Shown: piece after piece, positions 1-64,000 of the stretch
Layout of the letters: each line of letters opens with the position of its first letter
Numbering within the stretch: the stretch's first letter is position 1
Assembly: GCF_000421265.1 (NCBI RefSeq)
Contig: NZ_ATWN01000003.1
Span: 1 to 64,000 of the forward strand
Source of the DNA: Thalassospira lucentensis MCCC 1A00383 = DSM 14000
GTDB lineage: Bacteria > Pseudomonadota > Alphaproteobacteria > Rhodospirillales > Thalassospiraceae
DNA: 64,000 bases
Direction: 5' to 3'
Notes under the pieces: generated by a model
The model's input: only the letters and a program-made list of their open reading frames with translations
What the model was told of the DNA's origin: nothing
The model's database searches: none
Position numbers and translations under genes: made by a program

Positions 1-1
1 T

Positions 2-316
2 GCCGACATCACCGGAGCCGTGATGCTCGCCAATCACCTTCCTCCAGCGAGGTATCTACTTGCCGACAAGGCCTATGACGCGGACCACTGGCGGGCCTGG
101 CTCATACGGAGAAAGATCAAGCCCGTCATCCCCAACAAGGCCAATCGCAAGCAACCATATGCCTTCAACCGGAAGCGCTATCGCGGACGTAATGTCATTG
201 AGCGCATGTTTGGCCGTCTGAAAGACTTCCGACGGATTGCCACTCGCTACGACAAGAATGCTAACAACTTCATGGCCGCATTATGCCTTGCTGCGCTCGT
301 TTGCTACTGGATTTGA
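2..316 (+). CDS. IS5-family transposase, C-terminal part (cut by window edge)
   Basis: The open frame runs in from the window edge and ends at 316, giving about 104 residues of the catalytic C-terminus. ADKAYD holds the second catalytic aspartate of the DDE nuclease. The R..E......K arrangement in RGRNVIERMFGRLKDFRR carries the final glutamate and matches the IS5-family signature. The protein would cut and join the ends of its own element. The N-terminal part lies outside the window, so I cannot tell whether the copy is intact. It stops about 14 bases before the left arm of the inverted-repeat element at 330-554, so the IS end probably lies there. Confidence 0.85.
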   Translation, partial: ADITGAVMLANHLPPARYLLADKAYDADHWRAWLIRRKIKPVIPNKANRKQPYAFNRKRYRGRNVIERMFGRLKDFRRIATRYDKNANNFMAALCLAALVCYWI

Positions 317-329
317 ATGAGTCTGGACC

Positions 330-554
330 CTAGGGTCTGAACCCAATTGAATGCTTGAAATGGTCGCGAGGAATTTGTGCGGATATCAGGAGCATAACCT
401 TGCAAATTCCTCCGATCCGAAGGACATCAGGACACTCTGCGACCTGCGGCGTCAATCCCCTTGCCCGGGGCAATACCCCGCGCGGCGAAGATTTCCTTGC
501 ATGTCTTGCTTGTTCTGATGCCATTTTAAACATTCGAGTGGGTTCAGACCCTAG
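330..554. repeat. 225 bp element with 34 bp terminal inverted repeats (MITE-like)
   Basis: Bases 330-363 and 521-554 are inverted repeats matching at 30 of 34 positions. Both begin with CTAGGGTCTGAACCCA at the outer edge. The left arm overlaps a perfect palindrome GACCCTAGGGTC (326-337) just after the IS5 transposase stop. The interior has no credible gene; open frames on both strands here are short and unsupported. The arrangement suggests a non-autonomous relative of the adjacent IS, or two IS ends left by nested insertion. Confidence 0.65.
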
Positions 555-597
555 CGACACCTGATCTCGTTCTTTGGATCATCTCGACCGTGGCACA

Positions 598-634
598 AAC
601 AAAAACCCCCGCAGAAAAATCTGCGGGGGTTTTG
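598..634 (-). terminator. Rho-independent terminator after uehA
   Basis: ACCCCCGCAGA and TCTGCGGGGGT form a perfect GC-rich stem around a short A/T loop. On the minus strand it is followed by a run of T. It lies 30 bases after the uehA stop codon. A T-run also follows on the plus strand, so it may work in both directions. Confidence 0.85.
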
Positions 635-664
635 TGAAGTCGTTACGTGATTAAGGCGAAAGCC

Positions 665-1684
665 TTACATCGCGGTACCGAATTCCTTACGAAGCGCATC
701 AAGAACTTCCTGGGTGTCGCCACCAACTTCGTCGACAAGGCTTGCGCCAATGCCTTTGGAAGCTTCTTTAAACGCGGCACGCTGTTCGTCATCAAGGCGA
801 ATGACCTTGATGTCCGGCTTGGCTTCCTTGATACGGTCAAGGGCTGCTTCGTTTGCCTTGGTCTGCGCATCATAGATGAAGTCATCAAGCTCAGCTTTGA
901 CCTCGGCAAGCATCTCTTTACGCTCATCTGACAGACCGGCATAGAAGTCAGCATTCGAGACCACGGTGGTGGTGTACTGCTGCTGACCGGCATAGATCAG
1001 ATAGTCGGTAACTTCGTAGAATTTTGCACTTTCAACGAAGAAGATCGGGTTAACCTGTGCGTCGATAACGCTGGTCTGAAGACCCGAATAAACTTCACCC
1101 CACGGCAGGGCAACCGGATCGGCGCCAAAGGATTTATAGCTCTCGATCAGGATCGGCGAGGTCATCACGCGGAATTTCACACCGTCGAAATCAGCCGGTT
1201 TTTCAACTTCTTTCTTGGTGGTCCAAACCATTTCCCCTTCCGGGTACATGGTATAAAGCTTGAGACCCTTGGACTCGAAATCCTTGCTCAGGCCGTCATA
1301 AATGGTCGGGCTGCCCGACAGGACTTTTTTGTTGACCTCGTTGTCCTGCGACAACAGGTACGGCACGCCAAAGACCTGAATTTCAGGCACGAACGTACCC
1401 AAGTGACCCGGCGATGCGTTCGAGAACTGAACCGCACCCGCAGACGTCAATTCGGTAATGTCATTTTCCGTACCGAGCTGACCATAGGTGTAGATGGTCA
1501 CGGACACGTCGCCATCGGTTTTTTCTTCAACCAGGCGTTTGAATTCCTGTGCATACAGATCCTGAACATCGCCCGGGCTTTCTTCGTGGGCAAATTTCCA
1601 TTCTTCTGCATGGGCGGCGGTTCCAGCTACTGCGAACAAAGCGGCAGCAGACAGGGTCGCCTTGAGGAGTTTGTTCAAACTCAT
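665..1684 (-). CDS. uehA: Ectoine/hydroxyectoine TRAP transporter, periplasmic binding protein UehA/TeaA
   Basis: A 339-residue DctP-family binding protein with a Sec signal peptide (residues 1-26, AHA cleavage site). It captures ectoine or hydroxyectoine in the periplasm for the UehBC membrane subunits. It follows Halomonas TeaA closely in recognisable blocks: the mature N-terminus WKFAHEE, MYPEGEMV, KFRVMTSP with the ligand-clamping arginine, and LPWGEVYSGLQT. It sits alone on the minus strand, divergent from enuR. In most described clusters uehA heads a uehABC operon, so its separation from uehBC is unusual. It ends in a strong terminator at 598-634. The identification rests on sequence likeness and on the complete eut/doe set next door. 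Confidence 0.9.
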   Translation of the reverse strand: MSLNKLLKATLSAAALFAVAGTAAHAEEWKFAHEESPGDVQDLYAQEFKRLVEEKTDGDVSVTIYTYGQLGTENDITELTSAGAVQFSNASPGHLGTFVPEIQVFGVPYLLSQDNEVNKKVLSGSPTIYDGLSKDFESKGLKLYTMYPEGEMVWTTKKEVEKPADFDGVKFRVMTSPILIESYKSFGADPVALPWGEVYSGLQTSVIDAQVNPIFFVESAKFYEVTDYLIYAGQQQYTTTVVSNADFYAGLSDERKEMLAEVKAELDDFIYDAQTKANEAALDRIKEAKPDIKVIRLDDEQRAAFKEASKGIGASLVDEVGGDTQEVLDALRKEFGTAM

Positions 1685-1900
1685 ATCGAAGTCTCCCTTA
1701 TTGTACGCACAACGTCCGGGATCTGCCCGGTTACGACGGCGTTATGATTGGCACATCAATTTTATGAACGTGCGAAGTGTTGAAATGTTCCTGCATCAGG
1801 TCAATGCTAGTTTTGTATCAGGACATAATAACTTTGACGTCTACACATTTACCCGCAGGTCATGTTAGGGTCAGGCCAAATTAAAGGGTGGAAAAGCATA
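1685..1900. promoter_or_regulatory. Divergent uehA/enuR promoter region with candidate EnuR site
   Basis: This 216-base gap must hold the promoters of uehA (minus) and enuR (plus). Bases 1810-1829, GTTTTGTATCAGGACATAAT, match 15 of 20 positions with a near-perfect palindrome at 3299-3318 upstream of uehB. Both sites share the core GTnTCAnGACA. The pair precedes the two transport transcription units, which makes it a good candidate for the EnuR operator. I could not pick confident -35/-10 boxes for uehA. Confidence 0.5.
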
Positions 1901-3298
1901 ATGTGGTTGCCTGACATCGATCTAAGTGGCGAAACCGGGCCCAAATACAAGGCACTGGTAGAAGCAATCATCACCGACATCGAATCGGGACGACTCCGAC
2001 ATGATGTCCGCATGCCCACCCACCGTGAACTGGCCTACCGCCTCAAAGTCAGCGTTCAGACCGTCAGTGCCGCCTACAAGGAAGTCGAACGTCAGGGATA
2101 CCTCAGATCCGAACGACGACGCGGCACATTCGTTCAGGCCCGCCTGACCGACCGCGCGTCCTCCTTTATCCTTGATAACCGCCAACCCGACCTGATTGAT
2201 CTGTCGATTGTTCGAACCGCCTATACCGACTTTCACAATGATCTGTCGCGCCAGATGCATGCCCGCCTGGCCGAGGAAACAATGCATGGCTGGATGGAAA
2301 GCTGCCGTCCGGTTGCCGGTTTCGAATATCACCGCGAAATCGGCTCCAAATGGCTGGCAAGCATGGGGATCGACTGCACCATCCCCAACCTTCTGATCAC
2401 CAATGGTGCCGCGCAGGGGGTGTTTACCGCCCTTGCCACCATTGTGCAGCCTGATGATGTTGTCCTGACCGAAAGCCTGACCGACCATGGGGTGATCGGC
2501 ACCGCCAGCATCCTTCGCTTCAAGCTGGGGGCGCTTCCCACAGATGAACAGGGCATCCTGCCTGAGGCCTTTGAACGCGAATGCCATCAACGCCAAGTCC
2601 GCGCCCTTGTCGTCACACCGATTTTCACCAATCCAACCAACTGCTTAATGGGGCTGGAGCGGCGTAAAAAAATTGCCGAGATCGCCGAACATTACGGGGT
2701 TTACGTCATTGAAGATGACGTCTATCGCCCACTTCTGGAACAAAACCTGCCACCGATCACAAGCTTCCTGCCCAAGCTTGGTTTTCACGTTTCAAGCCTG
2801 ACCAAGATTGTCATGCCGGGCCTGCGCACCGGTTTTCTGACCGTCCCGCAGCATCTTTCAATCCGTGCCAGCAGCGTTTTGCGCGTCACCGGCTGGATGG
2901 GGACTCCATTGATGGCCGAGATCGGCGCCCGCTGGATTGCCGATGGAACCGTCGATCAGGCCGTCACAGTCCAGCGCGCCCTGATGCGTGAACGACAGGC
3001 CCTTGTCGCCGAAATTCTTGGTGATGCGGTTGTCCGTCATCACCCGACATCGCTGAGTGCATGGGTGCGTATCCCCGCCCATTGGCAGGAAGAATGGTTT
3101 GCTTCTGAACTGCGAAAAAATGGCGTGGCTGTTACGATTTCCGACCCATTCATGACCGTTAAGGTCCCCCGTCCCAATGCCATTCGGGTGTGCCTTGGCG
3201 GGGCGATTGATACCCCGGCATTGCATCATGGCTTGATGCAGATCCGCCACACAATGGACCAAATGCCGGGTGTCCATGCCTTCGACGTTATGTATTGA
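1901..3298 (+). CDS. enuR: MocR/GntR-type repressor of ectoine catabolism, EnuR
   Basis: A 465-residue MocR regulator: winged-helix GntR DNA-binding domain (about residues 12-80, with THRELAYRLKVSVQTVSAAY) joined to a fold-type I aminotransferase-like domain. The PLP-binding lysine is Lys302 in SSLTKIVMPG when translation starts at 1901. The EnuR family is known to bind PLP and to release DNA on sensing ectoine breakdown products such as 2,4-diaminobutyrate and its acetyl derivative. I chose ATG 1901 over 1862 because AAGGGTGG precedes it and the resulting numbering puts the lysine where I recall it in Ruegeria EnuR. It lies between uehA and uehBC and probably controls both. Confidence 0.88.
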   Translation: MWLPDIDLSGETGPKYKALVEAIITDIESGRLRHDVRMPTHRELAYRLKVSVQTVSAAYKEVERQGYLRSERRRGTFVQARLTDRASSFILDNRQPDLIDLSIVRTAYTDFHNDLSRQMHARLAEETMHGWMESCRPVAGFEYHREIGSKWLASMGIDCTIPNLLITNGAAQGVFTALATIVQPDDVVLTESLTDHGVIGTASILRFKLGALPTDEQGILPEAFERECHQRQVRALVVTPIFTNPTNCLMGLERRKKIAEIAEHYGVYVIEDDVYRPLLEQNLPPITSFLPKLGFHVSSLTKIVMPGLRTGFLTVPQHLSIRASSVLRVTGWMGTPLMAEIGARWIADGTVDQAVTVQRALMRERQALVAEILGDAVVRHHPTSLSAWVRIPAHWQEEWFASELRKNGVAVTISDPFMTVKVPRPNAIRVCLGGAIDTPALHHGLMQIRHTMDQMPGVHAFDVMY

Positions 3299-3351
3299 TT
3301 TTTGTCTCATGACAAAAATGTGATTGAACCGTCACAAAGCGTTTTTATTCT
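3299..3351 (+). promoter_or_regulatory. uehBC promoter with upstream palindrome
   Basis: ATTTTTGTC-TCAT-GACAAAAAT (3298-3319) is a perfect 9 bp inverted repeat resembling the site at 1810-1829. Directly downstream lie TTGAAC (3324-3329) and TATTCT (3346-3351), separated by 16 bases, a plausible sigma-70 promoter for uehB. An operator immediately upstream of the -35 box would suit EnuR control. The hairpin could alternatively end enuR transcription, but no T-run follows it. Confidence 0.5.
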
Positions 3352-3451
3352 GATCCTTCACGCGTGAAGCGAAGACGACATGTGCGGGAGGGAACCGATC
3401 ACTGCACACAGCGTTTTTTATAATGTCTCGCACGCGCATCAAGGAGGTCGT

Positions 3452-4033
3452 ATGTCAGCTTCAAATGGGGAAACCCCCGCCCCGGGTGGTGGGGTGTTGG
3501 GTATTCTAAAACGCCTTGATGACGGGTTGTCCGTGATCGAGCGTCAGCTTCTTGGCTGGAGCATTGTGATCATGGCGGTCAATACCGTCGCCAACGTGAT
3601 CATGCGTCTTGTCTTTAGTTCGAGCATTTTCTTTTCCGAAGAACTCAATCAATTTTTGATCATTCTCGTCACATTCGTCGGCATCAGCGAGGCCGCCCGC
3701 ATGGGGCGCCATATTCGCATGTCGGCCTTTACCGATATGCTCGGCCCCAAGGCCAGCAAGGTCATGATGATTATCATCACACTTGGCACAGCATCGCTGT
3801 TGTTCCTGCTGGCGTGGTATTCAATTGATTACGTCTCGTCTCTGATCCAGTCCAACCGACTGACGCCTGCGTTGCGTATTCCATACTATTTCACCGTCCT
3901 CTGGGTTCCATTCGGCCTGACCGTCACGGGCATCCAGTTCGTCCTTGCCGCAGCAACGAACATCTTCAGGCCGGGGACACATCTGTCCTACCGGGTCGAA
4001 GATACGTTCGAAGCTGAAGACATTCACCTGTAA
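3452..4033 (+). CDS. uehB: Ectoine TRAP transporter, small membrane subunit UehB (DctQ family)
   Basis: A 193-residue DctQ-type protein with four predicted membrane helices (about residues 36-58, 68-86, 106-126 and 146-168). It is the small integral subunit that pairs with UehC in sodium-driven TRAP uptake. The family blocks FFSEELNQFLIILVTFVG and ARMGRHIRMS are present. ATG 3452 follows AAGGAGG at ideal distance, so the longer frame from 3380 is rejected. It is followed 13 bases later by uehC. Confidence 0.9.
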   Translation: MSASNGETPAPGGGVLGILKRLDDGLSVIERQLLGWSIVIMAVNTVANVIMRLVFSSSIFFSEELNQFLIILVTFVGISEAARMGRHIRMSAFTDMLGPKASKVMMIIITLGTASLLFLLAWYSIDYVSSLIQSNRLTPALRIPYYFTVLWVPFGLTVTGIQFVLAAATNIFRPGTHLSYRVEDTFEAEDIHL

Positions 4034-4046
4034 GGAGAACGGAAAA

Positions 4047-5330
4047 ATGGATCTTGGAACCACAATCCTTCTGGTGATGCTTGTACTGCTCGTACTCGGC
4101 TTCCCCATGATGGTCCCGCTTGCCACCGCCAGCGTCGTGGCGTTTGCCTTTTATATGCCCATCCCCGAACGCATCCTCATTCAGCAAATGGTGACGGGCA
4201 TATCCCCGGTCGCACTTATCGCTGTACCGATGTTCATCTTTGCCGCCGATATCGTGACAAAGGGGCATACCGCCAACCGGCTGATTGACCTTGCCATGAC
4301 CTTTGTCGGTCATGTGCGCGGCGGTCTTGCCGTCACCACCGCCCTTGGCTGCACCATGTTTGGCGCGGTCTCTGGCTCGACACAGGCAACCGTGGTTGCC
4401 ATGGGCGGCCCGCTGCGCCCGAAAATGCTCAAGGCTGGCTACGAAGACAAATTCGCCATGGCCCTGATCATCAACGCCAGTGACATCGCCTTTCTGATCC
4501 CGCCCTCCATCGGCATGATCGTGTTTGGTGTTGTCGGCAAAGTCTCCATCGGTGAGCTTTTCCTGGCGGGTATCGGCCCGGGGATCTTGATCCTGATCAT
4601 GTTCTCGGCCTACTGCATGTATTACGCCAAAAAGAACAACATCCCGACCATCCCGCGCATGACCTGGGCTGAACGGGGTAAGGCCGTGATCTATGCCGGT
4701 CCGGCGATCATGTTCCCGGTTCTGATCGTGGGCGGCATCTATCTGGGCTGGGTCAGCCCGACCGAGGTTGCCGCTGTCTCCGTCGTTTATGCCATCATTC
4801 TTGAAGTGCTGATTTTCAAATCGGTCAAATGGTCTGAACTGCTTGATATTGCCAGATCGACCGGCCTGATCACCGCCGTTGTGTTTATTCTGGTCGGGGC
4901 GGGCACGACATTCTCGTTCGTGATTTCCTTTGCCCAGATCCCGCAACATGTGATTGGTGCGCTGGGGCTCGAAGGGGCCAACGAATACGTTGTTCTGGCC
5001 GCAATCTGCATCGCATTCTTCATCGGGTGCATGTTTGTCGATCCGATTGTCGTGATCCTGGTTCTGACCCCGATATTCATGCCGTTGGTACATGCGGCGG
5101 GCCTTAACCCGGTTCTGGTGGGGACACTTGTCACCCTTCAGGTGGCCATCGGCTCGGCCACACCGCCGTTTGGCTGCGATATCTTTACCGCCATCGCGAT
5201 TTTCCGACGACCTTATGCGGAGGTCATTCGCGGCACGCCACCCTTCATCATCATGTTGCTGTTAGCAGCAGTTATCCTGGTGCTTGTGCCGCAAATTGCA
5301 TTGTTCCTGCCTGAGCTTGCCTTCCATTAA
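4047..5330 (+). CDS. uehC: Ectoine TRAP transporter, large membrane subunit UehC (DctM family)
   Basis: A 427-residue, strongly hydrophobic DctM-type permease that forms the transport pathway of the ectoine TRAP system. Family features include FGAVSGSTQATVVAMG near residue 105, IPPSIGMIVFG, and the C-terminal block GSATPPFGCDIFTA. The start at 4047 follows AAGGAGAACGG; the frame upstream to 3945 overlaps uehB and lacks a ribosome site. Together with UehA and UehB it completes the importer. A 13 bp perfect hairpin (5390-5423) separates it from eutA. Confidence 0.9.
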   Translation: MDLGTTILLVMLVLLVLGFPMMVPLATASVVAFAFYMPIPERILIQQMVTGISPVALIAVPMFIFAADIVTKGHTANRLIDLAMTFVGHVRGGLAVTTALGCTMFGAVSGSTQATVVAMGGPLRPKMLKAGYEDKFAMALIINASDIAFLIPPSIGMIVFGVVGKVSIGELFLAGIGPGILILIMFSAYCMYYAKKNNIPTIPRMTWAERGKAVIYAGPAIMFPVLIVGGIYLGWVSPTEVAAVSVVYAIILEVLIFKSVKWSELLDIARSTGLITAVVFILVGAGTTFSFVISFAQIPQHVIGALGLEGANEYVVLAAICIAFFIGCMFVDPIVVILVLTPIFMPLVHAAGLNPVLVGTLVTLQVAIGSATPPFGCDIFTAIAIFRRPYAEVIRGTPPFIIMLLLAAVILVLVPQIALFLPELAFH

Positions 5331-5389
5331 GTCCGGCAAATCAGCAAGAACCGGGTTCGCCCGAACGACCTAAACACGAAACCGAAACA

Positions 5390-5423
5390 GGGGTGGTCCA
5401 AACAACATGGTTTGGACCACCCC
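5390..5423. other. Intercistronic hairpin between uehC and eutA
   Basis: GGGGTGGTCCAAA (5390-5402) and TTTGGACCACCCC (5411-5423) are a perfect 13 bp inverted repeat around an 8-base loop. There is no T-run after it, so a classical terminator is unlikely. Its place between transporter and catabolic genes suggests partial termination, RNA processing or protection of the upstream message. The arm GGGGTGGTC recurs in the hairpin at 20345-20382. Confidence 0.75.
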
Positions 5424-5440
5424 GCCTCTTGGAGTTCAGG

Positions 5441-6229
5441 ATGATGTCCGTATCCCCAGCGGTCACGCCAGAGCCGGTAAACCTGTCCTATTCGCCCGAT
5501 CCTGTCGGACCAGCAGGGCGGATCGGATTGATTACACTTGCCACCGATTTCAACAGCGAGGATGACCTGCGCGGCATCCTGCCTGCTGACGTGCGCCTGT
5601 TCACCACCCGGATTGAAAATGCCAACCCGGTTACGGTCGAAAACCTGCGCGCCATGGCCAATGACCTGCCCCGTGCCGCACGCACTTTGCTGCCCGGCTA
5701 CGGTGTTGATGTTGCCATATTTGGCTGCACATCAGGCACTGCCGTCACCGGCTCAGACAAAATCGCCGCCCTGATTAATCAGGGGATGCCAGGTGTCTCC
5801 GTGACCAACCCGCTTCTGGCTGGCGAATTGGCCTTAAAGGCAGTCGGTGCGCAAAAAATTGCCATCGTCACCCCCTATCTTGCCGATGTGACCCGCTCGG
5901 TCGCGGATGGCTTTATCGACAAGGGGTTTACGACAACCCGTGTGATGGGCTTTGGTCTGGACAATGATTTCGATATGACAGCCCTTCCACCCGACGCCAT
6001 TCTTAAGGCCGCCCTTAACGCCGATACGCCTGATGCCGATGCAGTGTTTATTTCCTGCACCGCCATCCGCTCCGCCGAAATCGTGGCCGAGGCCGAACAA
6101 AAATTGGGCAAGCCCGTAATCACCAGCAATCAGGCCCTGATCTGGCATGCCCTTCATCTGATGAAATACACAAAGCCGGTCACAGGGTTCGGAACCCTGT
6201 TTGACCATGCCCCACAACCTTTAAAATAA
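5441..6229 (+). CDS. eutA: Asp/Glu racemase-family protein EutA of hydroxyectoine utilisation
   Basis: A 262-residue member of the aspartate/glutamate racemase and maleate isomerase superfamily. Both catalytic cysteines are visible: Cys96 in FGCTSGTAV and Cys206 in FISCTAIRS. EutA is thought to handle the stereochemistry at the hydroxyl-bearing carbon so that EutB and EutC can turn hydroxyectoine into ectoine, but its exact reaction is not firmly established in what I know. ATG 5441 (or 5444) follows GGAG; the upstream frame from 5393 would read through the hairpin and is rejected. eutB follows 12 bases later. Confidence 0.88.
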   Translation: MMSVSPAVTPEPVNLSYSPDPVGPAGRIGLITLATDFNSEDDLRGILPADVRLFTTRIENANPVTVENLRAMANDLPRAARTLLPGYGVDVAIFGCTSGTAVTGSDKIAALINQGMPGVSVTNPLLAGELALKAVGAQKIAIVTPYLADVTRSVADGFIDKGFTTTRVMGFGLDNDFDMTALPPDAILKAALNADTPDADAVFISCTAIRSAEIVAEAEQKLGKPVITSNQALIWHALHLMKYTKPVTGFGTLFDHAPQPLK

Positions 6230-6241
6230 GTCGAGGTCGCC

Positions 6242-7231
6242 ATGAAAGACCCCATCACATTTGCTGATGTTCTTTCTGCCCGCAAAACCATCGCGGGCCA
6301 CGTGATCCATACGCCGTTGCGTCCGTCCACGTCGCTTTCCGAGCGGATCGGAAGCCCCGTCTGGCTGAAATGCGAACAGCAACAATACACCGGCAGCTTC
6401 AAGCTGCGCGGGGCGGCCAATGCTGTCTTGCGCCTGACCGACGCGCAAAAGGCCAAGGGCGTTGTCGGTGTCTCAACCGGCAACTATGGCCGGGCGCTGG
6501 CCTATGCCGCGCACAATGCCGGGGTCCGTTCGGTCATCTGCATGTCAGAACTCGTACCGCAAAACAAGGTCGATGGCATCCGCGCCCAAGGGGCCGAAGT
6601 CCGCATCATCGGTCAGTCACAGGACGAGGCCCAACACGAAGTTGACCGTCTTGTCGCCGAAGAAGGCCTGACCATGCTCCCGCCCTTTGACCATGCGCAC
6701 ATCATCGCCGGTCAGGGAACGCTCGGCCTTGAAATCATCGAAGCCCTTCCCGATGTCGATACCCTGCTTGTGCCCCTGTCGGGTGGTGGTCTTTTGGCCG
6801 GTGTTGCACTGGTCGCAAAATCGATCAATCCCAACATTCGTGTGGTCGGGATCACCATGGAACGCGGCTGTGCCATGATCACAAGCCTGCAAGAAGGCAA
6901 ACCGACCGCGGTCAAGGAACTGCCGACACTGGCCGATAGCCTGGGCGGCGGCATTGGCGAAAACAACCAATACACATTTGATATGTGCGGCGATCTGACC
7001 GATGATTTTGTTCTGGTCAATGAAGCCCAGATCGCCGATGGCATCCGGGCGGCCTACCACGATGATCAACAGGTCATCGAAGGATCGGGCGCTGTGGGCA
7101 TTGCAGCCCTTCGCGCCGGGTTGATTGATAATCCGGGGCGCACGGTTGCTCTAACCACGGGCTGCAACATCGACATGGCGCTGCACAAACGGATCGTTGG
7201 CGGCGAAGACGTCGACCTGATGGCGGAGTAA
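6242..7231 (+). CDS. eutB: Hydroxyectoine utilisation dehydratase EutB (threonine dehydratase-like)
   Basis: A 329-residue fold-type II PLP enzyme related to serine/threonine dehydratases. Lys54 in GSFKLRGAANAV is the PLP lysine. SGGGLLAG near residue 182 is the glycine-rich phosphate-binding loop. In the proposed route EutB removes water from a hydroxyectoine-derived intermediate, and EutC then reduces the product. The cytosolic enzyme is part of the eutABC block and starts 5 bases ahead of the eutC boundary. Without this context it would be called a generic threonine dehydratase. Confidence 0.88.
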   Translation: MKDPITFADVLSARKTIAGHVIHTPLRPSTSLSERIGSPVWLKCEQQQYTGSFKLRGAANAVLRLTDAQKAKGVVGVSTGNYGRALAYAAHNAGVRSVICMSELVPQNKVDGIRAQGAEVRIIGQSQDEAQHEVDRLVAEEGLTMLPPFDHAHIIAGQGTLGLEIIEALPDVDTLLVPLSGGGLLAGVALVAKSINPNIRVVGITMERGCAMITSLQEGKPTAVKELPTLADSLGGGIGENNQYTFDMCGDLTDDFVLVNEAQIADGIRAAYHDDQQVIEGSGAVGIAALRAGLIDNPGRTVALTTGCNIDMALHKRIVGGEDVDLMAE

Positions 7232-7236
7232 CCCCT

Positions 7237-8229
7237 ATGCCAAACATCAGAATCCTCACCGAAACCGATCTTCGCAAGGTCATCGACCTTGATCACGATG
7301 CCATTGATTGCGTGCAAAACGCCTTTGTTGCACTGGCAACCAAGGATGTCCGCATGCCGCCGATCCTGCGTCTCGACATTGACGATTATAACGGCGAGGT
7401 CGATGTCAAAACCGCCTATGTTCCCGGTCTGGATGGCTTTGCGATTAAAATAAGCCCCGGCTTTTTTGACAATCCCAAACTCGGCCTGCCGTCGGTCAAC
7501 GGGTTGATGAACCTGTTTTCATCGAAAACCGGCATGTTAGAGGCCGTCCTTCTTGATAACGGCTACCTGACCGATATCCGAACCGCCGCCGCCGGTGGTG
7601 TTGCGGCAAACCATCTCGCACGCAAGGATGCCAAACACGCCACGATTTACGGCGCTGGCGTACAGGCACGATTGCAGCTCAAGGCCCTGACACTGGTGCG
7701 CAACATCACATCGGCCACCATCTGGGCCCGTGATCTGGCCAAGGCAGAAGCCTGTGCCAAAAAGGCATCGCTTGAACTTGGCATTCCGGTTTCCGCCACC
7801 AGTGATGGCAAGGATGCGGCGGCCAATGCCGACATCATCGTCACCACAACCCCCGCACGCGAACCGGTTTTGATGGCCGATTGGGTCAAACCGGGCACCC
7901 ATGTCACCGCCATGGGTTCGGACGCCGAACATAAAAACGAAATTGACCCTGCCCTGATCGGGCAGGCCGATCTTTATGTCTGCGACAGTCAGGCACAAAC
8001 CCGCATCCTTGGTGAACTTCATCACGCCATTGATGCCGGCATTGTGACGGCTGACGCGACATTCCCCGAACTTGGACAGGTCATTGCCGGAAATGCTTCT
8101 GGCAGAACATCCGATGATCAGATTACCATCTGTGACCTGACCGGGACTGGTGTTCAGGACACCGCAATCGCCACCCTCGCCCGAAGCCGCTGTGACGCAG
8201 CAGCAGCCGGGATAGAGGTATCTTCGTAA
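7237..8229 (+). CDS. eutC: Ornithine cyclodeaminase/mu-crystallin-family protein EutC
   Basis: A 330-residue NAD(P)-dependent enzyme of the ornithine cyclodeaminase/mu-crystallin family. The Rossmann element IYGAGVQARLQLKAL is around residue 133, and DIIVTTTPAREPVL and HVTAMGSDAEHKNE are typical family blocks. In ectoine utilisation clusters EutC works with EutB to convert hydroxyectoine into ectoine. It directly follows eutB, and a 58-base gap with GGAGG precedes doeA. Confidence 0.88.
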   Translation: MPNIRILTETDLRKVIDLDHDAIDCVQNAFVALATKDVRMPPILRLDIDDYNGEVDVKTAYVPGLDGFAIKISPGFFDNPKLGLPSVNGLMNLFSSKTGMLEAVLLDNGYLTDIRTAAAGGVAANHLARKDAKHATIYGAGVQARLQLKALTLVRNITSATIWARDLAKAEACAKKASLELGIPVSATSDGKDAAANADIIVTTTPAREPVLMADWVKPGTHVTAMGSDAEHKNEIDPALIGQADLYVCDSQAQTRILGELHHAIDAGIVTADATFPELGQVIAGNASGRTSDDQITICDLTGTGVQDTAIATLARSRCDAAAAGIEVSS

Positions 8230-8287
8230 CAACAAAAGGAACATGGGTCAGGAAAGCTGAAACCCCGCCTTTTTCTGGAGGCCTGCG

Positions 8288-9469
8288 ATGAGCCAGGTTG
8301 AATTGAATTTCACGCGTGAGGAATATGCCGAGCGTCTGGAGAAAACCAAAAAAGCCATGGTGGAGAAAGGACTTGATCTGTTGATCGTGTCCGATCCGTC
8401 AAACATGGCCTGGCTGACCGGCTATGACGGCTGGTCATTTTATGTCCATCAATGTGTGCTTGTTCCGATTGAGGATGATCCAATCTGGTTTGGACGTTCC
8501 CAGGACGGAAACGGGGCGAAGCGTACGGTCTATATGACCCATGATCGCATCATTCCCTATGCTGATTATTATGTCCAATCGACCACACATCATCCGATGG
8601 ATTATCTGTCCGAGGTGATTGAACATCGCGGATGGGGATCGCGCAGAATTGGCGTTGAAATGGACAATTACTATTTCTCCGCCAAGGCTTTCCTGCAACT
8701 GCAGGCCCATTTGCCCAATGCAACGTTTTCCGACGCCACCGCCCTTGTAAACTGGCAACGCGCCATCAAATCGGAAACCGAAATTTTCTATATGCGTCAG
8801 GCCGCCCGCATTGTTGAAAACATGCATGAACGTATTTTCGAAATCGTCGAACCGGGCATGAAGAAAAACGAACTGGTCGCGGAAATCTTCCGTACCGGCA
8901 TCGCCGGTGTGGACGGAATTGGCGGGGATTACCCCGCAATTGTCCCGCTTCTGCCATCGGGTGCGGATGCCGGTGCACCGCATCTGACATGGGATGAAAA
9001 ACCCATTCCGGGCAATTCGGGGACGTTTTTTGAAATTGCCGGATGTTATCGCCGCTATCACGCGCCACTGTCGCGCACGATTTTCCTTGGCGATCCGGAC
9101 CAAAGGTTCCTTGATGCTGAAAGTGCCCTGATCGAAGGCCTTCAGGCCGGGCTTGAGGCCGCCAAACCGGGCAACGTCTGCGAAGACATCGCACTTGCCT
9201 TCTTTGGCGTTCTGCAAAAATACGGCATCGAAAAAGACAGCCGCTGTGGCTATCCAATCGGGCTGTCCTATCCGCCCGACTGGGGCGAGCGCACCATGAG
9301 TTTGCGTCCCGGTGATAAAACGGTTCTTGAACCAGGCATGACCTTCCACTTCATGCCGGGTCTCTGGTTTGATGACTGGGGGATCGAAATCACCGAAAGC
9401 ATGATGATCACGGAAACCGGCAGCAAAACACTGACCAGTTACCCACGGCAGCTGTTTGTGAAGAACTAG
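8288..9469 (+). CDS. doeA: Ectoine hydrolase DoeA (EutD)
   Basis: A 393-residue peptidase-M24-fold enzyme. DoeA opens the ectoine ring to N-alpha-acetyl-L-2,4-diaminobutyrate, the first committed step of ectoine breakdown in the cytosol. The N-terminal creatinase-like domain contains NMAWLTGYDGWSFYVHQ (about residues 38-54). The C-terminal pita-bread domain ends with PGMTFHFMPGL and IEITESMMIT. The ATG is preceded by CTGGAGGCCTGCG. It sits between eutC and doeB as in characterised clusters. The product acetyl-diaminobutyrate is also an EnuR inducer. Confidence 0.93.
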   Translation: MSQVELNFTREEYAERLEKTKKAMVEKGLDLLIVSDPSNMAWLTGYDGWSFYVHQCVLVPIEDDPIWFGRSQDGNGAKRTVYMTHDRIIPYADYYVQSTTHHPMDYLSEVIEHRGWGSRRIGVEMDNYYFSAKAFLQLQAHLPNATFSDATALVNWQRAIKSETEIFYMRQAARIVENMHERIFEIVEPGMKKNELVAEIFRTGIAGVDGIGGDYPAIVPLLPSGADAGAPHLTWDEKPIPGNSGTFFEIAGCYRRYHAPLSRTIFLGDPDQRFLDAESALIEGLQAGLEAAKPGNVCEDIALAFFGVLQKYGIEKDSRCGYPIGLSYPPDWGERTMSLRPGDKTVLEPGMTFHFMPGLWFDDWGIEITESMMITETGSKTLTSYPRQLFVKN

Positions 9470-9603
9470 CCACCGGCGATCACACCAACACCGCACCGGG
9501 CCGACGTTCCAAACGGCAATATGCCAAGCCGCTCGTCCCCGGTGCAACAGTACCAATGCCGAATTTCGACGGTCGCGACATTCGGCCCTTCAAGGATACG
9601 ACC

Positions 9604-10602
9604 ATGACAAAAGCCTCCCCCATCAGCCCGACGATCCCGCTTGATCGCGATGGCATCCACCACGGCTTTTTAAAGCTGCCCTATTCGCGTGACGATTCCG
9701 CATGGGGGGCTGTGATGATCCCCATCACGGTTATCCGCAATGGGGCTGGCCCCACCGCCCTTCTGACCGGCGGCAATCACGGCGATGAGTACGAGGGCCT
9801 CGTGTCCCTGTTCAAACTGGCAGGCTCCCTTACCCCGGCCGACGTCACCGGGCGCGTGATCATTCTGCCCGCCATGAACTATCCGGCATTTCGCGCAGCC
9901 TCGCGGACATCGCCCATTGATGCGGGCAATATGAACCGGTCCTATCCGGGCAAACCCGATGGCACAGTCACCCAGAAAATCGCCGATTACGTCCTGCGCT
10001 ATCTCGTGCCCGAGGCAGACATCGTTCTCGATATCCATTCGGGTGGCAAGACGCTTGATTTCATCCCGTTTGCCGCGGCCCACGTCCTGCCCGACAAGGA
10101 ACAGGAAGCCCGCTGCGTTGCGGCGATGAAGGCATTTGGCGCGCCCTATTCGATGATGATGCTCGAACTCGATGCAGTTGGCATGTTCGACACCGTCGTC
10201 GAAGAAGCCGGCAAAACCTTTGTCACCACCGAACTTGGCGGCGGCGGCTCCACCACGGCAGAACGCATGGCCATTGCCGATCGCGGTGTGCGCAATATTC
10301 TGATCCATGCCGGAATTGTCGGCGGTGAAATTGAAGCCGCCCCGAATGGCACTGCCATGCTTGATATGCCCGGCGATGATTGCTTTGTCGCGTCTCAAGA
10401 CGTCGGCCTGTTTGAGCCCTGCGTTGATCTGGGCGACATGGTCAAAAAGGGTGATCTGATTGCCCGCATTTATGATGTGGAGCGCACCGGCACAGCCCCG
10501 CGCGAATATCATGCATCGCGTGACGGGATATTATCGTGCCGTCACTTCCCCGGCCTGATCAAGATGGGTGATTGTCTGGCCGTGATTGCAAAGGTGCTGT
10601 GA
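9604..10602 (+). CDS. doeB: N-alpha-acetyl-L-2,4-diaminobutyrate deacetylase DoeB (EutE)
   Basis: A 332-residue zinc deacylase of the succinylglutamate desuccinylase/aspartoacylase family. The zinc ligands are His59 and Glu62 in NHGDEYEG and His145 in DIHSGG. It removes the acetyl group made available by DoeA, giving 2,4-diaminobutyrate. I chose ATG 9604 because the longer frame from 9556 has no ribosome site and an atypical N-terminus. It is followed after two bases by the regulator gene doeX. The later enzymes doeC and doeD are not next door. Confidence 0.92.
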   Translation: MTKASPISPTIPLDRDGIHHGFLKLPYSRDDSAWGAVMIPITVIRNGAGPTALLTGGNHGDEYEGLVSLFKLAGSLTPADVTGRVIILPAMNYPAFRAASRTSPIDAGNMNRSYPGKPDGTVTQKIADYVLRYLVPEADIVLDIHSGGKTLDFIPFAAAHVLPDKEQEARCVAAMKAFGAPYSMMMLELDAVGMFDTVVEEAGKTFVTTELGGGGSTTAERMAIADRGVRNILIHAGIVGGEIEAAPNGTAMLDMPGDDCFVASQDVGLFEPCVDLGDMVKKGDLIARIYDVERTGTAPREYHASRDGILSCRHFPGLIKMGDCLAVIAKVL

Positions 10603-10604
10603 CC

Positions 10605-11096
10605 ATGATCAGGCTTGATGAGCTGGATCTTAAAATACTCAAAACCCTGCAACGCGAAGGGCGCATCACCAAGGTCAAACTGGCCGAGGCGGTCAACCTG
10701 TCGCCAAGTCCATGCTGGGAACGCCTGAAACGCCTCGAAGACCTTGGGGTGATTTCGGGCTATCACGCCCATATCAATCTGGAAAAACTGGTCAAACCAA
10801 CCTTGGTGCTGACCGAAGTCACCCTGCGCCATCATCAGCACGATGATTTCCAGATTTTCGAGAAAGCCGTGCAGGACATCCCCGAAATCGTCGAATGCTA
10901 TGGCTTGGGCGGCGGGGTCGACTACATGCTCAAGGTGCTCTGTCACGATGTTGATGCCTATCAACGCCTGATCGACCGCCTTCTGGTGTCTGATATCGGT
11001 ATTGATCGCTATTTCACCTATATCGTCACCAAAAAGGTCAAAACCACCGCCATCACCCCGATTGAAAATCTGGTTGAGTCCCCGGAACGGAAATAA
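10605..11096 (+). CDS. doeX: Lrp/AsnC-family regulator of the ectoine cluster
   Basis: A 163-residue Lrp/AsnC protein: N-terminal helix-turn-helix (LAEAVNLSPSPCWERLKRLE, residues about 25-44) and a C-terminal RAM ligand-binding domain. In ectoine clusters this regulator (DoeX or AsnC) acts beside EnuR. It starts two bases after the doeB stop, so it is cotranscribed and probably translationally coupled. ATG 10605 is preferred over the upstream frame that overlaps doeB. A strong terminator follows 49 bases later. Confidence 0.88.
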   Translation: MIRLDELDLKILKTLQREGRITKVKLAEAVNLSPSPCWERLKRLEDLGVISGYHAHINLEKLVKPTLVLTEVTLRHHQHDDFQIFEKAVQDIPEIVECYGLGGGVDYMLKVLCHDVDAYQRLIDRLLVSDIGIDRYFTYIVTKKVKTTAITPIENLVESPERK

Positions 11097-11145
11097 CCGC
11101 TGTTCTTGTCGTGGTGTTGGGCTTTCAATGGTTATGTGAACGTCA

Positions 11146-11201
11146 CGGGCCGGCCTGATCAAGTTCAGGCTGGCCCGCGCTATAATTCTTTTCTTTTTTT
11201 T
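11146..11201 (+). terminator. Terminator of the ectoine operon
   Basis: CGGGCCGGCCTGA (11146-11158) pairs with TCAGGCTGGCCCG (11165-11177), with one G-T pair, around a six-base loop. It is followed by an A/T stretch that ends in a long T-run. It marks the end of the uehBC-eutABC-doeAB-doeX transcription unit. Confidence 0.92.
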
Positions 11202-11250
11202 GAAACTGTGGCGAAATCAGCTTTCGGGTTTTATCGCGCAGGGGGCGGGG

Positions 11251-12723
11251 ATGATTGTTGGCAATTGGGGCGCAAAAGCCCTGCTGATTGGCGTGTGTAT
11301 GGTCGGACTGATCGGATGTCAGACAACAACCGGCGACACATCCACACCCCCTGTTCAAGGTACCGCACCCGCCCTTTCATCCGCCCCATCATCCGCCCCG
11401 CAACAAACCGTTGCCAATCTCTCCGAAACCGCCCTGATCAGTTTCGAATTGAACAATTCCGGCATTGGCGGATATTACGGATGGCAACTTCAAGTCACCC
11501 ATGCTGCCAACAATGCCGGGTTCATCCCGTTTATATCGAACCAATTATCATCGGGGCAAATCCAGCGGTTTGAAGTCTGGCCTGACCGGTATGCAATCAA
11601 TGTCTATCGACTGGGTAATCTGCAATATAGCGGCTGGATCGATGTCCATCCTGCACAGATCACTGTCATTTACGCCGACTTCGGGCTGTTGTTTGACGAT
11701 GTGAAAATCAACAATATTGCCGACCCTGCACTCTATCTGCAGGCAAAAAACATCCCCGCATTGCTGACCCCGATATCATCGACTTACAGTCCCCAGACCA
11801 TTCAGGATACAGGTGGCTACCGCTTTGAATATCGCGGCCCACAACAGTATGGCAAGCATGTCGGCACCGGGACTGCCACGATATCAGAAGCCGGAAAGGA
11901 ATTTGCCACCATCGGCAATGCTGCCCTTGAAGATACCGGCATATCGGGCCGCATACAGTTTGCCGACAACCGCACGACGGATGGCACCATCGTTCGTCTA
12001 AACGGCATCTATCAACTCGCACCGGAAACACGCACCATTTGGCCCGACGGTCAGGAATTTACCGGGCGTTATCAAGTTTTCACCCCGGCTGACGGTTTGC
12101 TGCGTATGGTTGACGGAACGTCATGGAAAGGTGCTTTGCGCAACGAGCGTCCTTTTGGAGCCGGACGGGTTATGTTCGCAGCGGATGGCTGGATCGATCT
12201 TCCATCGGGCGAAATGTTCCCGAACCAAACCGGGACATTTTCGTGCGGCGGCAAAACCGTGCCCATCGGCGAATGTTATTACCATGCCGGGACAAGATTG
12301 GCTTCGGCGGCAGAACTTGATCTCTTGATCGAAAGGGATCTTCAAACTGCCGCCAAAGACGTCAAACAGCCCCAGCAACAAACAATCGATGCCCCTCAGG
12401 CGACCGAAACCGGCTGCAGACAGGCAAGTGGAACATTTCACGACACGACCGGTAATTCGACATTGACGCTAGACACGCCCGGCCAGGGACGCGGTAATTT
12501 TATCAGCTACACCTTTGGCGGTGCCGCAAAATACCGGTTTGAAATCGATTTCACTTATACCACCACCCCCGACAGCATTTCCGTGACCTATGATGGCATT
12601 GGAACCTATAGCAATGCTGCAACCGGCGAGGTTCTTCAACGTATGACGATACCGTCCGGCACCGTACCTTGCCAGTTTGACCGTGACGTTCTGGTCTTTG
12701 ACGGTGTGGAATACCGAAAATAA
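11251..12723 (+). CDS. Large uncharacterised lipoprotein with MORN-like segment
   Basis: A 490-residue protein with a lipoprotein signal: hydrophobic MCMVGLIG-like stretch followed by the lipobox cysteine in GLIGCQTTT. It is therefore probably anchored to the inner or outer membrane and faces the periplasm. A Thr/Ser/Pro/Ala-rich linker follows. The middle third has repeated aromatic/glycine units such as DGQEFTGRY, DGTSWKGALRNERPFGAG and ADGWIDLPSGEMF, which resemble MORN repeats. The C-terminus has two cysteines (TGCRQ, VPCQFD). ATG 11251 is chosen because it lies after the terminator and follows a G-rich site. I do not recognise a function. Confidence 0.7.
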   Translation: MIVGNWGAKALLIGVCMVGLIGCQTTTGDTSTPPVQGTAPALSSAPSSAPQQTVANLSETALISFELNNSGIGGYYGWQLQVTHAANNAGFIPFISNQLSSGQIQRFEVWPDRYAINVYRLGNLQYSGWIDVHPAQITVIYADFGLLFDDVKINNIADPALYLQAKNIPALLTPISSTYSPQTIQDTGGYRFEYRGPQQYGKHVGTGTATISEAGKEFATIGNAALEDTGISGRIQFADNRTTDGTIVRLNGIYQLAPETRTIWPDGQEFTGRYQVFTPADGLLRMVDGTSWKGALRNERPFGAGRVMFAADGWIDLPSGEMFPNQTGTFSCGGKTVPIGECYYHAGTRLASAAELDLLIERDLQTAAKDVKQPQQQTIDAPQATETGCRQASGTFHDTTGNSTLTLDTPGQGRGNFISYTFGGAAKYRFEIDFTYTTTPDSISVTYDGIGTYSNAATGEVLQRMTIPSGTVPCQFDRDVLVFDGVEYRK

Positions 12724-13019
12724 AGCACATTGCGAATGCGTGAACATTCAAAATGACGGCAAAACTATTTAACGCCATCTTCCTTGGCCAGCGACGAACC
12801 ATGGCAAGCTGGCCGGGGCTGAAATGGTCGGCAGCGGTGCCACGCAAATCACGTGGAACGGGTGAAATGCCTCCGCCCTCAATCGTTAAGACAATCAGCC
12901 AAAACCACACGCGAAAAACCATATTTACCATTTACGTTTAAGGCGAAACGGCGACAAAATACCGGCCAAAAAGCCATAATCGTCGGAAAAATGGCCGCAA
13001 ATTTGCCTGTACTGCCCCG
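12724..13019. other. Intergenic region without recognisable gene
   Basis: Short open frames here (for example 12753-12941) have no ribosome sites, poor composition and no recognisable motif. I see no strong terminator after the lipoprotein gene. The region should hold the promoter of the sulfotransferase operon, but I could not assign it. Confidence 0.5.
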
Positions 13020-13049
13020 TAACCTCCGTTTCAAATGATATGGAGGTTA
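13020..13049 (+). promoter_or_regulatory. Inverted repeat covering the ribosome site of the sulfotransferase operon
   Basis: TAACCTCC (13020-13027) is perfectly complementary to GGAGGTTA (13042-13049) with a 14-base loop. The right arm contains the complete Shine-Dalgarno of the GTG start at 13053. Formed in the message, the stem would block ribosome entry, so translation of the operon may be conditional. Confidence 0.6.
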
Positions 13050-13052
13050 TGC

Positions 13053-14444
13053 GTGTCTGGTTCCGATCAAGAAGATCAAACCGCCGCCAATAATGGCGGC
13101 GATCGCGTTTTTATTTCTGCCTTTTTTGTTGGTATTGCCGCGATCAGCTTTGGTCTGGGCGCGTTTGTCGTGCTGGCAGAAGTGCCGCCGTATCAATCGA
13201 TGAAAAATGCGTGGCGTGCCGGGACGGCCCTTTGGGAACAGCGCACCAAATACACCGATGTCGAACGGCTTGATTTCTGGGCCGAAGCCAGAAGCGATCA
13301 GACCGGCATTACCATCCACGATGCCAATCGCGCGCAAAATGGCCTGACACTTTATTCATCGGGCGATGGTCCGCATGCGGTGCTGATCGATATGGATGGC
13401 AATATTGTCCATGAATGGCGCATGCCCTTTAGCATGATCCACGATGAGACATCCCCGATCCCCAATCCGCAAAAAGACGACTTCATGCATTGGCACACCG
13501 CCAAGATGGCCCCCGATGGCGATCTGATTGTCCAATACACGGCGGCGGGTGACACGCCATATGGTTATGGCATGGCCAAGATGGACCGTGATTCTAATCT
13601 GGTCTGGAAATACCTTGGCACCGCCCACCATGATTTTTCCATTGCCGATGATGGCCGGGTCTATGCCCTGACACAGGAATTCCGGTTCAACACCTACGCC
13701 AACCGCAAACAACTGACCCCGCCGCGTCTGGATGATTTCGCGGTGATCCTCTCGCCCGAGGGCAAGGAGATCAAAAAGGTCTCGATCCTTGATGCGCTGA
13801 TCAATTCAAGCTACGCCAACATGGTTGATTTCGCGCCGTATTTCGCCAATGAAGACATTCTTCACACCAATACAATCCAGTTGATTGACGCCGACACCGC
13901 AAAGAACTTTGCCTATGGCAAGGAAGGCGACGTTGTTGTGTCCTTCCGCGATCTTGGCATCATCGCCGTGCTTGATATGGATGCGGAAAAAATTGTCTGG
14001 GCCACCCGTGGTTCATGGCTGGGGCAGCATGACCCCGATGTTTTGCCCAACGGCGATATCTTGCTGTTTGACAATCAGGGGCAGCTTGCCGACCCGGATG
14101 CCGGACAATCACGCGTTTTGCAAATTGATCCAGTAACCAACGCCATCACGTGGCAGTACAAGGGCACGGCAACTCATAAGTTTGACAGCAACATCCGTGC
14201 TGATCAGCAACGCCTGCCCAATGGCAATACACTGATTACGGAATCAAGCGGCGGCCGACTGTTTGAAGTCACCCCGACCAGTGACATCGTGTGGGAATTC
14301 CACAATCCGATCCGTCGCGACGATCCTGATAATCCCGACAAAAAACTGATCCCCGTTGTGTCGCAGGCCGAACGCATCACCGATGCGCGTGCGGCCCTGT
14401 ATCGCGACACTGTCCCTGCCTCCAACACCGGAGACGCACAATGA
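13053..14444 (+). CDS. Membrane-anchored arylsulfotransferase-like beta-propeller protein
   Basis: A 463-residue protein with one N-terminal membrane anchor (about residues 19-41) and a periplasmic beta-propeller of the arylsulfotransferase (ASST) family. Histidine motifs typical of the family are visible: HHDFSIADDGRVYAL (His192-193), GQHDPDVLPNGDILLFDN (His326) and DQQRLPNGNTLI. ASST enzymes move sulfate between phenolic esters without PAPS, using a catalytic histidine. Whether this protein does so is untested. The GTG at 13053 follows GGAGG; an ATG at 13035 precedes that site and is less likely. It overlaps the next gene by four bases (ATGA) and opens a four-gene operon. Confidence 0.75.
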   Translation: MSGSDQEDQTAANNGGDRVFISAFFVGIAAISFGLGAFVVLAEVPPYQSMKNAWRAGTALWEQRTKYTDVERLDFWAEARSDQTGITIHDANRAQNGLTLYSSGDGPHAVLIDMDGNIVHEWRMPFSMIHDETSPIPNPQKDDFMHWHTAKMAPDGDLIVQYTAAGDTPYGYGMAKMDRDSNLVWKYLGTAHHDFSIADDGRVYALTQEFRFNTYANRKQLTPPRLDDFAVILSPEGKEIKKVSILDALINSSYANMVDFAPYFANEDILHTNTIQLIDADTAKNFAYGKEGDVVVSFRDLGIIAVLDMDAEKIVWATRGSWLGQHDPDVLPNGDILLFDNQGQLADPDAGQSRVLQIDPVTNAITWQYKGTATHKFDSNIRADQQRLPNGNTLITESSGGRLFEVTPTSDIVWEFHNPIRRDDPDNPDKKLIPVVSQAERITDARAALYRDTVPASNTGDAQ

Positions 14445-14752
14445 AACAGACCCAAAACGCAATGACGCATGCCCAACGTATGTCTGCGCCCAGCTCAAGA
14501 ATGCTCACCATCGGCACCACGGCGGCCCTTTCCTGTGCCATGCTGCTAACCGCCTTTCCTGCCCATGCCTATGTCGGGCCGGGTGCGGGGTTAAGCCTTC
14601 TGTCCGCCCTTTGGGCTGTCTTGGCCGCGATCCTTGTTGCGGTTGGCTTCGTTCTGATGTGGCCCATTCGCAAAATGATGCGCAAACGCAAAGCCAATCG
14701 CACGACGGCGCAAAGCAGCACGACCGAAAGCACAAAACATTCAAGTTCGTGA
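14441..14752 (+). CDS. Small membrane protein with YVGPGAGL motif
   Basis: A 103-residue protein. It has a signal peptide-like N-terminus ending near AFPAHA, then AYVGPGAGLSLL, one membrane helix (ALWAVLAAILVAVGFVLMW) and a very basic tail rich in lysine and arginine. Small proteins with this YVGPGAG block are, to my recollection, often found near alkaline phosphatase-superfamily or sulfotransferase genes, but I know of no assigned function. Its start overlaps the end of the ASST-like gene (ATGA), which points to coupled translation and joint action. Confidence 0.75.
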   Translation: MKQTQNAMTHAQRMSAPSSRMLTIGTTAALSCAMLLTAFPAHAYVGPGAGLSLLSALWAVLAAILVAVGFVLMWPIRKMMRKRKANRTTAQSSTTESTKHSSS

Positions 14753-14790
14753 ACGCACCGCATCACTGACGTACAACAGGACGGCACATA

Positions 14791-15531
14791 ATGGGACTTT
14801 TTGACTGGCCCGCCCCGGCATTCACAACTCTGGACGACTTGATGGGCGACGCCATTGGCCCGTTTGGGCGCGTGCTGATCTGGGGGCTGCTCTGTGCAGT
14901 CATTTCCATGGTCCTGTATCGGATGTTATCACCGCAAACCCGGATCAAACAGATCAAGGCCGATGTCAAAACCGCCCAGAAAGCCATGACCGACGACGAT
15001 GGCGAAGACTTCGCCCACGGCATGCGTCTGGCCAGGGCACAGCTTGGGCATTCCTTCAAACTGGTGGGCTTTGTGATCGGTCCGGCGGTTCTGGCGTCCA
15101 TGCCCGCCCTTGCCATGATTGTCTGGCTGGACGGGCAATATGGGTATCGCTGTCCGGCCCCCGATCAGACCGTGACAATTTCGGTCGAGCCGCAAGGCAC
15201 CCCGATTGAGCAGGTCGGCATTAACTCCGACGCCCAAGACAGCAGCTGTCCAACCGTCCAGATCCCCGGAACCCTTGACGGACAAACCCATGTCATTGCC
15301 CCGGCCGCAGCCATTCCGGTGATGCACCAAAAGGTCTGGTGGAACCATTTGATTGGCAATCCGGCGGGATATCTGCCCGACGACACACCCGTGACGCAGC
15401 TTCGCTTTGACCTGCCCGCACAGGAAATCATCGCCTTTGGTCCGGGCTGGGCACGTGGTTGGGAACTGACATTCTTTGTCGCCCTGTTGTTGGCGTCACT
15501 GGGGATCAAGAAAGGATTTCGGATCGAATGA
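14791..15531 (+). CDS. EMC3/DUF106-like membrane protein (YidC/Oxa1 superfamily?)
   Basis: A 246-residue membrane protein. Helix 1 spans about residues 27-45. It is followed by a charged amphipathic segment with RIKQIKADVKTAQKAM and further Asp/Lys/Arg, then a second hydrophobic hairpin (HSFKLVGFVIGPAVLASM onward), a soluble periplasmic segment with two cysteines, and a last helix near the C-terminus. The order helix, coiled basic segment, helix pair resembles EMC3/TMCO1/DUF106 proteins, relatives of the YidC/Oxa1 insertases. This is fold-level resemblance by eye only. It overlaps the sulfotransferase gene (ATGA). Confidence 0.6.
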   Translation: MGLFDWPAPAFTTLDDLMGDAIGPFGRVLIWGLLCAVISMVLYRMLSPQTRIKQIKADVKTAQKAMTDDDGEDFAHGMRLARAQLGHSFKLVGFVIGPAVLASMPALAMIVWLDGQYGYRCPAPDQTVTISVEPQGTPIEQVGINSDAQDSSCPTVQIPGTLDGQTHVIAPAAAIPVMHQKVWWNHLIGNPAGYLPDDTPVTQLRFDLPAQEIIAFGPGWARGWELTFFVALLLASLGIKKGFRIE

Positions 15532-16706
15532 CCAATATAATCGACACCACTTCCGACAAGATCACCACGCAAAAATCGCCAAAACCCGAAGCATTCCACG
15601 TTTCGGGTTGGGATCACTGGCTCAGCGGCCTGATCGCCCGTCACCCGGCCAAATGGATCCGGCTTGGCAATTTCGAAACGAAAATGGCCGCTGATGCCAT
15701 CGCAGATATCCAGATTGAAAAACCGATTTTCGTGGCCGGTCTGGCACGTTCAGGCAGTACAATTCTGCTTGAAACCCTTGCCCAGCACCCCGATGCCGCC
15801 ACCCATCAGTATCGCGATTACCCGCCTGTTTTTACCCCGTGGTTCTGGAACCGCTTTGTCGATCTCGCACCGGGCAAAAAGAACGTGGCTGTTGAACGCA
15901 CCCATGCCGATGGCATCAACATCACCCCCGAAAGCCCCGAAGCGTTCGAGGAAATGATCTGGATGGCGTTTTTCCGTCATCTCCATGACATTGGGGACAA
16001 CAACACGCTTGATGAACACATCAGCAACCCCGCGTTTGAGGCATTCTACCGTGACCATATCCGAAAACTGATCCATGTTCGGGGCGGCACGCGCTATGTA
16101 TCCAAGGCAAACTATCTCGTCACCCGGATGGAATATCTGTTGTCGCTGTTTCCCGATGCGCGCTTTGTTTTACCGGTCCGCGATCCGGTTTGGCACATCG
16201 CATCCCTGATCAAGCAACACAATCTTTTCTGTGCCGGGGAACAGAACAATCCCCGTGCGGTTGCCCATATGCAGCGTGTCGGACATTTCGAATTTGGGCT
16301 GGATCGCCGCCCGATCAACACCGGGGATTTGCACGCAACCCTCGACATCATGAATCTGTGGAAAAACGGCAAGGAAATCGAAGGATGGGCGCACTATTGG
16401 TCCAACCTGCATCATTATCTGGCAGACCGGTTAACCGTGAACAAAGCACTTGAAAAGGCAACGCTTGTGATGCGCTACGAGGATCTGGTGGCTGATCCTG
16501 CGGGTAAGTTGCGTGCGCTGTTTGATCACACCGGGCTTGCCGATGCCCAGCCAATCATTGACCGCGTGGCCCCGACGATCCATGCCCCAAGTTACTATCG
16601 CCCGAATTTCGGCGACGATGAAATCGACCAAATCCGCGACATTACAATGATCGCCGCCAAACGGTTTGGCTATGACGTCAGGCCCGCCGAAACACGGCAG
16701 GCCTGA
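15528..16706 (+). CDS. PAPS-dependent sulfotransferase-family protein
   Basis: A 392-residue cytosolic-type sulfotransferase. The 5'-phosphosulfate loop is FVAGLARSGSTILLETLAQH (about residues 68-87). The 3'-phosphate-binding part is FVLPVRDPVWHIASL near residue 215. These proteins transfer sulfate from PAPS to a hydroxyl group; the acceptor here is unknown. ATG 15528 overlaps the stop of the EMC3-like gene and AAAGGA lies upstream, so the longer frame from 15459 is rejected. The stop codon lies inside the terminator hairpin. Context suggests it works with the periplasmic ASST-like protein on a membrane-associated substrate. Confidence 0.8.
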   Translation: MTNIIDTTSDKITTQKSPKPEAFHVSGWDHWLSGLIARHPAKWIRLGNFETKMAADAIADIQIEKPIFVAGLARSGSTILLETLAQHPDAATHQYRDYPPVFTPWFWNRFVDLAPGKKNVAVERTHADGINITPESPEAFEEMIWMAFFRHLHDIGDNNTLDEHISNPAFEAFYRDHIRKLIHVRGGTRYVSKANYLVTRMEYLLSLFPDARFVLPVRDPVWHIASLIKQHNLFCAGEQNNPRAVAHMQRVGHFEFGLDRRPINTGDLHATLDIMNLWKNGKEIEGWAHYWSNLHHYLADRLTVNKALEKATLVMRYEDLVADPAGKLRALFDHTGLADAQPIIDRVAPTIHAPSYYRPNFGDDEIDQIRDITMIAAKRFGYDVRPAETRQA

Positions 16707-16709
16707 CGT
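16675..16709 (+). terminator. Terminator hairpin overlapping the sulfotransferase stop codon
   Basis: ACGTCAGGCC (16675-16684) pairs perfectly with GGCCTGACGT (16700-16709). An inner GCCG/CGGC stem closes most of the loop. The tail TCTTAAAAT is only moderately T-rich. It separates the plus-strand operon from the convergent gene ending at 16718. Confidence 0.65.
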
Positions 16710-16717
16710 TCTTAAAA

Positions 16718-16903
16718 TCAATGATGGTCGCTTTTGCGGCCCGTCGCCGTATGGAAGAAATCCCACCCGGCAAGCACAAGCATAATCATCGCCATGATCG
16801 CCAGATCCCAACGCGGGACATACGCGATCAAAATAGCAACAAATCCGGTAAGGATCACAAAAGCCAGAAGCGCCATCGCGCGGTTTAGAATATCACCCGT
16901 CAT
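16718..16903 (-). CDS. Small two-helix membrane protein coupled to the amidase gene
   Basis: A 61-residue protein with two hydrophobic segments (about residues 9-27 and 32-47) separated by PRWD, and a histidine-rich end (KSDHH). Its ATG overlaps the amidase stop codon (ATGA), which argues that it is real and translated after the amidase. I do not recognise a family. It ends the TRAP-amidase operon and may help hold or modulate the transporter or enzyme. Confidence 0.6.
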   Translation of the reverse strand: MTGDILNRAMALLAFVILTGFVAILIAYVPRWDLAIMAMIMLVLAGWDFFHTATGRKSDHH

Positions 16904-18255
16904 CAGGCATCTCCCTGCGTGCTGAGATATGTTTTCAACCAGTTTGCGGTCCGCAGCAAACGTGCGTCATTGCCAATCTTCCCGACAAGCTGAACGCCCA
17001 TCGGCATGCCGTTTTGCGACCACAGCAACGGAATGGTGATCGCGGGCGTGCCACAAAACGTCCAAAGCCCGTTAAAGATCGCATCCCCCGTGGTGTTTAA
17101 GTTCGCCGGTGCTTGCCCGGTGGCCGCCGGTGTGATGATCACGTCACACCGCTGGAAAACTTCCTCCAACCCGGCATTAAACAATCCCCGCCAGTCAAGG
17201 GCGGCAAGGTAATCGCGGGCCGTCACATCATTGCCCTTGTCGATGGCGGCAACGATTTCGGGCGACAATTGCGCACGGCCACGCTTTTCATAAGAATAGT
17301 AATGCTTGGCCATCTCGGCGAAATTGATCTTGGCCCGCAAGGCCGCCGCATCATCAAACGCCTTGGGCAACGGCGCTTCAAAGCACTGATCGCCCAAAAC
17401 ACCGGTGATTTCGCGAAACGCCATCACCGTTTCCTCATCGGCCAGTTCATCGAACTGTGGCGGCCGGATAAAGGCAAACATCGGGGTGACCAACGGATCG
17501 CTTTTGGCAACATCAAGCAACCTTGGCGTCGGGCTTGGCGATGTATAGGGATCGCCCGCGTCATAGCCAAACAGGCTTTCAGCCACCATCGCCGCCCCAT
17601 TGATCGAATTGGCAAACACACCAATGGTATCAAGGGTCGGGCTTTGCGGTAAAACCCCGGTTCGGGCAATCGCACCAAAACTCGGCTTGAACCCGACCAC
17701 ACCGCAAAACGATGCGGGCCGGATCACCGATCCCCCGGTTTGGGTGCCCACCGCAAGTGGGACCATGGCTGCGGCCACCGCCGCCGCCGACCCGGCAGAC
17801 GACCCACCGGGTGTATGCTCCGGATTGTGCGGGTTGCGGGTTTTGGATGGATGCATAAAGGCAAGCTCGGTCGACACCGTCTTGCCCATGATAATCGCCC
17901 CGGCGGCTTTAAGCCGTGCCACCAGAACCGCATCTTCTTCCGGAACACGCCCCTCGTCCAACGGGGTGCCGTTGGACGTCGGAATGCGTGCGGTATCAAT
18001 GACGTCTTTCAGCCCCACCGGCAAACCATGCAACGGGCCAATAGCGGCCCCTGATTGACGCCGCGCATCAAGCGCACGGGCCTGGGCAATGGCAAAATCA
18101 CTATCAAGCCATGCCCATGCCCGCACCTGTGGTTCGATCTCTTCGATACGCGCAAGGCACGCCTCGACATATTCGACTGCACGCACCGCCCCGGAAGCCA
18201 GGCGGTCGCGCAGTTCGACAACATCAAGTGTCAGAAGTGGATTGATATTACTCAT
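16903..18255 (-). CDS. Amidase-signature family amidase
   Basis: A 450-residue amidase-signature enzyme with the full Ser-cisSer-Lys triad: lysine in GLPVGLKDVID (about residue 83), the cis-serine in GGSSAGSAAAVAA, and the nucleophile serine in GTQTGGSVIRPA. It hydrolyses a small amide to acid and ammonia; the substrate is unknown. A GatA role is unlikely because no gatB or gatC is near. It follows the DctM gene by 11 bases, so the amide is probably what the TRAP transporter brings in. Confidence 0.88.
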   Translation of the reverse strand: MSNINPLLTLDVVELRDRLASGAVRAVEYVEACLARIEEIEPQVRAWAWLDSDFAIAQARALDARRQSGAAIGPLHGLPVGLKDVIDTARIPTSNGTPLDEGRVPEEDAVLVARLKAAGAIIMGKTVSTELAFMHPSKTRNPHNPEHTPGGSSAGSAAAVAAAMVPLAVGTQTGGSVIRPASFCGVVGFKPSFGAIARTGVLPQSPTLDTIGVFANSINGAAMVAESLFGYDAGDPYTSPSPTPRLLDVAKSDPLVTPMFAFIRPPQFDELADEETVMAFREITGVLGDQCFEAPLPKAFDDAAALRAKINFAEMAKHYYSYEKRGRAQLSPEIVAAIDKGNDVTARDYLAALDWRGLFNAGLEEVFQRCDVIITPAATGQAPANLNTTGDAIFNGLWTFCGTPAITIPLLWSQNGMPMGVQLVGKIGNDARLLRTANWLKTYLSTQGDA

Positions 18256-18266
18256 TACAATTTCCC

Positions 18267-19688
18267 TTAACGTGCGCCATAGAACAGATCAGGCAGATGG
18301 AAAACGATCTGCGGGAAAGTGTACATCAACACCATGCTGACAATCACCATGAACAGGAACGGCATGATCCCCTTAAAGATATCGGTCAACAATATCCCCG
18401 GAGGGGCAACCCCCTTAAGATAATACGCCGACATCGCCATAGGCGGGGTCAGGAACGAGGTCTGCAAGTTCAACGCCACCAGAATACCAAAGAACAGCGG
18501 ATCAATATCAAACAGCGGCAGCAATGGCAGGAAGATCGGAACAAAGATAATAATGATTTCCGACCATTCCAAAGGCCAGCCAAGCAAGAAGATGATCAGT
18601 TGCGCCAACAGCAGGAACTGCAATGGTGTCAGATCAAGTCCACTGACGAACTCGGAAATAACATGCTCCCCGCCAAGATAGGAAAACACCGAGGAGAACG
18701 TATAAGACCCGACAAACAACCAGCACACCATCGCCGATGTCCGCACCGTCAGGTAAACCGACTCACGCAACCGGTCAAACGTCAACGCGCGGTAAGACGC
18801 CGCCAGAATGATACCACCAAGTGCGCCAATCGATGCCGCCTCGGTCGGTGTTGCCAACCCAAACAGGATCGATCCCAAAACCGACAGGATCAGGAACGCC
18901 AACGGGAAGAACGAGGTTGCCAGCATCCACAAAACTTTGGGCAGCGGCACTTCAGGAACTTCTTCCTTGGTCGGACGCGGGGCTGCTTTTGGCTGCAACA
19001 TCGAACGGCAAACGATATACAGAAGATACAAACCCACCAGTGTCAGGCCCGGCAACAACGCCCCGGCATAAAGCCGCACAATGGAAACACCCGATGCGGC
19101 GGCATAAACAATCAACATGATCGACGGCGGGATCAGAATGCCAAGCGTCCCGCCGGCACAAATAATCCCCGCAGCAAAGCTTTTGTCATAACGTGCCTTG
19201 AGCATCGCCGGCAGGGCCAGCATCCCCATCAGGGTCACAACCGCACCCACAATCCCGGTCGCGGTTGCAAACAACGCACAGGTCACAAGGGCCGCAACCC
19301 CAAGCGATCCAGGGATATTGCGCGCGGCAACATTCAGGGTGCTAAACAACCGATTGACGATGTTTGACCGTTCAACGATGTAGCCCATAAACAGGAACAA
19401 CGGCACCGCTGTCAGGACCTCGTTGGACATCACCGTATAGGTTTGGTTGATAAATAAATCGAATATTCGGTTGTTAAACGCCCCTTCAAACCACGTAATC
19501 GCGGATGTCAGGGTGTCACTGTCTTCGGCAAGTCGGTTAAAGGCCCGCCACATCCGACCGTCATCGAAATAGGCGTAATATCCAAAACCAATCCCCAAAG
19601 CCATCAGGGTAAAGGCCACCGGAAAGCCCAGAAATACGAGGATAATAAAGATGCCCAGCATCATTAGGGCGACATGTGCGTCAATCAC
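18267..19688 (-). CDS. TRAP transporter large membrane subunit (DctM family)
   Basis: A 473-residue membrane protein of the DctM family, longer than the usual 425-430 residues because of a segment with FNRLAEDSDTLTSAITW near residue 50 and a polar loop PKAAPRPTKEEVPEVPLPK. This form is typical of TRAP systems whose binding protein belongs to the mannitol/chloroaromatic-compound group. A GTG at 19688 has GGAG eight bases upstream and is preferred to the TTG at 19712. It is the transport channel subunit; dctQ lies upstream and the amidase gene downstream. Confidence 0.88.
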   Translation of the reverse strand: MIDAHVALMMLGIFIILVFLGFPVAFTLMALGIGFGYYAYFDDGRMWRAFNRLAEDSDTLTSAITWFEGAFNNRIFDLFINQTYTVMSNEVLTAVPLFLFMGYIVERSNIVNRLFSTLNVAARNIPGSLGVAALVTCALFATATGIVGAVVTLMGMLALPAMLKARYDKSFAAGIICAGGTLGILIPPSIMLIVYAAASGVSIVRLYAGALLPGLTLVGLYLLYIVCRSMLQPKAAPRPTKEEVPEVPLPKVLWMLATSFFPLAFLILSVLGSILFGLATPTEAASIGALGGIILAASYRALTFDRLRESVYLTVRTSAMVCWLFVGSYTFSSVFSYLGGEHVISEFVSGLDLTPLQFLLLAQLIIFLLGWPLEWSEIIIIFVPIFLPLLPLFDIDPLFFGILVALNLQTSFLTPPMAMSAYYLKGVAPPGILLTDIFKGIMPFLFMVIVSMVLMYTFPQIVFHLPDLFYGAR

Positions 19689-19742
19689 TTTGGCAGCTCC
19701 GTTCGGGGGCAATCACTGTTGGGGTCCAAGTCAATCCGAAGT

Positions 19743-20321
19743 TCAGGACCCATCGCTTTTGGCGACACCCTGCTTCATCAGAAGTTCTTCGGTTTCCTGG
19801 ACATCGTCTTCTGCATTGCGCCAGTACCCTTCACGGATACACATGATGCAGCGCATCACCTGTGCGATGCCCTGAATGAACAGAAGAATGCCCGCGGCAA
19901 CAATAACGGCCTTGAATTGAAAGATCGGAACGCCCGCCGGGCTGTTCACACTGACCTCGCCATATCCCCAGGACCGGGCGGCATATTTCCAACCCGAAAA
20001 GATCAGCGCGATCACACCGGGGAAGAAGAAAAACAGATAAAGAACCAGATCAACCATGCCCTGCGTTCTGGGTTTCCAAAGACGATACAGGAAATCCCCA
20101 CGCACATGCCCACCGCGTGACAGGGTATAGGCCCCGCCCATCATGAACATCGTGCCATACATGATAAATGACACATCCAGCGACCAGGTCGTCGGCGCAT
20201 TAAATAGGTATCGCGAAGCCACTTCATAACTCATGCCAAGCGTCATCAGGATGATAAGCCACCCAAACGCCTTGCCAAACCACGCCGACAGCTTGTCCGC
20301 AAATTCGATAAATCTGATCAT
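19743..20321 (-). CDS. TRAP transporter small membrane subunit (DctQ family)
   Basis: A 192-residue DctQ-type protein with four predicted helices and the family block GMSYEVASRYLFNAPTTW. ATG 20321 (MIRFIEFADKLS) follows AAGG; the longer frame starting at 20390 would begin inside the hairpin and is rejected. It partners the DctM protein encoded 54 bases downstream. The C-terminus is acidic and cytoplasmic (AEDDVQETEELLMKQG). Confidence 0.88.
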   Translation of the reverse strand: MIRFIEFADKLSAWFGKAFGWLIILMTLGMSYEVASRYLFNAPTTWSLDVSFIMYGTMFMMGGAYTLSRGGHVRGDFLYRLWKPRTQGMVDLVLYLFFFFPGVIALIFSGWKYAARSWGYGEVSVNSPAGVPIFQFKAVIVAAGILLFIQGIAQVMRCIMCIREGYWRNAEDDVQETEELLMKQGVAKSDGS

Positions 20322-20344
20322 GAAACCTTGTCCGTTCGCATCTT

Positions 20345-20382
20345 GACCACCCCGCCCGCCGAACCGGGCAGACGGGGTGGTC
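20345..20382. other. Intercistronic hairpin between dctP and dctQ
   Basis: GACCACCCCG (20345-20354) pairs with CGGGGTGGTC (20373-20382), with extra GC pairing inside the loop. It has no T-run on the minus strand and lies between the binding-protein gene and the membrane-subunit genes. Such structures often raise binding-protein output by partial termination or RNA protection. It shares GGGGTGGTC with the hairpin at 5390-5423. Confidence 0.7.
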
Positions 20383-20417
20383 AGGGTCATCTAAACACTG
20401 AAAAACCTATGGGTTGA

Positions 20418-21581
20418 TCAGAGTTTCAGTTTGCCCGGGAAGTAGTGTTCGTATGCGAGCTGATAATCAGGTGAGTTCATCAGTTCGTAATAGGTCACAC
20501 GTTCCACCCATGCACGCTGGCTATCAAGAACCCGTTTCATGAACGAATCTTCTTCAAGCGTCGGGATCAGTTTGTCCCAGGCCTCAAGTTGTGCTGCCAG
20601 GATGTCTTTTGACGTCCGGTGAACTTCCACGCCTTCGTCTTGCAGTTTCTGCAAGTCGGCGGAATAGTTGTCCATGGCAAGGGCGGTGTTTGACGTCGAA
20701 GCCGCCTCAACACTGTGCAGCAAGATGGCCTGCAGATCCGGGTCCATGTCTTCAAGAAGCCCTTTGTTAAACAGGAACTCGAAGCTTTCAGATGCCTGAT
20801 GGTATGACGACAGATAGTAGTTTTTCGCCACATCCTGTGCGCCAAAACGCATATCAGACGACGGGTTGTTAAACTCGAACGCGTCAATCACGCCACGTTC
20901 CATCGCCGGCACAATCTCACCGCCCGGAAGCTGGGCAACGGACATACCCATAGACTGCAGAAGGTCTGCTGCCAGACCAACCGTACGGTACTTAAGGCCT
21001 TCGATATCGCTAACCGCATTCACCTGCTTCTTGAACCAGCCGAAAGGCTGTGCTGGCATCGGGAAGCCCAGACGACCAACAATATCAAGTCCCATAACGT
21101 CCTGGGTCAGCTCGCGGTAGAACTCCTGACCACCCCCGGCATAGTACCAGCTCAGCATGGTGGTGGCAGAACCACCAAACACCGGACCAGTCCCAAACAG
21201 CGATGCGGCCTTGTTTTTGCCGTACCAGTAAACCGGTACGGAATGGGCAATATCAATCACGCCGTCATTGACACCGTCGAGAACCTGAAACGCGGCAACA
21301 ACCGCACCAGCAGGCAGCAAGTCGATTTTCAAACGACCACCCGACATGGCTTCAACACGATCAACATATTGTTGAGCAAACGTCATCCAGATGTCAGATG
21401 ACGGCCAGGACGTCTGCATTTTCAACACCATCGGTGCTGGCTGTGCATGAACAGCAGGGGCTGCGAACAGCCCTGATGCTACGGCACCACCGGCAACCAC
21501 ACCGGTCGCACCCTTGGTCAGGAACGAACGACGCGACACTTCGACGGACTTCTTGCCTTCAGATTTATCTTTCGTATTCAT
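20418..21581 (-). CDS. TRAP transporter periplasmic binding protein, Tat-exported (DctP family)
   Basis: A 387-residue DctP-family protein. The N-terminus has a twin-arginine signal (VSRRSFLTKGATGVV) with cleavage near AVHA, so it is probably folded before export. The mature start VLKMQTSWPSSDIWMTF and GLKYRTVG with its ligand-binding arginine match the mannitol/chloroaromatic-compound TRAP group (FcbT1-like). The group includes keto-acid and aromatic-acid binders, so the ligand cannot be read from sequence. It heads the operon dctP-dctQ-dctM-amidase. Its promoter should lie in 21582-21780. Confidence 0.87.
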   Translation of the reverse strand: MNTKDKSEGKKSVEVSRRSFLTKGATGVVAGGAVASGLFAAPAVHAQPAPMVLKMQTSWPSSDIWMTFAQQYVDRVEAMSGGRLKIDLLPAGAVVAAFQVLDGVNDGVIDIAHSVPVYWYGKNKAASLFGTGPVFGGSATTMLSWYYAGGGQEFYRELTQDVMGLDIVGRLGFPMPAQPFGWFKKQVNAVSDIEGLKYRTVGLAADLLQSMGMSVAQLPGGEIVPAMERGVIDAFEFNNPSSDMRFGAQDVAKNYYLSSYHQASESFEFLFNKGLLEDMDPDLQAILLHSVEAASTSNTALAMDNYSADLQKLQDEGVEVHRTSKDILAAQLEAWDKLIPTLEEDSFMKRVLDSQRAWVERVTYYELMNSPDYQLAYEHYFPGKLKL

Positions 21582-21780
21582 TACTTCCTCCCAGAAATAC
21601 CGTCATAAATCGACAACCATTGCCCACAAACGAACGGTAAATTCAGCCTTCAAAAGCCCCTGACCTTTTTGTTGAAGATCATGTCGATGCGCTTTCCCCG
21701 TTTCGGGACCAAAAACCGGCACGCATTTTGTTATTGTTAAAGCTTTGAATTCACTGATATTTGACGGTTAACCCGCCTTG

Positions 21781-22746
21781 TTAGGCCACCCGGTCACCCG
21801 GTTCACGACCCTTAAAATAAGCATCAAGATTATCAAGCGCGCGATACCCCATCGCATCGCGCGTTTCCTCGGTCGCGGAACCTACATGTGGCAACAGGAA
21901 AACGTTTTTCAACGCGCTAATCCGTTGATTTCCACCCGGTTCATCGCAAAACACATCCAACCCGGCCGCAAACAGTTTCCCACTTTCAAGCGCATCGGCA
22001 AGGGCCGCCTCATCGACCAGATTGCCACGCGCCGTATTCACAAGGATCGCGCGATCAGGCAACAATGCAATCGTGTCTTTGTTAATGATTCCGGTGGTTT
22101 GCGGTGTGGCGGGGCAATGCAGCGACAACACATCGGAATTGGCAAACAATCCTTCGACCGTGTCATGGAACACGGCCCCTTTGGCCAGATGCTCGGGAAC
22201 GGGTTTGCGATTGTGATAGTGAACTATCATTCCAAAACCGCGCGCACGTTCGGCCGCCACCTGCCCGACACGTCCCATCCCAAGAACGCCAAACCGCTTG
22301 CCGGTCACTTGCCGCCCGACCATAAAGGCTGGCGACCAGAAATCCCATTTCCCGGCCCGGATCATTGCATCGCCTTCCGCCCCGCGACGTGCCGCACCCA
22401 GCATACACAGCATGGCAATTTCGGCCGTCGCATCGGACAAAACGTCCGGCGTATTGGTCACAACAACCCCGGCATCCTTGGCGGCTACCAGATCAACATG
22501 ATCAACCCCCACCGAATGATTGGCGATGATTTTTAACCGTTCTGGCAATGCGCTGATCACATCGGCAGAAAAATGCTCGGAATGACACGGAAGCACCGCG
22601 TCCACATCCTGACATTTGGCAATCAGCTCATCGGTCGCAAAAACGTGGTCGTCGGCATTAACAGTCACATCGTAATCGCGTGCGGCTCGTATCAAAACAG
22701 CATCGGTTAGTTTACGTGTGATAAGAAGCCTTGGCTTGTCGGGCAT
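21781..22746 (-). CDS. D-2-hydroxyacid dehydrogenase (glyoxylate/hydroxypyruvate reductase-like)
   Basis: A 321-residue NAD(P)-dependent dehydrogenase. The cofactor loop is VLGMGRVGQVAAERA (about residue 152). The catalytic residues are Arg in NTARGNLVDE, Glu in FCDEPG and His in LPHVGSATEE. It reduces a 2-keto acid such as glyoxylate or hydroxypyruvate, or runs in reverse. It lies upstream of the TRAP operon on the same strand with a 199-base gap, so it may be a separate unit. If the amidase releases a hydroxy or keto acid, this enzyme could take the next step. Confidence 0.88.
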   Translation of the reverse strand: MPDKPRLLITRKLTDAVLIRAARDYDVTVNADDHVFATDELIAKCQDVDAVLPCHSEHFSADVISALPERLKIIANHSVGVDHVDLVAAKDAGVVVTNTPDVLSDATAEIAMLCMLGAARRGAEGDAMIRAGKWDFWSPAFMVGRQVTGKRFGVLGMGRVGQVAAERARGFGMIVHYHNRKPVPEHLAKGAVFHDTVEGLFANSDVLSLHCPATPQTTGIINKDTIALLPDRAILVNTARGNLVDEAALADALESGKLFAAGLDVFCDEPGGNQRISALKNVFLLPHVGSATEETRDAMGYRALDNLDAYFKGREPGDRVA

Positions 22747-23063
22747 TAAAACGCTCCCGGTGTTTCCCTGATAGGACTGGTTTATTTATTATTTTTCAAG
22801 CAAACACCTATACGGAAATTCCATCAATAGGCGATCAATCAAAGGGCTATTCTTTTTCACTTCGTGGAAAACCAACACGCGGCATCCTGCGTCTTTGCCA
22901 AAAGATGGCTGTCGCGCACGGCCCGGAAACCATGATCAAACAAGCCCTTAGATCGCCTTATCCACCCGAGTCGGCATCATCTGCCTGCCCTGTCCCATCG
23001 GCAAAGTTCCCGATGAAAACCGCCCATGACCGCGAAAGACGCCGTTAAATCGGCCCAAGAGCC
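22747..23063. other. Intergenic region upstream of the hydroxyacid dehydrogenase
   Basis: About 320 bases with no credible gene; the 105-residue plus-strand frame at 22731-23048 lacks a ribosome site and recognisable sequence. The A/T-rich part near 22780-22860 probably holds the minus-strand promoter of the dehydrogenase gene. Confidence 0.5.
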
Positions 23064-23101
23064 ATAAAAAAAGGCCGTTGCTTGATAAAAGCAACGGCCT
23101 G
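23064..23101 (-). terminator. Terminator of the sugar ABC/oxidoreductase operon
   Basis: AGGCCGTTGCTT (23072-23083) pairs perfectly with AAGCAACGGCCT (23089-23100) around a five-base loop. On the minus strand the stem is followed by seven T. It ends the operon running from 29150 down to 23179. Confidence 0.93.
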
Positions 23102-23178
23102 CAACCGACACACGTCGGCGGGAAGAACACGGTTAAGTTCCTTGTGTGGTCACAGGTTTCCCCAGAAAACCTGCCCCC

Positions 23179-24342
23179 TTAAAGTCGAACCCACGTTGCC
23201 CCTTCCCGTCCGGAACGCACGACGGCTTCGACAAATTTCATGCCGTTTAGACCTTCCTGGATGCCCGGCACCAAAAGCGATGCGGCATCTGGCGCGGTGC
23301 CATTTAAAAACGCACCAAGTTGGTCGGCAAAATCGGTGTAAAGGTTGGCAAACCCTTCAAGATATCCTTCCGGATGTCCCGGCGGTACACGCACACCGCG
23401 AAGCCCCTCGGCACCGATGCCAGCCCCACCGCGCGTCATCAATTCCGGACGGCCGTCAAGCGGGCGGAAATGCAGATGATTGGGGTGCTCCTGCGCCCAT
23501 TCAATCCCGCCTTTGTCGCCGTAAACCCGCAATTTCAGGCCGTTTTCATGGCCCACGGCAACCTGACTGGCCCACAGCATCCCGCGCGCGCCATTGGCAT
23601 AGCGCATCAGGATTTGCACATTGTCGTCAAGCTTGCGGCCCGCAACAATCGCATCCACATCGGCACACAGCTCGCTGATTTCCAAGCCCGAGACGAAATT
23701 TGCAAGGTTATGCGCATGGGTGCCAATATCGCCCAGCGCACCGCCCATGCCCGCCTTGGCCGGATCGGCCCGCCAACTGGCCTGTTTGTTATCGGTATCT
23801 TCCACACGGGTTGCCATCCAGCCTTGCGGATATTCAACCTGCACCAAGCGGATATCGCCAAGCTTGCCATCGGCAACCATCTGGCGGGCTTCGCGCACCA
23901 TCGGATAGGCGGTGTAATTATGGGTTAGCGCAAACAGAAGACCGGTTTCCTTGACCTTGGCTGCAAGCTGTTCGGCTTCATCCACGGTCAAGCAAAGCGG
24001 CTTGTCACAGATGACATGAATACCGGCATCAAGCATCGCCATGGCGGCGGGAAAATGAACATGGTTTGGCGTGACAATCGCGCACACATCAATGCCATCG
24101 TCGCGCGCGGCTTCCTGTTTTGCCATCGCCTCAAAACTGTCGTAGCTACGATCGGCTGCAATAAACAGTTCCTCGGCCGACGCACGGGCAACATCTGGCT
24201 TGGACGATAACGCGCCTGCGACCAGTTCATAACGATCATCAAGCCGGGCGGCAATGCGATGCACCGCCCCGATAAATGCCCCGTGGCCGCCGCCAACCAT
24301 ACCCAGTCGAATGCGACGGTTAAGGGGGGTCGTTTTGCTCAT
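23179..24342 (-). CDS. Gfo/Idh/MocA-family oxidoreductase
   Basis: A 387-residue NAD(P)-dependent dehydrogenase of the Gfo/Idh/MocA family. The Rossmann loop GMVGGGHGAFIGAVHR is at about residues 14-29. CDKPLCLTVDEAEQL carries the EKP-type lysine motif (here DKP). The C-terminal sheet domain binds the sugar. It oxidises a hydroxyl of a sugar, polyol or derivative. ATG 24342 follows GGAGG at good spacing, so the longer frame from 24384 is rejected. It is the last gene of the operon, after the isomerase and the importer. Confidence 0.88.
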   Translation of the reverse strand: MSKTTPLNRRIRLGMVGGGHGAFIGAVHRIAARLDDRYELVAGALSSKPDVARASAEELFIAADRSYDSFEAMAKQEAARDDGIDVCAIVTPNHVHFPAAMAMLDAGIHVICDKPLCLTVDEAEQLAAKVKETGLLFALTHNYTAYPMVREARQMVADGKLGDIRLVQVEYPQGWMATRVEDTDNKQASWRADPAKAGMGGALGDIGTHAHNLANFVSGLEISELCADVDAIVAGRKLDDNVQILMRYANGARGMLWASQVAVGHENGLKLRVYGDKGGIEWAQEHPNHLHFRPLDGRPELMTRGGAGIGAEGLRGVRVPPGHPEGYLEGFANLYTDFADQLGAFLNGTAPDAASLLVPGIQEGLNGMKFVEAVVRSGREGATWVRL

Positions 24343-24412
24343 GTCTGCCTCCAAATATCGTGTTGCCTGTTGGTGTCTGATCACACCAGATCAGACACCA
24401 TATGACCAGACC

Positions 24413-25468
24413 TTAACTTAGTCCAAGAATACGGCGATTGGCCGCCTCGTCCGTGCCACCATCGGCAAAATCGTCAAATGCCTTTTCCGTCACGCGAATG
24501 ATATGGTTCTTGATGAACTCCGCCCCTTCGCGTGCGCCGTCTTCGGGATGTTTAAGCGCACATTCCCATTCCAGCACGGCCCAGCCATCAAAATCAATCG
24601 CGGCCAGTTTTGAGAAAATCGCCCCAAAATCAACCTGACCATCGCCAAGCGACCTGAAACGCCCCGCCCGGTTTGCCCAGCCCTGATAGCCCGAATAAAC
24701 GCCTTGGCGTCCGGTCGGGTTAAACTCGGCATCCTTGACATGGAACATGCGAATACGGTCGGCATAAATGTCAATGAAATCAAGGTAGTCAAGCTGCTGA
24801 AGCACGAAGTGGCTTGGGTCATACAAAATGTTCGCGCGGGCGTGGTTGTTCACCCGCTCAAGGAACATCTCAAACGTTACCCCGTCAAACAGGTCTTCGC
24901 CCGGATGAATTTCATAGCAAACATCAACGCCGCATTCCTCTGCAACATTGAGGATCGGGGTCCAGCGTGCCGCCAATTCATCAAACGCGGTTTCAATCAA
25001 ACCGGCCGGGCGTTGCGGCCATGGATAGACATATGGCCAGGCAAGTGCGCCGGAAAATGTTGCGTGGGCATTGATGCCCATATTTTGCGATGCCTTAAGG
25101 GCTGCTTTAACCTGATTGACCGCCCATTCCTGACGGGCTTTGGGATTGCCGCGTACTTCGGGCACGGCAAAGCCGTCAAACATTTCATCATAGGCCGGAT
25201 GAACCGCAACAAGCTGACCCTGTAAATGGGTCGAAAGTTCGGTTACTTCCACACCATGTGCGCCAAGTGTCCCTTTGACCTCGTCGCAGTAATCCTTGCT
25301 TTGTGCTGCGCGTTCAACATCAAACAGGCGTTTGTCCCAGCTTGGGATCTGCACCCCTTTGTAGCCGAGTGACGCAGCCCATTTGCCGATGGAATCAAGA
25401 CTGTTAAACGGGGCGTCGTCACCTGCGAACTGCGCAAGAAACAATGCCGGTCCCTTGAGCGTTTTCAT
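24413..25468 (-). CDS. Sugar phosphate isomerase/epimerase-family protein (TIM barrel)
   Basis: A 351-residue AP-endonuclease-2-type TIM-barrel protein. The metal-binding blocks include CYEIHPGEDL, NILYDPSHFVLQQLDY, MFHVKDAEF and WAVLEWECALK, giving the Glu/Asp/His/Glu set of xylose isomerase-like enzymes. It probably isomerises or dehydrates the keto sugar formed by the neighbouring oxidoreductase, as in inositol- or 3-keto-sugar-type routes. The start at 25468 follows AGAGG. It lies between the binding-protein gene and the oxidoreductase gene. Confidence 0.85.
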   Translation of the reverse strand: MKTLKGPALFLAQFAGDDAPFNSLDSIGKWAASLGYKGVQIPSWDKRLFDVERAAQSKDYCDEVKGTLGAHGVEVTELSTHLQGQLVAVHPAYDEMFDGFAVPEVRGNPKARQEWAVNQVKAALKASQNMGINAHATFSGALAWPYVYPWPQRPAGLIETAFDELAARWTPILNVAEECGVDVCYEIHPGEDLFDGVTFEMFLERVNNHARANILYDPSHFVLQQLDYLDFIDIYADRIRMFHVKDAEFNPTGRQGVYSGYQGWANRAGRFRSLGDGQVDFGAIFSKLAAIDFDGWAVLEWECALKHPEDGAREGAEFIKNHIIRVTEKAFDDFADGGTDEAANRRILGLS

Positions 25469-25559
25469 CGATAACCTCTTAGCGCTGTGGCAGTGTTAAA
25501 TGGGAAAGGTCGGGACCGGGCAACCATCGTGCCACCCGGTCCCGTTTGCAGTTCCAGCC

Positions 25560-26516
25560 TTAGAACGGGCTGTCAGGGAAATAGAAGTTCTTGGCGTTTT
25601 CTTGCGTAACGACAGTCGCACCAAGGATATAACGGCCTTCAACCGGGATGCTGGACGTGAATTTCAGCGCGGTCAGTTCCATCGCGGTTGCGATCATTGC
25701 CGGCGGATACAGAACGTCAATCGGCGTCAGTTTGTCGCCATCCATCACGCGTTTGATGATGTCTTTCATGCCAGCACCGCCAACGATGAACATCTCGTCG
25801 GTACGGTCAGCCTGTTTGACAGCTTCGATCACGCCAAGCGCGATGTCATCATCCTGTGCCCAGACAGCATCGATTTGCGGGAAACGCGACAGGAAGTCCT
25901 GCATGACTTCATAGCCATCATCGCGGTTCCAGTTGGCGTGCTTCATATCAAGCACTTCGATGTTTGATCCTTCGATGGATTCGATAAACGCATCCACACG
26001 TTCGGTATCAACCGTGGTCGGAATACCGCGCAGGATAACGATCTTGCCTTCGTCATCGAGGCGTTTACGGATGTATTCACCCGATACACGGCCCAGTTCC
26101 GGGTTATTACCCGCAACATAAACGTCCTCAATCCCCGGCAGGGACAAACCACGGTCAACCACGGTAACAAACTTGCCAGCTTCTTTAACCTGCTGAACCG
26201 GAACGGTCAGCGGATCAGACTCAAACGGCAACACCACAAGTGCATCAATGTTTTGAACCGACACCAGATCTTCAAGATCGTTGGCCTGCTCGGTTGCGCC
26301 GTTTGCCGAAACAACGATGACATCGATGTTCGGATAGGTGGCTTCAATCCGTTTTTCGGCCTGCTCGGCATGCCAGTTCAGACCACCGGCCCAGCCATGG
26401 GTCGCTGCTGGAATGGAAACACCGATCTTAATTTTTTCCTGTGCCATCGCACCGGTAGACACAAGGCCAAGGCCCAGAACACAGGCGGCCCCCAGATATT
26501 TTGTAAACGTTTTCAT
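25560..26516 (-). CDS. Ribose-type sugar ABC transporter, periplasmic binding protein
   Basis: A 318-residue type-I periplasmic binding protein with a Sec signal (cleavage near AMAQ). The family blocks GVSIPAATHGWAGGLNWHA and ALVVLPFESDPL match RbsB-like CUT2 binding proteins. It delivers a sugar or polyol to the permease and ATPase encoded upstream. ATG 26516 follows AGGAGG. Its first codons overlap a 15-base sequence identical to the candidate LacI operator at 29205-29219, which is striking (see findings). Confidence 0.9.
   Translation of the reverse strand: MKTFTKYLGAACVLGLGLVSTGAMAQEKIKIGVSIPAATHGWAGGLNWHAEQAEKRIEATYPNIDVIVVSANGATEQANDLEDLVSVQNIDALVVLPFESDPLTVPVQQVKEAGKFVTVVDRGLSLPGIEDVYVAGNNPELGRVSGEYIRKRLDDEGKIVILRGIPTTVDTERVDAFIESIEGSNIEVLDMKHANWNRDDGYEVMQDFLSRFPQIDAVWAQDDDIALGVIEAVKQADRTDEMFIVGGAGMKDIIKRVMDGDKLTPIDVLYPPAMIATAMELTALKFTSSIPVEGRYILGATVVTQENAKNFYFPDSPF
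26502..26516. promoter_or_regulatory. Copy of the LacI-type operator overlapping the binding-protein start codon
   Basis: TGTAAACGTTTTCAT here is identical to 29205-29219 in the regulator/ATPase promoter region. It is a near-palindrome around a central CG, as usual for LacI-family operators. It overlaps the ATG of the binding-protein gene. The coding sequence MKTFT alone could produce it, so function is uncertain. Confidence 0.45.
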
Positions 26517-26581
26517 CAACGCTTCCTCCTGATCAAAAAAAATGATGCATTTTCACATTCATCCCGGACGTTGATCGCCGG

Positions 26582-27604
26582 TTATTTGCTCTTTTTGCGT
26601 CGCCAGTCCCCACGTTGCAGGAACACGGCAACGATGATAATCAGCCCCTGAACTGCTCCGTTCAGATAGTTACTGATCGCATCCGTCAAATTCAGAATAT
26701 TACCAATCGTGGTCAGCATGATCGCACCAACAACCGTGCCCCAGATGCGGCCATAGCCACCCTTAAGCATGGTGCCGCCAATGATCACGGCTGCAATCGC
26801 TTCAAGTTCCCACAGAACCCCGGTTGAACTTGATGCCGACCCCAGACGCGGCACATAAATGATCGTCGCAATCGACACACACAGCCCCTGAATGACATAG
26901 GTCAGGGTCTTGATACGGTCGACATGGATGGCCGAATAACGCGCGACCTGCTCGTTCGATCCAATGGCAAAACATTTGCGGCCAAACGGCGTCATGTTAA
27001 GCAAAACATACCCGGCCACCGCGACGGCAAAGAACACCAGAACCGGTACGGGAATGCCCAGAATGTCGCCGTAATAAACCGGGCGATACACACCGCGGAT
27101 ATCAAAATCCAGCGACAAGGTCCCGCCGTCGGCCATATAGGTCACAAGCGATCTGTAAATCCCCATGGTGCCAAGGGTAACAATGAACGCTTCGATCTTG
27201 CCCTTGGTGCTGACAAGCCCGTTGATCGCCCCGGCACCGATGCCAAGGATCACGCTGAGCACGACCCCCAGCAGCACGGTTTCAACCCCGGCCCCAAGTG
27301 TCTCGACCAGACCGTTCATCACGACAATCATGGCCCCTGAAATAAACGCCGCCATCGACCCGACCGAAAGGTCAATGCCGCCGGCGGTAATCACGAATGT
27401 CGCCCCCACCGCGATGATGCCGATAAAGGCCGCACGGGTGAAGATGTTCGACAGGTTGCCGCCGCTCAGAAAGGCGTCATTAATCGCCGTCCCCAAAACA
27501 AACAGACCAACCAGCGCCAAAAACGGGCCCAGCGCTTTAAAATCAATGCTAAAGCCGCCCGAAGTCTTCTTTGTCGGTGCTTCGTTGCGCTCAACGCTAC
27601 TCAT
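26582..27604 (-). CDS. Ribose-type sugar ABC transporter, permease
   Basis: A 340-residue CUT2-family (RbsC-like) permease with eight to ten hydrophobic segments. Typical blocks are [20 protein letters not shown] (about residues 72-91) and [20 protein letters not shown]. It forms the membrane channel with the ATPase. ATG 27604 follows GGGAG and overlaps the end of the ATPase gene by eight bases; the longer frame from 27673 lies inside the ATPase gene and is rejected. Confidence 0.9.
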
Positions 27605-29150
27605 GAACAGACGCTCCCTGCTTGCCTGAGATTCCTGTCGCGTGCCGCATGATCTCATGCTCATTGCGGCCATCCCCCATGAGAATGCCGGTAATGCGCC
27701 CCCCTGCCATCACCGCAATACGGTCAGACAGGCCAAGCATTTCGGGCATCTCGGACGACAGAAGAATGACGGATTTTCCGCGATCGGTAAGATCGCCGAT
27801 GAAATGATAAATCTCGCTTTTGGTGCCGATATCGATGCCGCGTGTCGGCTCATCGATGATCACGATGTCCGGATCGGTTTCCATAACCTTGGCCAGAAGC
27901 AATTTCTGCTGGTTGCCGCCGGAAAAATCACCGACCTTTGATTTGCGATCAGCCGCCCGGATATCAAACGCCTCAATGGCGGTCTCAAGGGCGGCTTCCT
28001 CGGCCTTGCGGTCAATGAACACCCGCCCGAATTTCTCAAGGGCCAGCAACGTCAAATTGGGCCGCATATCCATATTAAGCAGCAACCCGCTGCCTTTGCG
28101 GTCCTTGGTCAAATAGGCAATGCCGCATTTCTTGGCATCTTGCAGACTGTTGATTTTGACAGGCTCACCGTTGCGCTCAATGCGCCCGCTGCTGCGCTCA
28201 CGCAACCCGATGATGGCTTCCATAAGGGCTGTGCGCCCCGCGCCAACAATCCCGGCAAAGCCAAGAACCTCGCCGCGCCTCAGATCAAAACTGGCGTCGC
28301 GCACCTGCCCGTCCACCGAAACATCGCGCACCGACAATACGATTTCGGCACTGTGATCGGGGACCCGGTCGGGGAACATCTGTTTGATATCGCGTCCGAC
28401 CATAAGTCGCGCCATATCGTCCTTTTCAAGCTCGGCCACCGTTTCGGTCGTGATATGGCGGCCATCGCGCAGCACCGTCACCCGGTCGGCAATCGCCTTG
28501 ATTTCATCAAGCTTGTGGGAAATGTACAGGATCGCGACACCTTGTTCGCGCAGGCGCCTGATCTGATCAAACAGGATCTCAACCTCGCGCCCCGTCAAAA
28601 CCGCGGTCGGCTCATCCAAAATCAGGATATCGGCCTTTTTCGAAAGCGCCTTGGCGATCTCAACCATCTGACGGTCCGACACCGCAAGATCGCGAATGCG
28701 TGCGCGTGGATCGACATCACATTGCAACTGGTCCAGAAGCTCCTGCGCCTGTGCGCGCATGGTTGCCTTATCAAGGAACCAGCCGCGTTTGATTTCACGG
28801 CCCAGAAAGATGTTTTCTTCGACGGTAAGCTGCTCGGCAAGGTTCAATTCCTGATGGATCAGGATCACGCCATGGCCTTCGCCAACTTCGCTATCAACGA
28901 AACTGACCGGCGCCTGATCAAGGATCAACTCGCCACTGGTTGGCTGATGATAGCCCGAAAGAATTTTAACCAGTGTGGATTTGCCCGCACCATTTTCGCC
29001 CAAAAGCGCATGGACCTCGCCCGCATGCAGATCGATGGAAACATCGAAAAGCACCTGTGCCGATCCGAATGACTTGCAAATCTGCCGACCGGACAGGCGC
29101 GAGCACCCCTCCTGATCGGGATCAACGGCGTGAACGGCCGCATCCGTCAT
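27597..29150 (-). CDS. Ribose-type sugar ABC transporter, dual ATPase
   Basis: A 517-residue tandem ATPase (RbsA/MglA type). Domain 1 has [16 protein letters not shown] (about residues 54-69) and the Walker [12 protein letters not shown]. Domain 2 has the degenerate P-loop [16 protein letters not shown] usual for this family, plus the signature [16 protein letters not shown] and [14 protein letters not shown]. It powers import of the sugar taken up by the permease. It is the first gene of the minus-strand operon and is divergent from the LacI regulator, with two candidate operators between them. Confidence 0.92.
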
Positions 29151-29204
29151 GAATATATCCTCCCTAGCGTCGCATTTTCGCGATCATCTGTTGGTTACCT
29201 TCTC

Positions 29205-29240
29205 TGTAAACGTTTTCATTTTTCATGTAAACCTTTACAT
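29205..29240. promoter_or_regulatory. Two LacI-type operators between the sugar importer and its regulator
   Basis: TGTAAACGTTTTCA (29205-29218) is a near-palindrome with a central CG. ATGTAAACCTTTACAT (29225-29240) is a 7+7 perfect inverted repeat with a two-base centre. Their spacing and their position in the divergent promoter suit autoregulation and operon control by the LacI protein at 29326. Confidence 0.7.
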
Positions 29241-29325
29241 TTGCGTAACAGTGACCAAAATCACCCAGCGCACCACCGTGTTGAATGCCGCTGGACAGCC
29301 TGTGACCGGCGGAGTAGGAAGAAGC

Positions 29326-30360
29326 ATGCACGAAAAAATCGCGACGATTGAAGATGTTGCCCGCCACGCAGGGGTATCGATTGCCACTGTCAGCCGGGCT
29401 TTGCACAAACCTGATGTGGTTTCCCAAACCACACGCGAAAAAGTGCAGGCCGCGATTGCGACCACCGGCTATACCGCCAATGTCATGGCCCGAAACCTGC
29501 GTTTGAACCGCTCGGGCATGATTCTTTTGCTAGTGCCAGACATCGGAAACCCGTTTTTTTCAGCAATCCTCTCTGGCATTGAACAAGGGGCGAGCAAGGC
29601 GGGCTATAATGTCCTGATTGGTGATACTCAAAACGACCCCGACCGCGAAGCCACCTATGCCGCCTATCTGCGCAGCAATCAGGCCGACGCGATGATCCTT
29701 TTGAACGGGCGTCTTCCGGCCCCGCTGGCCAATTCCCCGGCCAATGCCACCCCGCCGGTCGTCATTGCCTGCGAACGCATCCCCGGATGTGGTCTGCCCA
29801 CGGTGATTATCGACAATGAACAGGCCGCCTTTGAGGCCACCACCCACCTGATAAACCATGGCCACCGCAAGATCGCCAATGTGGCCGGACCGGACAACAA
29901 CATCCTGACCGTGGATCGCACTGCCGGATACCGCCGGGCCTTGAGCGAACATGGCATTGCAATTGATCCCAAACTGACCTTTGTCGGGGATTATTCAATC
30001 GATGCCGGGATTGCCGCCGGGCGCAGCCTTCTGGCCGATGCCAAAACACGCCCGACCGGGCTGTTTTGTGCCAGTGACGGCATGGCCATCGGCGTGATTG
30101 TTGCCGCCAAGGAACTTGGCCTGCGCGTGCCAGAAGACGTCTCGGTGTTTGGCTTTGATGATATTCATCTGGCCGCGGCCTATGACCCGCCGCTGACCAC
30201 CGTGCGCCAACCGCGCCGCCGTCTGGGCGAACAGGCCATTACCCTGTTGCTTGATCGCCTTGATCCCAAGACTCCGAACAAAACCGGCAAAACCGATCCG
30301 GTCATTGTCCCGACCGAATTGATCATCCGGCAAAGTACCGGCCCCTGCCCGCAAGGCTGA
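29326..30360 (+). CDS. LacI-family transcriptional regulator of the sugar operon
   Basis: A 344-residue LacI protein. The helix-turn-helix and hinge are TIEDVARHAGVSIATVSRAL (about residues 7-26) and NVMARNLRLNRSG. A type-I periplasmic-binding-like sensor domain follows (LLVPDIGNPFFSAILSGIEQ). It probably represses the divergent importer and catabolic operon until its sugar appears. ATG 29326 follows GGAGTAGGAAGAAGC; the frame from 29149 would run through the operators and is rejected. The effector is unknown. Confidence 0.9.
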   Translation: MHEKIATIEDVARHAGVSIATVSRALHKPDVVSQTTREKVQAAIATTGYTANVMARNLRLNRSGMILLLVPDIGNPFFSAILSGIEQGASKAGYNVLIGDTQNDPDREATYAAYLRSNQADAMILLNGRLPAPLANSPANATPPVVIACERIPGCGLPTVIIDNEQAAFEATTHLINHGHRKIANVAGPDNNILTVDRTAGYRRALSEHGIAIDPKLTFVGDYSIDAGIAAGRSLLADAKTRPTGLFCASDGMAIGVIVAAKELGLRVPEDVSVFGFDDIHLAAAYDPPLTTVRQPRRRLGEQAITLLLDRLDPKTPNKTGKTDPVIVPTELIIRQSTGPCPQG

Positions 30361-30392
30361 CATCCAAATGAGCGGCCCTGACGTCAGGTTCC

Positions 30393-30881
30393 TTAACCGT
30401 TGCCGATGTTACGCCACTCATCATAAACCGCCCGTGCGCGGCCTTCGTGGTCCTCGTCGGACTTGGCACTTTCAGATGCAAAAATCTTAAACCGGATGCC
30501 ATTGGGATCGCGCACAAAAAGGCGGCGTGACGTGCCATCATCTTCGTTATGATAGACAATCTTGTGCTGAAACAGGTGGTTCTGCCACGCAATCACATCG
30601 CGCGCCGACCGACACCGCAACCCGATATGAAACACATCATCGGGCATCTGCGGATCATCGGCATACGGCCCGTTATCGGCCGGCCAGTCATAAAAGGATA
30701 GTCGCGTGCCGTCGCTCAAGGCATAGGTGATCAGCAGGTAATCGCTTTTCCATGACGGGCTATAGCCACTTTCCGCATGAACAAGTGTTGCCCCCATGAC
30801 ATTCAAGTAAAACGCGTCTGTCGCCGCAAGATCACGGGTTGGAAATGCAAGATGATCGACACTGACTGGTGCAGCTGTCAT
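30393..30881 (-). CDS. VOC (glyoxalase/dioxygenase)-superfamily protein
   Basis: A 162-residue protein with two beta-alpha-beta-beta-beta modules typical of the VOC fold: VDHLAFPTRDLAATDAFY at the start and FHIGLRCRSARDVIAWQ in the second half. His residues in VDHLAF and FHIGL could bind metal. The usual final glutamate is replaced by lysine (NGIRFKIF), so the metal site may be altered or absent. It is convergent with the LacI gene. A fosfomycin, bleomycin or glyoxalase role cannot be chosen from sequence. Confidence 0.7.
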   Translation of the reverse strand: MTAAPVSVDHLAFPTRDLAATDAFYLNVMGATLVHAESGYSPSWKSDYLLITYALSDGTRLSFYDWPADNGPYADDPQMPDDVFHIGLRCRSARDVIAWQNHLFQHKIVYHNEDDGTSRRLFVRDPNGIRFKIFASESAKSDEDHEGRARAVYDEWRNIGNG

Positions 30882-31153
30882 GTATGCCTCCGTTGGTCTT
30901 ATTTACCCTTCTCAACAGATGGTGAATTTCGCTCCAAAATCAATCCGATGTCCTGCTTTTGAAATCGTCATGAAATCACAACATGCAACCATGTGCGAAA
31001 TCACAGTACATATAGGCCGATTACCGTATTGACCCCCTTGCCCCCCACTGCTATTGGGTCGCCTTGCGGAACATACCGGCAATCGCGCGCGTTGTTACCC
31101 ATATTCAAATGACGCGCATTTGGCATCACCGCCCTTGATGGGGGACATAAACG

Positions 31154-31216
31154 ATGAATGACCATAGTTTATCCGTCTCCGGATCATGGATGACGCAGCG
31201 TTTCGCCGACCATTAG
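31154..31216 (+). CDS. Candidate leader peptide 1 upstream of polyamine genes
   Basis: A 20-residue open frame, MNDHSLSVSGSWMTQRFADH, with a strong ribosome site (GGGGGA, eight bases before ATG). It lies in the otherwise unexplained 443-base stretch before the carboxynorspermidine decarboxylase gene. Its stop TAG is followed directly by AGGA and a hairpin leading into a second short frame. Translation is inferred only. Bases 30882-31153 hold no other recognisable feature. Confidence 0.4.
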   Translation: MNDHSLSVSGSWMTQRFADH

Positions 31217-31221
31217 AGGAT

Positions 31222-31279
31222 CGCACCTTTGTTGGTGCGCCTGATGGACCGTCCGGCTTTGGCGTTTTATGCCAAAGCC
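31222..31279 (+). promoter_or_regulatory. Two tandem hairpins in the polyamine operon leader
   Basis: CGCACC/GGTGCG (31222-31239) and GGCTTTGGC/GCCAAAGCC (31255-31263 with 31271-31279) are perfect stems. The first separates leader frame 1 from leader frame 2; the second lies inside leader frame 2. Ribosome position could therefore decide which stem forms. They end 45 bases before the start codon at 31325. Confidence 0.5.
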
Positions 31280-31303
31280 CCCAATCATCCCACATCCCCG
31301 TGA
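31244..31303 (+). CDS. Candidate leader peptide 2 upstream of polyamine genes
   Basis: A 19-residue open frame, MDRPALAFYAKAPNHPTSP, ending 21 bases before the decarboxylase start. It is rich in proline near its end, which is a feature of some ribosome-arresting peptides. Its ribosome site is weak unless the upstream hairpin brings AGAGGA closer. A start at TTG 31229 is also possible. Function and translation are inferred. Confidence 0.4.
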   Translation: MDRPALAFYAKAPNHPTSP

Positions 31304-31324
31304 CATAGTTGTAGAGAGCCGCCC

Positions 31325-32422
31325 ATGCCCGCAACGCCATATTACCTGATCGACAAGTCCAAGCTTTTGCGCAACATGGAAAAGATCGCCTATGTGCGCG
31401 AACATTCCGGGGCAAAGGCGCTTCTGGCCCTCAAATGCTTTGCCACATGGTCGGTATTTGATTTCATGGCCGACTATATGGACGGCACCACGTCGTCATC
31501 GCTTTATGAAGTCAAACTGGGCCGCGAAAAATTCGGCAAGGAAACCCACGCCTATAGTGTCGCCTATTCGGACGGCGAAATTGGCGAGGTGATCGAAAAT
31601 GCCGACAAGATCATTTTCAATTCCATCAGCCAGCTAACCCGCTTTGGCGATAAGGCCTCAAACATCGTGCGCGGCCTGCGCCTAAACCCGCAGGTTTCGA
31701 CCTCAAGCTTTGATCTCGCCGATCCTGCCCGCCCGTTTTCGCGCCTTGGCGAATGGGATGTTGCCAAGGTCGAAGCCGTGATGGATCAAATTTCCGGCTT
31801 CATGATCCACAACAACTGCGAAAATGACGATTTCGATCTGTTTGATCGCATGTTGGGGAACATCGAACAAAAGTTCGGATCGCTTTTGTCGCGTGTTGAA
31901 TGGGTCAGTCTGGGTGGCGGCATCCACTTTACCGGCGAAAATTACCCGCTCGATAAATTCTGTGCGCGCCTTCGGGCCTTCGCGCAAAAATTCGGCGTGC
32001 AGGTCTATCTCGAGCCCGGCGAAGCCTCGATCACCAAAAGCACAACGCTTGAGGTCACCGTGCTTGATACCCTGTTTAACGGCAAGAATCTGGCCATCGT
32101 CGATAGCTCAATCGAAGCCCACATGCTCGACCTTCTGATCTACCGCGAAAATGCCAAGGTGCTGCCCAACACCGGCGATCATGCGTACATGATTTGTGGC
32201 AAATCCTGCCTTGCCGGGGACGTTTTTGGCGACTTTAATTTTGAACATGAAATCAAGGTCGGCGACCGCATCTCGATTGACGATGCCGCGGGCTACACCA
32301 TGGTCAAAAAGAACTGGTTTAACGGGGTCGGCATGCCGTCCATCGTCATCCGGGAACTCGACGGTACAGAACGCGTTATTCGCGAATTTGACTTTACTGA
32401 CTTCGTCTCAAGCCTTTCGTAA
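31325..32422 (+). CDS. nspC: Carboxynorspermidine/carboxyspermidine decarboxylase NspC
   Basis: A 365-residue PLP-dependent decarboxylase of the alanine-racemase fold. Lys37 in LLALKCFATWSVF holds PLP. EWVSLGGGIHFTGENY, YLEPGEA and the catalytic-cysteine block GKSCLAGDVFGD are characteristic of NspC. It removes the carboxyl group from carboxyspermidine or carboxynorspermidine, giving spermidine or norspermidine in the cytosol. The partner dehydrogenase lies 82 bases downstream. Two short leader frames and hairpins precede it and may regulate it. Confidence 0.93.
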   Translation: MPATPYYLIDKSKLLRNMEKIAYVREHSGAKALLALKCFATWSVFDFMADYMDGTTSSSLYEVKLGREKFGKETHAYSVAYSDGEIGEVIENADKIIFNSISQLTRFGDKASNIVRGLRLNPQVSTSSFDLADPARPFSRLGEWDVAKVEAVMDQISGFMIHNNCENDDFDLFDRMLGNIEQKFGSLLSRVEWVSLGGGIHFTGENYPLDKFCARLRAFAQKFGVQVYLEPGEASITKSTTLEVTVLDTLFNGKNLAIVDSSIEAHMLDLLIYRENAKVLPNTGDHAYMICGKSCLAGDVFGDFNFEHEIKVGDRISIDDAAGYTMVKKNWFNGVGMPSIVIRELDGTERVIREFDFTDFVSSLS

Positions 32423-32504
32423 CCCGAAAGGGCTGTTTTCATAGCGAACCGGGGCAGAACAAAACCTGCCCCCACCTCTCAAACAAGGGAGTTTTTGGCC
32501 CGAC

Positions 32505-33746
32505 ATGAAAAAGAATGTTCTGATTATTGGTGCCGGTGGCGTCGCCCAGGTGGTTGCCCATAAATGTGCACAGCATAACGACGTGCTGGGCGATATTCAT
32601 ATCGCCTCACGCACTGCTGTGAAGTGTCAGCAGATCATCGACAGCATCCACGAAAAGAAGGCACTTAAGAACCCCGGCGTTCTTGAAGGTCACGCCTTGG
32701 ATGCCACCGATGTTGATGCGACCGCAGCCCTGATCGAAAAAACCGGAAGCCAGATCGTCATTAATGTCGGATCTCCGTTCGTGAACATGCCCGTCATGTC
32801 GGCCTGTATCAAAACTGGCGTTGCCTATCTTGATACCGCCATCCACGAAGAACAGGACAAAATCTGCGAAACCCCGCCATGGTATGCCAACTATGAATGG
32901 AAACGCCGCGAAGAATGCGCAAAAGCAGGCGTGACCGCGATCCTTGGCATCGGGTTTGATCCGGGTGTTGTAAACGCCTATGCCAAACTGGCGGTCGAAG
33001 ATTACTTCGATAAAATTGACTCGATCGACATCATCGACATCAATGCCGGCAGCCACGGCAAATATTTTGCCACCAATTTCGACCCGGAAATCAACTTCCG
33101 CGAATTTACCGGCACGGTCTATTCTTGGCAGGACAGCAAATGGCAGTCCAACAAGATGTTCGAAATCAAGAAAATCTGGGACATGCCCGTGGTCGGCGAA
33201 AGCCAGACCTTCATGACCGGCCATGACGAAGTCCATTCCCTGTCGCAGAACCTTGACGTACCGAACGTCCGCTTCTGGATGGGATTTGGCGATCACTACG
33301 TCAATGTCTTCACCGTGCTTAACAGCATCGGCCTTCTGTCCGAACAGCCCGTGACCACGGCCGAGGGACAGGAAGTCATCCCGCTTAAGGTCGTAAAAGC
33401 CTGCCTGCCGGACCCAAGCTCGCTGGCCCCGGAATATACCGGCAAAACCTGCATCGGTGATCTGGTCAAGGGCACGAAGGACGGCAAGGAAACCGAAGTC
33501 CTGATCTATAATGTCGCCGATCACAAAGACGCCTTTAACGAAGTCGGCAGCCAAGGCATTTCCTACACCGCTGGCGTACCGCCGGTGGCCGCCGCCATGC
33601 TGATCGCGACGGGCGAATGGGACGTCAAAAAAATGGCCAACGTCGAAGACCTGCCCGCCAAGCCGTTCCTCAATCTTCTGAACGGCATGGGCCTTCCGAC
33701 CCGCATCAAGGATGCCAATGGCGACCGCGCACTCGATTTCAGCTAA
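32505..33746 (+). CDS. Carboxyspermidine/carboxynorspermidine dehydrogenase (saccharopine dehydrogenase-like)
   Basis: A 413-residue saccharopine-dehydrogenase-family protein. The Rossmann loop LIIGAGGVAQVVAHKCAQHN is at the N-terminus; GFDPGVVNAY and DINAGSHGKY lie near the middle. It reductively joins aspartate semialdehyde to a diamine, usually putrescine in alphaproteobacteria, giving carboxyspermidine for NspC. It follows nspC in a two-gene operon that ends in a strong terminator. A lysine-biosynthesis role is less likely given the neighbour. Confidence 0.92.
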   Translation: MKKNVLIIGAGGVAQVVAHKCAQHNDVLGDIHIASRTAVKCQQIIDSIHEKKALKNPGVLEGHALDATDVDATAALIEKTGSQIVINVGSPFVNMPVMSACIKTGVAYLDTAIHEEQDKICETPPWYANYEWKRREECAKAGVTAILGIGFDPGVVNAYAKLAVEDYFDKIDSIDIIDINAGSHGKYFATNFDPEINFREFTGTVYSWQDSKWQSNKMFEIKKIWDMPVVGESQTFMTGHDEVHSLSQNLDVPNVRFWMGFGDHYVNVFTVLNSIGLLSEQPVTTAEGQEVIPLKVVKACLPDPSSLAPEYTGKTCIGDLVKGTKDGKETEVLIYNVADHKDAFNEVGSQGISYTAGVPPVAAAMLIATGEWDVKKMANVEDLPAKPFLNLLNGMGLPTRIKDANGDRALDFS

Positions 33747-33774
33747 GCGGTTTATGCGCTGATCTAAAACGTAA

Positions 33775-33812
33775 AATGGCGGGCCAAATCCATATGGCCC
33801 GCCATTCTTTTT
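33775..33812 (+). terminator. Terminator of the polyamine operon
   Basis: AATGGCGGGCCA (33775-33786) pairs perfectly with TGGCCCGCCATT (33795-33806) around eight bases and is followed by CTTTTT. It also lies just before the convergent MFS gene. Confidence 0.92.
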
Positions 33813-33861
33813 ATGGGTCTATCTCGCTTGTCGCCCCGATGGATCAGATCGATCAGATCGA

Positions 33862-35025
33862 TCAGACCGTTTTCCAACTGACGATAACGCCCCCCAGCAC
33901 CAAAACCGCGCCAACCCCCGTCACCAACGTAAAGCCAGATGCGGCATAAATCGGCCCCATGACCATCGGCCCGGCAAACACCGCCGAATAGGTCACCGCA
34001 CTATTCAGCCCCATCACCGCACCGCGTGCGTCGGATGCCTGCCGGTTCAACGACACCACCAGCGCATTCAGACCAAGCTGGTTTAACATCCCCCAAATGG
34101 CGGTTCCCGCCACGGCACTGATCTGGCTTTGCAGGGTCAATCCCCACGTGCCATAGCTTGTGGCGATGGCGAGCAAAACCAAACACAGATAGCCGCGTGT
34201 GATTTTGGGCGACACCATGCCCAAAACAAATCCCATCACGCCAAATCCCACCCCATAGGCCAGGACGAAAACACCGCTTCCTTGCGCCGTAAGGTCAAAG
34301 GCGTGGCGGATACCAACCCCGAAAAAGGCAAAACTGCCGTAAAAGGCAGTCATATATACCAGCATCACCGCCAAAAGCGGCCAAACGCCGGGCAGGCGAA
34401 GCGCCCGCAGCGGCGATGTCCGCGTGCTGACCCCGCCGCGTATGTCTGACAGCAAAACCACCAAAATACCGGCCACCAGCACCGACAATCCGGCCATCAG
34501 GAAATAAACCATCCGCCAGCCAACATGCTCGGTAATAAACGCCGCCGCCGGAACCGCCACCACCAACGATAACGCCCAGCCGGTCAGAACCACGCCCAGC
34601 CGCGCGGCTTCGCGTCCCTTGGGGGCCGTTGCCGTTGCCGTGGCATAGGATCCGGGCAACAAAATACCGACCGCCACCCCGGCCAGCGCCTGCGACAGAC
34701 ACAGCCATATCCAATGCTCACTCAACCCGCTTGAAACCTGTGCGACCGCCAACAAAAGTGCCGCACTGCCCAAAACACGGCCAACCGACATCCGGTCAAT
34801 CATCCCCGCCAAGGTCAGGGCTGACACCGCCGTCGCCGCGCCAAACGCCGAAATCGCCCACGCCACGTGATAGGTCTCGGTCGCAAGGCTAAAGGCGACC
34901 TCAGACAAGATTGGGCTTAAAACAAATGAGTTTGCCCCGACAAGCAACACCGCCCCAAGCAAGGCCAGAACCTTTACTTGCGCAATGGCATTCGGATTAA
35001 TTTCGGCATTTTGCTGTGTCATCAT
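33862..35025 (-). CDS. MFS transporter (DHA1-type drug/metabolite exporter)
   Basis: A protein of about 387 residues with twelve predicted helices. GLSEHWIWLCLSQALAGVAV and GSYATATATAPKGREAARLG (loop and motif-C region) place it in the major facilitator superfamily, drug:H+ antiporter-1 group. It probably exports a small molecule; no substrate can be read. Two adjacent ATG codons (35025 and 35022) are the likely starts, but neither has a clear ribosome site, and an upstream start at 35058 remains possible. The gene is convergent with the polyamine operon. Confidence 0.82.
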   Translation of the reverse strand: MMTQQNAEINPNAIAQVKVLALLGAVLLVGANSFVLSPILSEVAFSLATETYHVAWAISAFGAATAVSALTLAGMIDRMSVGRVLGSAALLLAVAQVSSGLSEHWIWLCLSQALAGVAVGILLPGSYATATATAPKGREAARLGVVLTGWALSLVVAVPAAAFITEHVGWRMVYFLMAGLSVLVAGILVVLLSDIRGGVSTRTSPLRALRLPGVWPLLAVMLVYMTAFYGSFAFFGVGIRHAFDLTAQGSGVFVLAYGVGFGVMGFVLGMVSPKITRGYLCLVLLAIATSYGTWGLTLQSQISAVAGTAIWGMLNQLGLNALVVSLNRQASDARGAVMGLNSAVTYSAVFAGPMVMGPIYAASGFTLVTGVGAVLVLGGVIVSWKTV

Positions 35026-35124
35026 GCCATGTGATATGATTTGGCCTGTTTTAGGCAAGGAAATTCGATACTTAGCAGATAAAAACGAACCCCGACTTCA
35101 AGGCATGCCTCAAACGATAAAAGC

Positions 35125-35190
35125 AAAAAGGGGACGGGAAAGCAAAAGGAAAGCAAAAGGGGACTGTCCCCTTTTTCCGGTCCCCTTTTT
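35125..35190. repeat. Nested GGGGAC inverted repeats, left flank of accessory cassette
   Basis: AAAAGGGGAC-T-GTCCCCTTTT (35155-35175) is a perfect palindrome. It is enclosed by a second pair, AAAAAGGGGACGG at 35125 and GGTCCCCTTTTT ending at 35190. Purine tracts GCAAAAGG/GGAAAGC lie between. A related copy occurs at 36157-36190, and the two flank a two-gene cassette. In other bacteria such GGGGAC palindromes accompany REP-type mobile repeats. Confidence 0.7.
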
Positions 35191-35332
35191 CCGTCCGATC
35201 ACGTTATTGCCGTGCCCAAGTTCCATAATAAAGACGAGGTGCTTTAGAATGCACTCATCCGCTAGCTTGGGTTGTGCTATGATCCTGCCACGGCATAGAG
35301 GAAATACTAGGATTGAATGGAAGGACGATTGG

Positions 35333-35611
35333 ATGGATGCCGAGAAGTACAACCGCTCGGTCACGTTGCTGTGCCCGATCTGTGGTAGCGACCAGTTCGA
35401 ATTCGAAAACAGCGATGAAATCGTCGATTCAGCCCACTGCGCGGGCTGCGGCCGTAGGTTCACGAGGGACGAATTGATTGAGGAGAATGGCGAAAACATT
35501 AACGAGCACGTGAAGGAGATGGGCCAAGAGATTACCCGCGACTTCGCGAAAGAGATGCGAAATACCCTGAAAAAGGCATTCCGCGGCAACAAGCACATCA
35601 AGTTCAAATAG
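35333..35611 (+). CDS. Small zinc-ribbon protein
   Basis: A 92-residue protein with two CxxC pairs (LLCPICG and HCAGCGRRF, residues about 13-40) forming a zinc ribbon. An acidic then basic helical tail ends in AFRGNKHIKFK. It resembles a family of small zinc-binding proteins with a conserved GNKNIK-like tail that I associate with accessory regions, but no function is known to me. ATG 35333 follows AAGGACG. The upstream part of the frame covers repeats and is not coding. It is followed three bases later by a membrane protein gene. Confidence 0.65.
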   Translation: MDAEKYNRSVTLLCPICGSDQFEFENSDEIVDSAHCAGCGRRFTRDELIEENGENINEHVKEMGQEITRDFAKEMRNTLKKAFRGNKHIKFK

Positions 35612-35614
35612 GGG

Positions 35615-36061
35615 ATGATGATGGAATTCAGCGACATCATCTCGCTGATTGCCCTACTGATCGCTGCGCTGTCATTAGGGATGAACTTCTGGTTCAACTG
35701 GCGCCAGATTCCTCTACTCCGACATAGCTTAAAGAAAAGTCAAGCAGAAGCGTTGGAAGAAAAGAAGGCCGATATTGGCGCAAAAGTCGTCAAGCTGGGA
35801 AACAGTAAGTACCGGGTAAAGATCTTTAACCGAGGCAAGGCCGCAGCGAGGAACGTCCAGATCGAGTTCCCGGACAGCAATGGCCTGATTCCAGATCAGG
35901 AGATCCGCGACAAATTTCCCATGGAAGTGCTGGAACAGCACGATTCGGTTGACCTGATTGCACACGTCCATATGCGGACACCGCGCAAGCATGCGGTGTT
36001 GCTGAAATGGGCAGACGATCATTCGGACAGTAATGAGAAACCCAGCTATCTGACGTTGTGA
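35615..36061 (+). CDS. Single-pass membrane protein of the accessory cassette
   Basis: A 148-residue protein with one N-terminal helix (about residues 7-27), a short basic/Gln-rich linker, and a soluble domain facing the cytoplasm or periplasm. The domain has beta-rich blocks such as GNSKYRVKIFNRGKAAARNV and HVHMRTPRKHAVLLKW, which look Ig-like. Three ATGs in a row follow AGGGG, so the exact start is uncertain. I do not recognise the family. It pairs with the zinc-ribbon gene; its codon use looks less GC-biased than its neighbours. Confidence 0.6.
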   Translation: MMMEFSDIISLIALLIAALSLGMNFWFNWRQIPLLRHSLKKSQAEALEEKKADIGAKVVKLGNSKYRVKIFNRGKAAARNVQIEFPDSNGLIPDQEIRDKFPMEVLEQHDSVDLIAHVHMRTPRKHAVLLKWADDHSDSNEKPSYLTL

Positions 36062-36156
36062 CCACGGGATTGCGCATGGCCATTGGGCCGACTTTGCGTC
36101 GACTGGGGCGTTGGCTTGCGACGCGCCGCAGACGTTCGCGCCTGCAACTGTCAAAG

Positions 36157-36190
36157 CAAAAAGCAAAGCAAAAAGGGGAGTGTCCCCCCT
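36157..36190. repeat. GGGGAC-type repeat, right flank of accessory cassette
   Basis: A purine tract with GCAAAAAGCAAAGC leads into AAAAAGGGGAG-TGTCCCCCCTT (36170-36190), closely resembling 35125-35175 in the same orientation. The two copies lie about 1 kb apart on either side of the zinc-ribbon and membrane-protein genes. From here to 36441 I see no gene. Confidence 0.6.
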
Positions 36191-36441
36191 TCTTCAATAT
36201 TCCGGCATCTGATCATGAATGGTATCGAGTCCTGACCTTGTGGTCAGGAAATGACGCCATGGGCGCATCCCGCGCCGGAAAGGGCGGCGCACAAAATATC
36301 CGGCGGCAAAAAACAATACCATTGGCTAAGGGCGTCTCATGACCGACGGGGAGCGCCAAATTTCCCTGAAAAAGCCCCCACCCTTACGAACAGCCCACCC
36401 CCGCTACCGCACCGCAAAACAAACCCTTCAAAATCAACTGT

Positions 36442-36496
36442 TTGACAACCGAAACCGCTTTCGGATAGCGTTTCACCTCCCCGAAAGCGGTTTCGG
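36442..36496 (+). promoter_or_regulatory. Promoter and paired LacI operators of the CUT1 sugar operon
   Basis: CCGAAACCGCTTTCGG (36449-36464) and CCGAAAGCGGTTTCGG (36481-36496) are exact reverse complements of each other and near-perfect palindromes with a central CG. Their centres are 32 bases apart, about three helical turns. TTGACA (36442-36447) just upstream of the first site is a consensus -35 box, with GATAGC 16 bases on as a weak -10. The first operator lies between -35 and -10, as expected for repression by the LacI protein encoded next. Confidence 0.75.
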
Positions 36497-36526
36497 CAGC
36501 AAAAACATCGTCAAAAAGGCGATGAA

Positions 36527-37687
36527 ATGAAAAAGGATCTGAATAAAAACAAGGGAGGCCCTGTGTCACGCGTTCGGCAACGCCCGCAAACCATGTCGAT
36601 TGCCAGACTGGCAAAGCACCTTGGCCTGTCCGAGGGCACGGTTTCGCGCGCGCTGAACAACTATCCCGACATTGCCGACAAAACCATCGCGCGCGTGCGC
36701 AAGGCCGCCGATGAACTGGGTTATCGCCCCTCCACCACCGCCCGGCGTTTGGCGCGTGGTGTGGTTGAAACCGTCGGTTTTGTCCTGCCCGCCCGCCATG
36801 GTCATCAAATTGATCCGTTTCTGGCCGAAATCCTTGACGGGCTGGCGACCGAGCTTGCCCTGTCGGACTGGGATTTGCTGGTTGCCGCCGTCCCCGAGGG
36901 CCATGACGAGGTCGAAGTCATGGACCGCCTGATCCGGTCCGGCAAGGTGGGTGGTTTTGTCATTGCCCGCACACGGCGCCACGACCCGCGCATCGACTAT
37001 CTGCGCAAATCGCATATCCCCTTTGTTGTGCAAGGCCGCACCGAAGACTGCGACGATTATGCGTGGCTCGATATCGACAATGAAAAGGCCTTTGTCGATG
37101 CCATGGACCATCTTGTTGGTTTGGGCCATCACAAGATCGCCTATCTCGGTGGCGATCCCGACCTGAACTATGCGTGGCAACGCCGGTCCGGATATCTGAG
37201 CGCGGCAAAAACCCATGGCTGCGATGTTCTTGACGGCTACCTTCATGACGGCATCACCGATGAAATGGCCGCCCGGCACGCCGTTGCCGACCTCCTCAAA
37301 CATCCCGACCGCCCCACCGCAATCCTGTGCGTCACCGATGCGGTCGCCATTGGTGCGATCCATGCGCTGGCCCATGCCGGGATTACGGTTGGCGAAGAAA
37401 TATCGGTTATCGGTTTTGATGGCCTGCCCATGGGGGAGGCCATCCACCCCGGCCTGACCACCATGAGCCAGGCCAGTTATCAGGTCGGCCGCGCGGTTGG
37501 CCGCATTGTTGTCGAACAGGCCAACGAGACCAAAGAGGCCAACGCGCCCGCATCCGAGTTTTCCCAAATCTTGTGGGAAGCAACGCTGACCATCCGTGGA
37601 TCAGCCAATCCGCCAGCGCCAAAGCTGGCAGTTAGTGCCAAACCGGCATCCATGCCGGTCGCCAATGCCAAGGGAGGCATCTCATGA
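36527..37687 (+). CDS. LacI-family regulator of the CUT1 sugar importer
   Basis: A 386-residue LacI-family protein. SIARLAKHLGLSEGTVSRAL (about residues 24-43) is the helix-turn-helix, followed by the hinge STTARRLARG and a sensor domain with GHQIDPFLAEILDGL. The start is ambiguous: ATG 36527 has AAGG, while GTG 36563 has a stronger GGGAGG site and would give a 374-residue protein. The C-terminus has a loosely conserved Ala/Pro tail and overlaps the binding-protein gene (ATGA). It probably represses its own operon through the two operators upstream. Confidence 0.87.
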   Translation: MKKDLNKNKGGPVSRVRQRPQTMSIARLAKHLGLSEGTVSRALNNYPDIADKTIARVRKAADELGYRPSTTARRLARGVVETVGFVLPARHGHQIDPFLAEILDGLATELALSDWDLLVAAVPEGHDEVEVMDRLIRSGKVGGFVIARTRRHDPRIDYLRKSHIPFVVQGRTEDCDDYAWLDIDNEKAFVDAMDHLVGLGHHKIAYLGGDPDLNYAWQRRSGYLSAAKTHGCDVLDGYLHDGITDEMAARHAVADLLKHPDRPTAILCVTDAVAIGAIHALAHAGITVGEEISVIGFDGLPMGEAIHPGLTTMSQASYQVGRAVGRIVVEQANETKEANAPASEFSQILWEATLTIRGSANPPAPKLAVSAKPASMPVANAKGGIS

Positions 37688-39030
37688 AAACAAGGTTTAC
37701 GCGTGCATTGACTCTCGCAGCCGTCGGCCTGCTGGTTTCCACCAGCATGGCAAGTGCGCAGCTGCGTTTCTGGACCATCGAAGAACAACCAGACCGCCTT
37801 GCCAAGCAACAGGAAATGGCCAAGGCGTTTGAGGAAAAAACCGGCACCGCCGTCGAAGTCATTCCGGTCACCGAATCCGAACTCGGCACACGGGCCACGG
37901 CCGCCTATGCCGCCGGTGATTTGCCTGATGTGATTTATCTGACCCTGCAATATGTCCTGCCATGGTCCGAGGCTGGTATCCTTGATACCGAAGCCAACAA
38001 CGAAGTCATCCGCGATCTTGGGGCTGATACCTTTGCCCCGGCCGCCTTGTCGATGGCCGATTTTGATGGTGAAACCGCCGCCGTTCCGTCCGATGGCTGG
38101 ACCCAGATGGTGCTATACCGCAAGGATCTGTTTGACGAAGCCGGGTTAGAGGCCCCCAACAGCTACGCCAACATTCAAAAGGCGCTGGAAAAACTGCACA
38201 ATCCGCCGGAAATGTATGGCTTTGTCGCCGCGACCAAGATCGACGACAACTTCATGAGTCAGGTGCTCGAACATGTGCTTCTGGCCAATGGCGCAACCCC
38301 GGTTGCCAAGGATGGCTCTGTCGGATTTGACAAGGCCAAGCTGGTCGAAGCACTCGAATTCTATAAATCCATCGCCAAGGCATCGCCCCCCGGTGATCTG
38401 TACTGGAAACAATCGCGCGAAGTCTATTTCGCCGGTCAGGCGGCGATGATCATCTGGTCGCCCTTCATTCTGGATGAACTGGCGGGCCTGCGTGACAGCG
38501 CCCCGCCTACCATCAACGATGACCCGACATCGGGCGAACTGGCATCGAAAACCGGCATCGTCACCCGTCTGACCGGCCCGTCCAACCCGGATGGTGCCGC
38601 ATGGGGGGACATCAACTATTTCGGCATCACCAATGACGCCGATACCGATGCCGCCGAAGAATTCGTCAAATTCTCGATGGACGAGGGCTATGGCAATACA
38701 TTGTCCATCGCCCCCGAAGGCAAATTCCCGGTCCGCAATGGTACTGCCGACGAACCGGAAAAATTCGTCGATATGTGGTCAACCCTGCCGGTTGGCGTGG
38801 ATCGCAAAAAACCGCTGTCCGAGCTGTATGATCCGGCCGTGATCCACGAAATCGTTTCGGGGCTTGAAACGGCAAACCGTTGGGGTGTCGCCGAAGGCCA
38901 GTTGGCCAAGGCATCGCGCATCATCAACAGCCAGATCATCAACACGCTGGTCCGCGAATATATCGACGGCGAACGTGATGCATCGGCAACGGCTGATTTG
39001 ATCAACGAAGAAATCGCCGCCGTCGAATAA
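37684..39030 (+). CDS. CUT1 sugar ABC transporter, extracellular binding protein
   Basis: A 448-residue family-1 binding protein with a Sec signal (cleavage near ASAQ). LRFWTIEEQPDR at the mature start, DLPDVIYLTLQYVLPWSE and GQAAMIIWSPFILDEL are typical of oligosaccharide or polyol binders in the MalE/UgpB superfamily. It collects the sugar for the two permeases encoded downstream. Its ATG overlaps the LacI stop by four bases, so regulator and importer are made together. No glycosidase gene is linked, so the sugar cannot be deduced. Confidence 0.9.
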   Translation: MKTRFTRALTLAAVGLLVSTSMASAQLRFWTIEEQPDRLAKQQEMAKAFEEKTGTAVEVIPVTESELGTRATAAYAAGDLPDVIYLTLQYVLPWSEAGILDTEANNEVIRDLGADTFAPAALSMADFDGETAAVPSDGWTQMVLYRKDLFDEAGLEAPNSYANIQKALEKLHNPPEMYGFVAATKIDDNFMSQVLEHVLLANGATPVAKDGSVGFDKAKLVEALEFYKSIAKASPPGDLYWKQSREVYFAGQAAMIIWSPFILDELAGLRDSAPPTINDDPTSGELASKTGIVTRLTGPSNPDGAAWGDINYFGITNDADTDAAEEFVKFSMDEGYGNTLSIAPEGKFPVRNGTADEPEKFVDMWSTLPVGVDRKKPLSELYDPAVIHEIVSGLETANRWGVAEGQLAKASRIINSQIINTLVREYIDGERDASATADLINEEIAAVE

Positions 39031-39102
39031 ACGATCTTGAATTCGGGGCGGGCTGATTTTGGGCCGCCCCGAATATCTGGTTTTCACAACGGACCAAAGA
39101 CG

Positions 39103-40416
39103 ATGACAACGTCCCACAGCACCCAGACACCATCCGCAACAGCACCGCCCAAAAAATCAAAACTCGGCCCCATGGCCCGGCGCGAAGCAAAACTTGCGCT
39201 TTGGATGCTGGCGCCGACCTTTTTGATTGTGATGGGCATTGTCCTGTTTCCGTTGCTGGCCAATTTCTGGATTTCGGTAAAGCCGGTCAAACTGTCCGAT
39301 TTGCGCCCGCCAACCCCTGTGGTGTCCGAACGTATCCGCGGCGACATGGATGTCGCGGGCGAAGAATTTCGCATTCAGTACCGCATGCGAAATTCATCGC
39401 AAACCGGGGCGATTGACGACGTTGTGCTGACCGATACCCTGCCGTCTGGCATCACCGTCACCGACATTGACCCCGCCTGTGAAATCACCGGTCAAAATGT
39501 CACCTGCCGTCTCGACCGGCTTGAAGGCGGGGACCGTCAACGCCTTGAACTCAAAGCCACCGCTAATGCCGATTTTGCCGCCAATCCGGTGTCGCCCCGC
39601 GACAGCGAACCAACCTTGACCGGCACTTCCGAAAACATTCTCACCAACAACCAGTTCACGCTCGATAACTTTGCGCGCATCTTTGATTCCCGCGAATTCT
39701 GGAGCGTGCTTTGGGTCACCATTGCCTATACCGTCTTTGGCACCTTGGGCGCACTGGTGCTTGGCCTGTTTGCCGCCCAGATTTTAAACAAGCCCTTTAA
39801 GGGCCGCTCAATCATTCGCGGCCTTTTCCTGTTTCCCTATGTCGCCCCCGTGATCGCGGTCGCCTTTACATGGGTGATCCTGCTTGATCCGTTTAACGGT
39901 ACGTTTAATGCGATTTTGCAACGCATGAACGTCACCGATGCCGGGGTAAACTTCTTTGGCCAACGCGCCCTTCCGATTGATATCTTTGGCCTGACCATTG
40001 AATTCCCGTTGGCCCTTGCCACCGTGATCGCCTTTGAAGCATGGCGGTATTTCCCGCTGTCGTTCCTGTTTATTCTCGCCCGGATGCAGTCGATCTCCTC
40101 AGACATGTATGAGGCCGCCGAGGTCGATGGTGCCTCCCCGCTGCAACAGTTCTGGCACATCTCCCTGCCGCAGCTTCTGGGCATTCTATCGACCCTGTTT
40201 TTGCTGCGCTTCATTTGGACGTTCAACAAATTCGACGACATCTTCCTTCTGACCGGCGGGGCTGCGGGCACGCGGACCCTGACCGTTGATGTCTATGAAC
40301 AGGGCTTTGCCCTTTCAAACCTTGGGGCCGGGGCGGCCGTGGCCGTCGCCATCTTCATCCTGCTTCTGGTCTTTGCCGTGTTCTACTTCAAATTCGTCCA
40401 TCGGGAGGATCAGTAA
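39103..40416 (+). CDS. CUT1 permease 1 (MalF-type) with DUF11-like periplasmic insert
   Basis: A 437-residue permease, about 130 residues longer than usual. After helix 1 (about residues 37-58) comes a soluble insert (about residues 75-175) with IQYRMRNSSQTGAIDDVVLT, DTLPSGITVT and a cysteine pair in CEITGQNVTC. This closely follows the DUF11/conserved-repeat Ig-like domain of surface proteins. Five more helices follow, with the EAA loop YEAAEVDGASPLQQFWHISL. It forms half of the sugar channel. ATG 39103 is preferred over 39037. It overlaps permease 2 by one base. Confidence 0.85.
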   Translation: MTTSHSTQTPSATAPPKKSKLGPMARREAKLALWMLAPTFLIVMGIVLFPLLANFWISVKPVKLSDLRPPTPVVSERIRGDMDVAGEEFRIQYRMRNSSQTGAIDDVVLTDTLPSGITVTDIDPACEITGQNVTCRLDRLEGGDRQRLELKATANADFAANPVSPRDSEPTLTGTSENILTNNQFTLDNFARIFDSREFWSVLWVTIAYTVFGTLGALVLGLFAAQILNKPFKGRSIIRGLFLFPYVAPVIAVAFTWVILLDPFNGTFNAILQRMNVTDAGVNFFGQRALPIDIFGLTIEFPLALATVIAFEAWRYFPLSFLFILARMQSISSDMYEAAEVDGASPLQQFWHISLPQLLGILSTLFLLRFIWTFNKFDDIFLLTGGAAGTRTLTVDVYEQGFALSNLGAGAAVAVAIFILLLVFAVFYFKFVHREDQ

Positions 40417-41645
40417 TGCGTATTGGTACGGGTCTTCTACTTGCCCTGATTTCGGGCCTGATCTGGGGCGTGATTGCCATTGTCATTACCGGCATCTCAC
40501 TGACCCTGATTACCGGTCTTGCCGCCACCCCGATCATGTCGGCGGGTGCGCTTGCCGGGGCGGTCAATGCCGCGATCATTATCTCGCGCGCGCCTAAAAA
40601 CCGCACACCGGGATTATATCTTGTCGCCTTTGCCGCGGTGGTGATTGCGATGATGCTGGTGTCCTTTGCCATGCCGTTCAGCCTGTCATTCTCCCAAAAT
40701 TCTGCCACTCAGGCCTTTGGCGTTGGCCTGATTGCACTGGCCATCACCTTTGCCAACCGCATGTGTCTGATGGATGCGCATTCGGGGATGCTCAAACGCT
40801 ACAGCTTTGATCTTGTCATTGTGCGCGTGTTCAAGGGGCTTGGCTTTGTGTTTTTCAGCGTGATTGTCATCCTGCCCTTCTATGTGATGGTGATGACCAG
40901 CCTCAAAAACCAGCAAGACCTGTTTTTAAACCCGCTGGATCTGTCAATTGACCTGACACAGGGCTTTGCCAGCCTGACCGACAGCTACGTCGAACTGTTT
41001 ACCCAGTTCAATTTTGGCAGTTTCCTTCTGACATCGACCATTGTCTCGGTCTCGACCGTGATCATCACGCTGGCCTTTTCCATTCCGGGTGCCTATGCGG
41101 TCGCCCGGTTGAAATTCCCCGGCCAGACCGTGCTTTCAAGCTCGATCCTGCTGATCTATCTCGTACCCATGATCGTTCTGGTGATCCCGCTTTATGCGGT
41201 GTTTAGCCAGCTTGGCCTGCGCAACTCGCTGGTTGGGCTTTTGATAGTCTATCCGGCCACCACGGTTCCCGTCGCTCTTTACATGCTTCAGGGATATTTT
41301 CGCGGCATTCCCGCCGAACTTGAAGAAGCCGGTGTGATGGATGGCCTGTCGCGCCTTGGCGTGATCTGGAAAATCACCTTGCCACTCGCCCTGCCCGCAC
41401 TGGCATCGGTATCGCTCTATGTCTTCATGATTGCCTGGAACGAGTTCCTGTTTGCCTTCATGTTCCTGGATGATCCGGGCATCTTCACCCTGTCACGCGG
41501 GGTTGTCTCGCTCAATTCCTCGGAAGTTCCCCGTCAGCACCTTATGGCTGGTGCGGTGATTGCCACGGTCCCGATCTTGGCGATTTTCCTGTGGTTTGAA
41601 CGCTTCCTTGTTCAGGGCCTGACGGCCGGGAGTGTCAAGGGATGA
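40416..41645 (+). CDS. CUT1 permease 2 (MalG-type) with extra N-terminal membrane domain
   Basis: A 409-residue permease; MalG-type partners usually have about 280. Residues 1-130 add about four hydrophobic helices (LLLALISGLIWGVIAIVITG, then three more) not expected in this family. The normal MalG-like part begins near residue 138 (GLGFVFFSVIVILPFYVMVM) and has the EAA loop LEEAGVMDGLSRLGVIWKIT. The extension does not look like a frameshift product since the frame is clean. Its A overlaps the stop of permease 1. Confidence 0.85.
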   Translation: MRIGTGLLLALISGLIWGVIAIVITGISLTLITGLAATPIMSAGALAGAVNAAIIISRAPKNRTPGLYLVAFAAVVIAMMLVSFAMPFSLSFSQNSATQAFGVGLIALAITFANRMCLMDAHSGMLKRYSFDLVIVRVFKGLGFVFFSVIVILPFYVMVMTSLKNQQDLFLNPLDLSIDLTQGFASLTDSYVELFTQFNFGSFLLTSTIVSVSTVIITLAFSIPGAYAVARLKFPGQTVLSSSILLIYLVPMIVLVIPLYAVFSQLGLRNSLVGLLIVYPATTVPVALYMLQGYFRGIPAELEEAGVMDGLSRLGVIWKITLPLALPALASVSLYVFMIAWNEFLFAFMFLDDPGIFTLSRGVVSLNSSEVPRQHLMAGAVIATVPILAIFLWFERFLVQGLTAGSVKG

Positions 41646-41744
41646 TCAGATCATCAATGCATCAAATGCCCGTACGGCATTTCGCACCATCCACACCATC
41701 CATAAAAAAAACGCCCACCGCCAAAGATCAGGAGGCCAAATAAA

Positions 41745-42800
41745 ATGGGTCAGATCGAACTCAAAGACATCCGTAAATCATTTGGCGGTGTCGAGGTTAT
41801 CAAAGGCATCGACCTTCAAATCGACGAAGGCGAGTTGGTGATTTTCGTCGGCCCGTCAGGCTGTGGCAAATCCACCTTGCTGCGCCTTATTTCCGGTCTG
41901 GTCGAAGCCAGCGACGGCCAGATCATCATTGATGGCGATGACGTCACCGGCAAACCGCCCGCCGAACGTGAACTTTCCATGGTGTTTCAGTCCTATGCCC
42001 TTTATCCGCACAAGTCGGTGCGCGAAAACATGGGCTTTGCGCTGACCGTGGCGGGCATGCCCAAATCCGACATCACCGCCAAGGTCGATGAGGCCGCTGC
42101 AACTCTCAAACTCGAAGATTATCTGGATCGCAAACCCAAGGCCCTGTCGGGTGGGCAACGTCAACGCGTGGCGATTGGCCGCGCCATTGTCCGCGAGCCG
42201 CGTGCGTTTTTGTTTGATGAACCGCTGTCAAACCTTGATGCCGCTTTGCGCGTTGAAATGCGCCTTGAAATCGCCCGTCTGCATCAAAAGCTTGGTGCGA
42301 CCATGGTCTATGTCACCCATGATCAGGTCGAAGCCATGACGCTGGCCGACAAAATTGTCGTGCTGCAAGCAGGCCAGATCGAACAAATCGGCTCCCCGCT
42401 TGATCTTTATCGTCATCCGGGCAACCTGTTTGTCGCGCAATTCATCGGCTCACCGAAAATGAATGTCGTCGATTGCACCGGCACGGGAAGTACGCTGACA
42501 TTTGGTGATGGCAACACGTCCGATATTGCCCGCAATGCCGATGGCGCAACCAAAATGGGCATCCGCCCCGAACATATGTCGCTGTGTGCGGAAAAGGACG
42601 GCATCCTTGTCGGTCAGATTGATGTGATGGAACATCTCGGCTCGGACAGCTTTGCCTATGTCAATGTCACCGACGTCGGACTTTTCACCGTGCGCATCGT
42701 CGGCCATTCCGACGCTTCTGTCGGCGATAGGATCGGGCTGACATTCGGATCGGAAAATGTGCATCTGTTCGATGCCGCCGAAAAAACCATTCCGGCCTGA
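41745..42800 (+). CDS. CUT1 sugar ABC transporter ATPase (MalK/UgpC type)
   Basis: A 351-residue ATPase. Walker [17 protein letters not shown] (about residues 36-51), Q-loop in [11 protein letters not shown], signature [16 protein letters not shown] and Walker [13 protein letters not shown] are intact. A C-terminal TOBE/regulatory domain follows ([22 protein letters not shown]). It drives the importer made of the two preceding permeases. AGGAGG lies ten bases upstream. A strong inverted repeat follows the stop (42808-42838). Confidence 0.93.
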
Positions 42801-42807
42801 TCGATGA

Positions 42808-42944
42808 CGCATTTTAATCCTCATACAATTAAAATGCGGTCAAATGTCACCCAAATGGCGGGCCGTCGTCGGGTCCTTGGTTCGCCATTTGGTTATTTGC
42901 TTAAAATGAATAATAAAGATGATTATTCAAAAAACATGAATAAT
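42808..42944. repeat. Three successive inverted repeats between convergent genes
   Basis: CGCATTTTAAT/ATTAAAATGCG (42808-42818 with 42828-42838) is a perfect 11 bp stem directly after the ATPase stop. CCAAATGGCG/CGCCATTTGG (42851-42860 with 42883-42892) is a perfect 10 bp stem with a larger loop. TGAATAAT/ATTATTCA (42907-42914 with 42922-42929) is repeated directly at 42937-42944. The first and third may terminate the converging transcripts. The A/T-rich third one also resembles Lrp-type binding sequence. Confidence 0.6.
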
Positions 42945-42961
42945 AAAAACAGCCCGAACCG

Positions 42962-43399
42962 CTACTTCAGCGACCCCAGAACCGCCAGACTTTCATAGCG
43001 TTTGATATAGGGTTCATGAAACACCCGGTCGACAAATGCGCTGTATTCTTCCATGTCAGTGACTTGAATTCGCAACACAAAATCATGTGCCCCCGTCACA
43101 TGATGACATTGGACAACTTCGGGCATTTTCGCAAACGCCTCACGCATCAACATATACCGATCCGGCCGGTCGCGCTCCATGGTCAAAAGCACGATAACCA
43201 TCATCTTTTTACCAAAAACCTTAGGCGACACAATCGCAACATCGCGTTCAATCACGCCGGTTTCGCGCAACCGCTGAACCCGGCGCAAACAGGCCGCGGA
43301 CGACAGCCCGACACGGTCGGCAAGCTCGCTGCCGGTCAAACGGCTGTTTTCCTGCAACAGTTCAAGCAGGCGATGGTCGAATTTATCAAGCTCCGCCAC
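42962..43399 (-). CDS. Lrp/AsnC-family transcriptional regulator
   Basis: A 145-residue Lrp/AsnC protein. Helix-turn-helix: SELADRVGLSSAACLRRVQR (about residues 24-43). The RAM domain includes VVQCHHVTGAHDFVLRIQV, the usual ligand-sensing face. It probably senses an amino acid and regulates itself or neighbours. It starts at GTG 43399 with GGAAG about nine bases upstream. It is divergent from the DUF1127 gene and convergent with the sugar importer, so no obvious target is adjacent. Confidence 0.88.
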   Translation of the reverse strand: MAELDKFDHRLLELLQENSRLTGSELADRVGLSSAACLRRVQRLRETGVIERDVAIVSPKVFGKKMMVIVLLTMERDRPDRYMLMREAFAKMPEVVQCHHVTGAHDFVLRIQVTDMEEYSAFVDRVFHEPYIKRYESLAVLGSLK

Positions 43400-43560
43400 G
43401 GTTCAGTCTTCCCGGTTCATCATGATGTAACTCCCTGTAAACAAGGATGACCCAAGCCGCCAGCGAAAGAAAATCGTTTTTGCAAAATTTTTGCGGAAAT
43501 CTCGCACCGAATGGCGAAGTTTGCGCGCCAAACAACATATCGCAGGCGTAGTTTATCTGT

Positions 43561-43583
43561 GGGTTCAGAGGAAACTCTAACCC
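43561..43583 (+). promoter_or_regulatory. Leader hairpin with GAAA tetraloop before the DUF1127 gene
   Basis: GGGTTCAGAG-GAAA-CTCTAACCC forms nine pairs with one bulged C and a GNRA tetraloop. It lies 33 bases before the start codon at 43616, which itself lacks a clear Shine-Dalgarno. Such a stem could affect stability or translation, or be a site for RNA-binding proteins. Confidence 0.5.
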
Positions 43584-43615
43584 CTTATTAGCAAACAAAC
43601 TAGCGAGCCAGCATC

Positions 43616-43849
43616 ATGCCAGCACATGTTACGACTGATCCCCTCGTCGCCACCACCAATGTTGCGCCGGTTTCAGGCGCATCTGTCTGGCGCTGGCTCG
43701 TCCTTTTGCCCCGCAAATGGGCCCACGCATACAAGATCGCCCGCGACACCCAAATGCTGCGGTCGGCCCCGCGCGAAATTCTTGATGACATCGGCATTGC
43801 ACGCCGCGACGTTCAATTTGCCTGCGAACATGGTCGTCTGCCCAACTGA
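43616..43849 (+). CDS. DUF1127-family small basic protein
   Basis: A 77-residue protein whose C-terminal half matches DUF1127: an arginine/aromatic helix then TQMLRSAPREILDDIGIARR, with the family's D-I-G-(I/L)-x-R core. Small DUF1127 proteins in alphaproteobacteria are linked to stress and small-RNA turnover and some bind RNA. The N-terminal 30 residues are Ala/Val/Thr-rich and not conserved. It stands alone with its own hairpin leader and two hairpins downstream. Confidence 0.82.
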   Translation: MPAHVTTDPLVATTNVAPVSGASVWRWLVLLPRKWAHAYKIARDTQMLRSAPREILDDIGIARRDVQFACEHGRLPN

Positions 43850-43861
43850 TTACCCATTCCC

Positions 43862-43944
43862 CATCGGCAAACTGGCGCCCCACCCTGTTTGCCGATGTGA
43901 TGAAAAGCCTGCCGGTACATATCCTGTATCGGCAGGCTTTTTTC
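43862..43944 (+). terminator. Double hairpin terminator after the DUF1127 gene
   Basis: CATCGGCAAAC pairs with GTTTGCCGATG (43862-43897) as a first perfect 11 bp stem. AAGCCTGCCG pairs with CGGCAGGCTT (43905-43939) as a second, followed by a T-run ending in TCTTTT. The second is a textbook Rho-independent terminator. The first may protect the 3' end of the message. Confidence 0.88.
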
Positions 43945-44024
43945 TTTTCGGGGTGGTTACCCGTCGGTTACCCACAGCCCCGCAATGATCAGCCAACAAG
44001 CCAAAAGAGAGAGATGAGGCGGTC

Positions 44025-44486
44025 ATGCAATATCAGCTTAAGATCAATGGTGAATCCCGAACCGTTGACGCCGAACCGGGCACCCCGCTGCTTTGGGTTC
44101 TGCGCGACGAACTACAGCTTACCGGCACCAAATTTGGCTGCGGCGTTGCCTATTGCGGCGCCTGTACGGTGCATGTCGATGGCTATCCGACCCGGTCTTG
44201 CCAGACCTTTGTCGAGGATGCGGTTGAAACCGAAATCACCACCATCGAAGGGGCAACCGACAAAGTTGCCGAGGCCGTTCAGGCCGCTTGGCGTGAAAAG
44301 GATGTGGTGCAATGTGGCTGGTGTCAGTCCGGTCAGATCATGTCGGCCATCGGTCTTTTGACCGAAAACCCCAGCCCGACCGATGCAGACATCAAGGAAT
44401 ACATGTACGGCAATGCGTGCCGGTGTGTGACCTATGTCCGCATTAACGAAGCCATCAAGCTCGCATCGCAAAAGCTGGAGGCCTAA
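44025..44486 (+). CDS. Molybdenum hydroxylase small subunit, 2x[2Fe-2S] (IorA-like)
   Basis: A 153-residue iron-sulfur subunit. The plant-type ferredoxin cluster motif is GCGVAYCGACTVHVDG (about residues 41-56), and the second cluster is held by CGWCQSGQ and CRCVTY. It passes electrons from the molybdenum site of the large subunit to an acceptor, likely a cytochrome outside this window. It resembles isoquinoline 1-oxidoreductase alpha subunits. A GAGG site precedes the ATG and the large-subunit gene follows three bases later. Confidence 0.92.
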   Translation: MQYQLKINGESRTVDAEPGTPLLWVLRDELQLTGTKFGCGVAYCGACTVHVDGYPTRSCQTFVEDAVETEITTIEGATDKVAEAVQAAWREKDVVQCGWCQSGQIMSAIGLLTENPSPTDADIKEYMYGNACRCVTYVRINEAIKLASQKLEA

Positions 44487-44489
44487 GTC

Positions 44490-46658
44490 ATGACAATCAA
44501 CGTTTCACGCCGTGGTTTCCTCAAAGCATCGGCTGCTGGCACTACCGCCCTTTTGGTCGGTGTAAACGCCAAGGGCGTTTTGGCTGCGGGCAGCACCGCA
44601 TCCGCCGCCACCGATTTGAACCCGTTTGTTAAAATTGATGCCGATGGCACGGTGACTGTCATCATCAAACATTTCGAAATGGGTCAGGGCACGACCACCG
44701 GGCTGACCACATTGGTCGCCGAAGAACTTGACGCCGACTGGGATGCGGTTGCCATCGATTTCGCACCGGCCAATACCGAACGGTATAAAAACCTGTTCTT
44801 TGGCGCACAGGGGACCGGTGGGTCGACCTCAATCGCCAACTCGTTCATGCAGTATCGCGAAGCCGGTGCAGCAGCGCGTGATCTTTTGGTCCGTGCAGCC
44901 GCCCAGAAATGGGGTGTGGACGCCAGTAGCATTTCGGTTGAAAACGGCATGCTGACATCGGGTGGCAATTCTGCGCATTTCGGTGAATTTGTCGCCATCG
45001 CCGCAACACTTGAAGCGATCGAAAAACCAACGGTCAAAACCCCCGATCAGTTCAAACTGATTGGCAGCGAAAAACTGCACCGCAAGGACAATACCGGCAA
45101 AACCAATGGCACCGCGATGTTTGCCATGGATGTCAATCTGCCCGGCATGATTTATGCCGCGATCATGCGCAGCCCGAAATTTGGCGGCACGGTTGTGTCG
45201 TTTGACGATAGTGGTGCCAAAGACGTCGGTGGTTTCATCGCCGCACAGGTTCTGCCCAACAAGGCAGGTGTGGTGGCGTTTGGCAAAAACACGTGGGCCG
45301 CGTTTCAGGCCCGTGATGCGCTGTCGGTTGAGTGGGATTTCAGTGCGGCTGAAACGCGCAGCACCGATGCCATGATCGCCGACCATAAGGCGATGCTTGA
45401 TGCCCCGCAATTTGACGTCAATCACGAAGTCCCCTTGGCCTCCGTCGCCCCGATTTTGGCCGATGCGGCCACAACGATTGACGCCGAATTCGATTTCCCG
45501 TTCCTCGCACATGCGCCGCTGGAACCGGAAAACTGCACGATTGAACCCACCGAAAATGGTGTTCGCGTCCATGATGGTTGCCAGTTCCCGACCTTTACCC
45601 AGCCAATGGTCGCCGCCGTGCTTGAACTTGACCCGTCACAGGTCGAGGTCAAAACGCTTTATGCCGGTGGATCATTTGGCCGTCGTGCCAATGCCACGTC
45701 TGACTACAATACCGAAGCCGCGATGGCCTTTGCCGTTTCCGGGCGCAAGGTTCCGGTCAAACTGGTCTGGAGCCGCGAAGACGACATTAAAGGCGGTTAT
45801 TACCGTCCGATGTCGGCCCACCGGGCGAAAATCGGTCTTGATGCCGATGGCAAAATCATCGGCTGGGACCACCGGCTTGCGGTCAAATCCATTGTCAAAG
45901 GCACGCCGATGGCCGGTATGGTTCAAAACGACATTGACCCAACGTCCGCCGAAGGGGTTGCTGAAAGCCTGTATAACGTGCCGAATTTCGGCATTGGCCT
46001 CAGCGATTTCCAAACCCCGGTTCCGATCAACTGGTGGCGTTCGGTGGGACATACCCATACCGGGTTTGTCATGGAAAGCCTGATGGATATGGTCGCCACC
46101 CAAACCGGGCAAGACCCGATTGAGATGCGTCTGTCGATGCTCGATGGTGGTACGGCCAATCAGGCCCGCATGATCGAAGCCATCAAACTGGTCCGTAAAA
46201 TATCGGGCTGGAAAAAAGGCGATAAGCGCGGCTTTGCCAGCCACCTTTCGTTTAATACATGTGTTGCGGTTGTTGCCGATATCACGGTTGAGGAAACCAG
46301 TGTGCACGTCAACAAACTGTTCATGGCCGTCGAATGCGGGGTTGCCATCAACCCCGACGTGATCCGGGCACAGATGGAAGGCGGCGCTGGCTTTGCGCTC
46401 TGCGCCATCTTGCGCAATCAGATCACACTGACCGACGGGGAAGTCGATCAATACAACTTCCCGGACTATGAGCTTCTGCGCAACGAAGAGATGCCTGAAA
46501 TCGAAGTCGCAATTGTTCCGTCAAACAATGCACCAACCGGTGTTGGCGAACCGGGCGTTCCCCCGACCGGACCGGCTGTCGCCAACGCCATTTTTGCACA
46601 AACCGGAAAGCGGATCATGGATCTTCCCATGACCAAAGCCGGTTTCGACTTCGTGTAA
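44490..46658 (+). CDS. Molybdenum hydroxylase large subunit, Tat-exported (IorB-like)
   Basis: A 722-residue molybdopterin-binding subunit related to isoquinoline 1-oxidoreductase beta. It has a twin-arginine signal (NVSRRGFLKASAAGTTALL), so the heterodimer is probably folded and moved to the periplasm. Cofactor blocks EMGQGTTTGL, GGSFGRRA and the active-site GVGEPGVPPTGPAVANA (catalytic Glu) are intact. It oxidises an aldehyde or N-heterocycle using water. Maturation genes follow directly. A strong hairpin separates it from xdhC. Confidence 0.9.
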   Translation: MTINVSRRGFLKASAAGTTALLVGVNAKGVLAAGSTASAATDLNPFVKIDADGTVTVIIKHFEMGQGTTTGLTTLVAEELDADWDAVAIDFAPANTERYKNLFFGAQGTGGSTSIANSFMQYREAGAAARDLLVRAAAQKWGVDASSISVENGMLTSGGNSAHFGEFVAIAATLEAIEKPTVKTPDQFKLIGSEKLHRKDNTGKTNGTAMFAMDVNLPGMIYAAIMRSPKFGGTVVSFDDSGAKDVGGFIAAQVLPNKAGVVAFGKNTWAAFQARDALSVEWDFSAAETRSTDAMIADHKAMLDAPQFDVNHEVPLASVAPILADAATTIDAEFDFPFLAHAPLEPENCTIEPTENGVRVHDGCQFPTFTQPMVAAVLELDPSQVEVKTLYAGGSFGRRANATSDYNTEAAMAFAVSGRKVPVKLVWSREDDIKGGYYRPMSAHRAKIGLDADGKIIGWDHRLAVKSIVKGTPMAGMVQNDIDPTSAEGVAESLYNVPNFGIGLSDFQTPVPINWWRSVGHTHTGFVMESLMDMVATQTGQDPIEMRLSMLDGGTANQARMIEAIKLVRKISGWKKGDKRGFASHLSFNTCVAVVADITVEETSVHVNKLFMAVECGVAINPDVIRAQMEGGAGFALCAILRNQITLTDGEVDQYNFPDYELLRNEEMPEIEVAIVPSNNAPTGVGEPGVPPTGPAVANAIFAQTGKRIMDLPMTKAGFDFV

Positions 46659-46664
46659 GGCATA

Positions 46665-46738
46665 CTGCCCGGAGAACCAAATTTCTTCCCCCCCCCTCCC
46701 TTGTGTTCTCCGGGCAGCCCCTTTTCCCTTGAAGGGAA
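46665..46738 (+). promoter_or_regulatory. Intercistronic hairpins before the XdhC-like gene
   Basis: CTGCCCGGAGAAC (46665-46677) and GTTCTCCGGGCAG (46705-46717) are a perfect 13 bp stem around a pyrimidine-rich loop with a run of nine C. TTCCCTT-G-AAGGGAA (46724-46738) is a second small stem whose right arm includes the ribosome site of the next gene. Together they could lower output of the maturation gene relative to the enzyme subunits. Confidence 0.6.
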
Positions 46739-46744
46739 CAGATA

Positions 46745-47770
46745 ATGAGCAACCAACTTTCTGCGATGCTAAACGCCTGGCATGCGAACCGTGACGCCAC
46801 CGAATGGGTTCTGGGCACGGTGTATCGCACCGACGGCTCGGCCTACCGCAAGGCCGGGGCGATGATGCTGATCAATGGTCATGGACAGCAGTTCGGCCTG
46901 CTTAGTGGTGGCTGTCTTGAGGCCGATATTATCCGCAATGCCCGCAAGGCCATGATCACCGGCAAGGCGGTGATGCTGGTCTATGATGGCAATGACGAAG
47001 ATGATCTGTCGTTCAAGCTTGGTGTGGGCTGCGGCGGCACGGTCTACATCATGTTGCAACCTGTCACCGCCCAAAATGATCTCGGCCTGTCCGATTTACA
47101 TCACGCTTTGACACATCGGGAAAGTGGCCTTTATTTCCAGAAAGTCGGCGACGTTGCAGGGCATTTTGAAACCGGCGATATCACCGGACACGACACCGCA
47201 CAACAGTCCGCCCATATTGAAAAGCGCGCCGATGGTGACTGGCTGATCACACCGATCCGCCCTGAACCCCATGTTCTGGTGATAGGTGGCGGGCTTGATG
47301 CGCGCCCTGTGATTAACATCGCCCATGAAATGGGATGGCAAACCACACTTGTTGATCCGCGTGCGGCCAATGCGCGTGCCGAACATTTCGCACATGCAGA
47401 TACGATTTTGCGCAAGATTGACGATGATCTTGCCCGCCACGTGTTTGAGGCCAAAGTCGATGCTGTTATCCTGATGGCCCATAGCATCAGCATTGATGGC
47501 GATGCCCTTGCGGTCGTTAAAAACACACCAATCAAACATCTGTCGGCGCTGGGACCAAATCATCGCTTTGCCGAGGTGTTGAAACACGCCGGGATCACCC
47601 GTTCTGATCTGGCATTTGATATTTCCAGTCCCGCCGGTCTTGATATCGGCGGGCAACTGCCAGAAAGCATTGCCCTTTCGATGCTGTCGGGGATTCATGC
47701 CGGGCTGTTTAAACAAAGTGCCGTGCCCGCCGTTTCCGCTGTTCCCGCCATGGCGCGTGCCGCAGAATGA
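46745..47770 (+). CDS. XdhC/CoxI-family maturation factor
   Basis: A 341-residue XdhC-family protein. N-terminal block GTVYRTDGSAYRKAGAMMLI and SGGCLEADI, then a Rossmann-like C-terminal domain with VLVIGGGLDARPVINIAHEM. XdhC proteins bind molybdenum cofactor and load it, often sulfurated, into xanthine-dehydrogenase-type enzymes. It follows the hydroxylase genes, so it probably matures that enzyme before Tat export. The nucleotidyltransferase gene follows 13 bases later. Confidence 0.9.
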   Translation: MSNQLSAMLNAWHANRDATEWVLGTVYRTDGSAYRKAGAMMLINGHGQQFGLLSGGCLEADIIRNARKAMITGKAVMLVYDGNDEDDLSFKLGVGCGGTVYIMLQPVTAQNDLGLSDLHHALTHRESGLYFQKVGDVAGHFETGDITGHDTAQQSAHIEKRADGDWLITPIRPEPHVLVIGGGLDARPVINIAHEMGWQTTLVDPRAANARAEHFAHADTILRKIDDDLARHVFEAKVDAVILMAHSISIDGDALAVVKNTPIKHLSALGPNHRFAEVLKHAGITRSDLAFDISSPAGLDIGGQLPESIALSMLSGIHAGLFKQSAVPAVSAVPAMARAAE

Positions 47771-47783
47771 TATCGTTAGCGTG

Positions 47784-48398
47784 ATGAACACATCTGCCAA
47801 GGCCGAGCCCCCGCAACATCATCTTGCCGTGCTGCTTCTTGCCGCAGGTGAAAGTGCACGGTTTGGCGGACGCAAACAGCTTGCCGATATCAACGGCAAC
47901 CCAATGATCTGCCACACCATCGAGGCATTAAGCACGATTGCCGGGGCAGATTTGTTTGTTGTTCTGGGTGCGTTTCAAGACGAAATCGCGCCTGCGATCA
48001 ACGCGCCTGCCCATATTATCACGAATGACAATTGGGCATCGGGCATGGGCAGTTCCATCGCGGCCGGTATGGCGGAAATCCAGCATCACGGGCCTTATGA
48101 TGGCGTTTTGATCGCACTGTGTGATCAGGTCCGTCTTGGCCGTGCCGATTATGATAAACTGATTGCCGCGTTCGACGGTCAGAATATCGTGGCCACCCGC
48201 CATGATGACGGATTTGGTGTTCCGGCGATTTTCCCGGCACATATCTTTAAATCGCTCGCAGTGCTCAATGGGCAGGCCGGCGCACGCAAGGTTCTGAATG
48301 GGGCGCACCATGAAGTGATTGGTGTGGAGCTGCCAAATGCGGCAGATGATATCGATACACAAGATGATCTGATCGCAATGCGCGCGCAGAACACCTAA
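47784..48398 (+). CDS. Molybdopterin nucleotidyltransferase (MocA/MobA-like)
   Basis: A 204-residue GT-A-fold nucleotidyltransferase. LLAAGESARFGGRKQLADING (residues about 16-36) is the nucleotide-binding loop; the middle GVLIALCDQVRL carries the metal aspartate. In such operons it adds CMP (MocA) or GMP (MobA) to molybdopterin; CMP is more likely since hydroxylases of this class use the cytosine form. ATG 47784 (or GTG 47781) is preferred over the frame that overlaps xdhC. Confidence 0.87.
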   Translation: MNTSAKAEPPQHHLAVLLLAAGESARFGGRKQLADINGNPMICHTIEALSTIAGADLFVVLGAFQDEIAPAINAPAHIITNDNWASGMGSSIAAGMAEIQHHGPYDGVLIALCDQVRLGRADYDKLIAAFDGQNIVATRHDDGFGVPAIFPAHIFKSLAVLNGQAGARKVLNGAHHEVIGVELPNAADDIDTQDDLIAMRAQNT

Positions 48399-48490
48399 AT
48401 AAGCGATTTGGCGACGACATGAATGTTTCGGGCAGCCCCCCGATTGGAAGTGCGGCATACTTGACCGCCGCAGGAAAAGAGACGACGTGA

Positions 48491-49171
48491 ATGAAAGCAA
48501 CTGCAAACATCATGGTCCTTCTGGTCGAGGACAACATGGATATCGCCGCCACCATCAGTGATTATCTGACGATAGAAGGCGTTGAGTGCGACCATGCCTA
48601 TGACGGGGAAACCGCGTACCAGCGCGCGCTGACTGGCGAATATGACGTCATCCTGCTTGATGTCATGTTGCCGTTTCGCGATGGTATCAGCATTTGCCGG
48701 GCCCTGCGCGATGAAGGCATCGACACCCCGGTTTTGATGCTGACCGCACGCGATACACTCGAAGACAAGGTCGAAGGGTTTCATGCCGGGGCGGATGACT
48801 ATCTGGTTAAGCCGTTTGAGCTTGAAGAACTTTTGCTGCGTACGCGGGTCCTGTCACGTCGGCGCAGTGGCGAGGTCAAACGGTTTGCCCTGCGCGATTT
48901 GATGATTGATTTTGAAAACCGGTCGGTTGTCCGGTCAGGTCAAAATATCAATGTATCGCCGACCGGCTGGACCATTTTGGAGGTCCTTGCGCAAAACAGT
49001 CCACGGGTTGTCACCCGATCGCGTTTGTCGATGGCGCTGTGGCAGGGAGACCCGCCCGATACCAATGCGCTGAAAACGCATCTTTACAAATTGCGCCATC
49101 GGATCGACAAACCGTTTGAGCAAAATCTGATTCACACCATTCCGGGCCAGGGCGTGGCCCTGCGCGAGTAA
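48491..49171 (+). CDS. OmpR-family response regulator
   Basis: A 226-residue response regulator. The receiver domain has the acidic pair LVEDN, phospho-acceptor Asp57 in VILLDVMLPF and the conserved lysine in YLVKPFE. A winged-helix OmpR/PhoB domain follows (SRLSMALWQGDPPDTNALKT, LIHTIPGQGVAL). It is phosphorylated by the sensor kinase encoded five bases downstream. Its targets are unknown; the molybdenum hydroxylase operon upstream is a possible one. Confidence 0.92.
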   Translation: MKATANIMVLLVEDNMDIAATISDYLTIEGVECDHAYDGETAYQRALTGEYDVILLDVMLPFRDGISICRALRDEGIDTPVLMLTARDTLEDKVEGFHAGADDYLVKPFELEELLLRTRVLSRRRSGEVKRFALRDLMIDFENRSVVRSGQNINVSPTGWTILEVLAQNSPRVVTRSRLSMALWQGDPPDTNALKTHLYKLRHRIDKPFEQNLIHTIPGQGVALRE

Positions 49172-49176
49172 CTGTT

Positions 49177-50517
49177 ATGAACACCACCTGTTGTGCCCCC
49201 AAAACCCGATCCTTTTCGCGCTTTGTGCGCAATTACGTCTTGCTGGGATTGGTGGTCACGCTGGTTCTTTATACTGCGGTGCTGAATTTCTATATGCTCT
49301 ATGGCAAATGGATGGTCGCGGCCTTTCAGCTTCAACTGATTGCCGAACAATATGACGATCAGCTTGCCCGCGACCCGGATGCTCCGTTGCCCAAGGGGTT
49401 CAACATTGAATCCTTTGAACGGTTTGACGAACTGCCCGCAGAGCTGCGCGCGCATGCACGCCCCAATGACCTTGAACTTAACGAACTTTTCTATATCAAC
49501 ACGGATCAATATGCCGACCAGAAAGACCCGGAAAATCCGATCTTTCTGGTCTTTCCCCACCAGCTTGCCGATGGTCGCGAAATCCTGATTTTGCAGACCT
49601 ATCATGTCGGCGATGGCGAAAGCGTCTTTTTTGAACGCCTGCACAATCTGGCTTTGCTTTCGATCCCGTTTGCCATGGCGGTTATTGGCATTTTTGCATG
49701 GTTCCTGTGGATCATTGGCAAACGCCTGACCAAGCCGTCTGAAAACCTGCAAGACTGGGCGAACAATTTGACGACCGAACGGCTGGCCGACCCGATCCCT
49801 GATTTCGGGTTCGAAGAACTGAATGACGTTGCGCGTGAATTGCATCGGTCGGTCAATCAGATTGACCAGTTTGTTGCGCGTGAACGTGAATTCCTGCGCC
49901 AAGCCAGTCACGAGCTTCGCACCCCTGTGACCATTGTGTCTGGCAATGTTGAATTGCTGGAAAAAAGCCCGCTTAACCAGACCCAGTCGCGGGTGATGAC
50001 GCGGATCAAACGGGCAAACCGGAATATGCAGCAACTGCTGGAAACATTGTTGTGGCTGGGCCGGGACAACGCGCCGGTCGGCAGCACCGAACACATCAGT
50101 TTCGCAGCCTTCATCGAACAGGAAATCAGTGACCTTTCCTATTTGACCGACGGCAAGCACGTCACATGCAGCTTTACCCCCGACAGCGAAGACACCGTGA
50201 TTGCCACGTCACGGGCGGCCTTGATGATCGTCATATCCAACTTGATCCGCAATGCGTTTCAACACACCCCCAAGGGGCAGGTGACCATCACGCTAAAGGG
50301 GACGGCATTGACCGTCAAAAACACAATTTCGACCTGCACGGGTGAATGTGCAACCCCGCAGGGTGAGGGCATCGGCCTGCAACTTGTCCGGCGTATTTGC
50401 GCACGCCTGAACTGGCATTGCACGCCGACCCACCTTCAAAATGGTGGCATGTCGGTGACCTTTGACCCCGGCCCCGATACGCTGGTCAAACCAGAACCGG
50501 AACTTGTGACAAGCTGA
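49177..50517 (+). CDS. Sensor histidine kinase with atypical ATP-binding G1 box
   Basis: A 446-residue membrane kinase. Two helices (about residues 17-39 and 160-183) bracket a periplasmic sensor. His245 in QASHELRTPVTIVSGNVEL is the phosphorylation site. The ATPase domain has the N-box NLIRNAFQHTPKGQ and a G2 box GEGIGLQLVRRIC. Where the DxGxG G1 box should be there is VKNTISTCTGE, so the aspartate that normally binds adenine is missing. Related kinases with this change exist in my memory, so activity may be retained. It is paired with the upstream regulator. Confidence 0.88.
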   Translation: MNTTCCAPKTRSFSRFVRNYVLLGLVVTLVLYTAVLNFYMLYGKWMVAAFQLQLIAEQYDDQLARDPDAPLPKGFNIESFERFDELPAELRAHARPNDLELNELFYINTDQYADQKDPENPIFLVFPHQLADGREILILQTYHVGDGESVFFERLHNLALLSIPFAMAVIGIFAWFLWIIGKRLTKPSENLQDWANNLTTERLADPIPDFGFEELNDVARELHRSVNQIDQFVAREREFLRQASHELRTPVTIVSGNVELLEKSPLNQTQSRVMTRIKRANRNMQQLLETLLWLGRDNAPVGSTEHISFAAFIEQEISDLSYLTDGKHVTCSFTPDSEDTVIATSRAALMIVISNLIRNAFQHTPKGQVTITLKGTALTVKNTISTCTGECATPQGEGIGLQLVRRICARLNWHCTPTHLQNGGMSVTFDPGPDTLVKPEPELVTS

Positions 50518-51738
50518 TCACGGATGGAATATGGTCGCCGCCGGATGGGTAAACGTCACCCGGCCATCCTTCATCCCCCAAATCGGACGACTGATTTCCG
50601 AGATGACCTGTGCGCGGCTTTTGGCAGGCAGGACAATAAAACTTGCGGCCTCACCCACCGCGATTTTGCTGGATCGGCCCAGCAATTTTGCCGGGGCATC
50701 GGCGACCATGGCAAAGCAGGTTTCAAGTTCCGCCTCGGTCGAAAGTTGGCTGACATTGGCATAAAGATTTGCCATGCGCGACAGCGAACAATCGCCATAG
50801 GGCGTAAACGGGTTCAGGACATTATTGGTCGCAATCGTGCAACACACACCCTGTGCGGCCAGTTTGTGCGCCGGTGCGACCCCGTGTGGTACTGAATGGT
50901 CATGATCGCGCCCGGTCAGGAAAAGATCGGTTGCCGGTAAAACCGTCAAGCCAATCCCGGCATCGCGCATCAGCGCAATCGTGTCATCAAGTTGTGCCTT
51001 GGGCAGGACGGATAATTTGGTCACATGGCCAATCATCACCCGTCCTTGCCAACCAAAGGCGATGGATTTTCTGGCGACCTCGTCCAGATGTCGCCAACTG
51101 GCATCAAGATCGAAATCAAGATGGAAATCCAGATCAACGTCATAGTCGCGCGCCATTTCAAACAGGCGCAAAATCTGACCTTCTGGATCGGTATCCATAT
51201 AGGGACATCCGCCAAGCAAATCCGCACCGTTATCAAGGGCTTCGCGCAGTAATTCTTCGGTCCCCGGATAATTAAGCAGGCCTTCCTGCGGGAAGACGCA
51301 GATTTCAATATCCATCGCCCAGACGTAGTCGGCCTTTAGGCGTTTAATCGCGTTAAAGCCCGACAAGCCAATACCCGGATCAATTTCAACTTGGGTGCGC
51401 ACGGCATTTGTGCCCTCGGTAACCGCCTTTTCAAGCACACGCGCGCCACGGGCGTAAATGTCATCTTCGGTAAAGCCACTTTTGGCGTTGGCCACCGCGC
51501 TGATTGCACCCTGCAGCGTCCCAGTTTTGTTTTTGGCCCGATCGAGGATACAGGCCTTATCAAGATGCAGGTGGCTTTCAACAAAGCCGGTGCTGACCAA
51601 TTGGCCCGCGACGTCAAAGAACGGGGCATCGCCGGTCAGTGACGCGGCAATTTCGATAATCTTTCCTTGGCCAACGGCAATATCAACCAGCGTATTTTCA
51701 CCGGGCAGGCAGGCGTTCCTCACCAAATAATCAAGCAT
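50518..51738 (-). CDS. Amidohydrolase, cytosine deaminase (CodA)-like
   Basis: A 406-residue amidohydrolase. Metal ligands are in FVESHLHLDKAC (about residue 58), FHLDFDLDAS, GHVTKLSVLP and the late TGRDHDHSVPHG aspartate block, as in CodA-type deaminases. It removes an amino group from a ring compound such as cytosine, a triazine or a similar heterocycle. ATG 51738 lies one base after the importer gene stop, showing coupling. The importer, amidohydrolase, NTF2-like protein and gamma-glutamyltransferase genes may act on one nitrogen compound. Confidence 0.83.
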   Translation of the reverse strand: MLDYLVRNACLPGENTLVDIAVGQGKIIEIAASLTGDAPFFDVAGQLVSTGFVESHLHLDKACILDRAKNKTGTLQGAISAVANAKSGFTEDDIYARGARVLEKAVTEGTNAVRTQVEIDPGIGLSGFNAIKRLKADYVWAMDIEICVFPQEGLLNYPGTEELLREALDNGADLLGGCPYMDTDPEGQILRLFEMARDYDVDLDFHLDFDLDASWRHLDEVARKSIAFGWQGRVMIGHVTKLSVLPKAQLDDTIALMRDAGIGLTVLPATDLFLTGRDHDHSVPHGVAPAHKLAAQGVCCTIATNNVLNPFTPYGDCSLSRMANLYANVSQLSTEAELETCFAMVADAPAKLLGRSSKIAVGEAASFIVLPAKSRAQVISEISRPIWGMKDGRVTFTHPAATIFHP

Positions 51739-51739
51739 C

Positions 51740-54295
51740 TTACTGTGCAACCTTTTTGGGTTCTTGTGTGGTTTGTTCAGCACCGCCAAGATAGGCGGCA
51801 ATCAGGCGTTCATCGCGGCGAAGTTCGGACGCCTTGCCTTGGGCAACCACCTGTCCCTGTTCAAGGACATAGGCGTAATCGGCCACGGAAAGCGCCATGG
51901 TTGCCATCTGATCGACCAGAAGGATCGTCACCCCGTCATCACGCAGCTCACCCAGAATGGCATAGAGTTCCTCGGTCATGGCCGGGGCCAAACCAAGGGA
52001 TGGCTCATCAAGCAAAAGTGCCTTTGGCTTTGCCACCAATCCACGCGCAATTGCCATCATTTGCTGTTCACCGCCCGACAAATGCCCGGCCAGACTGTTG
52101 ATGCGATCACGCAGGCGCGGGAAGCGTTTCAGGATCGCTTCGAGTTCGTCCTTACTGACCGGTTTTGGTTGTTTATAGGCACCCAGTTCGATGTTTTCGC
52201 GCACGGTCAGTTCGGGGAAGACCTGCCGTCCTTCGGGGACAAGGATCAGGCCCTGCTCGACGATCTGATGAGGAGCCAGCGTATGGATATATTCGTTGTT
52301 TAAAACGATGCTGCCTTTGACCGGGCGCAACAGCCCGGCAAGGGCGGTCAGGAAGGTTGATTTACCCGCCCCGTTTGCGCCTAAAAGCGCGACCATTTCG
52401 CCCTGTTGGACTTTTAGGTCAACCGATTGCAGAACCGGTGCGGCACCATATCCCGCCGTCAGACGCAGGGTTTCAATCACCGGGGATGCACCGGGTTCGA
52501 ACGGAATGGGACGCGGGCGGGCCTTCATTTCACCATCGCCAAGATAGGCCGCGATCACCTGTGGATCGTTTTGCACCGCCTGCGGCGAGCCAAAAATGAT
52601 CGGGGTTCCGGCATCAACCGCCAGAATATGGTCGGAAATGCCCATGACCATTTCCATGTCATGTTCGACCAACACAACCGTGATCCCGGCATAGGCCAAT
52701 TGCCGCAACAGTTTGGCCAGTGACACCTTATCGGCATGCATCAAACCAGCGGCGGGTTCATCAAGCAGCAACACGCCGGGTTTGGTGGCAAGTGACCGGG
52801 CAATTTCGACCAATCGGCGATCCACATGCGGCAAATCACCGGCCCGGGCATCAATATCACCAACATAGCCGCAAAATGCCAACAGCCCAGCCGCGTGGCT
52901 GCGGTTTTTGTCCGATGCAATCACCGAAAACGGTGCGCCAAACCGCCCGACCGGAAGGCCCGCGATCACATTGTCGATCACGGACATGTTTTCAAACAGA
53001 CGGGTTGCCTGATAGGTGCGCGCAATGCCACTGCGTGCGGCAAAGTCGGTGGGGCGTCCGGCGATGTCCTGATCACCGATGCGCACCGCCCCTTCGGTCG
53101 GTTTGTAAAAACCGCTGATGATGTTCAAAAGGGTGGTTTTACCCGCCCCGTTTGGACCAATGATCGAGGTTACCTGCCCCGGTTTGGCGGCAAAGGAAAC
53201 GCTGTTGACGGCCTTTACCCCGCCAAAGGCAATCGACACATCATCGACGGTTAACCCATCGGATTTTGGGTATGCTTTGAGACCCGCTTCAATCTCGGCG
53301 GAGGGAATGGCCTTCACACCGCGTTTGGCAATCGGGATGAAGCGTTGAACAACCCCAACCAACCCGCGCGGTGCAATCAGAAGCACCACAATCAAAAGGG
53401 CACCGAAAATCAGCAGGCGGTATTCGGCAAAATCAGACAGGAGTTCTGGCAACAGAACCGAAACAGACGCCCCGACAAGCGGCCCCAGCACCGTGCCCGC
53501 ACCGCCCAGAATGACGGCGAAAAGATAGAGGATCGACTGGCTGATCGGGAAGTTCGAAGGCGCGATAAACATCATCAAAGGTGCGTACAACGCACCCGCC
53601 AGACCGGCCATGGCAGCCGCAATGGCAAAGCCCGATGCCTTGACCGCAAAGGCGTTATAGCCAAGGGAACTTGCGGCGATTTCGGCATCGCGCATGCTGG
53701 TCATGGCCATGCCCCAGCCACTAACGGCCAGACGCCGGAACGCCAGCAAGCCAATCCCGCCGACAATCACGCACAGCATCACAAGATCACGCTCGGCAAA
53801 GACATAGGACCCGATTTGGGGCATCGGAAAGCCCATCAGACCATTTTGCCCACCAGTCAAAGACCGCCATTCAATCGCGCCATGCTCGACAATGAAGGCA
53901 AAGGCAATGGTTACCATCGCCAAAAACGGCCCGGCCATCCGCACCGCCGATATGGCCAGCACACAGCCCGCAATCGCGGCAATTATGGTCGCGGCAATCA
54001 ACGAGAACCAGAAATTCACCCCGGCCAATGTCAGGATCGCACTGGCGTAGGCACCAATGGCAAAAAAGCCAACTTGGCCAAGCGACACAAGGCCGGTCAA
54101 ACCATACAGAACGTTCAGACCCACACATAAAACTGTGGTGATGGCGACAAGGCCAATGATGAACTGGGTATATCCGCCGGTGATCGAAACGCCGATCAGA
54201 CCACCGATGACGGCGAGAATGATCGTGCAATCGAGTGCAACAGGTTTGTTCAATTTCGGGATGGGATTTTTAAATTTGGGAAGGCTTTTCATCAT
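51740..54295 (-). CDS. Triple-fusion LivM-LivG-LivF transporter protein
   Basis: An 851-residue fusion. Residues about 1-335 are a LivM-type permease with ten hydrophobic segments. Residues about 345-590 are a LivG-type ATPase (GPNGAGKTTLLNIISG, Lys about 383; EIARSLATKPGVLLLDEPAA). Residues about 605-850 are a LivF-type ATPase (GANGAGKSTFLTALAG, Lys about 645; LSGGEQQMMAIARGL). Usually these are three separate genes. The frame is continuous and all key motifs look intact, so this is a true fusion. Its A overlaps the LivH stop (TGATG). It energises import together with LivH. Confidence 0.9.
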   Translation of the reverse strand: MMKSLPKFKNPIPKLNKPVALDCTIILAVIGGLIGVSITGGYTQFIIGLVAITTVLCVGLNVLYGLTGLVSLGQVGFFAIGAYASAILTLAGVNFWFSLIAATIIAAIAGCVLAISAVRMAGPFLAMVTIAFAFIVEHGAIEWRSLTGGQNGLMGFPMPQIGSYVFAERDLVMLCVIVGGIGLLAFRRLAVSGWGMAMTSMRDAEIAASSLGYNAFAVKASGFAIAAAMAGLAGALYAPLMMFIAPSNFPISQSILYLFAVILGGAGTVLGPLVGASVSVLLPELLSDFAEYRLLIFGALLIVVLLIAPRGLVGVVQRFIPIAKRGVKAIPSAEIEAGLKAYPKSDGLTVDDVSIAFGGVKAVNSVSFAAKPGQVTSIIGPNGAGKTTLLNIISGFYKPTEGAVRIGDQDIAGRPTDFAARSGIARTYQATRLFENMSVIDNVIAGLPVGRFGAPFSVIASDKNRSHAAGLLAFCGYVGDIDARAGDLPHVDRRLVEIARSLATKPGVLLLDEPAAGLMHADKVSLAKLLRQLAYAGITVVLVEHDMEMVMGISDHILAVDAGTPIIFGSPQAVQNDPQVIAAYLGDGEMKARPRPIPFEPGASPVIETLRLTAGYGAAPVLQSVDLKVQQGEMVALLGANGAGKSTFLTALAGLLRPVKGSIVLNNEYIHTLAPHQIVEQGLILVPEGRQVFPELTVRENIELGAYKQPKPVSKDELEAILKRFPRLRDRINSLAGHLSGGEQQMMAIARGLVAKPKALLLDEPSLGLAPAMTEELYAILGELRDDGVTILLVDQMATMALSVADYAYVLEQGQVVAQGKASELRRDERLIAAYLGGAEQTTQEPKKVAQ

Positions 54296-55170
54296 CAGAC
54301 CTTTTTGATCGCAGCACGGCCAAACAGGCCACTTGGTTTGATGGTCAGGACCGCGATCACCAAGGCAAACACGACAATGAAGGTATAGGACGAGCCGAGG
54401 TAGGTGGTGACACCGGCCTCGACCAGCCCATAGATAAATCCGGCCAGCATCACCGCATAGGCCGATGTCATGCCGCCCAGAATGGCGACTGCAAAGGCCT
54501 TTAGACCAAACAATGTGCCCATGTCCGAATGTACGGAAAACAGCGGCGCGATCAAAAGCCCGGCACAGCCCGCCAGCATCGATGAAATGGCAAATGATCC
54601 GGTCACCATGACGGTGGTGTTAATGCCCATCAGCTTGGCGGCCTGAAGGTTTTGCACCACAGCCAAAAGCGCGCGCCCCTGACGGGTATGACGAAACAGT
54701 GCGTGCAAGGCCAGCGCAACACCAATGGCGGCAATCGGGATCAGGATTTGTTGGGGATACACCCCGGTGCCAAACACATTCCAGCTTTCACCGACAAGGT
54801 TTGACGGCAACGTGCGCGGCTCATTGCCAAAGGTGAACAGCACCACGTTATCAAGCAGGATACCGCCCGCAACCGTTGCCATTAACCAGGCTTCGGAATT
54901 GCGAATGGCAAATGGGCGGACAAGGAAAAACTCGACCAGAATACCGGCCACACCACAACACAGGATCGCCAGCGGATAGCCCACAATGACCGGCAGTCCG
55001 TATTGTTCACAAAACACAAACCCCAATACGGCACCCAGCATCACCATGCTGCCTTGCGCGAAATTGACTTTTGAGGACACCGAATAGGTGATCTGAAATC
55101 CGAGTGCGACCAGTCCGTACATACTGCCAAGACCGATGCCGGTAATCAGGGCTGCGATTAAGAGTGTCAT
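54295..55170 (-). CDS. livH: Branched-chain-type ABC transporter permease LivH
   Basis: A 291-residue LivH-family permease. GLGSMYGLVALGFQITYSVS and NFAQGSMVMLGAV near the N-terminus, and FGLKAFAVAILGGM in the second half, are diagnostic. It forms the channel with the LivM part of the fusion protein. It lies after a terminator-like hairpin that separates it from the binding-protein gene. The substrate need not be a branched-chain amino acid; this family also imports urea, amides and nucleobase-like compounds. Confidence 0.9.
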   Translation of the reverse strand: MTLLIAALITGIGLGSMYGLVALGFQITYSVSSKVNFAQGSMVMLGAVLGFVFCEQYGLPVIVGYPLAILCCGVAGILVEFFLVRPFAIRNSEAWLMATVAGGILLDNVVLFTFGNEPRTLPSNLVGESWNVFGTGVYPQQILIPIAAIGVALALHALFRHTRQGRALLAVVQNLQAAKLMGINTTVMVTGSFAISSMLAGCAGLLIAPLFSVHSDMGTLFGLKAFAVAILGGMTSAYAVMLAGFIYGLVEAGVTTYLGSSYTFIVVFALVIAVLTIKPSGLFGRAAIKKV

Positions 55171-55220
55171 TGCCGGTTACCTGCTTGTCGATTGCACATA
55201 GGTGCAGCGTTCAAAGGGAT

Positions 55221-55260
55221 AAAAACCCTTGCGGCACGAAGCACCGCAAGGGGTGAAAAA
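55221..55260 (-). terminator. Attenuator-like terminator between the binding-protein and permease genes
   Basis: CCCTTGCGG (55226-55234) pairs perfectly with CCGCAAGGG (55244-55252). On the minus strand the stem is followed by five T. It lies within the operon between the binding-protein gene and livH, so partial termination would give more binding protein than membrane subunits. Confidence 0.75.
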
Positions 55261-55267
55261 AGATCGA

Positions 55268-56455
55268 TTATTTGATCGGAATGATCTGACCTTCGACGAA
55301 ATGCGCGAAGGTGTAGTCTTCGGGACCAAGCGCGTCCTGATCATCGGGCGTGAACGGCATGTCATAGGTTTTGATCATGCCTTTGATGCCCGAAATCTCG
55401 TACATGGCTTGGCGAATGGCCGCACCATCGGTCGAGCCTGCCTTTTCAATCGCAGCAGCCGTCAAAAGGGTCGCGTCATAGGCATTGGCAATACCGGTTG
55501 CCGGGGTAACATCGGCCAGCGTTTTGATCTCAGGGAATTTTTCCTGAAGCTTGACAAACATCGGATCGGCCGCATCGGTAAACAGATAGGTCTGAATGAA
55601 ATGGACCTTTTCGCCAGATTTACCGGCAAGTTCGGTGAAACGACCACCGGCCGGGCCCCAATGCGAAGAAATCGGCACATCCCAACCCATGCGATCAAGC
55701 GATTTGATCACCTGTGCGGTCGGGGCAACGTTGGCCACGACAAACAGGGAATCTGCACCGTTTTCTTTTAGGCGGGTCAACTGCGGGACAACGTCAACGT
55801 CGTTTGATTCAAACTTTTCAATCCCGGCATGTTCCATACCACGTTTATCAAGTGCTTTCAGTAAACCCTTTTCGTTGGACTCGCCCCACGGGTTGTTGAT
55901 CAGGATCATGCCCGGCTTTTTGGCACCGTAATTGGCGATCAGATATTCAGTGATTGCTTCGTCGACATATTCATCAACGGCGGAAACACGAAAGACATAG
56001 TTTTCATCCGCACCGTTTTTGGTGATCCCGGTGCCTGCTGCCCACGGGCCGATGAACGGAATTTTCTGCTGATTAACGAACGGTACAATGGCAAAGGAAA
56101 CCGGCGTATCAAGACCCCCAATGATCGCAGCAACACCTTCGCGCTGGGCTAGTTCACGTGCCGCAACCAGACCTTTGCCCGGGTTGCCTTCATCATCACG
56201 CGATACAAGTTCAAGCGGTTTGCCAAGAACGCCACCGTCGGCATTGATCTTGTCAATCGCAAGCATAATACCACGCGTAATCGCCTCACCCGACTTGGCC
56301 GATTGACCACTTAGCGCAGCAACAAGGCCGAGCTTGACGGTATCTTCGGCACGGGCGTTATGGGCGGGCAAGACGGCGGAAAACATCAGCACCGCCGCAG
56401 CACCCAGAAGGGCGGCACGGCGCGTGAGTTTCGGGATAGGCGAAGAAATAGGCAT
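55268..56455 (-). CDS. Branched-chain-type ABC transporter, periplasmic binding protein (LivK-like)
   Basis: A 395-residue type-I binding protein. The N-terminus has a Tat-like twin arginine (KLTRRAALLGAA) and a cleavage site near ARAE. KLGLVAALSGQSAKSGEAIT and GGLDTPVSFAIVPFVNQQKI match the LivK/amide-binding superfamily. It presents the ligand to LivH and the triple-fusion protein. ATG 56455 follows GGGAG; the longer frame from 56530 has no site. It is divergent from the NTF2-like gene, with four GntR-type boxes between them. Confidence 0.88.
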   Translation of the reverse strand: MPISSPIPKLTRRAALLGAAAVLMFSAVLPAHNARAEDTVKLGLVAALSGQSAKSGEAITRGIMLAIDKINADGGVLGKPLELVSRDDEGNPGKGLVAARELAQREGVAAIIGGLDTPVSFAIVPFVNQQKIPFIGPWAAGTGITKNGADENYVFRVSAVDEYVDEAITEYLIANYGAKKPGMILINNPWGESNEKGLLKALDKRGMEHAGIEKFESNDVDVVPQLTRLKENGADSLFVVANVAPTAQVIKSLDRMGWDVPISSHWGPAGGRFTELAGKSGEKVHFIQTYLFTDAADPMFVKLQEKFPEIKTLADVTPATGIANAYDATLLTAAAIEKAGSTDGAAIRQAMYEISGIKGMIKTYDMPFTPDDQDALGPEDYTFAHFVEGQIIPIK

Positions 56456-56629
56456 GTGAGACTCCCTGATTATATGACTTTTACAGTTGGTCGTCGCAGT
56501 TTCACGGTGCGCGCCAAATGACCTTCGCACTGCAGCAAGGGGCGTGCCAAAAACATGAATTCAATATAATCAGCTAGTTACGCGATTTTTGACCGCGTGA
56601 GATTTGTGCATTGCCTTATGTATACGCAA

Positions 56630-56668
56630 ATTGCATGCAATTATTGCATAAAATTAGTGCATGCAAAT
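56630..56668. promoter_or_regulatory. Cluster of GntR-type boxes between the importer and NTF2-like gene
   Basis: ATTGCATGCAAT (56630-56641, a perfect palindrome), ATTGCATAAAAT (56643-56654) and GTGCATGCAAAT (56657-56668) lie in a row at 13-14 base spacing. A closely matching ATTGCATACAAT occurs at 58022-58033 next to the GntR regulator gene. This suggests the GntR protein controls both divergent genes here. Confidence 0.65.
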
Positions 56669-56725
56669 TTTCTGCCCACGTATTATGCTCATCGCAGATC
56701 AAATGCCGTGAATGAGGATTTCCAA

Positions 56726-57151
56726 ATGACTGAGACACCCGCACAAAACGTGCTTGATACCCTGCCGCCAGAAGCCAAAACCGTGCGCGATTTCCTGGAT
56801 GCATCGATGAAGCCGGACCCGGATCTGGCCGCGACATTCATGTCTGATGATGTGGTCATCACCTTTACCGATGGTCAGAAATACGACCATCCGGCAGGCA
56901 CAACCGCGTTTAATGCGGCACGTTATAAATGGGTGAAAAAGAAGTTCGGTCAGTTTGACGTCGCCAAAAAAGACGGCGAAACCGTGGTTTACAGCACCGG
57001 CTGGCTGTACGGCGAATGGCCGGATGGCACCGCGTTTGACGGCAACCGGTATGTTGATCGGTTCGTGATCAAAAACGGCAAGATCGTCAAAATGGATGTC
57101 TGGAATGAAAGTGCCGAACGCATTCTGGTGCGCAAGGGCATTCGGGCCTAA
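56726..57151 (+). CDS. NTF2/SnoaL-like small protein
   Basis: A 141-residue single-domain protein with the NTF2/SnoaL alpha-beta cone pattern: helix VRDFLDASMKPDPDLAATFM, then curved beta strands with WLYGEWPDGTAFDGNRYVDR and FVIKNGKIVKMDVWNE. Members act as isomerases, hydrolases or ligand binders, and the function here cannot be assigned. ATG 56726 or GTG 56708 are both possible; a GAGGA site suits the former moderately. It is divergent from the importer and shares its putative GntR boxes. Confidence 0.75.
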   Translation: MTETPAQNVLDTLPPEAKTVRDFLDASMKPDPDLAATFMSDDVVITFTDGQKYDHPAGTTAFNAARYKWVKKKFGQFDVAKKDGETVVYSTGWLYGEWPDGTAFDGNRYVDRFVIKNGKIVKMDVWNESAERILVRKGIRA

Positions 57152-57251
57152 TCACAGCTAGCTGGTGAGACGGATGCAAAGGCACCCCGATATCCCTGAT
57201 AACCGCCTGCTCTTGCGGACGGGTGGTTATGCGTACGGCGGTTTGCGTATA

Positions 57252-57965
57252 TCACGCGCCGCCGTCACGCACCTTTTTGGCATAGGGTTCAAGCGCATCA
57301 AGATACACAAGCGGCCCGCCCTCGTCAGTGGTGAAAAGGGCCCGGTCGGCAACGGCATTAAGATGATGGCGCATCAGTTTGCGCGCGGTGTCCTCATCGC
57401 CGGTCGCCAGGGCTTCGATGATCTGGCGGTGTTCGGCAATGCCGCAATCGGTCGAATGGGGCCGGGCATACAGCGACAGCGTCAAACCACAGCGATAGCC
57501 GATTTCTTCGACGTAGCGCAGCAAAACCGGGCTTCCAGCAAGTTTTGCCAACAGGATATGAAACTCGGTCGCCAGCCGGATCGACTTTGGCTCGGCCGCG
57601 TGTTCGGCCTCGACTTCCTTGGCAAGGTGGCCTTCAAGTTCGGCTATGATGTCAGGCGTCATATTCTTGATCACCCGGCTGATCACAAGGTCTTCGATCT
57701 GGGTGCGCAATTCAAACAGATCACGGGCTTCTTCAAGGCTGGGCTTGGCAACCATCGCCCCCTTGTTACGGCGAAGCTCAATCAGGCCTTCGGCGGCAAG
57801 CCGTTCAAGCGATTGGCGGATCAGCGTGCGGCTGACGCCAAACCGTTCGCCAAGCGAATCTTCGGGCAGTTTCATACCGGGCATCAAAACCCGTTCAAGA
57901 ATGGCCGACCGCAATGCCGAACTGATCATGTCGGTGCGATGTTTTACCTTATCAGATGCCTTCAT
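57252..57965 (-). CDS. GntR-family regulator (FCD/FadR type)
   Basis: A 237-residue GntR protein. The winged helix contains GERFGVSRTLIRQSLERLAAEGLIE (about residues 39-63), and an all-helical FCD ligand domain follows with ATEFHILLAKLAGSPVL and IAEHRQIIEALATGDED, supplying metal-binding Asp/His residues. It probably represses the divergent gamma-glutamyltransferase gene and, through similar boxes, the importer and NTF2-like genes. The effector is likely the imported compound or its product. Confidence 0.9.
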   Translation of the reverse strand: MKASDKVKHRTDMISSALRSAILERVLMPGMKLPEDSLGERFGVSRTLIRQSLERLAAEGLIELRRNKGAMVAKPSLEEARDLFELRTQIEDLVISRVIKNMTPDIIAELEGHLAKEVEAEHAAEPKSIRLATEFHILLAKLAGSPVLLRYVEEIGYRCGLTLSLYARPHSTDCGIAEHRQIIEALATGDEDTARKLMRHHLNAVADRALFTTDEGGPLVYLDALEPYAKKVRDGGA

Positions 57966-57988
57966 GCCGATCCGTCACGTTTGATGCG

Positions 57989-58033
57989 CCATACAATTTA
58001 CCCGTCTCGTTTGTATAGTTGATTGCATACAAT
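57989..58033. promoter_or_regulatory. GntR-type boxes between the regulator and gamma-glutamyltransferase gene
   Basis: ATTGCATACAAT (58022-58033) matches 11 of 12 bases with the palindrome at 56630-56641. Nearby CATACAATTT (57990-57999) and TTTGTATAG (58010-58018) form a second inverted pair. All lie in the divergent promoter of the GntR gene and the gamma-glutamyltransferase gene. Confidence 0.6.
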
Positions 58034-58083
58034 TTAGCCACCACAGATACCCCAATCTGAATTTACAGAAAGAAACCGCTGCC

Positions 58084-59676
58084 ATGACCGACATAACGGC
58101 CCCTTCCCCCTTCCGCGCCATGGTCACAAGCCCCAGCACCGCCGCCAGCCAAGCCGGGGCAAACGTGCTGCGCGATGGTGGCACCGCGATTGAGGCGGTC
58201 GTCGCCACAGCCGCGATGTTAGCGGTAACATGCCCGCATTTCTGCGGTATTGGCGGGGATGCGGTCTGGATGGTGTCGGACAAATCGGGCAAGGTTCAAT
58301 CGTTTCTTGGCATTGGTCAGGCTGGCGAAAAGACGCCTGAGACCATAACACCGGGAACGCCCATTCCCCTGCGTGGTCCGGCATCAACATTAACCACCGC
58401 CTGCACAGTTGATTCATGGCAACACGCGCTGGATCATTCCGCCAGCCATTGGGGCGGGAAACGCAGCCTGTCGAACCTGATCACCCCGTCGATTGAACTG
58501 GCCGAAAACGGTTTCCCGATCAGTGCATCGCAGTGTTTCTGGCTAAACTTCCGTAAAGACGAATTTGAAAAATGGCCGGGATTTGCCGCCATATTCGCCC
58601 CCGATGGCCGGATGCCAACGCCCGGCGAAACATTCAAACAACCCGACCTTGCCCGCAGCCTCAAACAGATCGCGACCAAGGGGGCGCGCGACTTTTACGA
58701 CGGCGATCTGGCAAAGCGCATTATTGCCGGCCTTGCAAACGCAGGCTCCGCGATCACGGCAAATGACCTTGCCCAAACACGCACCCGCACAGTAGATGCG
58801 GTGTCACTTGCCTATGGCGATGTCACGCTTTATGCCCCGCCCGCCCCGACACAAGGATTGGCGACCCTGATGACCATGGGGATCTTGCACGAACTGGGGC
58901 CAAAGAACTGGGCCGAAGGAACGGCCGATCATTACCATCTGGTGGTTGAGGCGATTAAACGCGCGTTTCTGGCGCGCGACCGCATTGCCGACCCGGATTT
59001 CAACCTTGATGATCTGAGCAATATGTTGACCGACGAGGTTTTGACATCCGCCGCCGACGATATTTCAACCGCCCACGCAATGGATTGGCCCCACCCGTTC
59101 CGCCATGGCGATACGGTGTTTTTGGCGGCAACCGACGCACAGGGCAATTGCACCAGTGTGCTGCAAAGTACCTATTTTGATTGGGGCAGCGGAGTTGTCG
59201 CGGGCGATACCGGCATCATCTGGCAAAATCGGGGGGCTGCCTTTAGCACCCAGCCCGGTCACCCCAACGAACTCAAACCCGGCAAACGCCCATTTTATAC
59301 CCTCAACCCCGGCTTGGCACTGAAACACGGCAAACCGCATTTGCTGTATGGGACGCAGGGTGCGGATGGACAGCCACAGACCCTTGCCATGTTGCTAACC
59401 CGGTTGCTTGATTTTGGCCTGTCGCCTGCTGAGGCATTGGCAAAGCCACGCTTCTTGCTGGGCAAGACATTTTCAGATGCCAATGACAGCTTGAAACTTG
59501 AAGCCGATGCCGGGGATGACGTGTTTGATGATCTAACCCAACGCGGGCATATCTTGCGTGAGATCGAAGCCCAAAGTGCGCTTGCCGGTCAGGCCGGGAT
59601 CATCCGCATTGATGAAGACGGTTTTGTCGATGGGGCGCATGATCCGCGCAGTGATGGCATGGCGATTGGGGCTTAA
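58084..59676 (+). CDS. Gamma-glutamyltransferase-family protein
   Basis: A 530-residue Ntn-hydrolase of the gamma-glutamyltransferase (GGT) family. FCGIGGDAVWMV near residue 53 and GDTVFLAATDAQGNCTSVLQ carry the expected features; the threonine after GD would be the nucleophile exposed by self-cleavage. No signal peptide is visible, so unlike typical GGT it is probably cytosolic, fitting amidase/acylase-like relatives. It is divergent from the GntR gene and may process the compound imported by the neighbouring ABC system. Confidence 0.85.
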   Translation: MTDITAPSPFRAMVTSPSTAASQAGANVLRDGGTAIEAVVATAAMLAVTCPHFCGIGGDAVWMVSDKSGKVQSFLGIGQAGEKTPETITPGTPIPLRGPASTLTTACTVDSWQHALDHSASHWGGKRSLSNLITPSIELAENGFPISASQCFWLNFRKDEFEKWPGFAAIFAPDGRMPTPGETFKQPDLARSLKQIATKGARDFYDGDLAKRIIAGLANAGSAITANDLAQTRTRTVDAVSLAYGDVTLYAPPAPTQGLATLMTMGILHELGPKNWAEGTADHYHLVVEAIKRAFLARDRIADPDFNLDDLSNMLTDEVLTSAADDISTAHAMDWPHPFRHGDTVFLAATDAQGNCTSVLQSTYFDWGSGVVAGDTGIIWQNRGAAFSTQPGHPNELKPGKRPFYTLNPGLALKHGKPHLLYGTQGADGQPQTLAMLLTRLLDFGLSPAEALAKPRFLLGKTFSDANDSLKLEADAGDDVFDDLTQRGHILREIEAQSALAGQAGIIRIDEDGFVDGAHDPRSDGMAIGA

Positions 59677-59682
59677 AACGGG

Positions 59683-60342
59683 CTATCGCGGGCAATGATC
59701 AGGATGGGCGTTTTCAAACGCCTTGATAGCAAAACAGCGTTCAGAAACGGCGTTGATACGGTGAAAACGGCTGGTATCAACGCCCCAGCGATGGGCATTA
59801 TAAAGCTGCGGGATCAGGCAAATATCGGCCATGCCGGGCCGATCCCCATGACAGAAATCGCCTTGGGAAGCTTCAGGACCTTGGGCCAGCATGGCTTCAA
59901 ATCCAGCCAGACCCGATCCGATATATTTTGCCATCCATTCTGATCGCGCCGCATCGGGGTCCTCGCCATGGGCGGTTGCCATATCCATGACATGGCGCAC
60001 CACGCCAAGGTTACAAACGGGATGAATATCCATCGCGATCACGTGTGAAAGTGCGCGAACCCGTTGGCGGGCCAAGGTATCAGTGGGCAACAATCCCTGA
60101 CCGGGTCGGGTTTCATCAAGATATTCAAGGATCGCCACCGACTGGGTCATCATGATCCCGTCAATCTCAAGCGCGGGAACCAATCCTTGTGGGTTATGCT
60201 GCAGGTATGCGGGGGACTTATGCCCCCCGGCGAGCAAATCTACTGGCACCGTGCGGTACGCAATGCCCAAAAGCCCCAAGGCAATCCGCAGCCGATAGCT
60301 GGCTGAGGATCGCCAGTAATCATATAAAACGACCTCAGCCAT
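59683..60342 (-). CDS. maiA: Maleylacetoacetate isomerase MaiA (zeta-class GST)
   Basis: A 219-residue glutathione-S-transferase-fold isomerase that turns maleylacetoacetate into fumarylacetoacetate. The zeta-class active-site motif appears as YWRSSASYRLRIALGL, with alanine where most members have cysteine (SSCS). NPQGLVPALEIDG and LTQSVAILEYL-like MMTQSVAILEYL follow. It is the last gene of the hmgA-fahA-maiA operon for tyrosine and phenylalanine breakdown through homogentisate. Confidence 0.9.
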   Translation of the reverse strand: MAEVVLYDYWRSSASYRLRIALGLLGIAYRTVPVDLLAGGHKSPAYLQHNPQGLVPALEIDGIMMTQSVAILEYLDETRPGQGLLPTDTLARQRVRALSHVIAMDIHPVCNLGVVRHVMDMATAHGEDPDAARSEWMAKYIGSGLAGFEAMLAQGPEASQGDFCHGDRPGMADICLIPQLYNAHRWGVDTSRFHRINAVSERCFAIKAFENAHPDHCPR

Positions 60343-60353
60343 GATCCGCCACC

Positions 60354-61373
60354 TTAGCCCTTATATTGCGTTACGGTCTGATCGATCGCCCCAAAGATCG
60401 ATGTGCCGTCTTTTCCGAGCATCTCGATCTTGACCCGATCACCGAACTGCAAGAACGGGGTTTTGGCCGCACCGGTTTCAATGGTTTCAATCATGCGAAT
60501 TTCGGCAATGCAGGAATAGCCTGCCCCGCCTTCTGCGACCGGCTTGCCCGGGCCCCCGTCCAGTTTGTTTGAAACCGTGCCCGACCCGACCACACTGCCC
60601 GCGCCAAGGGGGCGTGTGCGTGCGGCATGCGCCACCAGTTGGGCAAAATCAAAGGTCATATCAACACCTGCATTGGCCCGGCCAAACGGTTTGCCATTCA
60701 AATCAACATTCAAAGGCAAATGCACCTTGCCCCCATCCCATGCATCGCCCAATTCGTCGGGGGTGACGGCGACGGGTGAAAAGGCCGACGAGGGTTTGGA
60801 CTGGAAAAAACCAAATCCCTTGGCCAGTTCGCCGGGGATTAGGCCGCGCAGCGACACATCATTGACCAGCATGATGAGGCGGATGGCATCGCGTGCCTGA
60901 TCAAGGCTGGCGCCCATCGGGACATCGTCGGTGATGACCGCAATCTCGCCTTCCATATCAATGCCCCACGCGGTATCGGCCATTGCAATATCGTCACGCG
61001 GCCCAAGGAAACGGTCCGATCCGCCCTGATACATCAGGGGATCGGTCCAGAATGTTTCGGGCATTTCCGCACTGCGGGCTTTACGCACCAGTTCGACATG
61101 GTTGACATAGGCCGACCCATCCGCCCACTGAAACGCGCGCGGCAAGGGGGAATGGAGCTGGGTGGTATCAAGGGCTTCGCGTTTGGCGATCGATGATCCG
61201 GCGGCGGTTTCATCAGCCAGTTCGGTGAGACGCGGCGCAACAATCGCCCAGTCATCAAGGGCGGCCTGCAAGGTGGGGGCAATCGCGCTGGCATCGACAT
61301 AATGTGAAAGATCACCTGTCACCAGAACAAGCTGGCCATCGCGTGTACCGTTTTTAAGGGTTGCAAGTTTCAT
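60354..61373 (-). CDS. fahA: Fumarylacetoacetate hydrolase FahA
   Basis: A 339-residue fumarylacetoacetase-family enzyme. The metal-binding block is IDMEGEIAVITDDVPMG (Glu/Glu/Asp ligands), and SLRGLIPGELAKGFGFFQSK and SGTVSNKLDGGPGKP are family blocks. It splits fumarylacetoacetate into fumarate and acetoacetate, the last step of the pathway. It lies between hmgA and maiA with short gaps on the same strand. Confidence 0.92.
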   Translation of the reverse strand: MKLATLKNGTRDGQLVLVTGDLSHYVDASAIAPTLQAALDDWAIVAPRLTELADETAAGSSIAKREALDTTQLHSPLPRAFQWADGSAYVNHVELVRKARSAEMPETFWTDPLMYQGGSDRFLGPRDDIAMADTAWGIDMEGEIAVITDDVPMGASLDQARDAIRLIMLVNDVSLRGLIPGELAKGFGFFQSKPSSAFSPVAVTPDELGDAWDGGKVHLPLNVDLNGKPFGRANAGVDMTFDFAQLVAHAARTRPLGAGSVVGSGTVSNKLDGGPGKPVAEGGAGYSCIAEIRMIETIETGAAKTPFLQFGDRVKIEMLGKDGTSIFGAIDQTVTQYKG

Positions 61374-61464
61374 TGGGTTTCATGCCTCCGGCATTCTTGT
61401 CGTTAAGTCCAGAAAATCGTCTTTTTATCGGCTGGCCGCTACGTTTGGGCTTTAAATTTGGGCT

Positions 61465-62835
61465 TCATGGGCGACCTTGCGGGGTGCCGTCAAATTTGCG
61501 TTCAAGCCCATCCCAACATTCAAGATAATCATCCTGAAGGGTTTCAAGTTCGGCGGCGAATTTGGTCAGCTGCTGCGGGAATTGGGTTTCGAACATAAAG
61601 GCCATGGTGCCTTCGAGTTTTTCCGGGCCGAGGTTGCTGTTCGATGCCTTTTCAAACCCGAACGCATCGGGGCCATGGGCCAGCATCATGTTGTGCAAAC
61701 TCATGCCACCGGGCACGAAGCCCTTTTCCTTGGCGTCATATTGCCCGCAAATCAGGCCCATGAATTCGGACATGATGTTGCGATGATACCATGGCGGACG
61801 GAAGGTGTTTTCGGCGACCATCCAGCGCGGCGGGAAAATGACGAAATCGATGTTCGCAGTCCCGGCCTCGCCCGACGGGGCGGTCAGAACGGTAAAGATC
61901 GACGGATCGGGATGATCGAACAAAATCGCCCCGACTGGTGAGAAGGTCCGAAGATCATATTTGAACGGCGTGTAATTGCCATGCCACGCCACCACATCCA
62001 AAGGCGAATGTCCGATATCGGTTTGATGGAACTTGCCACACCATTTGATCAAAATCCGGCACGGGGTTTCTTTATCCTCATAAGCCGCCACAGGCGTTTT
62101 AAAATCACGCGGATTGGCAAGGCAGTTGGCACCAATCGGCCCGCGCTCGGGCAGGGTGAATTTCGCGCCGTAATTTTCACAGACATAGCCCCGCGCCCCG
62201 CCGTCAATTCCGGCTTTGACGATGGATACCTTGAACATCATACCACGCGGGATCAGGGCAACCTCAAGCGGTTCAACATCCATGATGCCAAGTTCGGTAA
62301 AAATCCGAAGCGTGCCACTTTCGGGCACGATCAGCATTTCACCATCGGCATTGAAAAAGTAATCATCGACCATATCGGTGTTACAGACATAAACGTGGCT
62401 TGCCATGCCGCTTAGCGTCATGGCGTCCCCGGCCGTTGTCACCGTGCGCATGCCAGTCATAAAGTCGGTTGGTTCGGACGGCATCGGGACCGGGTCCCAG
62501 CGCAATTGCCCAAGGGCCAGACTATGATCGCCCACGCAAGGGGCGGTTTTCCAATCTGGCAGGGACAGGGATTTAAACCGGCCATTGTGGCGCACACTGG
62601 GACGAATACGGTACAACCATGACCGTTCATTGGTGCCGCGTGGTGCGGTAAAGGGCGATCCTGAAAGCTGTTCGGCATACAGGCCATACGGGCATTTTTG
62701 CGGGCTGTTCTGCCCTTGGGGCAGTGCACCGGGCAGGCATTCCGTTTCAAAATCATTGCCAAAACCGGGCATGTAAGACAAATCGCTGCTTGCGCCGTTT
62801 TGGGCGGTTTTGCTGGTTGCGATATGATCGGTCAT
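61465..62835 (-). CDS. hmgA: Homogentisate 1,2-dioxygenase HmgA
   Basis: A 456-residue iron dioxygenase that opens the ring of homogentisate to maleylacetoacetate. [19 protein letters not shown] near the start and [20 protein letters not shown] near the C-terminus are diagnostic; the iron ligands lie in [15 protein letters not shown] and [16 protein letters not shown] 62835 follows AAAAGG, so the frame extending to 62916 through the operator is rejected. It heads the operon and is divergent from a MarR gene. Confidence 0.95.
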
Positions 62836-62860
62836 TGCCTTTTCCCTAACAATATTTGAT

Positions 62861-62895
62861 ATAGTTACATTCGTAACCATTATTTTTGTAACTAT
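62861..62895. promoter_or_regulatory. Operator region between hmgA and the MarR gene
   Basis: ATAGTTAC (62861-62868) and GTAACTAT (62888-62895) are perfect inverted 8-mers, and GTTAC-ATTC-GTAAC (62864-62877) nests inside. The arrangement is A/T-rich, central to the 79-base divergent gap, and suits binding by a MarR dimer controlling hmgA and itself. Confidence 0.65.
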
Positions 62896-62914
62896 CAAAC
62901 GGCCTTTTTCAGCC

Positions 62915-63343
62915 ATGAAAACCGAATTTGATTTACACAGCTTTCTGCCGTTTCTGATGCATCACGCCAGCGAAAAGGTCAGTTTCGGTTTCCGCGATAT
63001 TTATCGCGATCAATACCGGATGACCCGATCCGAATGGCGCGTTCTTGCCACCCTTGGCCAATATGGCGCGTTGACTGCGACCGAAATCGTTACCCATACC
63101 GGGCTTCATAAAACCAAGGTTTCGCGCGCAGTCTTTTCCATCGAGCAGCGCCGTTGGCTAAAGCGTCGTCAGGACGAACAGGACCGCCGTATTCTGCGCC
63201 TTGAATTAACCTCCCAAGGCCAGTCGGCGTTTGCGTCGCTTTGCAAAGCAGGCATTGCCTATGACCAAAAAGTCCGCGACTTTCTGGGTGAGGACGATTT
63301 CAGTCGGCTGTCTGCCCTCCTGACGAAGCTGAACGATCTTTGA
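62915..63343 (+). CDS. MarR-family regulator of the homogentisate operon
   Basis: A 142-residue MarR protein with the winged-helix segment [20 protein letters not shown] (about residues 50-69) and the wing [16 protein letters not shown]. It is divergent from hmgA with an inverted-repeat operator between, the same layout as HmgR-type regulators of other bacteria. It probably releases DNA on homogentisate binding. ATG 62915 has a weak ribosome site. Confidence 0.87.
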
Positions 63344-63362
63344 TCAGCATTCCTTTTCCACC

Positions 63363-64000
63363 TCAATCTTCACCGCGCGGATCACCACCCCAACTTTGGG
63401 TGAATGCATCAATTTCAGTGCGGAACGTATCGAAAGCCGGGTGTCCGGGTTGAAAGTAATTGGCCTTGGGGTTCATCAGCGTCACACAGCACGCGACCGC
63501 CCCGTCCAGATTGAAAACCGGCGCACTGATCGCCGATAAGCCGGGCACAATATCGCCTTCGATCACCGCCGCGCCGCGCGCCCGGGTATCGGTAATAAGG
63601 CGATCCACCGTCGCATCATCCCAATGCAGGATGTCTTGTTCGGCGTGAATGACATGTTCGATGGCACTTCTGGGCATGGCCGACAAAAAGGCCTGCCCGG
63701 TGGCCGAGCGCAAAATCGGCATGACCGTTCCCAACCCCATGGTTGATATGATCGGCGGACCACCATGTTCGGTGCGGATCAGAACCGGGCCGCGTTCACC
63801 CCAGATTGCCAGATGCCCGGATGAGCGTAATTCAATGGCCAATTTTCGCAATAAACGCCCGGCCCGCATGACAACGTCATTGCGCTCAATCGCCGAAATT
63901 CCCATACGAAGCGCCATCGGGCCCAGCCCATAAAGCCCGGTTTGGTCATCCTGCCAGGCAAGGCCGATCCGCACCAGACTTGCCAGATAACGATGCACCT
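63363..64000 (-). CDS. IclR-family transcriptional regulator (N-terminus outside window)
   Basis: The visible 212 residues cover the end of the DNA-binding domain (MHRYLASLVRIGLAWQD) and the whole IclR effector domain: GHLAIWGERGPVLIRTEHGG, MPILRSATGQAFLSAMP and the late ISAPVFNLDGAVACCVTLMN. The start lies beyond base 64000. It is convergent with the MarR gene. IclR regulators commonly control aromatic or sugar catabolism; its target is not visible here. Confidence 0.87.
   Translation of the reverse strand, partial: VHRYLASLVRIGLAWQDDQTGLYGLGPMALRMGISAIERNDVVMRAGRLLRKLAIELRSSGHLAIWGERGPVLIRTEHGGPPIISTMGLGTVMPILRSATGQAFLSAMPRSAIEHVIHAEQDILHWDDATVDRLITDTRARGAAVIEGDIVPGLSAISAPVFNLDGAVACCVTLMNPKANYFQPGHPAFDTFRTEIDAFTQSWGGDPRGED

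Follow-up and report, generated by a model that had tools for sequence, protein, structure and literature searches.

Where would an arylsulfotransferase (ASST) in the periplasm, unable to use PAPS, obtain its activated sulfate? The question bears on a four-gene locus of Thalassospira lucentensis MCCC 1A00383 = DSM 14000, read here within a window (the whole stretch of DNA analysed) of 64,000 nucleotides, contig NZ_ATWN01000003.1, positions 1 to 64,000. The genes lie head to tail, all on the + strand, in the order ASST-YVG-P246-ST, and are predicted to encode a membrane-anchored, ASST-like beta-propeller sulfotransferase (13053..14444, 463 aa), the YVG mini-protein (14441..14752, 103 aa), the membrane protein P246 (14791..15531, 246 aa), and a cytosolic sulfotransferase of the PAPS type, ST (15528..16706, 392 aa). 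With a PAPS enzyme encoded beside such an ASST, the cassette offers a possible answer.

Layout and conservation of the four-gene cassette

The sequence ATGA is found at two joints, where ASST and YVG overlap (14441-14444) and where P246 and ST overlap (15528-15531), as reported in the initial annotation; between YVG and P246 there is a gap of 38 nt. The GTG start of the ASST gene at 13053 aligns with the ATG starts of its relatives and is preceded on the + strand by GGAGG (13042..13046), which, as read from the sequence, is probably its ribosome-binding site. Scans of the locus for promoters and terminators gave signals at chance level. Neighbouring the cassette in the window are doeA, doeB, an Lrp/AsnC regulator, a probable lipoprotein, an amidase, and a TRAP transporter. 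An APS kinase is encoded in the genome, therefore PAPS can be made. A role in anti-phage defence was considered and dropped, as none of the four genes (0/4) was matched by any PADLOC model.

The four genes had been proposed to form one unit, and a survey of gene neighbourhoods, suggested at the time, bears this out. When 29 Thalassospira genomes were compared, all four genes were present together in 19 and all four were missing from 10; inheritance in the genus is all-or-none, far above chance. Using P246 alone as the query, 64 loci were found in Alphaproteobacteria, Gammaproteobacteria, and Desulfobacterota, 12 of them in other Thalassospira, the carriers being marine and soil bacteria. All four families are present on one strand at 48 of these 64 loci, and the order ASST-YVG-P246-ST is kept in 47 of the 48. 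No recurrent fifth gene was common to the remote loci, and no description of the four-gene cassette was found in the literature.

Some loci depart from this arrangement. In a gammaproteobacterial subtype, a PF01663 phosphodiesterase and a PF00884 sulfatase stand in the place of ASST, and because ASST has been swapped out in this one branch, the shared core is ST, YVG, and P246 rather than ASST. In two gammaproteobacterial loci a periplasmic enzyme is part of a fusion, with YVG in L091 and with a P246-like beta domain and TM3 in L094, indicating that both membrane proteins can physically join a periplasmic enzyme. An apparent phosphodiesterase-P246 fusion in L078, taken from a stop-to-stop ORF, was rejected because its upstream part looks like a stretch out of frame. 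The distant locus L111 has ASST and YVG, with no sulfotransferase within ~10 kb.

The two sulfotransferases

Judged by its sequence, the last gene encodes a PAPS-type sulfotransferase, as originally annotated. ST matches PF13469 (E 7.6e-22, 79.1 bits, cut-off 27) and PF00685 (E 4.5e-8), and has both PAPS-binding motifs, the 5′-phosphosulfate loop RSGST (74-78) and the 3′-phosphate site R218...S226; R74, G76, T78, R218, and S226 are invariant in 36 sequences. Its matches in the PDB are weak and are to tyrosylprotein sulfotransferases.

The product of the first gene is likewise assigned to the arylsulfotransferase family by its match to PF14269 (E 2.4e-27, 96.5 bits, cut-off 27), with a further match to PF05935 (E 5e-10). 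A transmembrane (TM) helix is present at the N-terminus (approximately residues 14-42), and in the AF2 model (pLDDT 90) two helices come first, followed by the propeller strands. Across 44 sequences, H192, H193, H271-x-N273, R299, and Q325-H326 are invariant and D327 is kept in at least 90 %. The closest relative in the PDB is Cpz4 (9kf4/9kf6; sequence E 3e-6, fold E 8e-16), with which R299 and QHD(325-327) align. The full catalytic set of the EcAST/Cpz4 type (His, H-x-N, Arg) is retained, in agreement with the earlier proposal of an anchored, periplasmic ASST-like enzyme.

The membrane proteins P246 and YVG

The AF2 model of P246 (pLDDT 91.6) has helices at residues 24-46, 49-68, 74-102, 104-117, and 224-243. 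The first, fourth, and fifth of these are TM1 (24-46), TM2 (ending at about 117), and TM3 (224-243), and three TMs are also found by hydropathy in 40 of 60 family members. Judging from the distribution of charge, the hairpin (49-68/74-102) would be cytoplasmic and the beta domain (118-222), which contains the motif WWN...NPAGYLP, periplasmic. This domain is inserted at a hypervariable position of the Oxa1 superfamily layout, and the strongest conservation in P246 lies within it (W183, W184, N185, N190, G193, and Y194). YidC proper has a positive residue, an arginine, in its hydrophilic groove. A conceivable counterpart in P246 is R27 of TM1, where 54 of 60 members have R or K; the aligned position of MJ0480, an archaeal DUF106/YidC-like protein, has no basic residue.

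The protein had been guessed to be a member of the YidC/Oxa1 superfamily. As a single sequence it has no match in Pfam, NCBIfam, or the PDB, and PF01956 (EMC3_TMCO1) lists only one of 60 members, at E 0.07, below the curated cut-off; over 299 Pseudomonadota genomes this model gave sub-threshold scatter and nothing above cut-off. Nor did a Foldseek search of the model against the PDB give any match at E <= 0.001, with no superfamily member in the best 50 of 361. Taken alone, the Foldseek result would speak against the EMC3 idea, however the profile search reversed that verdict. When a profile of 60 homologues was compared with the whole PDB, the sole significant chain was MJ0480 (5c8j_I; E 6.2e-9, next chain E 0.76), with profile positions 3-118 aligned to residues 5-123. 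The score of 37.8 bits compares with a maximum of 18.9 in approximately 3000 hydropathy-preserving shuffles and 4.2 on reversal. Of the checks proposed in the initial annotation, the EMC3 profile PF01956 gives nothing over cut-off, the 60-sequence profile of P246 homologues finds a DUF106 protein, and structure prediction gives the three-TM and hairpin layout with no significant structural match. On profile similarity P246 is placed in the Oxa1/YidC/EMC3/DUF106 superfamily, as a putative family of bacteria whose closest kin are archaeal proteins of the three-TM type.

The third proteins of the distant loci L108-L110 and L112-L114 are called positional and topological analogues of P246. Homology is only suggestive for the 235-aa proteins of L108 and L110 (E 0.0055 against P246, no match to MJ0480), and for the short proteins of L109 and L112-L114 the searches gave it no support (E 0.43, no PDB match).

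YVG is predicted to have a signal peptide with an A-x-A site, one TM helix, and a basic cytoplasmic tail, the mature N-terminus being Y-V-G-P-G-A-G. Tyr is at +1 after the cleavage site in all 61 distinct sequences, and AxA is at -3/-1 in 57 of the 61. Nothing over cut-off was found for YVG in Pfam or NCBIfam, and no paper on the motif was found.

A possible sulfate relay and its relation to known systems

The cassette may be a self-contained two-step sulfate relay across the inner membrane, in which the Oxa1-like P246 and YVG link the two enzymes or move a carrier between them; the probability of this is put at about 0.4. ST, from its family, would transfer sulfate from PAPS to a membrane-associated carrier, for example a quinol or phenolic lipid, at a hydroxyl that is probably a phenolic one. 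P246 and the single-TM YVG would bring the sulfated carrier across, by carrying or flipping it, and deliver it on the outer face to the propeller, where H326, one of the retained residues of ASST, would take the sulfuryl group for transfer to a periplasmic or envelope acceptor. Such a relay is suggested by the all-or-none inheritance in Thalassospira and by the presence of all four genes at three-quarters of the loci found, with no fifth gene common to the remote ones; by the superfamily profile match, three TMs, and cytoplasmic hairpin of P246; by the H-x-N, R, and QH motifs kept in an ASST whose closest solved relative takes sulfate from the product of Cpz8; and by the APS kinase and the L091 and L094 fusions. 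Movement of a carrier by P246 is suggested by YidC, Oxa1, and Get1, members of the superfamily that scramble lipids once reconstituted (Oxa1-superfamily scramblases, PMC10491306). The anatomy fits the system initially envisaged, a novel one that would sulfate, for example, a lipid or glycan across the inner membrane. It is conceivable, if rather doubtful, that an Oxa1/YidC/EMC3 member has been co-opted as the membrane step between ST and ASST, its cargo being a small sulfated lipid or phenol and not a polypeptide, and that the invariant N-terminal Tyr of YVG, on the ASST side after cleavage, may carry or receive the sulfate.

Against the relay, superfamily membership alone is no proof of transport, as P246 might instead serve as scaffold or insertase; PF01663 and PF00884 in place of ASST are not what a pure sulfuryl-transfer relay leads one to expect; the P246 model has no significant Foldseek match; and L111 has no nearby ST. 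It is possible, although unlikely, that P246 and YVG serve for docking and not for transport, the hairpin holding ST and the beta domain holding ASST or the phosphodiesterase, with the sulfated carrier crossing alone or via another protein. Both the fusions to a periplasmic enzyme and the concentration of conserved residues in the periplasmic domain would suit such a platform, but a scaffold would have no need of the Oxa1 core, and it is the N-terminal helix, TM1, hairpin, and TM2 that are common with MJ0480.

Superfamily membership would also suit a dedicated insertase, a private YidC/EMC3 for YVG and the ASST anchor, with ST and ASST sulfating without further help from P246. The neighbours, YVG with its single TM and its N-terminus outside and ASST with its anchor, are typical insertase clients, and archaeal and ER members are also paired with a small membrane partner (PMC8675477). 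This is improbable, however, since the YVG signal peptide is ordinary, with a canonical A-x-A, and the general Sec route should be enough; it would also leave unexplained why a cytosolic ST is linked and why the beta domain is found fused to a periplasmic enzyme. More improbable still is detoxification or recycling of sulfate esters, with ASST stripping incoming aryl sulfates, ST acting on unrelated cytosolic phenols, and only regulation in common. Known ASSTs take many phenols and have mostly unknown physiological roles (PMC13426309), and sulfatase-family enzymes occur in the gammaproteobacterial subtype, yet the enzymes are inherited together with two membrane proteins that are not enzymes, or not at all, and the order is kept across classes, which speaks for physical cooperation over loose co-regulation.

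In a published description, the Oxa1 superfamily consists of YidC, found in the plasma membrane of prokaryotes, and three ER paralogues (PMC8675477). P246 would be a bacterial family of this superfamily tied to sulfate chemistry and not to general protein insertion, and the suggestion that insertase folds double as lipid scramblases becomes testable in a simple four-gene system. As in MJ0480 (DUF106; grouped with EMC3, TMCO1, GET1, and YidC), the layout is three-TM, and TM1, the cytoplasmic hairpin, and TM2 align; unlike MJ0480, P246 is bacterial, falls below the PF01956 cut-off, has a beta domain of approximately 105 residues between TM2 and TM3, and is encoded with sulfotransferases.

E. coli AssT, like the cassette ASST, is a periplasm-facing beta-propeller with a His/Arg catalytic set. 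It has an N-terminal beta-sandwich and the DsbL/DsbI pair (AssT-DsbL-DsbI operon; PMC13426309), whereas the ASST model has no such sandwich, the cassette has no Dsb gene, and its ASST has a TM anchor, PF14269 as best match, and a linked PAPS enzyme. In caprazamycin biosynthesis in Streptomyces, the accounts consulted describe PAPS-dependent Cpz8 making an aryl sulfate that serves PAPS-independent Cpz4 as its donor (PMC6731281, PMC4257720). A triketide pyrone is the carrier in that pathway, and the parts of those accounts consulted describe no Oxa1-like or YVG protein; no carrier-making gene, such as the type III polyketide synthase of caprazamycin, is among the window neighbours of the cassette, no fifth gene recurs at the remote loci, and the cassette ASST, unlike Cpz4, is membrane anchored. 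The cassette nevertheless resembles Cpz8/Cpz4 in linking a PAPS enzyme with an ASST, and it is to Cpz4 that this ASST is closest in both sequence and fold.

Organization and conservation of the cassette

The cassette consists of four forward-strand ORFs, encoding an ASST-like arylsulfotransferase (13053-14444), the mini-protein YVG (14441-14752), the 246-residue membrane protein P246 (14791-15531), and a PAPS-type sulfotransferase, ST (15528-16706). All four ORFs were confirmed at exactly the coordinates of the initial annotation. There are ATGA overlaps at the ASST/YVG and P246/ST joints, and a 38 nt gap between YVG and P246.

The closest relatives of this genome are T. lohafexi and other species of the genus Thalassospira. 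P246 is present in 19 out of 29 Thalassospira genomes; ASST, ST, and YVG are found in the same 19 and the other 10 lack all four. Scanning the P246 alignment against ~85,000 species genomes identified 64 loci in the Alphaproteobacteria, Gammaproteobacteria, and Desulfobacterota, including 12 from Thalassospira, with P246 identity to the window copy as low as ~30 %. Based on profile searches of the ORFs of these loci, all four families are on one strand in 48, ordered ASST-YVG-P246-ST in 46 of them. The remaining two have one deviation each: in L065, ASST is relocated to the end of the cassette, and L058 (920-5082), from a gammaproteobacterial MAG, has three tandem ASST paralogues ahead of YVG-P246-ST. 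The four genes are inherited as a unit. No fifth gene common to the remote loci was identified by clustering of neighbouring genes.

Directly upstream in the window (8288-11096) are the ectoine catabolism genes for DoeA (TIGR02993) and DoeB (TIGR02994) and an Lrp/AsnC-type regulator; the cassette adjoins ectoine genes in many Thalassospira. In some Thalassospira only, a 507 aa probable lipoprotein (11200-12723), with no match in Pfam or NCBIfam, lies between the two. A complete cassette is also carried on a plasmid of the deep-sea Paroceanicella profunda (L123, 4238-7823), flanked by amino-acid ABC transporters; its genes are labelled arylsulfotransferase, hypothetical protein, hypothetical protein, and sulfotransferase in RefSeq.

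Subtypes and distant loci

ASST is absent from the cassettes of Lysobacterales, Marinicella, an Oceanospirillales MAG, and other Gammaproteobacteria. In these ASST-less gammaproteobacterial loci a PF01663 phosphodiesterase is near ST, YVG, and P246, and a PF00884 sulfatase is often present as well. At L091 (3608-6055) the phosphodiesterase begins with a YVG segment, and at L094 (686-3271) it carries at its C-terminus a P246-like periplasmic beta domain plus TM3 (WWNTFLSNKGGY), scoring 29 bits against the P246 profile. Both membrane partners, YVG and a P246-like part, are fused to the periplasmic enzyme in relatives.

Still more distant loci were retrieved with the YVG profile. L110 and L112-L114 have ASST, YVG, a three-TM protein, and ST in this order, the third protein being ~235 residues in L110; L108 has ASST after ST, and L109 has a short third protein with YVG and ST, no ASST being recognized. 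In L111 (8311-9899), ASST and YVG are followed by a sequence that weakly resembles the short third protein, with no sulfotransferase within ~10 kb. Homology of the third proteins of L108-L110 and L112-L114 to P246 was not demonstrable. In L109, L112, L113, and L114 this protein has just 125-133 residues and three TM helices; it probably forms a cytoplasmic hairpin, lacks a periplasmic domain, and is possibly a minimal Oxa1-like form.

Identity of P246

Single-sequence searches with P246 returned no match. Its predicted structure is confident (pLDDT 91.6), but Foldseek gave no significant match in the PDB. A profile of 60 homologues, run against all PDB sequences, matched one chain significantly (5c8j_I; E 6.2e-9), which is MJ0480 of Methanocaldococcus jannaschii; the alignment spans profile positions 3-118 and contains one insertion of 3 residues. 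MJ0480 scored 37.8 bits, against at most 18.9 for ~3000 shuffles keeping the hydropathy pattern and 4.2 for its reversed sequence; among 7,670 non-family ORFs, the L094 tail alone exceeded 10 bits. The proposed EMC3 link, the least likely part of the initial annotation, survives this profile test.

MJ0480 is the DUF106 protein whose fold resembles that of YidC (PMC7618853). Members of the superfamily have a common layout of three TM helices plus a cytoplasmic hairpin, with a hypervariable stretch between the last two helices, and archaeal and ER members are accompanied by a small membrane partner (PMC8675477). P246 has the same layout, its predicted periplasmic beta domain occupying the hypervariable stretch. 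Judged by profile similarity, P246 adds a new bacterial branch to the Oxa1 superfamily. PF01956 has no match over cut-off in 299 Pseudomonadota genomes, therefore the P246 family is invisible to current models.

Conserved residues and a proposed sulfation relay

The families are assigned and their catalytic residues conserved. Both PAPS motifs of ST are invariant, and this genome encodes APS kinase. Among 61 distinct YVG sequences, the signal peptide carries A-x-A in 57, and Tyr is at +1 in all 61. ASST belongs to PF14269, with invariant H271-x-N273, R299, and Q325-H326; this set resembles His356, Asn358, Arg374, and His436 of E. coli AssT (PMC13426309), the numbering being matched by motif rather than direct alignment. 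The nearest structure is Cpz4 (E 3e-6 by sequence, 8e-16 by fold), in which the aligned motifs are similar. The sulfate source of Cpz4 is a pyrone to which the PAPS enzyme Cpz8 has added the sulfate (PMC6731281; PMC4257720).

The function that we infer for the cassette is a relay, in which a sulfated carrier would be made in the cytosol, P246 and YVG would pass it across, and ASST would carry out the transfer. Passage of a lipid-like carrier is plausible, given that proteins of the Oxa1 superfamily act as lipid scramblases in vitro (PMC10491306). The carrier might, as a guess, be a quinol or phenolic lipid, since aryl sulfates are the donors for known ASSTs. The YVG tyrosine is a second candidate, because ASSTs sulfate tyrosine-containing peptides (PMC13426309). 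What is new is that the known two-step PAPS-to-ASST relay, the function we infer, here has a new bacterial Oxa1 branch as its membrane part.
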